Assembly (NCBI GenBank): GCA_015272465.1
Contig: JACYLR010000078.1
Coordinates: 1 to 34,241 of the forward strand
DNA: 34,241 bases
Source of the DNA: Gloeomargaritaceae cyanobacterium C42_A2020_066
Lineage (GTDB): Bacteria; Cyanobacteriota; Cyanobacteriia; Gloeomargaritales; Gloeomargaritaceae
Reading direction: 5' to 3'
Both the position numbers and the translations under genes were made by a program. Of the stretch, positions 1 to 34,241 are shown piece after piece. Under the pieces are notes generated by a model, which searched no databases, was not told the origin of the DNA, and saw only the letters and a program-made list of their open reading frames with translations. The number at the start of each line of letters is the position of its first letter. The first letter of the stretch is position 1.

Positions 1-119
1 AGGGCATGGAAGGCTACTCCTCAATAGACACGTCGTCAAGCTTAGCCCATCGTTGTAGATAGCACTGCATGGTAATTTAAATCGGCTATATTGACGAGCA
101 ATCCAGATTGGTGACTAAC

Positions 120-140
120 AAAAACCCCCCGAATGGGGGG
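120..140 (-). terminator. Intrinsic terminator of fbaA
   Basis: Read on the minus strand, six C, a four-base loop (ATTC) and six G are followed by five T, a G and TT. This is a compact GC hairpin plus U-tract about 38 bases after the fbaA stop codon, the expected place and orientation for the end of that transcript. Confidence 0.85.
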
Positions 141-177
141 CAAGGATTTCGGTCTTGAAATTCAAGAGTGGCGGTTG

Positions 178-1257
178 TTACACAGCGATGGAGGTGCGGG
201 TCACAGCCTTCAGTTCGCCCTTGGCATATTTGACAGCATATTCATCAATGCTCAGTTGCTTGATCTTGCTGGCATTGCCGGCGGTACTGAACTGCATGTA
301 GCGGTCAGCGCAGACCTTCTGCATGTACTTGATCGAAGGCTTCAGGAAGTGGCGGGGGTCAAATTCCTTGGGTACTTTGGCTAGGGCTTCACGCACGGCG
401 GCAGTGATTGCCAGGCGGTTGTCCGTGTCGATATTGACCTTGCGGACACCGTTTTTGATGCCCCGCTGGATTTCTTCCACGGGCACACCGTAGGTTTCCG
501 GGATGGTGCCGCCATAGGCATTGATCAGGTCGATCAGATCCTTGGGCACCGAGGAGGAACCGTGCATGACGATATGCGTGTTGGGCAGGCGACGGTGGAG
601 TTCCTCGATCCGATCCATCCGCAGCACTTCCCCTTCAGGTTTGCGGCTGAACTTGTAGGCTCCGTGGCTGGTGCCAATGGCAACGGCCAAAGCGTCCAAG
701 TCGGTGCGCTCTACAAAGTCCACGGCTTGGTCAGGATCAGTCAGCAGTTGATCGTGGGAAAGCACGCCCTCAGCGCCATGGCCATCTTCAGCTTCCCCCT
801 GGCCGGTTTCCAGGGAACCTAGGCAACCCAGTTCTCCCTCCACGCTGACCCCAATGCTGTGGGCCACCTTGACAACTTCTGCCGTAACCGCGACGTTGTA
901 CTCATAGCTAGCGGGGGTTTTGGCATCGGCCTCCAGAGAGCCATCCATCATCACGCTGGTAAAACCGTTGCGGATGGCAGAGTAGCAGGTGGCTGGGCTG
1001 TTGCCATGATCTTGGTGCATGGCAATGGGGATGTGGGGGTAAGTCTCCACAGCCGCCAGAATCAGGTGGCGCAGGAAGTTCTCGCCGGCATACTTGCGGG
1101 CACCCCGAGAGGCTTGCAGAATCACTGGGCTGTCGGTCTCGTGAGCAGCCTGCATGATTGCCTGGATCTGCTCCATGTTGTTGACGTTGAAGGCGGGAAT
1201 GCCGTAGTCATGCTCGGCAGCGTGATCCAGCATCAGCCGCATGGGGACGAGGGCCAT
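178..1257 (-). CDS. fbaA: Fructose-bisphosphate aldolase, class II (Calvin cycle subtype)
   Basis: The 359-residue protein is a zinc-dependent class II aldolase that condenses dihydroxyacetone phosphate with glyceraldehyde-3-P (or erythrose-4-P) in the Calvin cycle and runs in glycolysis/gluconeogenesis. Visible family features are the N-terminal [11 protein letters not shown] and [10 protein letters not shown] segments, the zinc site in AMHQDHG (around residues 78-84), the VEGELGCLG stretch with a metal-ligand Glu, the TSHGAYKF zinc/phosphate loop and the IVMHGSSSV motif with the later NIDTDNR. The 359-residue length fits the long photosynthetic subtype. The ATG has an AGGAGG ribosome-binding site seven bases upstream. 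It is monocistronic, with a strong terminator behind it and an inverted repeat in its upstream region. Alternative symbols used for this family are cbbA and fda. The identification is very secure. Confidence 0.97.
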
Positions 1258-1328
1258 AGACTTCCTCCTGAAGGTTTACCACTGACCGGTGTTTAAGTAA
1301 CTTTTAACACTTCCCTGTCCCCGTCGAC

Positions 1329-1343
1329 GTGTTCGGTGAACAC
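1329..1343. promoter_or_regulatory. Inverted repeat upstream of fbaA, candidate operator
   Basis: GTGTTC, the spacer GGT and GAACAC form a perfect 6-bp inverted repeat centred about 79 bases upstream of the fbaA start. It lies in the noncoding gap between fbaA and the TPR gene. Its position suits a regulator site, but I do not recognise the regulator, and one short palindrome can arise by chance. Confidence 0.3.
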
Positions 1344-1423
1344 TAGCTGGGCTGTTTTGGAGTACGGGCGAGCGGTGCGATGCCGATGAAGGCCGGCCGT
1401 TACGGAGTTTTCGGGTTTAAGAC

Positions 1424-2524
1424 TCAACGACGTGGCTTAGCACGTTTAGGGGCGAGGGGCTTCAGTTGCTGCAAAAGGGCGTCGGCACGAGCCATGCCAG
1501 CAGTATCCCCCTGCTGCGCATACAACTGGCGAGCGGCTTCCAGTTCAGGCAGGGCCTCGGGCACACGGTTGACTTTTCCCAGGGCCTCTCCCAGGAAGAA
1601 TCGCGCGTCCGGGCCGTTGGGTTCTGCTTGTACCACCTCCTGATAGGCCGTGATGGCTGCTGGCCAATCCCCCCGCGCCCGTGCCAAGCGGCCGATGGCA
1701 CTGTAGGCCCGCACCGTCTGCTCCGGGGACAGGCGGGCGGTACTACCGTAGGCGTTGATCGCGCCCTCTAGGTCGCCACTGGCTTCTAAGATTTGCCCCA
1801 ACTGCATCCAGGCTTCCCCGTCCTGGGGAGCGAGGCGAATCGCCTCATTGAGGGCGGCTTGGGCTTGAGGTAAGTTGCCCTGGGCAGCCCAAGCTATCCC
1901 TATCAAGCGGCGCAGGGTGGCGTTGGTGGGGGTCTCCCGCGTCAGTTGCGTGAGTAGGGTCAGGGCTTCCCCCGGCCGGCCGGCCTGAATCCACAAGCGG
2001 GCCAGGGCTTCCTGAAGTTCCCGGTTACGGGGTTGGCTGCGGAGGGCCTGTTGCAGGGTGGTGGTGGCAGGGGTGAACAACCCTTGGCGAGCTTGGACGG
2101 TGGCTAGGCCCAGCACCGCCGTTGTCTGGCGGGGTTGCAGCCGCAGGCTCTGGCGATAGGCGGCGGCCGCATCGGCGTAGCGGCCCTCACTGCCCAGAAG
2201 CGATCCCAGGGCATTGTGGAAGTCGGGATTGCGGGGATTGAGTTGAATGGCACGGCGGTAGGCCTCCAGGGCGGCCGGCCGGTTGTTCAGTTGGGCCTGG
2301 AGATAGCCAATCGCAGAGAAGATGCTACTGTCCTGGGGCTGGAGGCGGGCGGCTTCTTGATACACCTCTAGGGCCGCGGCAAACTGCTGCTGAGCCACCA
2401 ACTGCCGGCCCTGGCGCAGGAGTTCCGACAGAGTCAGGGGCGCGGTAGGGAGTACCTGAACACTCAGGATGGGAAGCCCCGGCCCCACTATCAGTAGACT
2501 GGCTAGCAGGAGTCCGGGAAGCAT
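1424..2524 (-). CDS. Secreted tetratricopeptide-repeat (TPR) protein
   Basis: The protein has 366 residues with an N-terminal hydrophobic signal or anchor segment (MLPGLLLASLLIVGPGLP) followed by roughly nine consecutive 34-residue TPR units. Typical pieces are AALEVYQEAARLQPQD, AALEAYRRAIQLNPRN and QAALNEAIRLAPQDGEAW. TPR arrays form a superhelical scaffold for protein-protein contacts, here most likely in the periplasm or at the cytoplasmic membrane. The start chosen is the ATG at 2524. An upstream in-frame start at 2578 would run through the tRNA-Arg gene and produce the spurious leader SGVRIPPSPSA, which is antisense-of-tRNA sequence rather than protein. The C-terminus is basic (PLAPKRAKPRR). 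The partner is unknown and no neighbouring gene suggests a function. Confidence 0.85.
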   Translation of the reverse strand: MLPGLLLASLLIVGPGLPILSVQVLPTAPLTLSELLRQGRQLVAQQQFAAALEVYQEAARLQPQDSSIFSAIGYLQAQLNNRPAALEAYRRAIQLNPRNPDFHNALGSLLGSEGRYADAAAAYRQSLRLQPRQTTAVLGLATVQARQGLFTPATTTLQQALRSQPRNRELQEALARLWIQAGRPGEALTLLTQLTRETPTNATLRRLIGIAWAAQGNLPQAQAALNEAIRLAPQDGEAWMQLGQILEASGDLEGAINAYGSTARLSPEQTVRAYSAIGRLARARGDWPAAITAYQEVVQAEPNGPDARFFLGEALGKVNRVPEALPELEAARQLYAQQGDTAGMARADALLQQLKPLAPKRAKPRR

Positions 2525-2548
2525 AGGATTTAACTGTCGTAACGCCGA

Positions 2549-2622
2549 CGGGCTAGGAGGGATTCGAACCCCCGACACCGTGGTCCGTAGCCACGTGCTC
2601 TAGTCCACTGAGCTACAAGCCC
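2549..2622 (-). tRNA. trnR-ACG: tRNA-Arg (anticodon ACG)
   Basis: The minus strand folds as a standard 74-base tRNA. It has a 7-bp acceptor (one T:T mismatch at the sixth pair), a GCTC/GAGC D arm, a CGTGG/CCACG anticodon stem around loop CTACGGA (anticodon ACG, wobble A expected to become inosine), and a T arm with loop TTCGAAT. CCA is not encoded. It sits between the TPR gene and the divergent moaC. Confidence 0.95.
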
Positions 2623-2665
2623 CTGTCCGAAAATTTATGCTAGCAGGTAGCGCCGAAGTGCCGCA

Positions 2666-3190
2666 ATGTCCCAGTCCTTAACCCATCTGGATGCCTTGGG
2701 CCAGGCTCAGATGGTTGATGTCTCTGCCAAGGCCCAGACTCTGCGCCAAGCGACTGCCGTAGCCCAGATTCGGATGGCGGCTGAAACCCTCGTAGCCATT
2801 CAGACCGGCAATGCTCCCAAGGGCGATGTGCTGGGGACGGCGCGGTTGGCAGGGATTATGGCAGCCAAACAGACCGCCAGCCTGATTCCCCTTTGCCACC
2901 CCCTGCCCTTGCACCATGTGGAGGTGACTTGCGAGCCTGACCCAGCGCTGCCCGGCTATCGGCTCCAAGCGACAACCCGGACTCGCGCCGAAACGGGGGT
3001 GGAGATGGAAGCCCTCACCGCGGTGACGGTGGCGGCCCTCACCCTCTACGACATGGCCAAGGCCCTGGATCGTAGCCTGGTGATTGAGCAGGTCTACCTC
3101 CAGCGCAAACAGGGAGGCCAGTCCGGGGATTACGAACGGCCGGCCGCAGGGTCTCAGATCCCTTCATCCTCGGAGGTACCCCATGATTAG
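2666..3190 (+). CDS. moaC: Cyclic pyranopterin monophosphate synthase MoaC
   Basis: The protein has 174 residues and catalyses the second step of molybdenum cofactor synthesis, converting 3',8-cyclo-7,8-dihydro-GTP (the MoaA product) into cPMP in the cytoplasm. Family signatures appear in order: MVDVSAK near residue 16, [19 protein letters not shown] at about 52-70, [10 protein letters not shown] at about 74-83, [27 protein letters not shown] at about 110-136, and the glycine-rich end KQGGQSGDY, where most homologues have KSGG. Its C-terminal tail is longer than in compact MoaC proteins (about 160 residues), and its last codons overlap the next gene by eight bases, suggesting translational coupling. 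No other Mo-cofactor gene lies nearby, so the partner enzymes must be encoded elsewhere. Confidence 0.95.
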
Positions 3191-3728
3191 GCCGTTGTTG
3201 ACCCTGGGACTATTGGGCACGGGGGGAGTCCTCTTGGCAATGGCCCCACCCTTGGGCAGTGTCACCCTCGGAGATGGCACCGTGGCCTTCAACCGACCTC
3301 CTCTCCTGCTAGGGGCCAGCGCCTCCCACATCACCATCCGCTTCCCAGTCAGTACCTACAGTTTTGAGTTCGATATCCGACCGGATGCTGGAGAACCCTT
3401 GGGCCAAGTCAGAATCAGTCAAGACTCAGGGCCGGAGCAAATCGTCCTCGTGCCCGAAGCCACCACCGCCTACCTGGCCGGCCGGCCGCGCCAAGGGGTG
3501 CCCGTCACCGCCACCTACGATTCCCAAACCGGAGATCTGATCGCCACCTTCAATCCGCCAATTCCCCCCGGTAACCGTCTCACCCTCGCCTTGGAACCCC
3601 GTCAAAATCCGAGCACAGCGGCCACCTACCTGTTCGGCGTGACAGTCTACCCCGCCGGTGCCCGCAGTCTGGGCCAATTCATTGGCTATGGTCGGCTGCT
3701 GTTTTACGGGGATTTTGGCGACCACTGA
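3183..3728 (+). CDS. DUF2808 family secreted protein
   Basis: The protein has 181 residues. The start at 3183 is preferred because GGAGG lies just upstream, the ATG overlaps the moaC stop (ATGATTAG), and the protein then begins with a proper signal peptide ([23 protein letters not shown]). The body matches the cyanobacterial DUF2808 pattern: [40 protein letters not shown] and [17 protein letters not shown], then a [11 protein letters not shown] end. The predicted product is a small beta-rich periplasmic or cell-surface protein of unknown function. A longer reading frame starting at 3084 lies inside moaC and is unlikely. It is probably cotranscribed with moaC, although no functional link is known. 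Confidence 0.8.
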
Positions 3729-3847
3729 GCGAGGCGCCGACCGCTACACTGAGGCCAGCTTGGGTTCCAGTGACCTAGGGTGTGATTCCGTGAGGCTTCA
3801 TGACGCATGAGCAGGGTTGACGGCTCTGGTCAAATCAGGGAGATAGT

Positions 3848-5167
3848 GTGAGTCCCTTCATCAACCAACTGCTCGTCCTCCTAGGGCTGGGGGTTGCAAT
3901 GGGGTTGGTTCAGATACCCTACCAGTGGATTTCTGAATTGGGGTTCCGTCTGCAACGCCGGTTCTGGCCCCTCGATGGACTGGGTGAGGCGACGGCGATT
4001 ACACCGTTGGCTGTGGCCTTGGTGTTTGGCTGTACCTTGGCGATGGTGTGGCTAGCTTGGGGATCCCTGGCGGCCGGCCGGGGAGGAGGTACCAGTGGCG
4101 CGCTGGCCCTGCAACAGTGTGAAGCCGACGCCCAGGATCGTCTCACCCCAACCCTGAGCCTCACCGGGCAACTGCGACGCTTGCTGCTCCTGTTCCTGAC
4201 CCACCTGGGGGGGATGGCGGTCGGCACCGAGTCTCCCTCTGCCTCCCTGGGTGCGAGTGTCCTGCTCGCCCTACGCAGTCGTGTCCCCCTCCTCCAGCGT
4301 TTTTCCGTGCCTTTGACAGTCACCATCGGTGCAGGAGCAGGTCTTGGGGCGGCCTTCCGCTCACCGCTGTTGGGCCTAGCCTACGGTCTAGAGGAACTCA
4401 GCAAGAACCAGGGCCGATCCCTTGTACTACCAACCCTGGTCATAGCCGGGGTAGGCACCTTGGTCAGTAGTCCCCTGGGACAACCCGCGCGCCAAACCGG
4501 ACTCGTCCTTGGGCCACTGCCGCCAAGCCTCTGGGGATATGCCTTGCTGCTCACCCTCATCGCTGTGCCCATCGGCGCTGGATTCGTGCGGGTTTTGATC
4601 AGCGTGGTCGCGCAACTTCAGGGTTTTCTCAAGCAGCACCGACTGGTTACTGCCCTAGGTGTGGCCCTAGTGCTCACCTTGGTTGCTCTGGCGAGTGGGG
4701 GTGTCAGCCTCAATGACGGCGGACTCAGCCTGGGGGCAACGCTCAAGGGGCACTCGGGCGGCCCTTGGACAGCCATTCCCTGGCGATTCCTCTCCTCTGT
4801 CCTGAGCATTGCGGCGGGTGCGCCTGGAGGTCTGATGCATGACACCATGACGTTGGGAGCGCTTTTGACCAGTCCCCTACAGACCTACTTCCCCGACTTG
4901 CAGGCCAATGACTTGGCCCAGTTGGCGGCGGTGGCAGCGGCCGCGCTGTTCGGGGCGGCCAATGGAACACCTTTGTTCTGCGGCGTATTTGTGTTTACGC
5001 TTCAGGGAGATGCAGCCCTCCTCCCGGCAATCCTACTGGCCAGTGCCGCGGCTTCTGTGTTGGCGGAACCCCTACGCGGCGAGGAGTGGGGTGCTTGGCA
5101 GGCAGAGCGGCTATTACGAGCCACTGAGGCGAAGGTTGTCTGCAGCAACACTGGCGGTGTAGGGTAG
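3848..5167 (+). CDS. ClC-family chloride channel/antiporter homologue
   Basis: The protein has 439 residues and is strongly hydrophobic with about ten or more membrane segments, matching the ClC family that moves chloride or exchanges Cl- for H+. Family landmarks are the GGGTSG loop (residues 79-84), GTESP at 126-130 (the GREGP equivalent, with the gating glutamate kept at 128), AGAGLGAAFRSPLLGLAYGLEEL (the strongly conserved ClC helix), and GAPGGLMHDTMTLGALL near residue 330 in place of GGxFxPxxxxGA. Several selectivity-filter positions differ from canonical ClC, so ion preference is uncertain. The start is GTG at 3848 with GGGAG a few bases before it. The gene stands alone between the moaC pair and a small secreted protein gene, and the sequence suggests no specific regulation. 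Confidence 0.8.
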   Translation: MSPFINQLLVLLGLGVAMGLVQIPYQWISELGFRLQRRFWPLDGLGEATAITPLAVALVFGCTLAMVWLAWGSLAAGRGGGTSGALALQQCEADAQDRLTPTLSLTGQLRRLLLLFLTHLGGMAVGTESPSASLGASVLLALRSRVPLLQRFSVPLTVTIGAGAGLGAAFRSPLLGLAYGLEELSKNQGRSLVLPTLVIAGVGTLVSSPLGQPARQTGLVLGPLPPSLWGYALLLTLIAVPIGAGFVRVLISVVAQLQGFLKQHRLVTALGVALVLTLVALASGGVSLNDGGLSLGATLKGHSGGPWTAIPWRFLSSVLSIAAGAPGGLMHDTMTLGALLTSPLQTYFPDLQANDLAQLAAVAAAALFGAANGTPLFCGVFVFTLQGDAALLPAILLASAAASVLAEPLRGEEWGAWQAERLLRATEAKVVCSNTGGVG

Positions 5168-5208
5168 CCGTTACACTGGGGGCAAGTGCCGGTGAGGAGT
5201 GCGTTGAT

Positions 5209-5796
5209 ATGATTCGTCCCCAATTTCCTGCCTTAGTGATAGCCCTTGGACTGACTCTTACTCCCGTTGTCCAAGCGCAACAACTGAAGCCCAGTGATCC
5301 CAATAGCAGCCAACCTCCGTCGGGTTCCAGCACGTCCCTGGAGTATCGGATGGCGGTGCTGAATGCGGGGGGTAGTGCAACGGCTGTGCCCCGTTCGCCC
5401 GCAGCCGTCGCCCGGTTTCGCAGTGCCTTAGATGAAGTTTCCACGGTCTATGCAGGGAGTCGGGAGCAAATTGGCAGCCTAACTATGGCAATGTGGAAGC
5501 GCCTTCAAGATCAAAAGATTCAGGCGGACATGCTGGACATGCTGGAGGGCCTCAATCTGGTGGCTCCGTCCGGCCCCGCGCCCGCCCGCTTTGACCAATT
5601 CATCATGATGTACTACACCCTGCGGGTTAAGGGGCGTAGCCATCGGGAGACGATTCGCCAGTTGAGCGTCATCAGCTACGGCCGGCCGGCCCCGGCAGCG
5701 GCTCCCGAACCCGTCGCTCCATCATCCACTTCACCAGAACGGGACACCCGCACCACAGCCCCCTCTACCCCCACCACCAAAATTTCTTCGCCTTGA
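5209..5796 (+). CDS. Secreted protein of unknown function, Pro/Ala-rich tail
   Basis: The protein has 195 residues. The first 23 or so form a signal peptide ending VVQAQ, followed by a Pro/Ser-rich linker, a compact helical region (about residues 60-150, including FRSALDEVSTVYAGSREQIGSL and ALRVKGRS-like segments) and a low-complexity tail rich in Pro, Ala, Ser and Thr. I do not recognise a domain. The tail (about 40 codons) is encoded opposite the 3' end of the convergent NfeD-like gene, over 5676-5796. Overlaps of this size usually mean one or both ends have drifted into the neighbour, so the real stop should be confirmed. The helical core looks like real protein sequence. Confidence 0.7.
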   Translation: MIRPQFPALVIALGLTLTPVVQAQQLKPSDPNSSQPPSGSSTSLEYRMAVLNAGGSATAVPRSPAAVARFRSALDEVSTVYAGSREQIGSLTMAMWKRLQDQKIQADMLDMLEGLNLVAPSGPAPARFDQFIMMYYTLRVKGRSHRETIRQLSVISYGRPAPAAAPEPVAPSSTSPERDTRTTAPSTPTTKISSP

Positions 5797-6293
5797 GTTA
5801 GGGGATGGGCCTCATCCGTGAGGGCTGTCCATTCGATCCAACTGCCTTTGACGGGCAGACGGACACGGCCGCGGGTTTGATTGTCAAAGCTGAGTTCAAC
5901 GGTGCCCAGCAACCCCAGCAGGTCATCCGCACTGACTAAGCTATTGGCTTGGCGGCGGCGCAACAGACCCAGGCTCCACACCGCAGCGCTGCCCACCCCT
6001 ATACCAATGGCTAGGGCCAGCCCAAACACCAAGAGCCAGGGCCAGGCCGGCCGGGTCCAACTGAGCAATAAACCCGTGAGGCCAAAAAAACAGCCCCCAA
6101 ACGACCAAAACCGCAGACTAAACAGGGGGACGCCCAGCGGCACACTTTGAGCCGTATCTACGTCGGTTTCGGTCTCTACATCTAGGTTGTCTAGGCTGTC
6201 ATCCCAGCCCAGTTCTTGGCCGCCGGTCAGGAGTGCTAGACCCACAAGGGTACCGCCCACCGCCAGACAAAACACGTAGACGGGAATCATCAC
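5676..6293 (-). CDS. NfeD-like membrane protein with OB-fold domain
   Basis: The protein has 205 residues. It has an N-terminal membrane segment (residues 4-25), an acidic stretch (DNLDVETETDVDT), two further membrane segments (about 62-79 and 83-108) and a C-terminal small beta domain (about 125-185) with GLLGTVELSFDNQTRGRVRLP and VVGVEGAVVRVSR, characteristic of the NfeD C-terminal OB fold. Such proteins commonly partner membrane-bound stomatin/flotillin-type or clpP-class proteins, but none is next door. The start is the GTG at 6293 or the ATG at 6290. The last 20 residues (GATGSGAAAGAGRP region) are low complexity and antisense to the plus-strand neighbour. The assignment rests on pattern recognition of the OB domain. 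Confidence 0.7.
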   Translation of the reverse strand: MMIPVYVFCLAVGGTLVGLALLTGGQELGWDDSLDNLDVETETDVDTAQSVPLGVPLFSLRFWSFGGCFFGLTGLLLSWTRPAWPWLLVFGLALAIGIGVGSAAVWSLGLLRRRQANSLVSADDLLGLLGTVELSFDNQTRGRVRLPVKGSWIEWTALTDEAHPLTQGEEILVVGVEGAVVRVSRSGEVDDGATGSGAAAGAGRP

Positions 6294-6431
6294 AGGCCCC
6301 TGGGTTTCTTGTCTCTATTCTAGGGAGCCAGTCCCGTGAGGCCGCCTAGCCCGTGCCGCAGTTAGGAACCTACGGCCGGCCGTTGTCGTCATCAGGTTTG
6401 ATAATCCTGTCACTTCAGGCGAGTAACGGTT

Positions 6432-6821
6432 ATGGATCGTCAATGGTGGAAAACCTTGATCGCAACGGGCTTGGTGAGTCTGGGTTGTGGGGTGTGTCTC
6501 TCTCCTGCCAGTGCCAATATTCCTCGCCAAGTCTCCTGCCGCTCCTACTCCGAAAACTTCCAACGCTGTAGCGTCGATACTCGCAATGGGGTGAGGCTCC
6601 TGCGACAGACCGGCACTGCCCCCTGTACCTATGAAAAAACGTGGGGCTACGATGCGCGGGGCATCTGGGTCAGTGAAGGGTGCAGTGCGGATTTTCTGGT
6701 CGGAGTTGGGGATGGGCCAGGCAACCGCCCCTACACCTCGGACGATGACGCCCCATCGCTTTCCAATCCCTTTTCCCCAGCCCCTAAAGGCACGATGCGT
6801 TGGTGGGAAAACAATCCCTAG
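6432..6821 (+). CDS. DUF3011 family secreted cysteine-containing protein
   Basis: The protein has 129 residues with a signal peptide (GLVSLGCGVCLSPASA, cleavage near residue 28). The mature part follows the DUF3011 pattern: CRSYSENFQRCSVDTRNGVRLLRQTGTAPCTYEKTWGYDARGIWVSEGCSADF written with conserved Cys at four positions, then a Pro/Ser-rich tail. The four cysteines suggest two disulfides in an exported domain. Its function is unknown. Related proteins are usually described as periplasmic or lectin-like, but nothing here proves binding. It is convergent with the downstream ABC-2 permease, with a 33-bp gap and no visible terminator. Confidence 0.75.
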   Translation: MDRQWWKTLIATGLVSLGCGVCLSPASANIPRQVSCRSYSENFQRCSVDTRNGVRLLRQTGTAPCTYEKTWGYDARGIWVSEGCSADFLVGVGDGPGNRPYTSDDDAPSLSNPFSPAPKGTMRWWENNP

Positions 6822-6854
6822 GGCAATCCATCTCAGATCCGCTAGCCCAGGAAT

Positions 6855-7643
6855 TCAAGCACCCATTCCCGAATACTGGCGCAGCCCCCGCCGCCACAAC
6901 CAGCGGTTCAACACCCAAAAGGCCCCTAACCAGAACAGGATCACCAGGATGCCCCGGCCGGCCGCGACCGGCAGTCCCACCAGCAAGCTAGCGGGAAAAC
7001 TGATCAAGTACGGAAACGGCGTCCAGTTCAGCACCTGCACAACGGGTTCAGGGAAAACCGACAGCGGCGCCACCAAGCCCGACAAAAACAGATACACCAG
7101 AAACCAGAGTTCCTCCAAGGCACTGGCTCGCTCCGTCCAAAAGGCAGCCATCGCCAAGGTGTACTGCATTAGGAAGCGCAGGGCAAAAACTAAGGGAGCT
7201 ACCACCAGCAATATCAGGAGGTTGCGCCCGTCAGGAACCCAAAACGCCTGGGGATAGAGCCAGAAAAAGATCAGCACGAGAGCCAGGACAAAGGGCAGTC
7301 GCGCCACCCGTTCCGCCAAGTGAGACGCCACGTGTCGCCACACCGGGTCGATGGGTTGTAACAACAGGGGCGAGAGCTTACCCGAAACCACCTCCTTTTC
7401 AAATTCCCAGATCACCCAAACAATATTCAGTTGGCGCACCAGGAAAACCGCTAGGAAGTAGCGGGCAAAAGCCCGAGAATCCAGGCCGAATTGTCCTCCC
7501 TGGGCAGCTTCCATCCACACCCCCATAAGGATGAAGGGGAAAAGACCTGCCAGTACCCAGAGCACCAACTCGGCCCGGTATTCCACCATGTAGGCGTAGT
7601 AAGTGCTCAGGAGAATCCAGGCTCTTTTCACAAATCTTCCCAT
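6855..7643 (-). CDS. ABC-2 family permease, orphan
   Basis: The protein has 262 residues and six predicted membrane segments. It has the amphipathic YYAYMVEYRAELVLWVLAG beginning, VWVIWEFEKEVVSGKLSPLLLQPIDP and a C-terminal pair of helices. The pattern matches the COG4587/COG3694-type ABC-2 permeases that normally work as pairs with a COG4586-type ATPase. No ATPase or second permease is nearby, so it must pair with subunits encoded elsewhere. It lies 48 bp downstream of the glycine-rich operon on the same strand and may be cotranscribed with it. The substrate is unknown. An AGG a few bases before the ATG is a weak ribosome site. Confidence 0.8.
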   Translation of the reverse strand: MGRFVKRAWILLSTYYAYMVEYRAELVLWVLAGLFPFILMGVWMEAAQGGQFGLDSRAFARYFLAVFLVRQLNIVWVIWEFEKEVVSGKLSPLLLQPIDPVWRHVASHLAERVARLPFVLALVLIFFWLYPQAFWVPDGRNLLILLVVAPLVFALRFLMQYTLAMAAFWTERASALEELWFLVYLFLSGLVAPLSVFPEPVVQVLNWTPFPYLISFPASLLVGLPVAAGRGILVILFWLGAFWVLNRWLWRRGLRQYSGMGA

Positions 7644-7691
7644 CAGTTACCTGCTGGATAGCCAAGTGGTTTCGAGATCAACAAATCTATG

Positions 7692-8549
7692 CTACTGATT
7701 CGTGGAAACCACCCGATATACCGTTGTGCCATTTTGCATGAATGGCTGGTAAATGACGCCACTACAGTTTTCATACTGGACGCCATTTTGGACGACTACA
7801 GTACAGCCTTGGGGCAGGTAGGAAACGACAGCGCCCACTGGAGGGGCGACCACGATATATTGACTCCCCTGGGGCTGCATGTAGACCCCATCTGAGTAGT
7901 AGTAGGACGTACTGCCCGCATACACGGTGTTGTAGTAAGGGGGTGGCGATGAAACAGCGGCACCAATTGCTAGACCAGCACCAAAAGTTGCAACGCCCCA
8001 ACCTGGAGGTGTGGAGTAGCCCGTCCCATACCATCCACCCCCATGCCAGTTGTTATTGGTATTCACAGTGACATCATTGCCGACATTGATATTTCCGGTA
8101 TTGATGTTGCCAGTATTGACATTCCCCCGGTTTACATTTCCAGTATTGATGTTACCGGTGTTAACATTGCCTCGATTAACGTTGCCACTGTTCCAATTGC
8201 CAGTATTGACATTCCCAGTGTTGATGTTTCCCCTGTTCATGTTGCCCGTATTGACGTTGCCGCTGTTCCAAGTACCAGTATTGACATTCCCTCGGTTCAC
8301 GTTACCCGTGTTGACGTTCCCAGTATTGACATTCCCGGAGTTAAAATTGCCCCGGTTGAAATTACCAGAAGGAGGAGAAAAGTTACCCCGATCCTGAAGG
8401 TTGACCTGGGATTGGCCCCCAAAGCCACCGCCACCGCGATCAAAGCCGCCACCACCACCACCTCGGCCCCTCGCCTCTGCGGGACTGATAAGGGTGAGAC
8501 TCAGGGCTAGTGCTGCCAGAAGATGGAAGTTGATGTGCATGACTTTCAT
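7692..8549 (-). CDS. Secreted protein with GNxNx pentapeptide array and conserved C-terminal domain (paralogue B)
   Basis: The protein has 285 residues. A signal peptide (residues 1-26, ending AEA) leads into a Gly/Arg stretch, about 19 tandem five-residue repeats G-N-[V/I/F/W/M]-N-[T/R/S] (residues 62-156), a short Gly/Trp linker, and a C-terminal domain (about 175-285). That domain contains PPGWG, SSPPPYYNT, DGVYMQPQG, YIVVAPPVGA, SYLPQGC and CSGVIYQP, with two Cys that could pair. The C-terminal domain resembles DUF6515-type envelope proteins and is shared with the gene immediately upstream. The repeats resemble mycobacterial-type pentapeptides and may form a beta-helix or extended fibre. 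Its start overlaps the upstream stop (ATGA). No enzymatic motif is seen, so a structural or surface role is inferred. Confidence 0.85.
   Translation of the reverse strand: MKVMHINFHLLAALALSLTLISPAEARGRGGGGGGFDRGGGGFGGQSQVNLQDRGNFSPPSGNFNRGNFNSGNVNTGNVNTGNVNRGNVNTGTWNSGNVNTGNMNRGNINTGNVNTGNWNSGNVNRGNVNTGNINTGNVNRGNVNTGNINTGNINVGNDVTVNTNNNWHGGGWYGTGYSTPPGWGVATFGAGLAIGAAVSSPPPYYNTVYAGSTSYYYSDGVYMQPQGSQYIVVAPPVGAVVSYLPQGCTVVVQNGVQYENCSGVIYQPFMQNGTTVYRVVSTNQ
8082..8366 (-). repeat. Array of about 19 fifteen-base units encoding GNxNx
   Basis: In-frame 15-bp tandem units within paralogue B encode G-N-x-N-[T/R/S]. Position 3 is always hydrophobic or aromatic (V, I, F, W, M), and positions 1, 2 and 4 are nearly fixed. 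Codons vary between units, so the protein pattern is kept by selection rather than by very recent duplication. Confidence 0.85.
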
Positions 8550-9757
8550 GGGGGAAACTCCGAATTTTCGAGGACTAAACCTGAAGGATGATGTGAGGAA
8601 AACTGATTCTCTCGTGCCCCCTCACTGATTAACTCCTGACTGACATAGACCACTTGAAAGACAATCTCGCCATCTTGGAAATAAGGCTGATAGATAATGC
8701 CACTGCAATCAAAGTATTGATCGCCATCCTGTGTAATGGGGTTACATCCCTCAGGAAGATAGCTCACTGTTGCACCAATCGGAGGCACCACAACGATGTA
8801 GCTATTCCCCTGAGGTTGCAGGAAGATACCATCTGAATAGATAAACCTTGTACTACCGACAAAAACCGTGTTGTAGTAAGGCGGTGGAGATGACAACGCT
8901 GTACCAATTGCAAGGCCCGTTGCGAACCCGACAAGACCCCAACCGGGAGGGGTGTACCAGCCGCTGCCCCACCAGCCACCGCCCCACCAACCGCGGTTCC
9001 AATTATTGTTATTGTTCCAGTTCCTGTTGATGTTGACGTTGTTGCCACTTCCGATATTAATGTCGCCTGTGTTGATATTTCCCCGATTGATATCACCTCG
9101 GTTAATGTTGCCAATGCTACCTCCCTCAGAAGGGGGTCTGAAGCCAGGTCTAGTATTCCAGCGATTGTCTGAGACTTCTCCAGTACCAGGACGAGTCGAA
9201 GGTCGCTGACCTGTGCCTGTTCCTGGACGGTTGCTCCCAATCCCTGAATCAATTCCGGGTCGGGTTGAGGGACGTGTCGAAGGTAATGTGGACGGCCGGC
9301 CGGAGCCACCACTTCCTATCCCAGAGCCTGCACCGGGTCGAGTCGAGGGTAAAGGGCGTGTCGAAGGTAATGTGGACGGCCGGCCGGAGCCACTGCTTCC
9401 TAGACCAGAGCCTGTACCGGGTCGGGTTGAGGGACGTGTCGAAGGTAATGTGGACGGCCGGCCGGAGCCACCACTTCCTATCCCAGAGCCTGCACCGGGC
9501 CGAGTCGAGGGCAGGGAGTTGCGAGTTGGGGAGAAGTTACCACGGTTTTGAAGACTCTGCTGGGTATTTCCACTAAAGCCTCGGCTCCCCCCGCTGCGAG
9601 CACCCCCGCCACTAAAGCCACCACCTCCCCCTCCGGCGCGCGCACCGCCCCCACCACCGCCGCCGCGCCGTGCCCAGGCATCATCAGCTAATAGCAGACT
9701 CGAAGCCAGGACGAAGCCGAGGGCAAGACCTAGGTTGATAACCTTAACAAGCTTCAT
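8546..9757 (-). CDS. Secreted Gly/Arg/Pro/Ser-rich protein with conserved C-terminal domain (paralogue A)
   Basis: The protein has 403 residues: a signal peptide (about 1-29, ending AWA), a Gly-rich segment, a region of repeated GRPSTLPSTRPSTRPG and GSGIGSGGS units (about 82-185), a short run of GNINRGDINR pentapeptides, an Asn/Trp-rich linker and a C-terminal domain. That domain is closely similar to the downstream protein (PPGWG, GLAIG, SSPPPYYNT, SDGIFLQPQG, YIVVVPPIGA, SYLPEGC, CSGIIYQP). After the last shared residues (VVYVSQ) it runs 29 more residues into the start of paralogue B, apparently translated former intergenic DNA. It lies 16 bp after the DUF2092 gene and overlaps paralogue B by 4 bp. 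The pair arose by tandem duplication. The function is unknown and a cell-surface structural role is inferred. Confidence 0.85.
   Translation of the reverse strand: MKLVKVINLGLALGFVLASSLLLADDAWARRGGGGGGGARAGGGGGGFSGGGARSGGSRGFSGNTQQSLQNRGNFSPTRNSLPSTRPGAGSGIGSGGSGRPSTLPSTRPSTRPGTGSGLGSSGSGRPSTLPSTRPLPSTRPGAGSGIGSGGSGRPSTLPSTRPSTRPGIDSGIGSNRPGTGTGQRPSTRPGTGEVSDNRWNTRPGFRPPSEGGSIGNINRGDINRGNINTGDINIGSGNNVNINRNWNNNNNWNRGWWGGGWWGSGWYTPPGWGLVGFATGLAIGTALSSPPPYYNTVFVGSTRFIYSDGIFLQPQGNSYIVVVPPIGATVSYLPEGCNPITQDGDQYFDCSGIIYQPYFQDGEIVFQVVYVSQELISEGARENQFSSHHPSGLVLENSEFPP
9255..9510 (-). repeat. 78/84/78-bp tandem repeats, each with a GGCCGGCC core
   Basis: Units begin at 9255, 9333, 9417 and 9495 (the last partial). 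They are nearly identical at the DNA level, and the middle unit carries a 6-bp insertion, so the reading frame is kept (26, 28 and 26 codons). Each full unit contains one GGCCGGCC. The high DNA identity points to recent duplication by slippage or recombination, in contrast to the diverged GNxNx array next door. Confidence 0.85.
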
Positions 9758-9773
9758 GATTTGATGACCTTTC

Positions 9774-10559
9774 TCAGGGCTTCGAGACCGTTGGCAGAGC
9801 TTCGATGCGTAGTGCGCCTTCGGGCGGAGTAGTGCTGAAGTCCTTGTCGGTAATTTGGGGATTAAAGTTCCAGTTGGAGAAAACGGCGGTGTACTGTGGT
9901 GCTTCGGGTAAATCAGAATAGGTAATAACTATCTTTAGGGGTACAGGCTCAAACTCCTTTTCCTTATTGAGCCAGAGCTGCCAGGTGCGATCTTTGCCAA
10001 TCACCAGAATATGATCGGCCAGTGTCCGCCCGACAAACCCCTCGCCAACGTAATAGGCTGAAACGATGTTTTCGGAAGCCTTGCGACAGGGTTCTCCAGT
10101 CACCAAGTTAGAAAGGGGCAGTTCGATGCCCAGTTCTTCGGATAAGGCGGGAACCATAGCATCTACCGTGGAGGCTGTAGGTCGGGCAAGGTAGAGGTTC
10201 TTGGCAGTGTTCAGCCAAAGGAAAGATTTGCCGTCGTAGACGAAAAGGGTACGCCGCTGATCGCCCGTATACTCAACCCTCAGCCGATCAGGGCGAACTA
10301 GAATGACCTTCTGAAAAGCAGCATATTGAACCTTTTGTCCCCCAGACAGAACATTGTCATAGGTAATATCCGCCTCAACAGTAAAGGCATTTTGGCTACG
10401 CAAGAAGCTACAGAATTGACGAATGAGCCGCTCGGCTTTCTCCTGTTCTCCAGGACGAATAGGCTGTTCCGATGCTGCTATGGCAGGTGATCCAAGGAAT
10501 CCGACCAGCGAACCCCAAATCGCTGCCGAGAGCAAACAATAGCGAAGTTTTGCAAGCAT
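9774..10559 (-). CDS. DUF2092 family periplasmic protein (LolA-like fold)
   Basis: The protein has 261 residues with a signal peptide (residues 1-29, GFLGSPAIAA). It matches DUF2092/COG3900: SFLRSQNAFTVEADITYD, VQYAAFQKVILVRPDRLRVEY, TLFVYDGKSFLWLNTAKNLYL, an RTLADHILVIGKDRTWQLWLNKE middle and a VPLKIVITYSDLPEAPQYTAVFSNWNFNP end. The family is predicted to adopt the LolA/LolB half-barrel that binds lipid or lipoprotein tails, but no biochemical role is established. It is the first gene of a three-gene operon with two Gly-rich secreted paralogues, which suggests it helps their export, lipid contact or surface assembly (inference). The ribosome site AGAAGG lies about six bases before the ATG. 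The 143-bp gap to glmS upstream probably holds its promoter. Confidence 0.85.
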   Translation of the reverse strand: MLAKLRYCLLSAAIWGSLVGFLGSPAIAASEQPIRPGEQEKAERLIRQFCSFLRSQNAFTVEADITYDNVLSGGQKVQYAAFQKVILVRPDRLRVEYTGDQRRTLFVYDGKSFLWLNTAKNLYLARPTASTVDAMVPALSEELGIELPLSNLVTGEPCRKASENIVSAYYVGEGFVGRTLADHILVIGKDRTWQLWLNKEKEFEPVPLKIVITYSDLPEAPQYTAVFSNWNFNPQITDKDFSTTPPEGALRIEALPTVSKP

Positions 10560-10702
10560 TGAAAATCCTTCTAAGCCGAATTTGGCTCAAAATTCCTACC
10601 CCTCAACTCTATCGAATTGGTGCCAGCCAGGAGGTTGGTTCCGCAAAATCTTTACTTTCAGCGCCTAAGTTTCCCACCTTTCACGCCCGAACGTTACACC
10701 GT

Positions 10703-12580
<1,878 letters not shown>

Positions 12581-12614
12581 GCGCCGTCCCCCCTGAATCG
12601 TAAAGCTGGGATAA

Positions 12615-12634
12615 CCCCCATCTTGGCGCGGGGG
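12615..12634 (-). other. Hairpin in the glmS leader
   Basis: Five C and five G flank a ten-base loop, 35-54 bases before the glmS start on the minus strand. The bases after it (TTATCC) are only weakly T-rich, so this may be a poor terminator for the glmM-like gene or a leader structure for glmS. The evidence is limited to base pairing. Confidence 0.25.
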
Positions 12635-12697
12635 TCGATGGCCTGTCCACTCTGTCCTGATGCCGGGACACGCTTTTGACAGGGGCTATCCCTAGTC

Positions 12698-14170
12698 CTA
12701 GGTGCGATATTCCCCCATTAGCCGCAGGATCGGCTCGGTGTTGGAGGGGCGGACACTCAGCCAGGCTCCCCGGCCGGCCGCCTTGAGGCCATCGGTGAGG
12801 TCGAGGGTAGGGGCAGATTGGGCCAGGATGTCCAGCACAGGGGGCAGTCGGCCGGCCGCTGTGGTGGCACTGAAGGGCTGACCACTGGGCAATTTGCCCC
12901 GCAGCAGCACCTGATCGTTATCCAATTCCAAGGCCAAAAGCCCGTCCTGGCTAGCCAGGATCAGGGCCTGGGCGGATACGGTGAGTTGGGGCGGCTGGGT
13001 GCGCCAGGTCTGAAACAGCGTCCGCAGATCATCCGCCACCACATCCGTGGGCGTCAGCTTGGCCTTGACGCTCACCCAAGGAGGTAAGGCCGCCACCAGC
13101 GCTGAAAGGGGTTGACCCGTCGCCGCCAGCAAATTGAGGACTAGGCCGGCCGCCACCATCCCATCCCGTGCCAGATGCACCGCGGGCAGGATAATGCCAC
13201 CACTCCCTTCGCCCCCGAATACGCCTTGATGGGTTTGTAACCCCTGCACCACGTTCATCTCCCCTACGGCGGTGCGGTAGACCGGAGTTCCGTCTATGGC
13301 CTCATCCAGGGCGTGGGTCGTGACCACATTCACCACCACCGGGCCGGCCGTTTGGCGCAGCCAACTCTGGGCGCAGAGCACCACGGTATGTTCCTCGCTC
13401 ACGGGCTGGCCTTGCTCATCCACCAGCGCGAGGCGGTCACCATCGGGATCGGCGGCGAGGCCCAAGTCACAGCCACTCTGGCGTACCAGATAGGCTAAGC
13501 CTTCCAAATGGGCGGGCAGGGGTTCCGGCGGCCGGCCGAAATAGCCGTGGACTTCCGTATTCGTTGCGATCACCTCACAGCCCAAGCTTTCCAGCAAAGG
13601 CTGCCAGTGAATAGCACCACTGTTACAGGCATCGAGCGCCACCCGTAGCCGGGCTGACCGAATGGCGGCCTGGGGTAGAACCTGGAGAATGCCCTGACGA
13701 TGGGCCTCTAAGGCTTCGTTACTCCAAGGGGTGACAGGCGCTACTTGGTCGAGGCCAATGGAGGATGCGGGGTAACCCAATCCTGCGGTCAACCTATCCC
13801 AGGCGGCTTGATCCTGAAAGAAACCCTGGGCATTCAGGAACTTGAGGCCATTCCAGGGAGGTGGGTTGTGACTGGCGGTGACCATCACACCTCCGCATAG
13901 ATCGGATCGATGACTGAGGGTGTACTGCACTGTCGGGGTCAAGGTCAGCTCCAAGTCCCACACCTGGCAGCCCGATCCCAAGAGTGCCCCCCGCACCAAG
14001 TCAGCCACCATCGCCGAGGAGCGCCGCCCATCTCGCCCCAGGGCCACGGCCGGCCGGGCTTGCTGTTCCAGCAGCAGACCTGCCCAAGCGCGAGCATAGG
14101 CCACGACACATTCCGGACTGAGGTCAGGGCTAGTCCCGCGCAACCCGGAAATACCGGCCTTGAGGGTCAT
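12698..14170 (-). CDS. glmM: Phosphoglucosamine mutase-type phosphohexomutase
   Basis: The protein has 490 residues of the alpha-D-phosphohexomutase family. It shows the phosphoserine loop VMVTASHNP (Ser100), the Mg loop DPDGDR (241-246), the sugar loop GGEGSGG (319-325) and the phosphate-binding RPSNTEPILRL (474 on). In operon context beside glmS and murI it most likely converts GlcN-6-P to GlcN-1-P. The sugar loop and N-terminus (GISGLRGTS) are closer to archaeal-type GlmM/PMM than to E. coli GlmM, so phosphomanno- or phosphoglucomutase activity is possible. The start chosen is ATG 14170, whose ATGA overlaps the murI stop. An upstream start at 14260 would add 30 residues lying inside murI. 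Confidence in the family is high and in the exact substrate moderate. Confidence 0.85.
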   Translation of the reverse strand: MTLKAGISGLRGTSPDLSPECVVAYARAWAGLLLEQQARPAVALGRDGRRSSAMVADLVRGALLGSGCQVWDLELTLTPTVQYTLSHRSDLCGGVMVTASHNPPPWNGLKFLNAQGFFQDQAAWDRLTAGLGYPASSIGLDQVAPVTPWSNEALEAHRQGILQVLPQAAIRSARLRVALDACNSGAIHWQPLLESLGCEVIATNTEVHGYFGRPPEPLPAHLEGLAYLVRQSGCDLGLAADPDGDRLALVDEQGQPVSEEHTVVLCAQSWLRQTAGPVVVNVVTTHALDEAIDGTPVYRTAVGEMNVVQGLQTHQGVFGGEGSGGIILPAVHLARDGMVAAGLVLNLLAATGQPLSALVAALPPWVSVKAKLTPTDVVADDLRTLFQTWRTQPPQLTVSAQALILASQDGLLALELDNDQVLLRGKLPSGQPFSATTAAGRLPPVLDILAQSAPTLDLTDGLKAAGRGAWLSVRPSNTEPILRLMGEYRT

Positions 14171-15015
14171 AGGGTGGGGCCTAGGGTGACCGACCAGGTG
14201 GGAGTGGGCTGGGCAGTGGGAAGGTGCACCTTCTCGACCCTTGGCTGATACCCCAACCAACGCTGGGCCAGCCGGCCAAAGGTTTTTGGGGAACCACTGA
14301 CCGCGAATCGGGTGGGCTGGGCAGGCTGAGTGGCTTTGAGTCCCAACACATCCAACTCCTGGGCCGCGGCCCGCACCAGGTAGGCGGCCGGATCGATGCG
14401 GCGGATGTGGGGCGGTAGAAGTCGGGCCAGGATCGGATCCAGGTGAGGATAGTGGGTGCAGCCGTAAACCAGGGTGTCAATCTCTTGGGCCACTAAGGGG
14501 CGAATCCGCGCCTGCACCACATGGCGGATCTGGGGGTCGTCTAGGCGGCCTTCCTCGATCAGGGGGACAAACTCAGGACAGGGGATCTGCCAGACCTGGG
14601 CGGCCGGCCGGGCCTCATGGATGGCCTGCCCATAGGCTTGGCTCTGGACAGTAGCAGGGGTCGCCAGCACGCCAATTCGGGAACCCTGTTCAGCCGCTGC
14701 CCGTGCCCCCGGCAGAATCACCCCTAGTAGGGGCATCCCAAACTCAGCCCTGACCTGTTCTAGAGCAATGGCGGAACTGGTGTTGCAGGCCATCAGCACC
14801 ATCTTGACCCGTTGCGTGGTCATCCAGGTGAGAATCTCCCGCACGTACTGAAGAATGGCCTCCGGCGAGCGCGTCCCATAGGGCAGGCGGGCCGTATCGC
14901 CAAAGTAGAGAACGGATTCCTGGGGCAGTTGGCGGTAGACCTCCCGGAGCACCGTGAGTCCGCCGACCCCACTGTCGAATACACCAATCCGCTGCACCGC
15001 ACCCCCGCTGCTCAT
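14167..15015 (-). CDS. murI: Glutamate racemase
   Basis: The protein has 282 residues and interconverts L- and D-glutamate to supply D-Glu for peptidoglycan. It shows IGVFDSGVGGLTV (Asp14 in the active site), YFGDTARLPYGTRS, the first catalytic Cys in MACNTSSA (Cys77) and the second in YGCTHYPHLDP (Cys186). Length and spacing are typical. Its ATG overlaps the amidase stop by four bases (ATGA), and its own stop overlaps the next ATG in the same way, so amidase, murI and the mutase are likely translated in a coupled operon. Confidence 0.97.
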   Translation of the reverse strand: MSSGGAVQRIGVFDSGVGGLTVLREVYRQLPQESVLYFGDTARLPYGTRSPEAILQYVREILTWMTTQRVKMVLMACNTSSAIALEQVRAEFGMPLLGVILPGARAAAEQGSRIGVLATPATVQSQAYGQAIHEARPAAQVWQIPCPEFVPLIEEGRLDDPQIRHVVQARIRPLVAQEIDTLVYGCTHYPHLDPILARLLPPHIRRIDPAAYLVRAAAQELDVLGLKATQPAQPTRFAVSGSPKTFGRLAQRWLGYQPRVEKVHLPTAQPTPTWSVTLGPTL

Positions 15016-16940
15016 CGGTTCACCTGCACATAACGAAGAATGCCCTGGGCAATGGCGCGGGCAATGGTTTGCCGGCCGGCCGGACTGGCTAAGCGGGCTG
15101 CATCCTCCCGTCCGGTGACGAAACCAATTTCCAACAGCACAGAGGGCATATCAGAAGGGGTGTTGCGAATCACGTAAAAACGGGCGGTACGGACGCCCCG
15201 GTCAACCGCTCCCGTACTTTGAATCAGGCTGTGGTGGATAGCCTGGGCCAAGCTAGCGCTGGCGGGATGGAAGTGGTAGGTCTCAATGCCATTCACCTCC
15301 GGACGACTCATGCTGATGGCATTAGCATGGATGCTGACAAACAGTTGGGCGTTCACTTGGCGGGCAATGGCCACCCGCGGTGCTAGGTCAAGGTCGGCGT
15401 CAGAGGGACGGGTGAGGAGAACCTGCAAGCCCTGTTGCTCCAGAAGGGCAGCCACTTGGCGAGAGACATCAATGACAATATCTTTCTCTTGCATCCCGCC
15501 AATACCAATGGCACCAGGATCCGGGCCGCCGTGACCGGGGTCAATGACGATCACGCCCCGACTCCGATCGGGCAGCCGTGGCCGGCTGGGTGGGTTGGGG
15601 ACGGGTTCAAGGGGATCGGTAGCCAGAGTGCCACCGGTTGCCCCAGACCAACGGTTGTTACGCAGGCGGGCCAGCAGGCTGTCGGTATTCTGCAATTGCA
15701 CAGCCAGCAACTGTGGCCCAGGCTGGTTGACCCCCAGAACACGCATGGTGCGCCCTGGGAAAATCAATAGGCTGACCGTGTCAGGGCCGGACTGTTCCCA
15801 CGTGAGGCGAATAGCACCGGGCTGGAGTTCGGGTGCCCGGGCGGTTGCTCCTAAGCGCATCCGCGGTATCGTGATCCGCAGGGGAGCACCCGCTACATTC
15901 CGATCCCAGGTCTGGGTGAAGGTGAAAGGCTGATTAGCTTTGATGTAGAGTTGCTCGCCTTCAATATCTATGCCTTCAATTACCCCCACAGCACTTGGGG
16001 TGGGTGCTTGGCCGGCCGGCCGATTGCCCCAAGCGTTGGGGAGACCCTCCCGGCGCGGCAGGGGCAGAAGCGAGGGGCGGCGGGGTGGGGGCGGAGCAAC
16101 TTCTGGAACGGCGGCGACTTGGGTGGCGGGGGTAACCAGCAAACCCATGGTCTGTCCCACTTGACTGGGTTCAGCCTGCCAGTCTGGCCCTAGGGGGTCT
16201 ACGTCCAGGGTGAGGCGGGTGAGGGGCGGCTCGGTTTGGACTTGCACCAAATAGAGGCCATTGACACCCGGTAGGGTCGGCCGGCCGCTGGCCTCGGGAC
16301 GGTACTGGGGCGAAAGGCGGGTTCCTACAAGATCAATCTCAACCCGCCGTTGTCCTGGCAGACGGTGCACCTGGACATCTTGAGCTTGACCCCGCAGCGC
16401 CAAGAAAAGACCGTTGGTGGTGGGTTGCACCCCTTCTACAAAAGCGGGGGCGCTCACCGGCAAGGTTGGAGGATTCCCCGGAGTATCTCTTGAAACCGGT
16501 TGTTCAGCCTGGGCGACCAGGGTGCCGGATGCCCCTTGACGCACCAACTGCAAGCGCCAGCGATTACCGCCCAAGCTCTGGGGATTAAGTTGGTTCAGGT
16601 CGAAACTGTGGTCGCTGTCCAGTTCCACCACCAAACGAGTGGTCTGGATGTCAAATTGACCGGCTCGGATGGCTCGCACGCCCGGAGCATAGGTGAGGGC
16701 GCGAGCTTGGGCCGGCCGGCCGAGGGCTGAGTTGGGTAAATCCACCACAATCCGAGGGGGATCAGCCAAGACCTGCACCTGAGGTTGGACGCCGCCTTCA
16801 GTGGCAAACTCAAGGCGATTGAGCAGGGGGTCATACCACCAACTCTGGAGCCGAGCGGCCTGGGCGGGTGCCATCACCGTCAGGGCACAACCCATCCCCA
16901 GTAGGCTCACCGTCAATGCCTGACGACCCATTCCCGCCAC
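15012..16940 (-). CDS. amiC: N-acetylmuramoyl-L-alanine amidase with AMIN domain(s)
   Basis: The protein has 642 residues. A signal peptide (1-28, MAPAQA) is followed by an AMIN domain (about 29-115; LQSWWYDPLLNRLEFATEGG, PPRIVVDLPN), one or two further AMIN-like beta regions (about 160-260 and 310-420), a Pro/Arg-rich linker and a C-terminal Amidase_3 domain (461-642). Zinc ligands are His470 in DPGHGG, Glu485 in EKD and His538 in SIHAN, with catalytic Glu604 in LLEIGF, so it looks active. It cuts the amide between MurNAc and L-Ala and acts in the periplasm in cell separation. In filamentous cyanobacteria such enzymes also perforate septa. It is the first gene of the murI operon. The amiC name is by family, and related cyanobacterial copies exist. 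Confidence 0.93.
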   Translation of the reverse strand: MAGMGRQALTVSLLGMGCALTVMAPAQAARLQSWWYDPLLNRLEFATEGGVQPQVQVLADPPRIVVDLPNSALGRPAQARALTYAPGVRAIRAGQFDIQTTRLVVELDSDHSFDLNQLNPQSLGGNRWRLQLVRQGASGTLVAQAEQPVSRDTPGNPPTLPVSAPAFVEGVQPTTNGLFLALRGQAQDVQVHRLPGQRRVEIDLVGTRLSPQYRPEASGRPTLPGVNGLYLVQVQTEPPLTRLTLDVDPLGPDWQAEPSQVGQTMGLLVTPATQVAAVPEVAPPPPRRPSLLPLPRREGLPNAWGNRPAGQAPTPSAVGVIEGIDIEGEQLYIKANQPFTFTQTWDRNVAGAPLRITIPRMRLGATARAPELQPGAIRLTWEQSGPDTVSLLIFPGRTMRVLGVNQPGPQLLAVQLQNTDSLLARLRNNRWSGATGGTLATDPLEPVPNPPSRPRLPDRSRGVIVIDPGHGGPDPGAIGIGGMQEKDIVIDVSRQVAALLEQQGLQVLLTRPSDADLDLAPRVAIARQVNAQLFVSIHANAISMSRPEVNGIETYHFHPASASLAQAIHHSLIQSTGAVDRGVRTARFYVIRNTPSDMPSVLLEIGFVTGREDAARLASPAGRQTIARAIAQGILRYVQVNR

Positions 16941-17036
16941 CTCACACCCCGTGTCTACAGGCCGGCCGGAGCGCAGCCCCGGAAAGTACCCTCACTATAC
17001 CAACCGTTTCCCGGTAACGTCACCTTAATAATCAGG

Positions 17037-18434
17037 TCACGGGGCAGGGGGTTCGGGAACCGCCGCCGCCACGGCCGTGGGGTCGCCCTTGGGGAATACC
17101 AAGCGTAGTAGGGGAGGGGCCACAAAGGTCGTGATAATCACCATGACAACAATGGCCACGTCCAGGGCAGGGGGCAACACCCCACTGTCCGAACCCGCCG
17201 CCGCAAACACTAGGCCCACCTCACCCCGAGGCACCATCCCCACACCGATAGCCAGTTGATTGATTTTTGTCGCTCCCCCCCAGACGGCAAAGCCGCTGGT
17301 CACTTTCCCCAGAATGGCCACGACGATCAGGAAACCAGCGATCACTAGACCCTCCCGATTGGCCGGTACAGCGGGGTTGAGGACGCTTAGGTCGGTTTTG
17401 GCCCCCACGCAAACAAAAAAGATCGGCACCAGGAAATCCGCCAGGGGCAGCACCTGCTCCTCAAGTTCCTTGGCCCGGTCGGTTTCCGCCAAAATCAGGC
17501 CGGCCGTAAAGGCTCCCAGGATCGCCTCCAATTGAATGGCCGCCCCCACAAAAGCCAGCGCCAGCATCACCACCAGGGAAGCGATTAGGAGGTTGCCGCG
17601 GGTTTGCATCCCTTTCACAAGGCCCATGAACAGGGGGCTGACCAACCGTCCCACCACAATCGACCCCACGAGGAACACCCCTGCACCGCCAATGAGGTAG
17701 ACCACCGAACCCACCTCCACCTCGCCGGTTTTAGCCAGACTGGAGACCACCGCCAGGATAATGATCCCCAATACGTCATCTAGGACAGCCGCCCCAATGA
17801 TGATTTGGCCTTCCGAGGAACTGAGTTGGCGAATTTCTGAAAGGACTTTTGCGGTAATGCCGATACTGGTGGCAGTCAGCGCGGCGCCGGCAAAAATCGC
17901 CGGAACAGTAGGGACGTGAAACAGCGTTAGGAGTCCCAGCGTGCCAGCTACAAAGGGCACGGTGACGCCAACGACCGCCACAATGGCCGCTTGGGGCCCA
18001 ACCCGAATCAGTTCCGAGAGATCCGACTCCAAACCAATTTCAAACAGGAGGATGATCACCCCGAGTTCGGCAAGAACGGAGATCACCTCACTCTGGGCGG
18101 CAAAGGTTTCCTGAACCGCGTCAGGAGTCAGGCCGAGGGCGGCTTGCACAGCCTGCATCAACAGAGAGTTTTCAGCACCGAGACCCGACTCAGGAAACAC
18201 CAAAAGATGGAGGGCTGAAACGCCCACGACCACACCCCCCAACAATTCACCGAGAACGGGAGGCAGGTTAATCCGACTGCACAATTCACCCCCGACCTTG
18301 CTGGCCAGGTAAATCACCATCAGGCTGAGGAGAACGGCTACCAAAATGGCGGAACCGTTGCTGGCACTGGCTTCGCTGGCCTCAGGGGAGGCGGTCAACA
18401 GGAGAGTGGGCAGGGTGTTTACAAGCGAGGACAT
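17037..18434 (-). CDS. nhaS3: Na+/H+ antiporter, CPA2 family (NhaS3-like)
   Basis: The protein has 465 residues and about 12-13 membrane segments. It belongs to the CPA2 monovalent cation:proton antiporters. The ion-binding pair is visible in VLDDVLGIIIL (around residue 217-227), with GALTATSIGITAKVL-like discontinuous helix residues (AALTATSIG) before it and MVPRGEVGLVFA after it. The 30-residue N-terminus is Ser/Ala-rich and precedes the first helix. It resembles Synechocystis NhaS3 (Sll0689), a thylakoid antiporter important for Na+ tolerance. By homology it probably exchanges Na+ (or K+) for H+. It is encoded alone, with a co-oriented nitrilase gene upstream 77 bp away. The length is full and there are no anomalies. 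Confidence 0.88.
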   Translation of the reverse strand: MSSLVNTLPTLLLTASPEASEASASNGSAILVAVLLSLMVIYLASKVGGELCSRINLPPVLGELLGGVVVGVSALHLLVFPESGLGAENSLLMQAVQAALGLTPDAVQETFAAQSEVISVLAELGVIILLFEIGLESDLSELIRVGPQAAIVAVVGVTVPFVAGTLGLLTLFHVPTVPAIFAGAALTATSIGITAKVLSEIRQLSSSEGQIIIGAAVLDDVLGIIILAVVSSLAKTGEVEVGSVVYLIGGAGVFLVGSIVVGRLVSPLFMGLVKGMQTRGNLLIASLVVMLALAFVGAAIQLEAILGAFTAGLILAETDRAKELEEQVLPLADFLVPIFFVCVGAKTDLSVLNPAVPANREGLVIAGFLIVVAILGKVTSGFAVWGGATKINQLAIGVGMVPRGEVGLVFAAAGSDSGVLPPALDVAIVVMVIITTFVAPPLLRLVFPKGDPTAVAAAVPEPPAP

Positions 18435-18511
18435 TCAGGAGGCTGGAACACGCTGGGTGTCAGTGTACCCCACCCTTTCTGAAAAACCCAGCGGGGCGGC
18501 CGGCCGTGAGG

Positions 18512-19324
18512 TCAGAGGAAAACCCGATGGCTAAGGGCGGGCATTTGCAGCCGTACCTGGGCTAGGCGCTTGGGGTTAATTTCAGCAATCGCCAGTCCGG
18601 GATGATCCCCCGCATCAGCCAAGACCACTCCCCAGGGATCGACGATCAGCGCGTGGCCGTGGGTTTGGCGGCGCGCGGTGTGGCTCCCCACCTGGGCCGG
18701 AGCCAGAACGTAGGCCGTGTTTTCAATGGCGCGGGCTTGTAACAAGACCTGCCAGTGATCCTTGCCCGTGAAGGCGGTGAAGGCGGCGGGGATAAACAGC
18801 ACCTCAGCCCCTTGCTGAGCCAGGTGGCGATAGAGTTCAGGGAAGCGCACGTCGTAGCAGATCGAAAGGCCCAAGTGACCCAAGTCTCCGGCATCGACCA
18901 CCGGGGGGTAAGCCCGGCCGGCCAGGACAGTACCCGACTCCTGGTAGGTGTTGCCATCGGGCAGGTTGACATCAAACAAGTGCACTTTGTCGTAGCTGGC
19001 GGCCACCTGACCATCGGGCGTCACCAGTAAGGCCCGGTTTAGCACCTTGTCTGGGCCGGCCGGCACAGGAAACCCGCCACCCATGAGGGTTACTTGGAAC
19101 CGTTGGGCCTGGGTCTTGAGGAACTTTTCGGTCACCTGAGCCAGGGTTGCCGCCTGGGCCACTTTTTCCGCCTCATCCCCCAGAAAGGCAAAGTTCTCCG
19201 GCAAGCCCACCAGTTCAGCTCCCCGCCGGGCCGCCAGTTCAATCCATTCCTCTGCCTGGGCCAAGTTTTCCGACCAATCGGCGCGACTGGTCATTTGGAT
19301 GGCCGCTGCCAAGTACGCTCTCAC
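18512..19324 (-). CDS. Carbon-nitrogen hydrolase (Nit1-like amidase)
   Basis: The protein has 270 residues of the nitrilase superfamily with the complete catalytic triad: Glu43 (LPENFAF), Lys113 (YDKVHLFDV) and Cys156 (SICYDVRFPELYR). The KVHLFDV and CYDVRFPELY context is that of the Nit1/Nit2 branch, which hydrolyses the amide of deaminated glutathione or alpha-ketoglutaramate (metabolite repair). A role as deaminated glutathione amidase is the best guess. Nitrile hydrolysis is unlikely. It ends near the common LSHRVFL-type tail and is full length. A small gene on the same strand starts upstream 72 bp away. Confidence 0.88.
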   Translation of the reverse strand: MRAYLAAAIQMTSRADWSENLAQAEEWIELAARRGAELVGLPENFAFLGDEAEKVAQAATLAQVTEKFLKTQAQRFQVTLMGGGFPVPAGPDKVLNRALLVTPDGQVAASYDKVHLFDVNLPDGNTYQESGTVLAGRAYPPVVDAGDLGHLGLSICYDVRFPELYRHLAQQGAEVLFIPAAFTAFTGKDHWQVLLQARAIENTAYVLAPAQVGSHTARRQTHGHALIVDPWGVVLADAGDHPGLAIAEINPKRLAQVRLQMPALSHRVFL

Positions 19325-19395
19325 TCCGCCCTATCCGTACCGCGTGGATCATGCCCATCATACCGAGCGGCTGGCCCCAGTCCCAGGGATTTGGC

Positions 19396-19644
19396 TCACA
19401 GTGGCCGAAAGTCGCCGGCCGACGGCCGGCCGGACTCCCGCTCCACTTCTCGGTGGGCGATTTCGACCAGGTGGGCCAAGCTGGTGTTGGAAAGGTGGGG
19501 TAGGAGGTTTTCTAACTCCAGAAAGAGATGACGGCGATCTCCTGGTTCCGCAAAATGGGGATCGAGGCGGTGCCGCCACTGGCGAATCTGTTCCCCTTCG
19601 TGCTCGTGTTCCTTGGAGATAAAGTCCCCGGCGCTGATGCTCAT
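19396..19644 (-). CDS. Small acidic/His-rich protein of unknown function
   Basis: The protein has 82 residues and is preceded by a good ribosome site (GGAGG, eight bases before the ATG), which is the main reason to believe it is real. The sequence is soluble, with charged helices (ISKEHEHEGEQIRQWRHRLD and FLELENLLPHLSNTSLAHLVEIAHREVE) and no signal peptide or known domain. The last dozen residues (ESGRPSAGDFRPL) include a GGCCGGCC-encoded GRP-type patch. It may be cotranscribed with the downstream amidase gene. Its function is unknown. Confidence 0.6.
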   Translation of the reverse strand: MSISAGDFISKEHEHEGEQIRQWRHRLDPHFAEPGDRRHLFLELENLLPHLSNTSLAHLVEIAHREVERESGRPSAGDFRPL

Positions 19645-19811
19645 GGCCGAACCTCCACTGCCTTACCAGGACTGGCCCAACCCAGTCTGCCTTGTTTTGT
19701 CTAGGTCAGTCTGAGATGAACGCTTACCCATCTCTATTGTCGCGACTCTACCTGACGTCCGGCCGGCCCTGTCATAGAATGCAACCCTCCCGCATGGAGT
19801 GACGCCGCGTC

Positions 19812-20486
19812 ATGATCTCGGAAAGTTACGCCCTCAAGGAATGGCAGGCTGCCGTGCGAGTCTTGGCCGCCGGGCAAACCCTGCTGCTGCTGCGTAAGGG
19901 GGGCATCCATGAACCGCGGTTTAATCTGCCCCAACAGCGGGCCTGGCTGTTGCCCACCCTGGAGCACCAGCGGCCGGCCGCCCTCAAACCCCAATTCCAG
20001 TGGGCGGCTCAGTCTGGGGAAAAAAACCGCAGCGGCCCTCATCTGGAAGCTTGGGCTGAAATCACCCCCCTCCAGCCAATTTCCCATCCCGAAACTCTAG
20101 CAGATCTCGATCCCCACCTTATCTGGACACCGACCTGGGTCGCTGAGCGCTGGGCCTGGCAACCCGGCCGGCCGTTGTGGGCGCTACTGCTGCGCGTTTA
20201 CGTCCTTGATCATCCGGTTATTCTGGCCGACCACCCCAGCTATCGGGGATGCCGTTCCTGGGTGCGGTTTCTAGAATCTGTCCAGCCTGCGGCCGGCCGG
20301 CCGGTGCTGTCCGATCGGGAGTACGGCCACCAGGTTGTCGAGATCCAGACAGTCCTCGGCCTCACCCCTGGAAAAACTGGTGAACCCGCTCCATTACCAA
20401 ATCCAGAATCGATTGTCGGTCGAGAGCCTGATTCACTGAGGCTTCCAGTGCTACCACCGTTTCCGGGGGTAACTCCAAAAGGTTAA
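19812..20486 (+). CDS. DUF1802 family protein
   Basis: The protein has 224 residues. Its beginning, YALKEWQAAVRVLAAGQTLLLLRKGGIHEPRFNLPQQRAWLLPTLEHQ written with the conserved ALKEW, RKGGI.E and PT.EHQ blocks, identifies DUF1802 (COG4293), a family common in cyanobacteria with no established activity. The protein is cytosolic, with no signal peptide. The family core ends near residue 185 (WVRFLES...VLSDREY). The remaining tail is Pro-rich and encoded opposite the 3' end of the TerB-like gene (125-bp convergent overlap). That tail is probably drifted read-through sequence rather than a domain. Confidence 0.82.
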   Translation: MISESYALKEWQAAVRVLAAGQTLLLLRKGGIHEPRFNLPQQRAWLLPTLEHQRPAALKPQFQWAAQSGEKNRSGPHLEAWAEITPLQPISHPETLADLDPHLIWTPTWVAERWAWQPGRPLWALLLRVYVLDHPVILADHPSYRGCRSWVRFLESVQPAAGRPVLSDREYGHQVVEIQTVLGLTPGKTGEPAPLPNPESIVGREPDSLRLPVLPPFPGVTPKG

Positions 20487-20838
20487 CGAGTTTGGTGTAT
20501 GCGGCCTGCTCCTCCTCATTGACCAGATCTTCCCCAGGGTCGCGGCTGCTGGCACAAATGACGGCATAACCCAACCCCAACACCAACTCCTTCTCGGCCT
20601 GGCTTGCCAGCTTAGGTACCAGTTCTTCCAGGGGGATATTTTGAGCGACGTAGTCCTGGAGTTCGGCGCGGAGGGTATCCTGGCCAGCCACATCCGGGGC
20701 AAATAACTCGGAGAAGCGATCGATCATCAACGCGGCCTCTTCTGGAGAGAGTTCCCCATCAGACCAGGAAAGGGAAGCCACTACCCGCAACAGATTCATC
20801 TGGCGGGGCGAAATCGTCGGTGAACCGGGATCAGTCAT
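20362..20838 (-). CDS. TerB-like helical protein
   Basis: The protein has 158 residues. The pattern MNLLRVVASLSWSDGELSPEEAALMIDRFSELF followed by EELVPKLASQAEKELVLGLGYAVICASSR...VNEEEQAAYTKLVNLLELPPETV matches the TerB/DUF533-type alpha-helical fold, with acidic DGELSPEE and EDLVNEEE segments like metal-binding turns. Many bacteria use these as stress- or membrane-associated proteins, and a specific tellurite role should not be assumed. It is cytosolic with no signal peptide. Its end overlaps the convergent DUF1802 gene by 125 bp. Confidence 0.75.
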   Translation of the reverse strand: MTDPGSPTISPRQMNLLRVVASLSWSDGELSPEEAALMIDRFSELFAPDVAGQDTLRAELQDYVAQNIPLEELVPKLASQAEKELVLGLGYAVICASSRDPGEDLVNEEEQAAYTKLVNLLELPPETVVALEASVNQALDRQSILDLVMERVHQFFQG

Positions 20839-20899
20839 AGCCAGTACTCCAGAGACAGGGGGCTACACCAGGGCTAACACAAGTCACCGCATCCCAAGA

Positions 20900-20918
20900 C
20901 TTAAGAGACCCTTAAATC
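20900..20918 (+). promoter_or_regulatory. Pho-box-like direct repeat, weak
   Basis: CTTAAGAG, three bases, then CTTAAATC: two eight-base units spaced like cyanobacterial Pho boxes (PyTTAAPyPyT/A, spacing 3). They lie between the TerB-like start and the RTX gene terminator, and the plus-strand orientation does not point at a gene start. Low confidence. Confidence 0.2.
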
Positions 20919-20937
20919 CTGGCATCAAGACACAGAC

Positions 20938-20979
20938 ACAATAAAGAACCCCATCAGGCTGTTGCCATGACAGGGTTCT
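20938..20979 (-). terminator. Likely terminator of the RTX gene
   Basis: On the minus strand AGAACCC pairs with GGGTTCT across a loop that contains a further CTGT/ACAG pairing, followed by TTATTGT. It lies 32 bases after the RTX gene stop, in the right orientation. The U-tract is interrupted, so efficiency is uncertain. Confidence 0.6.
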
Positions 20980-21010
20980 ACATTTCGTGACCTAGCTCGT
21001 GCGGTATTGC

Positions 21011-24000
21011 CTAGACAATCACGAAGTCGCTGTCCGTCACCGTACCCGGCGCAATGCCTTGGAGGGTAACCAGGAGTTCGTTGGTGCTGGTCAGACGGAC
21101 AAGCGTGTTGCCCATCGACCCTGAGACTGTTAGGTTAGCCAGGGTTAAGCCACCCGAGAGACCAATGAAGTCAACGCCATCCTGGAAGTCGATGACTAGG
21201 TCACTCCCGCTACCGGCAGCGATGACAAACGTATCCGGGCCAGACCCACCCGTAAGCGTGTCATTACCTTGACCGCCGACGAGGAAGTCACTGCCACTCC
21301 CGCCTAGAAGATTGTCGCTCCCAGCGCCACCTACTAAGGTGTCGTTGTTGTTGCCGCCCTCCAGCCGGTCATTGCCAGCGCCTCCATCCAGTTGGTCGTT
21401 CCCACCACCCCCATTGAGAGTATCGTTGCCTTCCTGACCTAGGAGGTTGTCATTACCATTGTTACCTTCCAGGCGGTCATTGCCAGTACCCCCAACTAAG
21501 GAGTCATCACCGCCATCACCCCGTAATCTATCGTTACCAACGCCACCGAAGAGGGCATCGTTAGCACCGCCGCCACGGAGGGTGTCGTTGCCCTCGAAGC
21601 CGTAGGCTACATCTGCGGCATTTCCGCCAACCAAGCTGTCGTTTCCAGACGTCCCGTCCAGGATACCTGATTCTGGCAACCGGATTTCCACCAGCGTGGT
21701 CGTACCGCTGATTTCGCTGGCAATAGCCAAGAGCGGCCGGCCGGTAATACTGTCCTCGGCAGAGATAAAGGTAATCCCTTCTGGCCCCAGATCCCCGGCG
21801 GCTGGGTTAGAGGAACCATCTGCGAGGGTGGCGGGCACCGTAAAGTCACGGGTGTTGATGTACTGGACAAATTCCGGAGCCACCGGATTAGTTACGTCAT
21901 AGACCATGACACCTCCAGCACGTTCCAAGCCAATGAAGGCATAGGTGCGCCCGTTAATTACCCCAACAGCGGCGGCCTCCGGCTCCGGCCCTTTATCATC
22001 ACTTCGGGTATCAGCCGAGTTGTTGTTGTTGTTATTGGCGTTGAAGGAAGCCCGCAGGAGGCCATCAGCCGCAGCGGTATCAGCAATAATCTGCTCAAAC
22101 TGATCCCCACTGTCGAAGACAAGTCCACCTGTCGCCCCATCCCAGATGCTGAAGGAGCGGCCCCCAGGAATCAGAATCCGGTCAATATCCCCATCCCCAT
22201 CGGTGTCGCCACCCGGCACGAGGACATTCAGACGACCCAAGTTGGCATCCTGCTGAAGAAAAGCGCGATTGGGGAAGATGGTCGGATCAAGGACTAGGTT
22301 ACGGAGACGCTGCACCTCCACGAAGCCATCATATTCGCGGGTGTCACCCTCATTAGCCGTAATCAGGTATGTCCGCCCGCCCACCGTGTAGGAAGCAATA
22401 GCATCTGGTTGGAAGTTCCCGGAAATAGGCCACTGGCGGATGTTAACCGCATTATCCCGGTCGCTTGCATCCAGACCATTTCCAGCTTGGTTATGATTCT
22501 TCAGACCCAGTGGAACGATGTCAGTGATCTGGTTGCGAGTCAGATCCAGGACAGCTAAGGCATTGTTCTCTTGCAGTGTGACCCAGGCGGTTTTGCCATC
22601 CTCTGCAACGGTGATGTACTCCGGCTCCAGATCCTGAGCGACTGTAGCATTGGGGCCAAAGAGACGAATGCCACGAGACTCTAAGAGGGCACGCTGATTA
22701 TTGAAGGCGTTGAAATTAGCGGTCTTAACCTTGGCGTTGGCCACACCATTGCTCAGGTCAATAATGCTGACGGAGCCAACAGGATCAACAGAGTCGGGTT
22801 GGTTGTAGCTGCTGGGTTCACCCTCATTGGCAACCAGCACCTTCGTGCCATCGGGAGTGAAGGTGAGCATATCGGGTAGGGCACCCACCTTTACGCTCTT
22901 CAGAAATTTTCCGTTGACATCAAAGAAGGCAACTCGCCCTTGCTTCTGAGCATCTTCGGCTTCAATGGCAACAGCCACTATGCCATTCTTAACTGCAACG
23001 CTGTTGGGTGAAGCCCCGTAGGGAGTGATGTCAATGCTGAATAGCTTCTGGATACTGGTGGGGTCGGCAGCATCCAGAACATCGACTGTCTCATCTGCAC
23101 CGTTGATGACAAACAGCCGCTGAGTTGCCTTATCTTGGGCCACGATTTCAGCGGCACCTTTATTGAAGAAGCCCGTGTTGAAGGTGCCCAATTTCACAAG
23201 CTCAAGGGCGTTAGTCGCTGTGGGGGCTGAGGTTTCCGCAAGAACGGTATCCAGGGGGTTAACCTGCAAGTTTTGGATACGGTTGTCCACGTAATTGGGA
23301 GTTTCCTTTTGGTCAAAAGCCTGAGAGGCATCCGGAAACTCATCAAGCAGGAATTCCGCAAGAGCATCCTGCTCCGTGCCGTTGTCAGCGAAGGTAGCAT
23401 CTCCGGTTTTGACACCCACCTGCTGAAAGTCAACCCTGTTGAAGAGGGTAGGATTCTGTGCCGCAAACTTGGCGAAGGGATAAGAGTCCCCTCCACTCGC
23501 CAAGAAGTTTAGAGTGACAAGCCGGAAGGTTCTATTTGGGTCACCCACAACCTGGCCATTTTTGACAACTGTATCGATAATGTTACCCTGATCATCCTTC
23601 AAAGCAAGAGAGCGAATCCGCTCACCAGGATTAGTAATGACTTCACCAGCAGTTCCTAAACCCGTACCTGCTCTCCGGGCGCGGGTCGGGTCGAAACTGA
23701 AGGCAAATCCGCCAATCTGTGGGAATGCACCAGGGGTTGCTCCAGCACTAACGCCAGCAACCGAGTGCTCCATGATTTCCTTCAACTGAGCCGCTGTCAC
23801 TGTCACAGCACTCAGTGCATTGTTGAACCGGAGTGAGTTCTCGATATCTAGTTGACTGATGCCACCCGAAGGCTTACCAGCATTGGGGTTGGCAAGGGGA
23901 GGTAACTCCTCAGGCACCGGTTGCCCAACAACTGCACCAATTTCTGCCCGGATACCTCCGCCATTTTTCAGGCTAATCACAACCGTTGGGTCTACACTTT

Positions 24001-25408
24001 GAGCGAATGCCAAGTTTGCATCAGCCGTCAAGTTCCCCAGGTTGGTTTCCTGGGTACGCACTAAGTTACGACGACCTTCCAGGAAAAAGTCTGTCTGGCC
24101 GAAAACATTTCCGTCCTTAGCTTGGATGACAGCAGCAATAGCATCGGTGATCTGCTTGACTTCTCCACCGCGAGTGCCGTCAGCAAAGATCACGGCCTTT
24201 TCCGCGTCACTCAAAACCCCATCCCCGTTGCCAGCTACCCGGTCTACGCCTGCATCAGTGGTCACATAGGCACCAGACACGTTTCGATTTACACCGCCAA
24301 TGCCCAAAGCCCCTGCCCCGTCGGGATCGGGAATCAAAACACCGTTAGAGTCGAAGGTGACTACCAAACGTCCAACATAGTTGTAGTTACCGTCAGTGTT
24401 GACCAGAGCAACAGGCTTGCCATCTTTGCCTAAGAAGAACTCTGGGTAGGTTCCACCCGCAACATCACCAGAATCCAGAGGATCGGTGGAGTCTGCAAAA
24501 ATCGTGTTACTACCACCGCCGAGAATGATGTCCACTCCGGAGAGCTTGGTGGCCAACAGCCGCTCGTTGCCAATCTGCTGAAGGTGCGCAAGCAGGACAA
24601 TTTTATTGATCCCACTGGCAGTCATCTGGTCGATCAGTGGCTGAAGGATGGACGCAAGCTCGTCCATGTTGTCTACACCACCATCACCAGCCGGGTCTTG
24701 AACCTTGACATTGCCGACACTAGAAATAGCGGCCAAAATTTGGGTGGTAACGCCCAGAACTCCAATGGTTTCACCGCCCTCTTGAATAGTTGTCCAGGGA
24801 GCCAGCTCTCGCCCCGTAGCCTCTGCTCGAATTCCCTCGCCTGTTGCCAACTCAGCGCCCGTAGTAGCGTAGGTCGAAGCATCCCGCAACTCGGGAGTAA
24901 ACAACCCAGATAAAGCACTCTCACCACTGAAGTCAAGGTTGGCCGAGAGGTAGGGGAACTGGGCACCAATGTTGGTAATACTGCTCAGGCTTGGTTGGCC
25001 AGGCAGAGTAGGCAAACTCGCAGTGAAGTCAAAGGCAGCGGCGAGAGCTGTTGGCCCTAGGTCAAACTCGTGATTACCCAGGACAGCGGCTTGAAAGCCA
25101 ATGGCATTCTGGATGGCGATGTCAGCAACATTAAAGCCTGTTGTGCCGTTACGTATACCTGTTAGGCTTCCTGGGGGCAATCCCAGAGACTGCTCATAAA
25201 AAGAGGCGATTTCATCGCGAACCGTCGGGTCGGTACCTGCGGCTGTAAAGGGGCCTGGGATAAAAAGGTCACCCGAAGTCAGAGAAATAGAGTTGGTGAC
25301 CTCATCCTCAAGCTTGTCTACAATAGCGGCAAAATTTTTGGCGCGTTCCGTAGCCTCAAGTCCGGCTTCCTGATCCGAGGCATGGAGGATTTGCAGTGTG
25401 AAGCTCAT
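21011..25408 (-). CDS. Large RTX exoprotein: metallophosphoesterase/5'-nucleotidase plus choice-of-anchor I domain
   Basis: The protein has 1465 residues. Residues 1-370 form a metallophosphoesterase domain with ILHASDQEAG, LTSGDLF, VLGNHEFDLG and VVLLAHLQQIGNE-type motifs. Residues about 435-695 form a 5'-nucleotidase C-terminal domain (NLGNLTADANLAFA, SLKNGGGIRAEIG, FNNALSAVTVTAAQL). Residues about 735-1245 are a beta-propeller-like choice-of-anchor I region. Residues about 1250-1391 hold about 14 GGxGNDxLx calcium-binding RTX nonapeptides. The C-terminus (about 1392-1465) is typical of type I secretion substrates. No N-terminal signal peptide is present, as expected for that route. The first motif reads D-Q-E where classical enzymes have D-x-H, a substitution known in this RTX-linked subclass. 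Predicted role: extracellular phosphate release from nucleotides or other organic phosphate. No secretion transporter is nearby. Confidence 0.9.
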   Translation of the reverse strand: MSFTLQILHASDQEAGLEATERAKNFAAIVDKLEDEVTNSISLTSGDLFIPGPFTAAGTDPTVRDEIASFYEQSLGLPPGSLTGIRNGTTGFNVADIAIQNAIGFQAAVLGNHEFDLGPTALAAAFDFTASLPTLPGQPSLSSITNIGAQFPYLSANLDFSGESALSGLFTPELRDASTYATTGAELATGEGIRAEATGRELAPWTTIQEGGETIGVLGVTTQILAAISSVGNVKVQDPAGDGGVDNMDELASILQPLIDQMTASGINKIVLLAHLQQIGNERLLATKLSGVDIILGGGSNTIFADSTDPLDSGDVAGGTYPEFFLGKDGKPVALVNTDGNYNYVGRLVVTFDSNGVLIPDPDGAGALGIGGVNRNVSGAYVTTDAGVDRVAGNGDGVLSDAEKAVIFADGTRGGEVKQITDAIAAVIQAKDGNVFGQTDFFLEGRRNLVRTQETNLGNLTADANLAFAQSVDPTVVISLKNGGGIRAEIGAVVGQPVPEELPPLANPNAGKPSGGISQLDIENSLRFNNALSAVTVTAAQLKEIMEHSVAGVSAGATPGAFPQIGGFAFSFDPTRARRAGTGLGTAGEVITNPGERIRSLALKDDQGNIIDTVVKNGQVVGDPNRTFRLVTLNFLASGGDSYPFAKFAAQNPTLFNRVDFQQVGVKTGDATFADNGTEQDALAEFLLDEFPDASQAFDQKETPNYVDNRIQNLQVNPLDTVLAETSAPTATNALELVKLGTFNTGFFNKGAAEIVAQDKATQRLFVINGADETVDVLDAADPTSIQKLFSIDITPYGASPNSVAVKNGIVAVAIEAEDAQKQGRVAFFDVNGKFLKSVKVGALPDMLTFTPDGTKVLVANEGEPSSYNQPDSVDPVGSVSIIDLSNGVANAKVKTANFNAFNNQRALLESRGIRLFGPNATVAQDLEPEYITVAEDGKTAWVTLQENNALAVLDLTRNQITDIVPLGLKNHNQAGNGLDASDRDNAVNIRQWPISGNFQPDAIASYTVGGRTYLITANEGDTREYDGFVEVQRLRNLVLDPTIFPNRAFLQQDANLGRLNVLVPGGDTDGDGDIDRILIPGGRSFSIWDGATGGLVFDSGDQFEQIIADTAAADGLLRASFNANNNNNNSADTRSDDKGPEPEAAAVGVINGRTYAFIGLERAGGVMVYDVTNPVAPEFVQYINTRDFTVPATLADGSSNPAAGDLGPEGITFISAEDSITGRPLLAIASEISGTTTLVEIRLPESGILDGTSGNDSLVGGNAADVAYGFEGNDTLRGGGANDALFGGVGNDRLRGDGGDDSLVGGTGNDRLEGNNGNDNLLGQEGNDTLNGGGGNDQLDGGAGNDRLEGGNNNDTLVGGAGSDNLLGGSGSDFLVGGQGNDTLTGGSGPDTFVIAAGSGSDLVIDFQDGVDFIGLSGGLTLANLTVSGSMGNTLVRLTSTNELLVTLQGIAPGTVTDSDFVIV

Positions 25409-25536
25409 GGATGAACCCTCAGGTGTTGCGATTCCGAACTTTCCACGCTGACTCCCTAGGCGCCACAGACGACAAGGCGGCAGCTACAAGGCAGGCGGAA
25501 AGCCTTAACAGTTGTACCTGACGAGTGAAAACCTTG

Positions 25537-25566
25537 TCTTTAAGGGAACCCTAAGACAAAGTAAAT
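25537..25566 (-). promoter_or_regulatory. Pho-box-like element upstream of the RTX phosphoesterase gene
   Basis: On the minus strand three eight-base units (ATTTACTT, CTTAGGGT, CTTAAAGA) are each separated by three bases, matching the layout of cyanobacterial PhoB/SphR boxes (PyTTAAPyPyT/A). They lie about 130-160 bases before the start of a phosphoesterase gene. The match is partial: the third unit fits best and the first least. Direct binding would need testing. Confidence 0.4.
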
Positions 25567-25675
25567 CCTGGCCTGGAAAGCCTCCGTGTGAACTTGGGAG
25601 GTAGTTTCCTTAAGTGGCCCTAGTCAAGCGAGGTATCCTTATAAACAGCTTTCAGATTGGGGCGGAGATGTATCT

Positions 25676-25984
25676 ATGGCTCTATTGCGACTTGGTGACC
25701 ACGTATTCAACACCGACTACATCGTGCGAGTCCGCCTCAATGACGTGACAGCCTTCAGTGACAACTGCGTGACCTTACTGGTGGATGAGGGCATGGGAAC
25801 CCTGACCACAGGGCCAGACGGCACATCTGGACATTGGGGTGTTCAAGCGTATGCCTTTTACGGAGATGAGGCAGATATGTTACGTGGGTTCTTTACGGAT
25901 CCGGGATACGTATTGGATTTGACACCTATAGCTGTAGAAGTCGATGAACCTGTAGCGGCCGAAACCAATGGTCAGGAAAGTTGA
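25676..25984 (+). CDS. Small conserved-looking protein of unknown function
   Basis: The protein has 102 residues, with GGAG about ten bases before the ATG. The sequence looks like a compact beta-rich cytosolic domain (LLRLGDHVFNTDYIVRVRLND, VTLLVDEGMGTLTTGPDG, WGVQAYAFYGDEADMLRGFF) with an acidic, disordered tail. No domain is recognised and there is no signal peptide. It is divergent from the RTX gene with a 267-bp shared upstream region, and convergent with pth. Codon use and composition look ordinary, so it is probably a real gene. Confidence 0.65.
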   Translation: MALLRLGDHVFNTDYIVRVRLNDVTAFSDNCVTLLVDEGMGTLTTGPDGTSGHWGVQAYAFYGDEADMLRGFFTDPGYVLDLTPIAVEVDEPVAAETNGQES

Positions 25985-26006
25985 GTCTAGCCTCCCAAAG
26001 ACCGGT

Positions 26007-26594
26007 TTAATCCGAGCTGGGAGTCACCAACCGGTGATTAAACAAGTTCATTGCCTTGTCTAAGCCCTGCCGACGACTGGTATCAATGGCTTCACAGACC
26101 AGCTTGAGAACGGCAGCAAGTTGCCCCTGTTCCTCGGCTGTAAACATACCCAGCACATGGTGGATGACTTGAGGGCTATGGGGCTGGGTCGGCCGGCCGA
26201 TCCCGATCCGCAGTCGCGCAAAGTGCTCGGTTCCCAGATGGCTAATGATTGATTTCATGCCATTATGGCCTCCGGCAGAACCAGATAGCCGCAGGCGGAT
26301 CTTACCGAGGGGTAGATCTAGGTCATCATAGATGACTAAGAGTTGGCCAGGATCTCGCTTAAGCCAGTGCATCAATGCCTGAACCGCTTGACCCGAAAGG
26401 TTCATAAACGTGTTTGGCTTGAGCAGATAAGTATTTGAGCCGTGGGCCACCCAACCATGAAAGCGGGTCTTTTCTTGCCAGTTCATTCTCCACCGATCCG
26501 CTAGGGCGTCAACGGCCATGAATCCGATATTGTGGCGAGTCCGCTCGTAGTCGGAGCCGGGGTTTCCCAAGCCCACTAAGACTGATGGGGCCAT
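26007..26594 (-). CDS. pth: Peptidyl-tRNA hydrolase
   Basis: The protein has 195 residues from the ATG at 26594. A GTG at 26615 would add seven residues and overlap tatA by eight bases, which cannot be excluded. Motifs are VGLGNPGSDYERTRHNIGFMAVD (catalytic His at about residue 21 from the ATG), KPNTFMNLSGQAV with the conserved Asn, VIYDDLDLPLGKIRLR and SAGGHNGMKSII. The enzyme releases tRNA from peptidyl-tRNA dropped by ribosomes. It is full length and is cotranscribed with tatA and perhaps psbH. Confidence 0.96.
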   Translation of the reverse strand: MAPSVLVGLGNPGSDYERTRHNIGFMAVDALADRWRMNWQEKTRFHGWVAHGSNTYLLKPNTFMNLSGQAVQALMHWLKRDPGQLLVIYDDLDLPLGKIRLRLSGSAGGHNGMKSIISHLGTEHFARLRIGIGRPTQPHSPQVIHHVLGMFTAEEQGQLAAVLKLVCEAIDTSRRQGLDKAMNLFNHRLVTPSSD

Positions 26595-26607
26595 TAAACC
26601 GATTCTT

Positions 26608-26850
26608 CTATCCACCCGCCGTTGAATCGTCTGACTGGGATTTAGCTTCCACTACGGGTGGGGGAAGTGCCTCAGACTGTCGAACCTCCCGCTTCAGCTC
26701 GTCCTCAAACTCCCGTGTCGCCTGCTTAAACCCCTGAAGAGCTTTGCCAAAACTACGGCCAATCTCAGGCAGCTTTTTGGGGCCGAACACCAAGAGAGCA
26801 ATGACCAAGATGATCGCCATTTCTGGCAAGCCAATCCCAAAAAAATTCAT
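26608..26850 (-). CDS. tatA: Sec-independent (Tat) translocase subunit TatA/E
   Basis: The protein has 80 residues: a short periplasmic N-terminus, one membrane helix (PEMAIILVIALLVFG), the conserved FGPKKLPEIGRSFGKALQGFKQA amphipathic helix with the FGPKKLPE hinge, and a charged disordered tail. It forms the pore-forming oligomer that exports folded twin-arginine substrates across the cytoplasmic and thylakoid membranes. It lies between psbH and pth on the same strand, a frequent arrangement. TatC is not in this window. Confidence 0.95.
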   Translation of the reverse strand: MNFFGIGLPEMAIILVIALLVFGPKKLPEIGRSFGKALQGFKQATREFEDELKREVRQSEALPPPVVEAKSQSDDSTAGG

Positions 26851-26905
26851 GGCCTTAATCCTCTAAACCGGCTCTCAAATCGTCAGCCCCTGTACCTAAA
26901 GGCTA

Positions 26906-27112
26906 TTAGCCTCCCAAACTACGCCAATCCACCTGGATATTCTCCAGAATCAGGGATGAGTTGTAAATCTGGAGAATGATAAGCAGGAAGACGAAAAACA
27001 GGATCATGAATACGCCCATCAATGGGGTCGTTCCCCATCCTGGAGCGACCTTACCGTACTCGGCGTTCAAGGGACGGAGGATATCGCCGAGGCGAGTCCG
27101 CAATGGTGACAT
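26906..27112 (-). CDS. psbH: Photosystem II reaction center protein PsbH
   Basis: The protein has 68 residues. A cytosolic N-terminus with [28 protein letters not shown] leads into one membrane helix ([17 protein letters not shown]) and the lumenal [13 protein letters not shown] end, which is the complete cyanobacterial PsbH. It stabilises the QB site region and CP47 of photosystem II. It has its own candidate promoter in the psbN-psbH gap and may be cotranscribed with tatA and pth. Confidence 0.98.
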
Positions 27113-27150
27113 AAGTGACCTTCCCGTGAGAGTGAATACTTAACGTCCCG

Positions 27151-27160
27151 TAATATTATA
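27151..27160. promoter_or_regulatory. -10-like TATAAT sequences between psbH and psbN
   Basis: TAATATTATA reads TATAAT on the minus strand (psbH side, about 40 bases before its start) and TAATAT/TATTAT on the plus strand (psbN side). No clear -35 was found on either side. The site fits the usual independent promoter for psbH and possibly psbN. Confidence 0.4.
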
Positions 27161-27191
27161 GAGGCAGGGTTCTCATACTCAGGTGTACTCC

Positions 27192-27323
27192 ATGGAAACC
27201 GCAACACTTTTTAGCATTTGTATCGCCGTGTTCCTTGTTGGACTAACGGGCTACACCCTATACACAGCCTTCGGCCCACCTGCCGAGAGCTTGAGGGATC
27301 CCTTCGATGAGCATGAAGACTAG
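27192..27323 (+). CDS. psbN: Photosystem II assembly protein PsbN
   Basis: The protein has 43 residues and starts [28 protein letters not shown], one membrane helix then a conserved [15 protein letters not shown] soluble end, the standard PsbN. It is encoded on the opposite strand between psbT and psbH, exactly as in other cyanobacteria and in plastids. PsbN aids photosystem II assembly and is not a stable subunit. The ribosome site is weak. Confidence 0.97.
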
Positions 27324-27385
27324 GAGGGTGAGCAACTGAGGACTAAATGTGTGGGACAGACCTTGTTTTTCACCCTACCCATGAC

Positions 27386-27487
27386 CTACTCCTTGCGGTC
27401 GAAACGCGGCGGCGTCCGAAAGAATATTGCAAAGAAGATCACACCCAACGCACCCACCAACAACACGGTGTAGGTTAAGGCTTCCAT
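27386..27487 (-). CDS. psbT: Photosystem II protein PsbT
   Basis: The protein has 33 residues ([23 protein letters not shown] then [10 protein letters not shown]): one membrane helix and the conserved PPR tail. A strong ribosome site (GGAGGAG) precedes the ATG. It lies 81 bases after psbB with a stable hairpin between the two, and convergent to psbN. PsbT sits at the dimer interface of photosystem II near D1 and CP47. Confidence 0.97.
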
Positions 27488-27519
27488 AGTTGCTCCTCCG
27501 AAAAAGTTGAGGGTGAAAG

Positions 27520-27551
27520 AAGCGACGGGGGGCAGTTGCCCCCCTAGGCTT
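27520..27551 (-). other. Stable hairpin between psbB and psbT
   Basis: On the minus strand six to eight G/C pairs (GGGGGGCA with TGCCCCCC around a two-base centre) sit inside a second GAAGC/GCTTC stem, then TTTCA. It lies 25-40 bases after psbB, with psbT continuing downstream. It could be an attenuating terminator or a protective or processing hairpin. Confidence 0.6.
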
Positions 27552-27568
27552 CAGAGTCAGAACGATAC

Positions 27569-29098
27569 CTAGACGGGTTCCTCGCGACGGGTACTCTTAT
27601 CCCCCACCTTAAGGAAGGCTCCAAACTCCACCTGTTCGGTCACACTTTCATCAATCCCGGCAAACACATCTCGGAACAGGGTGCGAGACCCGTGCCAGAT
27701 ATGGCCGAAGAAAAACAGAAGTGCAAAAGAGGTGTGAGCGAAGGTAAACCATCCACGAGGGCTCGTGCGGAAGACTCCATCGGAACCAAGAGTTTCCTGG
27801 TCGAACTCGAAGACCTCACCCAGTTGGGCCTTGCGGGCGTATTTCTTCACCGATCCAGGATCTGAGAAGGTTTGGCCGTCGAGGGCGCCCCCGAAGAAGC
27901 TGACGGTTACCCCAGTTTGTTCAACACTGAACTTGGAATCTGCCCGTCGGAAGGGAATGTCAGCCCTGATCACCCCATCGTTGTCAACCAGGATGACAGG
28001 GAAGGTTTCAAAGAAGTTGGGGAGGCGCCGAACACTCAGTTCACGACCATCACGGTCGGTGAAGACGGCATGACCAGCCCATTCCTTAGCAATCCCATCC
28101 CCCTTATTCATCGGGCCAGACCGGAATAAGCCTCCCTTAGCGGGACTATTACCCACGTAGTCGTAGAAGGCCAGTTTTTCAGGAATCTGTTCCCATGCCG
28201 CTTGCTGCGTGAGGCCAGCCGCCAAGCCCGCTTGTACCCGCCGTTCAATCTCCTGTTGGAAATATCCCTTATCCCACTGGTAGCGGGTGGGGCCAAACAG
28301 TTCCACAGGGGTTGTGGCACTGCCATACCACATGGTACCCGCCACCACAAAGGCGGCGAAGAACACAGCGGCAATACTGCTGGAGAGAACTGTCTCGATG
28401 TTCCCCATCCGCAGGGCGCGATAGAGACGCTGGGGAGGCCGAACGGTTAGGTGGAACAGCCCGGCGATAATCCCTACGATTCCCGCAGCAATGTGGTGTG
28501 CAACAACACCGCCCGGGTTGAAGGGGTTAAAGCCTTCAGGTCCCCAGGCAGGGGCAACGGGCTGGACATGACCGGTCAAGCCATAGGGATCGGACACCCA
28601 CATCCCAGGTCCAAACAGGCCCGTGAGGTGGAAGGCCCCAAACCCAAAGCAAAGGAGGCCCGACAGGAACAGGTGAATCCCAAACATCTTGGGCAGATCC
28701 AAGGCTGGCTCGCCAGTACGGGGATCACGGAAAAGTTCCAAGTCCCAATACACCCAGTGCCAGATGGCGGCCAGGAACAGGAGTCCTGATAGCACGACAT
28801 GGGCTGCAGCCACACCTTCAAACGACCAGAAGCCTGGATCAACAGCGGTTTCGCCAGTCAGGCTCCAGCCGCCCCAAGACCCCGTTACCCCGAGGCGGGC
28901 CATGAAGGGCAGGACGAACATACCCTGCCGCCACATGGGGTTGAGCACCGGGTCGGACGAATCGAAAACAGCCAACTCGTAGAGGGCCATGGAGCCAGCC
29001 CAGCCGGCCACCAAGGCAGTGTGCATTAGGTGCACAGAAATCAGTCGGCCCGGGTCATTCAGGACGACTGTGTGAACACGATACCAGGGTAGTCCCAT
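27569..29098 (-). CDS. psbB: Photosystem II CP47 chlorophyll-binding protein
   Basis: The protein has 509 residues and is the inner antenna CP47, with six membrane helices, chlorophyll-ligand histidines ([54 protein letters not shown]) and the large lumenal loop between helices five and six. The beginning [12 protein letters not shown] and the end, with ARRE-type basic residues, are typical, and the protein is complete. It binds about 16 chlorophylls and passes energy to the reaction center. AGGAGG lies 8-13 bases before the ATG. It is first in a psbB-psbT unit. Confidence 0.99.
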
Positions 29099-29227
29099 TG
29101 ACTACGCGCCTCCTCGTACAGACACGATTACGGTTTTTGCTGAAGGGGGATCTTAGCAATGATGGCCCGCTCCCGAAATCGGCCGGCCCCACGGGGAGCG
29201 GCGACGTTCAGAAACAAACTAACCGCC

Positions 29228-29235
29228 ATTTTATA
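29228..29235 (-). promoter_or_regulatory. Candidate -10 of the psbB promoter
   Basis: TATAAAAT on the minus strand lies about 130 bases before psbB, followed by a GC-rich leader holding a GGCCGGCC. No convincing -35 was found. It is offered only as the best AT-rich candidate. Confidence 0.3.
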
Positions 29236-29292
29236 AGATACGTAACCATCCTGAGGTTCACGCTGTCATAGTTCTCAGGATTTGCGGCCGGC

Positions 29293-30177
29293 CTAGCTGA
29301 GCTGTCGCTGCAACAGACCGCGCACCCCGGCCATGATAAGGACATCAAAGCCAAGCAGGACTGCGAGGGCCGTGCCCAGGCCAACTTCTCCCCAGGGTGC
29401 AGTGAGGATGCTGCTGGTAAGGCTCCACTGGCCATGACTGTAGACGTAGCGGATGGGTTCAATGGCGTAGCTGAGGGGGTTGAGGCTGGCAACCCATTGC
29501 AGCCAGGGGGGCATGAAGGCGAGGGGTGCAAGCGCCGTACTGGCGAAGAGCAGGGGCAGGTTAGTCACGAAGATGATGGCGATCATCTCCACGTGGCCGG
29601 GGAGGGCGAAGGCCAAGCCCAAACTGAGGGCGGTCATCCCTAAGACCAGCAGCAAAACCACCAGAACGACCAATCCCAGGCCGGCGGGGTTGGGAAGGCC
29701 ACCACCGAGGAGGTCACTGGCGAGAACGATAGCTGCCGTTTGGATCAACGCCAGGGTGGTGATGAAGAGGGTTGAAGCCAGAACGATGGAGAAGCGGGAC
29801 GCCAGGGGAGCCACCAGCAGTCGATTCAGAAAACCAAACTCCCGGTCGAACATGAGTGGGAGACCTGCATTCAGGGCCCCCCCAAAGGCTGTAAAGACAA
29901 TGATGCCGGCACTGAGGAAGCGAGCGTAGTTCTGGCCTTCCCCGAATAGGCCGGCCGGGGCGTTTTGGAAGAGGGCGCCGAACAGGATCAGCCACATCAG
30001 GGGTTGAATGACCCCTGCGACCAGAGTGGCCGGCCGGCGTTGGAGTTGAATGAATAGGCGGCGGGTGAGGCCCAGGGTTTCTTGGAGGAAGGCTGCTGAC
30101 CAGAGACCAGGGGGCGGCTCCGGCAAGGGTGATGGGTTGGGAGGCACTGCTGGAGCAGAGATAGTCGCAGAACGCAT
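29293..30177 (-). CDS. ABC-2 permease, Ycf38-like (DrrB type)
   Basis: The protein has 294 residues: a Pro-rich N-terminus, then six membrane segments. Conserved ABC-2 stretches include RRPATLVAGVIQPLMWLILFGALFQN, RFLSAGIIVFTAFGGALNAGLPLMFDREFGFLNRLLVAPL and LPLLFASTALAPLAFMPPWLQWVASLNPLSYAIEPIR, the pattern of DrrB/NodJ permeases and of the plastid protein Ycf38. The substrate is unknown and no ATPase gene is adjacent. The start overlaps no neighbour. Upstream is rnpB on the other strand, so the pair is divergently transcribed. Confidence 0.85.
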   Translation of the reverse strand: MRSATISAPAVPPNPSPLPEPPPGLWSAAFLQETLGLTRRLFIQLQRRPATLVAGVIQPLMWLILFGALFQNAPAGLFGEGQNYARFLSAGIIVFTAFGGALNAGLPLMFDREFGFLNRLLVAPLASRFSIVLASTLFITTLALIQTAAIVLASDLLGGGLPNPAGLGLVVLVVLLLVLGMTALSLGLAFALPGHVEMIAIIFVTNLPLLFASTALAPLAFMPPWLQWVASLNPLSYAIEPIRYVYSHGQWSLTSSILTAPWGEVGLGTALAVLLGFDVLIMAGVRGLLQRQLS

Positions 30178-30252
30178 GGCCGTGGGGTTCGCGCAGAAAA
30201 CTCTCTCTCACGGTAGCGCACCCCGCCCGGCCGGCCGGGCTAGACTGGGGGC

Positions 30253-30624
<372 letters not shown>

Positions 30625-30629
<5 letters not shown>

Positions 30630-31143
30630 GTTTGGCTGAACAGGTTGGGTCACCCCAGGTCAACTGCTTGTCCATCGCATAGCGCTGGAAGGCTTGGCCG
30701 CGACGGTTGACCATCTCGATGGCCTGGGTGGTGAAGCCTAGGCGTTCAAAGAAGGGTTGGGCGGGGCGACTGGCTTCGACCCAAAGCCGCGATAGGTACA
30801 GTCCGTGGGCTTCCTGCTCCAGTGCCCTATAAATTGCGCGACCCAGTCCGCAGCCCTGGTGCTCTGGGTGGACGTAGAAGCAATCAATGTGACCCTGGGG
30901 TTCCAGTTCCCCAAAACCTAGAATCCGGCCGGCCGAGTCGGCTACATAGGTCAGGCGAGTGCTACAAACTGCGGCCCAATCCCGGAAGTTGAGGTCAGCG
31001 GGTGCCCAGGCAGCCACTTGGGCGTGGGTGTAGTACTGGGGAGCTAGGTTGCGCACGGTAGCGTGGAATAGGGCTGCTACTTGAGCACTATCGGTAGGGG
31101 TAAATCGGCGTACCTCAATCGATTGCCGCTGGCGGCCGTACAT
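30625..31143 (-). CDS. GNAT family N-acetyltransferase
   Basis: The protein has 172 residues. The GNAT fold is clear: VRRFTPTDSAQVAALFHATVR (beta1/alpha1), YVADSAGRILGFGELEPQGHIDCFYVHPEHQGCGLGRAIYRALEQEA written with the acetyl-CoA loop Q-x-x-G-x-G, then LWVEASRPAQPFFERLGF near the end. It resembles E. coli YafP-type acetyltransferases. The substrate is unknown. The start is ATG 31143, which has GGAGG nine bases upstream. A TTG nine codons earlier lacks such support. The stop codon touches the 3' end of rnpB on the other strand. Confidence 0.87.
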
Positions 31144-31252
31144 GGCTGTTGACCTCCGCCCGTACCTCAATGAGCGAAATTACTGCGCTGCCCTTGGCCC
31201 CCCGGCCGGCCGCAGATTACCCTGAAAGACGCTCCCCTTCTCCACTGGCCCC

Positions 31253-32449
31253 ATGCTCCCGACCCGACCCCACCACAAGGCCAAACCCCTGAAGGCCACC
31301 AGTCCCCGGCCGGCCAAGGCCCTGTGTAGTGAGTGTGGGCTGTGTGACACCCGCTATGTCCACTATGTTAAGGACGCCTGCGCCTTTCTCAATCAGCAGT
31401 TTGAGACTCTGGAAACCCAGGTACACGGCCGGCCGCGCCAGGTGGATCAATGGAATGACTGCTACTTCGGGGTGCATCAGCAGATGTTTACGGCCCGCAA
31501 CCGGCAGCCCATCTCCGGTGCCCAGTGGACGGGGATCGTCAGCACCCTAGGGATGGAAATGTTGCGGCGGGGTCTTGTTGAAGGCGTTGTCTGTGTACAA
31601 CAGTCCGAAACCGACCGCTTCCAACCTCAGCCGATTCTGGCGCGAACCCCGGAGGAAGTCCTAGCGGCACGGGTCAACAAGCCGACCCTATCCCCCAACC
31701 TGTCCGTGTTGGATCTTGTCGAGCAATCAGGACTGAAGCGGTTACTGGTGATTGGCGTGGGTTGCCAGATCCAGGCCTTGCGCGCCGTGGAAGCCCACTT
31801 GGGCCTAGAAAAGCTCTACGTTCTGGGCACGCCCTGTGTGGACAATGTCACGCGGGCGGGTCTGCAAAAGTTCCTGGAGACCACCAGCCGTTCCCCGCAA
31901 ACGGTGGTTCATTACGAATTCATGCAGGACTACCAGGTGCACTTCAAACACGAGGACGGCTCAGTGGAGAGGGTGCCCTTTTTTGGCCTGAACACCCAGG
32001 AACTCAAGGATGTGTTCGCCCCCTCCTGTATGACCTGTTTCGATTACGTCAATGGCCTGGCTGACTTGGTGGTGGGCTACATGGGGTCGCCCTTTGGCTG
32101 GCAGTGGTTGGTGGTGCGCAATGACCGCGGTCAGGAGATGCTCAAGCTCATCCAAGATCAATTGGAGTTCCAGCCTGTCACCAGTTCGGGCAACCGCCGG
32201 CCGGCCGTCCAGCAGAGTATCCCACTCTATGACCAGGGCCTGACATTACCTATGTGGGTCGCTAAAATCCTTGGTGCCGTCATAGGCCGCACTGGTCCCA
32301 AGGGCTTAGAGTACGCCCGGTTTTCGATCGATTCCCACTTCGCCCGCAACTATTTATACGTGTGGCGGCACTACCCCCAGAAACTGGCGGCCCATGTCCC
32401 CGCCTTCGCCCAGCGAATCGTTGGCCAGTACACACTCCCCAAAAATTAA
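31253..32449 (+). CDS. bciB: Ferredoxin-dependent 8-vinyl reductase, BciB type
   Basis: The protein has 398 residues of the FrhB (coenzyme F420 hydrogenase beta subunit) family. The N-terminus has Cys25, Cys28 and Cys31 (CSECGLCD), a middle FrhB N-domain, and a C-terminal part with APSCMTCFDYVNGLADLVVGYMG, which supplies further iron-sulfur ligands. This is the Slr1923/BciB pattern: reduction of the 8-vinyl group of divinyl chlorophyll(ide) precursors to monovinyl using reduced ferredoxin and FAD. Related 7-hydroxymethyl chlorophyll a reductases share the domain, so the activity is inferred by closest resemblance. Its stop codon lies in the U-tract side of a minus-strand terminator. The promoter must lie in the 109-bp gap to the GNAT gene. 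Confidence 0.88.
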   Translation: MLPTRPHHKAKPLKATSPRPAKALCSECGLCDTRYVHYVKDACAFLNQQFETLETQVHGRPRQVDQWNDCYFGVHQQMFTARNRQPISGAQWTGIVSTLGMEMLRRGLVEGVVCVQQSETDRFQPQPILARTPEEVLAARVNKPTLSPNLSVLDLVEQSGLKRLLVIGVGCQIQALRAVEAHLGLEKLYVLGTPCVDNVTRAGLQKFLETTSRSPQTVVHYEFMQDYQVHFKHEDGSVERVPFFGLNTQELKDVFAPSCMTCFDYVNGLADLVVGYMGSPFGWQWLVVRNDRGQEMLKLIQDQLEFQPVTSSGNRRPAVQQSIPLYDQGLTLPMWVAKILGAVIGRTGPKGLEYARFSIDSHFARNYLYVWRHYPQKLAAHVPAFAQRIVGQYTLPKN

Positions 32450-32471
32450 AACCCCCAGGCTGTCCTAGGGG
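32441..32471 (-). terminator. Intrinsic terminator of the pst operon
   Basis: Minus strand: CCCCUAGG pairs with CCUGGGGG (eight pairs, one G-U) around ACAG, followed by UUUUAAUUUUU. It is 50-80 bases beyond the pstA stop and overlaps the stop codon of bciB on the other strand, so one sequence is both a coding end and a terminator. Confidence 0.9.
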
Positions 32472-32522
32472 CAAAATTGGATGACGATTAGGATCAACGT
32501 AAGCAGAGCGTTTCAATTTGCA

Positions 32523-33506
32523 TCATGTCCGGCGCTGGAACTTGCCTCGGAAATAAATAGCAACAGAGTTCATGGCAACAAGGAGCACCATCAGCACAAT
32601 AATGCCAGCAGCGGAAATTGAGTGGAATTCAAGCTGCGGGCGAGATGCCCAGTTGTATACCTGAATAGGGAGGGCCGTAAAGGGCGTTTGCAGAGCTTTA
32701 ATGAAGTCAGCCGGGCTAATCGCCAACTTAGTGACCAATTCACCCGTGGCCTCGTTGAGAACTTCAGACACAGGAAAGGGAGGCAGGAAGGCGATGAAGG
32801 TCAAGGCACCCAAGGTGATTAGGGGTGCCGTTTCACCAATCGCCCTGGACAGTGCCAAGATTGTCCCGGTCAAAATACCCGGAACGGCAATAGGTAATAC
32901 GTGATCTCTAATTGATTGCCAGCGGGTTGCTCCTACAGCAAAAGCACCCTGGCGAATCTCTTGAGGTACCGCACGAACCGCTTCCCGGGTGGAGATGATT
33001 ACAATCGGCAAAACCAAAATACTCAAAGTTAGCGCACCAGAGAGTAGAGTTCGACCTTTGGTAATTGGCTCTGCAATGCGGATGAAAAGCTCTAAGCCCA
33101 AGAGGCCATAGATAATGGAAGGCACCCCGGCCAGGTTGGAAATATTGATTTCCATGATCCGATTGAGCCAGAAGTCTCGATCAGCGTACTCCTCCAAATA
33201 AACCGCGGCTCCGATTCCAAGTGGAAAACAGAAAATCGGGATGAGAACCATCAACCAAATGGAGCCAACCAAGGCTGAAAGAACCCCTGCCTGTTCAGGG
33301 TTACGGGAAGGATAGCTGGTCAAGAAGTTCCAATTTAAGTAAGGCAGACCCTGCCGACCCACATCAAAAAGTAAGGTTCCGAGGAAGACCAATCCCACCA
33401 GGGTGGCTGCAAGAGCAACACCTGCAAAGGCAAGATTTATCCTCTTTCGGATCAGATAGTTAACCACGAAAAGATGGGATAGTTTTCCAGATGCTGAGGC
33501 AGTCAT
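32523..33506 (-). CDS. pstA: Phosphate ABC transporter permease PstA
   Basis: The protein has 327 residues from the ATG at 33506. A TTG at 33557 would add 17 residues and overlap pstC by 29 bp; I prefer the ATG but no ribosome site decides. It has six membrane segments with the ABC permease EAA loop EIRQGAFAVGATRWQSIRDHVLPIAVPGILTGTILALSRAIGETAPL, diagnostic of PstA, and GVPSIIYGLLGLELF. It imports phosphate with PstC, PstB and the binding protein PstS. The gene ends with a strong terminator and no pstB follows it here. Confidence 0.95.
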   Translation of the reverse strand: MTASASGKLSHLFVVNYLIRKRINLAFAGVALAATLVGLVFLGTLLFDVGRQGLPYLNWNFLTSYPSRNPEQAGVLSALVGSIWLMVLIPIFCFPLGIGAAVYLEEYADRDFWLNRIMEINISNLAGVPSIIYGLLGLELFIRIAEPITKGRTLLSGALTLSILVLPIVIISTREAVRAVPQEIRQGAFAVGATRWQSIRDHVLPIAVPGILTGTILALSRAIGETAPLITLGALTFIAFLPPFPVSEVLNEATGELVTKLAISPADFIKALQTPFTALPIQVYNWASRPQLEFHSISAAGIIVLMVLLVAMNSVAIYFRGKFQRRT

Positions 33507-33528
33507 GCTAGTAAGGAAGGTAGGAGGA

Positions 33529-34241
33529 CTAGTAGTTGAGACGGAAACGGCGGACAAAGAAGTCTGCGAGAATGTTCAGGACAAGTGTCATCAGGAATAA
33601 TGTAAATCCTGCTGCAAAAATTGTTTTGAAGGCAAGTGAACCGGAAGGCGCATCCCCTAACACAACCTGAACAATAAATGCCGTAATAGTCATCACCGAA
33701 TCAAGAGGATTAAAGGTCAGAGTTGGGCTTTGTCCAGCCGCCAAGGCGACAATCATCGTCTCCCCTACAGCGCGGGATACTGCCAGGATGAAAGAGGAAA
33801 CGATCCCCGATAAGGCTGAAGGTAAAAGAACACCCCAAATAGTCTCGTACTTCGTTGCACCTAGGGCATAAGAACCTTCTCGCAACAACTGAGGAACTGC
33901 GTAGAGGGCATCTTCACTCAGGGAGGCAACTAAGGGCAGAATGGCGATTCCCATGACCAAGCCAGCACTTAGTGCATTGAGGCCAGAGATCTCGGGAAAA
34001 ATTGTGGCTTGCAGTAGAGGTGTAACAAATATGAGTGCAAAGAATCCATAGACAACGGTTGGAACCCCTGCAAGGATTTCCAGGATTGGCTTCAGAACAC
34101 TCCGAACCTTGGGTGGAGCAAACTCACTCAGGTAGATAGCAGCCAAGAGACCTAGTGGAATGGCAACAAACATTGCTATTACACTGGTCAAAAGGGTACC
34201 CATGATGATGACAATAATCCCAAATTGGGCGTCAGCAAATA
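33529..34241 (-). CDS. pstC: Phosphate ABC transporter permease PstC, 5' end outside the window
   Basis: The frame is open to the right edge (residues [17 protein letters not shown] continue beyond the first internal Met), so the gene is partial: about 237 of about 300 residues are seen. Features: [95 protein letters not shown], the PstC signature. It sits 22 bp before pstA on the same strand. The upstream pstS would lie outside the window. Confidence 0.95.

Follow-up and report, generated by a model that had tools for sequence, protein, structure and literature searches.

Near-universal linkage of LolA-like DUF2092 proteins with DUF6515-like partners points to a two-protein partnership in the bacterial cell envelope

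Introduction

Why should a gene for a DUF2092 protein stand immediately ahead of two genes for secreted, glycine-rich repeat proteins, and is the arrangement an accident of one cyanobacterial genome or the sign of a shared function? The question is raised by a three-gene set in a 34,241-nucleotide contig of Gloeomargaritaceae cyanobacterium C42_A2020_066; this whole stretch is called the window below, and the two downstream genes are called partner A and partner B. The original prediction, made from the letters of the DNA, held that the three genes do one linked job, possibly the building or anchoring of a repeat-protein surface layer or fibre, and that no described system of this kind was known in cyanobacteria.

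Results

Layout of the locus

The three genes lie in the transcription order DUF2092, A, B on the minus strand (7692-10559), with the open reading frames, the 16-bp gap and the 4-bp overlap that had been described for them (Table 1). Shine-Dalgarno-like stretches are present at all three starts (AGAAGGA for DUF2092, GAGAAAGG for A and CGGAG for B). Transcription may extend beyond the three genes, since glmS lies on the same strand 143 bp upstream of the set and an ABC-2 permease gene, also on that strand, starts 48 bp past B; scans of the locus for promoters and terminators gave no signal above chance when compared with shuffles. Within the 2.73-Mb draft genome the DUF2092 gene of the window is the only one, A and B are the only two DUF6515 matches, and LolA (PF03548) was not found. 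One partner gene is the rule; the second one here was added locally, and tandem partners also occur at loci L025 and L100. A comparison of A with B gave no resolved signal of a recent duplication.

Table 1. Coordinates of the features of the DUF2092 locus within the window
Feature	Positions	Strand	Description
DUF2092 gene	9774-10559	minus	261 aa, secreted, single predicted LolA-like domain; PF09865 E 5.5e-67
DUF2092/A gap, 16 bp	9758-9773	minus	Short gaps and 4-bp overlaps are typical of the family
Partner A gene	8546-9757	minus	403 aa; signal peptide, Gly-rich stretch, RPSTLPSTRP repeats, hydrophobic glycine-zipper-like segment, DUF6515 C-terminal domain, 29-aa extra tail
78-bp tandem repeat, 3.2 copies	9255-9511	minus	Codes for the variable spacer of A, three ~26-aa units
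Hydrophobic Gly/Ala segment of A, GWGLVGFATGLAIGTALSSPPP	8879-8944	minus	Residues 272-293
DUF6515 domain of A	8642-8908	minus	Residues 284-372; two beta units; Cys338 and Cys351 in the last
A/B overlap, 4 bp	8546-8549	minus	
Partner B gene	7692-8549	minus	285 aa; signal peptide, Gly-rich stretch, GNVNTGN repeats, hydrophobic glycine-zipper-like segment, DUF6515 C-terminal domain
Degenerate 15/30/45/75-bp tandem repeats	8085-8337	minus	Code for the variable Asn/Gly spacer of B, GNVNTGNVNRGN-type
Hydrophobic Gly/Ala segment of B, GWGVATFGAGLAIGAAVSS	7947-8003	minus	Residues 183-201
DUF6515 domain of B	7701-7967	minus	Residues 195-283; two four-strand beta units; Cys249 and Cys262 in the last

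Fold and domains of the three proteins

The DUF2092 protein scores 225.7 bits against the PF09865 model, for which the gathering score is 21.2. Its AlphaFold2 (AF2) model, built from a 65-row alignment (pLDDT 90.3, pTM 0.83), is a single domain that ends near residue 253 and is assigned to the fold of the LolA superfamily, a half-open beta barrel with a helical lid. The best Foldseek matches of this model in the PDB are LolA proteins (8orn, E 7.7e-11), with a probability of 1.00 for many LolA structures, followed lower down by RseB/MucB (2v43, E 3.1e-7; 6jau, E 2.5e-6), LprG and VioE. The predicted LolA-like fold is thus confidently modelled, as had been anticipated from the sequence. Profile methods had earlier placed DUF2092 in the LolA family, in line with this model, and the hydrophobic character of the LolA cavity is reported in the same paper as conserved in DUF2092 (PMC4520260). 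At the level of sequence the likeness is weak: the C-terminal region reaches 14 bits with TIGR00547, for which the lolA cut-off is 112, PF03548 was not reported by Pfam, and sequence searches gave no convincing solved relative for either the DUF2092 protein or its partner.

The C-terminal domain with two cysteines that A and B were said to have in common is DUF6515 (PF20125); both proteins align with the second half of the Pfam model above its gathering score of 24.9 (A, 52.9 bits, E 5.4e-14; B, 58.1 bits, E 1.3e-15). Their repeat regions are as unlike as had been stated, and the extra tail of A overlaps the start of B. The B repeats also match Pentapeptide_2 (PF01469, E 5.1e-16), possibly on account of composition; besides DUF6515 this was the only Pfam family found in B, with no PPE domain of the kind seen in mycobacterial PPE-MPTR repeat proteins. 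Modelling of the last 130 residues of B gave two confident four-strand units (block means 85-96 from residue 41 on) and low confidence for the hydrophobic segment, and a structure search with the tail model returned no solved analogue (best E 0.087).

Linkage across genomes

The check suggested at the outset was a search for DUF2092 beside the shared C-terminal domain in other phyla. Genome contigs were scanned with a four-sequence DUF2092 alignment and 80 loci were kept; adjacency was thus measured in loci found by DUF2092 similarity, the partner tail being detected by an iterated profile, and archaeal DUF2092 matches in control genomes were left out of the count. The partner domain was encoded by the next gene on the same strand at 73 of the 80 loci, and at none of them was a partner found solely upstream or on the opposite strand. 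Six partnerless loci are contig ends or broken assemblies: the contig stops within 500 bases of the DUF2092 domain at four (L023, L034, L048 and L049), L042 carries a frameshift and lies 0.7 kb from a contig end, and at L021 the contig stops before or within the stretch that holds the partner in Microcystis relatives. The informative figure is for this reason 73 of 74, the exception being a frameshifted Microcystis copy (L035) beside which no partner was found. An exact 4-bp overlap joins 22 of the 73 pairs and most others are less than 35 bp apart, with distances of 0.8-1.1 kb in three Microcystis loci.

Pairs are found in Cyanobacteriota, Pseudomonadota, Desulfobacterota/Dadabacteria-type lineages, Myxococcota, Gemmatimonadota, Acidobacteriota and Omnitrophota, the record titles naming Desulfuromonadales and other deltaproteobacterial-type lineages, Dadabacteria, Alpha-, Beta- and Gammaproteobacteria, Myxococcus, Gemmatimonadetes, Acidobacteriaceae and Omnitrophota. 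Some are plasmid-borne (Acaryochloris, Gloeothece, Leptolyngbya, Azospirillum, Thiodictyon and rhizobia).

The neighbourhood is also kept close to home. In a set of 39 genomes, made up of the window's own genome and 38 relatives, two of the relatives have DUF2092, both with a strong DUF6515 match directly downstream; in G014, one of these two, a further DUF2092 gene precedes the gene for a distinct Gly-rich protein, the tail of which was missed by Pfam and caught by the partner-tail profile. An unselected sample of 292 cyanobacterial genomes has DUF2092 in 23 genomes and DUF6515 in 16. Neighbours were assessed there apart from locus G112:C54, weak or fragmentary matches in G209, G124 and G128 and two matches without a locus. 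Strong DUF6515 matches adjoin DUF2092 except in G127, where the two lie on separate short contigs, and DUF2092 genes without a Pfam DUF6515 match carry a divergent partner instead. In 299 genomes of the phylum of Pandoraea, 14 of 15 strong DUF2092 loci have a partner in the next gene (ten recognised with the tail profile and four through the motif P-x-TP-x-S-x-AG), and the one remaining locus lies where its contig ends. In these two samples a partner accompanies every full-length DUF2092 that was checked and could be assessed, and overall full-length DUF2092 without a partner is almost never found. The converse fails, partner-like proteins being present in genomes where DUF2092 was not found.

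No third conserved neighbour recurs among 113 flanking genes. A larger conserved cluster was considered and rejected, sulfatase, mechanosensitive-channel, AraC and DUF3313 genes each appearing in 2-3 of the 113. A single open reading frame at L043 that resembles a DUF2092-partner fusion was likewise set aside, because it has an internal second signal peptide and its junction resembles a 1-base error of metagenome assembly.

Matched subtypes

Partners were classed by motifs in the partner sequence alone (2unit, 3unit, 1unit, YGANGVYY and RPLTP) and the classes were mapped on a tree of 94 DUF2092 proteins. Partner type changes nine times on this tree, compared with a mean of 53.2 in shuffles, none of 200 shuffles being as low, although close relatives account for part of the clustering. 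Subtype tracks the DUF2092 tree and not the host phylum: the cyanobacterial DUF2092 proteins form four separated clades and every copy has the partner type of its own clade. In genomes with two pairs (G014, RI_101 and Microcystis) the partner type differs between the loci, with the pairs matched, and inspection of partner tails gave the same picture in G050, G135, G159 and G261. Matched by clade and within two-pair genomes, the pairs thus move and evolve as units, inherited and transferred together.

Constant and variable parts of the partner

All 74 partners examined begin with a signal-peptide-like hydrophobic stretch, and 72 have a second hydrophobic segment ahead of the tail, glycine-zipper-like in 70, as scored by simple hydropathy and motif rules rather than by a membrane predictor. 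This Gly/Ala segment is 16-20 residues long. The tail consists of one, two or three beta units of ~45 residues. Within the last 62 residues, 47 partners have two cysteines, 23 have no cysteine and 3 have a single one, and since the last unit has either two cysteines or none, the pair suggests a disulfide. A lipobox is missing in 72 of 73 linked partners, which bears on the carriage of N-acylated lipoproteins, other clients of DUF2092 being conceivable.

Spacers, by contrast with the tail, are wholly unlike in composition and length (GNVNTGN, RPSTLPSTRP, NRQ-rich, RNVNVN, Pro/Gly-rich and TASGG types). No part of the partners is less conserved than the repeats, which are absent from L033, L097, L098 and L100. 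In a second partner class the motif GRPxTPxSxAGVARRTxRR replaces the repeats and length falls to as little as 70 residues; the first L025 partner, L033 and the shortest Sinorhizobium and Rhizobium partners are without a clear hydrophobic segment or most of a tail unit.

Discussion

Judged from gene order and sequence relationships, DUF2092 and its partner form what is in all likelihood a self-contained two-gene envelope module, the partner gene being doubled in the window. The proposal that the linked genes do one job very probably holds, given near-universal linkage across phyla, matched subtypes and the LolA-like DUF2092 model, and the evidence suggests that the two proteins work together in the cell envelope in a way not yet described. 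DUF2092 looks like a helper, because it is nearly always accompanied by a partner whereas some partners exist without it.

Our preferred reading, to which we give a probability of about 0.4, is that DUF2092 serves as a dedicated periplasmic escort that shields the hydrophobic segment of its partner on the way to the outer membrane. We infer this from the constant hydrophobic segment and rigid tail of the partner, from the hydrophobic cavities of LolA folds and from the finding that no other gene recurs among the flanking genes. The partner would be exported by Sec, and its exposed hydrophobic segment would be taken up by the LolA-type cavity of DUF2092, a grip that would prevent aggregation or insertion into the inner membrane. 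Delivery at the outer membrane would follow, where the glycine-zipper segment may insert or oligomerise, and the variable spacer and the rigid, putatively disulfide-bonded tail would be exposed at the surface or within the periplasm. On this view a single escort would serve two clients, A and B, which differ in their spacers. Against such a role, the hydrophobic segment, modelled with low confidence, could be an inner-membrane anchor; a few partners have no clear segment of this kind or are short of most of the tail unit; LolA itself is a carrier of lipidated proteins, while the partners are without a lipobox; and partners in DUF2092-free genomes imply that an escort of this sort is dispensable for some family members.

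Lipid binding is common among LolA-fold proteins, and DUF2092 might instead shuttle a lipid or glycolipid across the periplasm, the partner being a membrane-bound donor or acceptor. The hydrophobic cavity reported as conserved in DUF2092 (PMC4520260) would suit this role, and the aryl polyene cluster couples a LolA-like ApeL with a LolB-like ApeN for which lipid transport is proposed (PMC8253772). No lipid-biosynthesis or transporter gene recurs beside the pair, however, the partner tail is unlike any solved fold, LolB included, and the strong spacer differences between subtypes would be odd in a plain acceptor; we regard lipid carriage as possible though doubtful. Polymerisation of A and B into a repeat-protein coat or fibre, with DUF2092 as assembly or anchoring factor, is close to what was originally envisaged, and low-complexity secreted repeats in most partners, the tandem partners at three loci (the window, L025 and L100) and repeat arrays built from recent DNA duplications would all fit. 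Yet spacers are what varies most in sequence and length, repeat-free partners pair with DUF2092 equally well and no secretion or anchoring gene recurs nearby, so the surface layer gains no specific support and we consider it unlikely.

An envelope-stress sensor resembling RseB/MucB, in which DUF2092 would sense lipids or misplaced proteins and then release its hold on the partner, is suggested by the presence of RseB and MucB among the LolA-fold matches (2v43, 6jau) and by a report that lipids antagonise MucA-MucB binding (PMC7400510). It seems rather improbable: sigma factor and anti-sigma genes do not recur among the neighbours, DUF2092 is without the second domain of RseB, the partner tail gives no match to it (2v43, E 1.7), and the partners have no cytoplasmic signalling domain. 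A split RseB, with the partner tail as its C-terminal domain, was rejected for want of a structural match. Mere hitch-hiking of two functionally unrelated genes would accord with horizontal movement, for which plasmid carriage and patchy distribution speak, but adjacency, order and strand stay constant over several phyla while the surroundings change, and subtypes remain matched; such a coincidence is very hard to credit.

If the escort reading is extended, many diderm phyla might use LolA-fold escorts that each serve one non-lipidated, glycine-zipper, disulfide-clasped client, an undescribed route to the outer membrane independent of Lol, Bam and usher pathways; we offer this wider claim tentatively and think it less probable than the escort role itself. 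Were the escort role correct, the work of LolA-type proteins would extend beyond the carriage of lipoproteins and lipids, and a LolA-fold protein would serve another delivery task in a cyanobacterium where LolA itself was not detected. The joining of two families of unknown function into one module warrants their joint study, and because subtypes are matched, the specificity of the pairs is open to direct testing. As to novelty, no description of the pair was found in the accessible parts of the literature on DUF2092, DUF6515 and COG3900, in keeping with the view that the system is undescribed. Its range extends beyond the cyanobacteria.

A dedicated partner is already known for other LolA-fold proteins (RseB and, as proposed, ApeL/ApeN), and what appears to be new, within the accessible literature, is a stand-alone LolA-fold pair with a non-lipidated glycine-zipper partner. 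DUF2092 shares with LolA (PF03548) its predicted fold and a predicted periplasmic location, but it falls far under the lolA cut-off and is gene-linked to one partner, mostly without a lipobox. The partner tail is closest to DUF6515, the C-terminal domain of A and B, which 35 of 56 aligned partner tails match at E ≤0.1; many paired partners nevertheless fall under the Pfam cut-off, and this family of no known function is also found without DUF2092. RseB/MucB shares with DUF2092 a LolA-like domain and a dedicated protein partner, but has a small second C-terminal domain that DUF2092 lacks, and a sigma/anti-sigma linkage was not found for DUF2092. In ApeL/ApeN, too, a LolA-like protein is gene-linked to a second envelope protein and dedicated transport is proposed (PMC8253772); the ape genes, however, lie within a large biosynthetic cluster, whereas the DUF2092 pair stands alone.

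Neighbourhood of the DUF2092 gene and its partners

The gene for an ABC-2 type permease (PF06182) begins just past B, the second of the two secreted DUF6515 partners encoded after the DUF2092 gene, and could be co-transcribed with it; among the relatives looked at, the arrangement of this permease next to B is not kept. The additional C-terminal tail of A, the first partner, looks like read-through into the stretch preceding B.

Features of the window and of the Gloeothece locus L095
Feature	Position	Strand	Remark
ABC-2 type permease (PF06182)	window 6855-7643	-	start 48 bp past B, same strand
Small secreted DUF3011 protein	window 6432-6821	+	opposite strand; E 2.4e-14
Extra tail of A	window 8546-8635	-	29 residues past domain end of other partners
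Glycine-zipper protein	L095:1527-2009		near the Gloeothece pair

At other loci, sulfatase or arylsulfatase genes lie near four pairs of DUF2092 and partner (L033, L095, L098 and L100), and in the overall tally of flanking genes they account for only 2/113. In Microcystis, an insertion holds DUF2092 and partner 0.8-1.1 kb apart at L018, L019 and L020 (also L116, L118 and L119). The DUF2092 gene of the Microcystis locus L035 is frameshifted, and a search there for a partner found none.

Variation among partners

Five DUF2092 genes are present in G315, the Desulfuromonadales MAG containing locus L025, one locus of which holds a tandem of two short partners followed by a second pair. No DUF2092 was found in the genomes of L179, L181, L183, L184 and L197, which encode short partners of the repeat-free class marked by GRPxTPxSxAGVARRTxRR, a motif that is degenerate in L179. 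The glycine-zipper protein at L095 contains the motif YP-x-x-GQS-x-x-Q...D...CY-x-WA-x-Q-x-GFDP, and a very close motif forms the C-terminal tail of DUF6515-like proteins that occur without DUF2092 (L182, L185 and L187).
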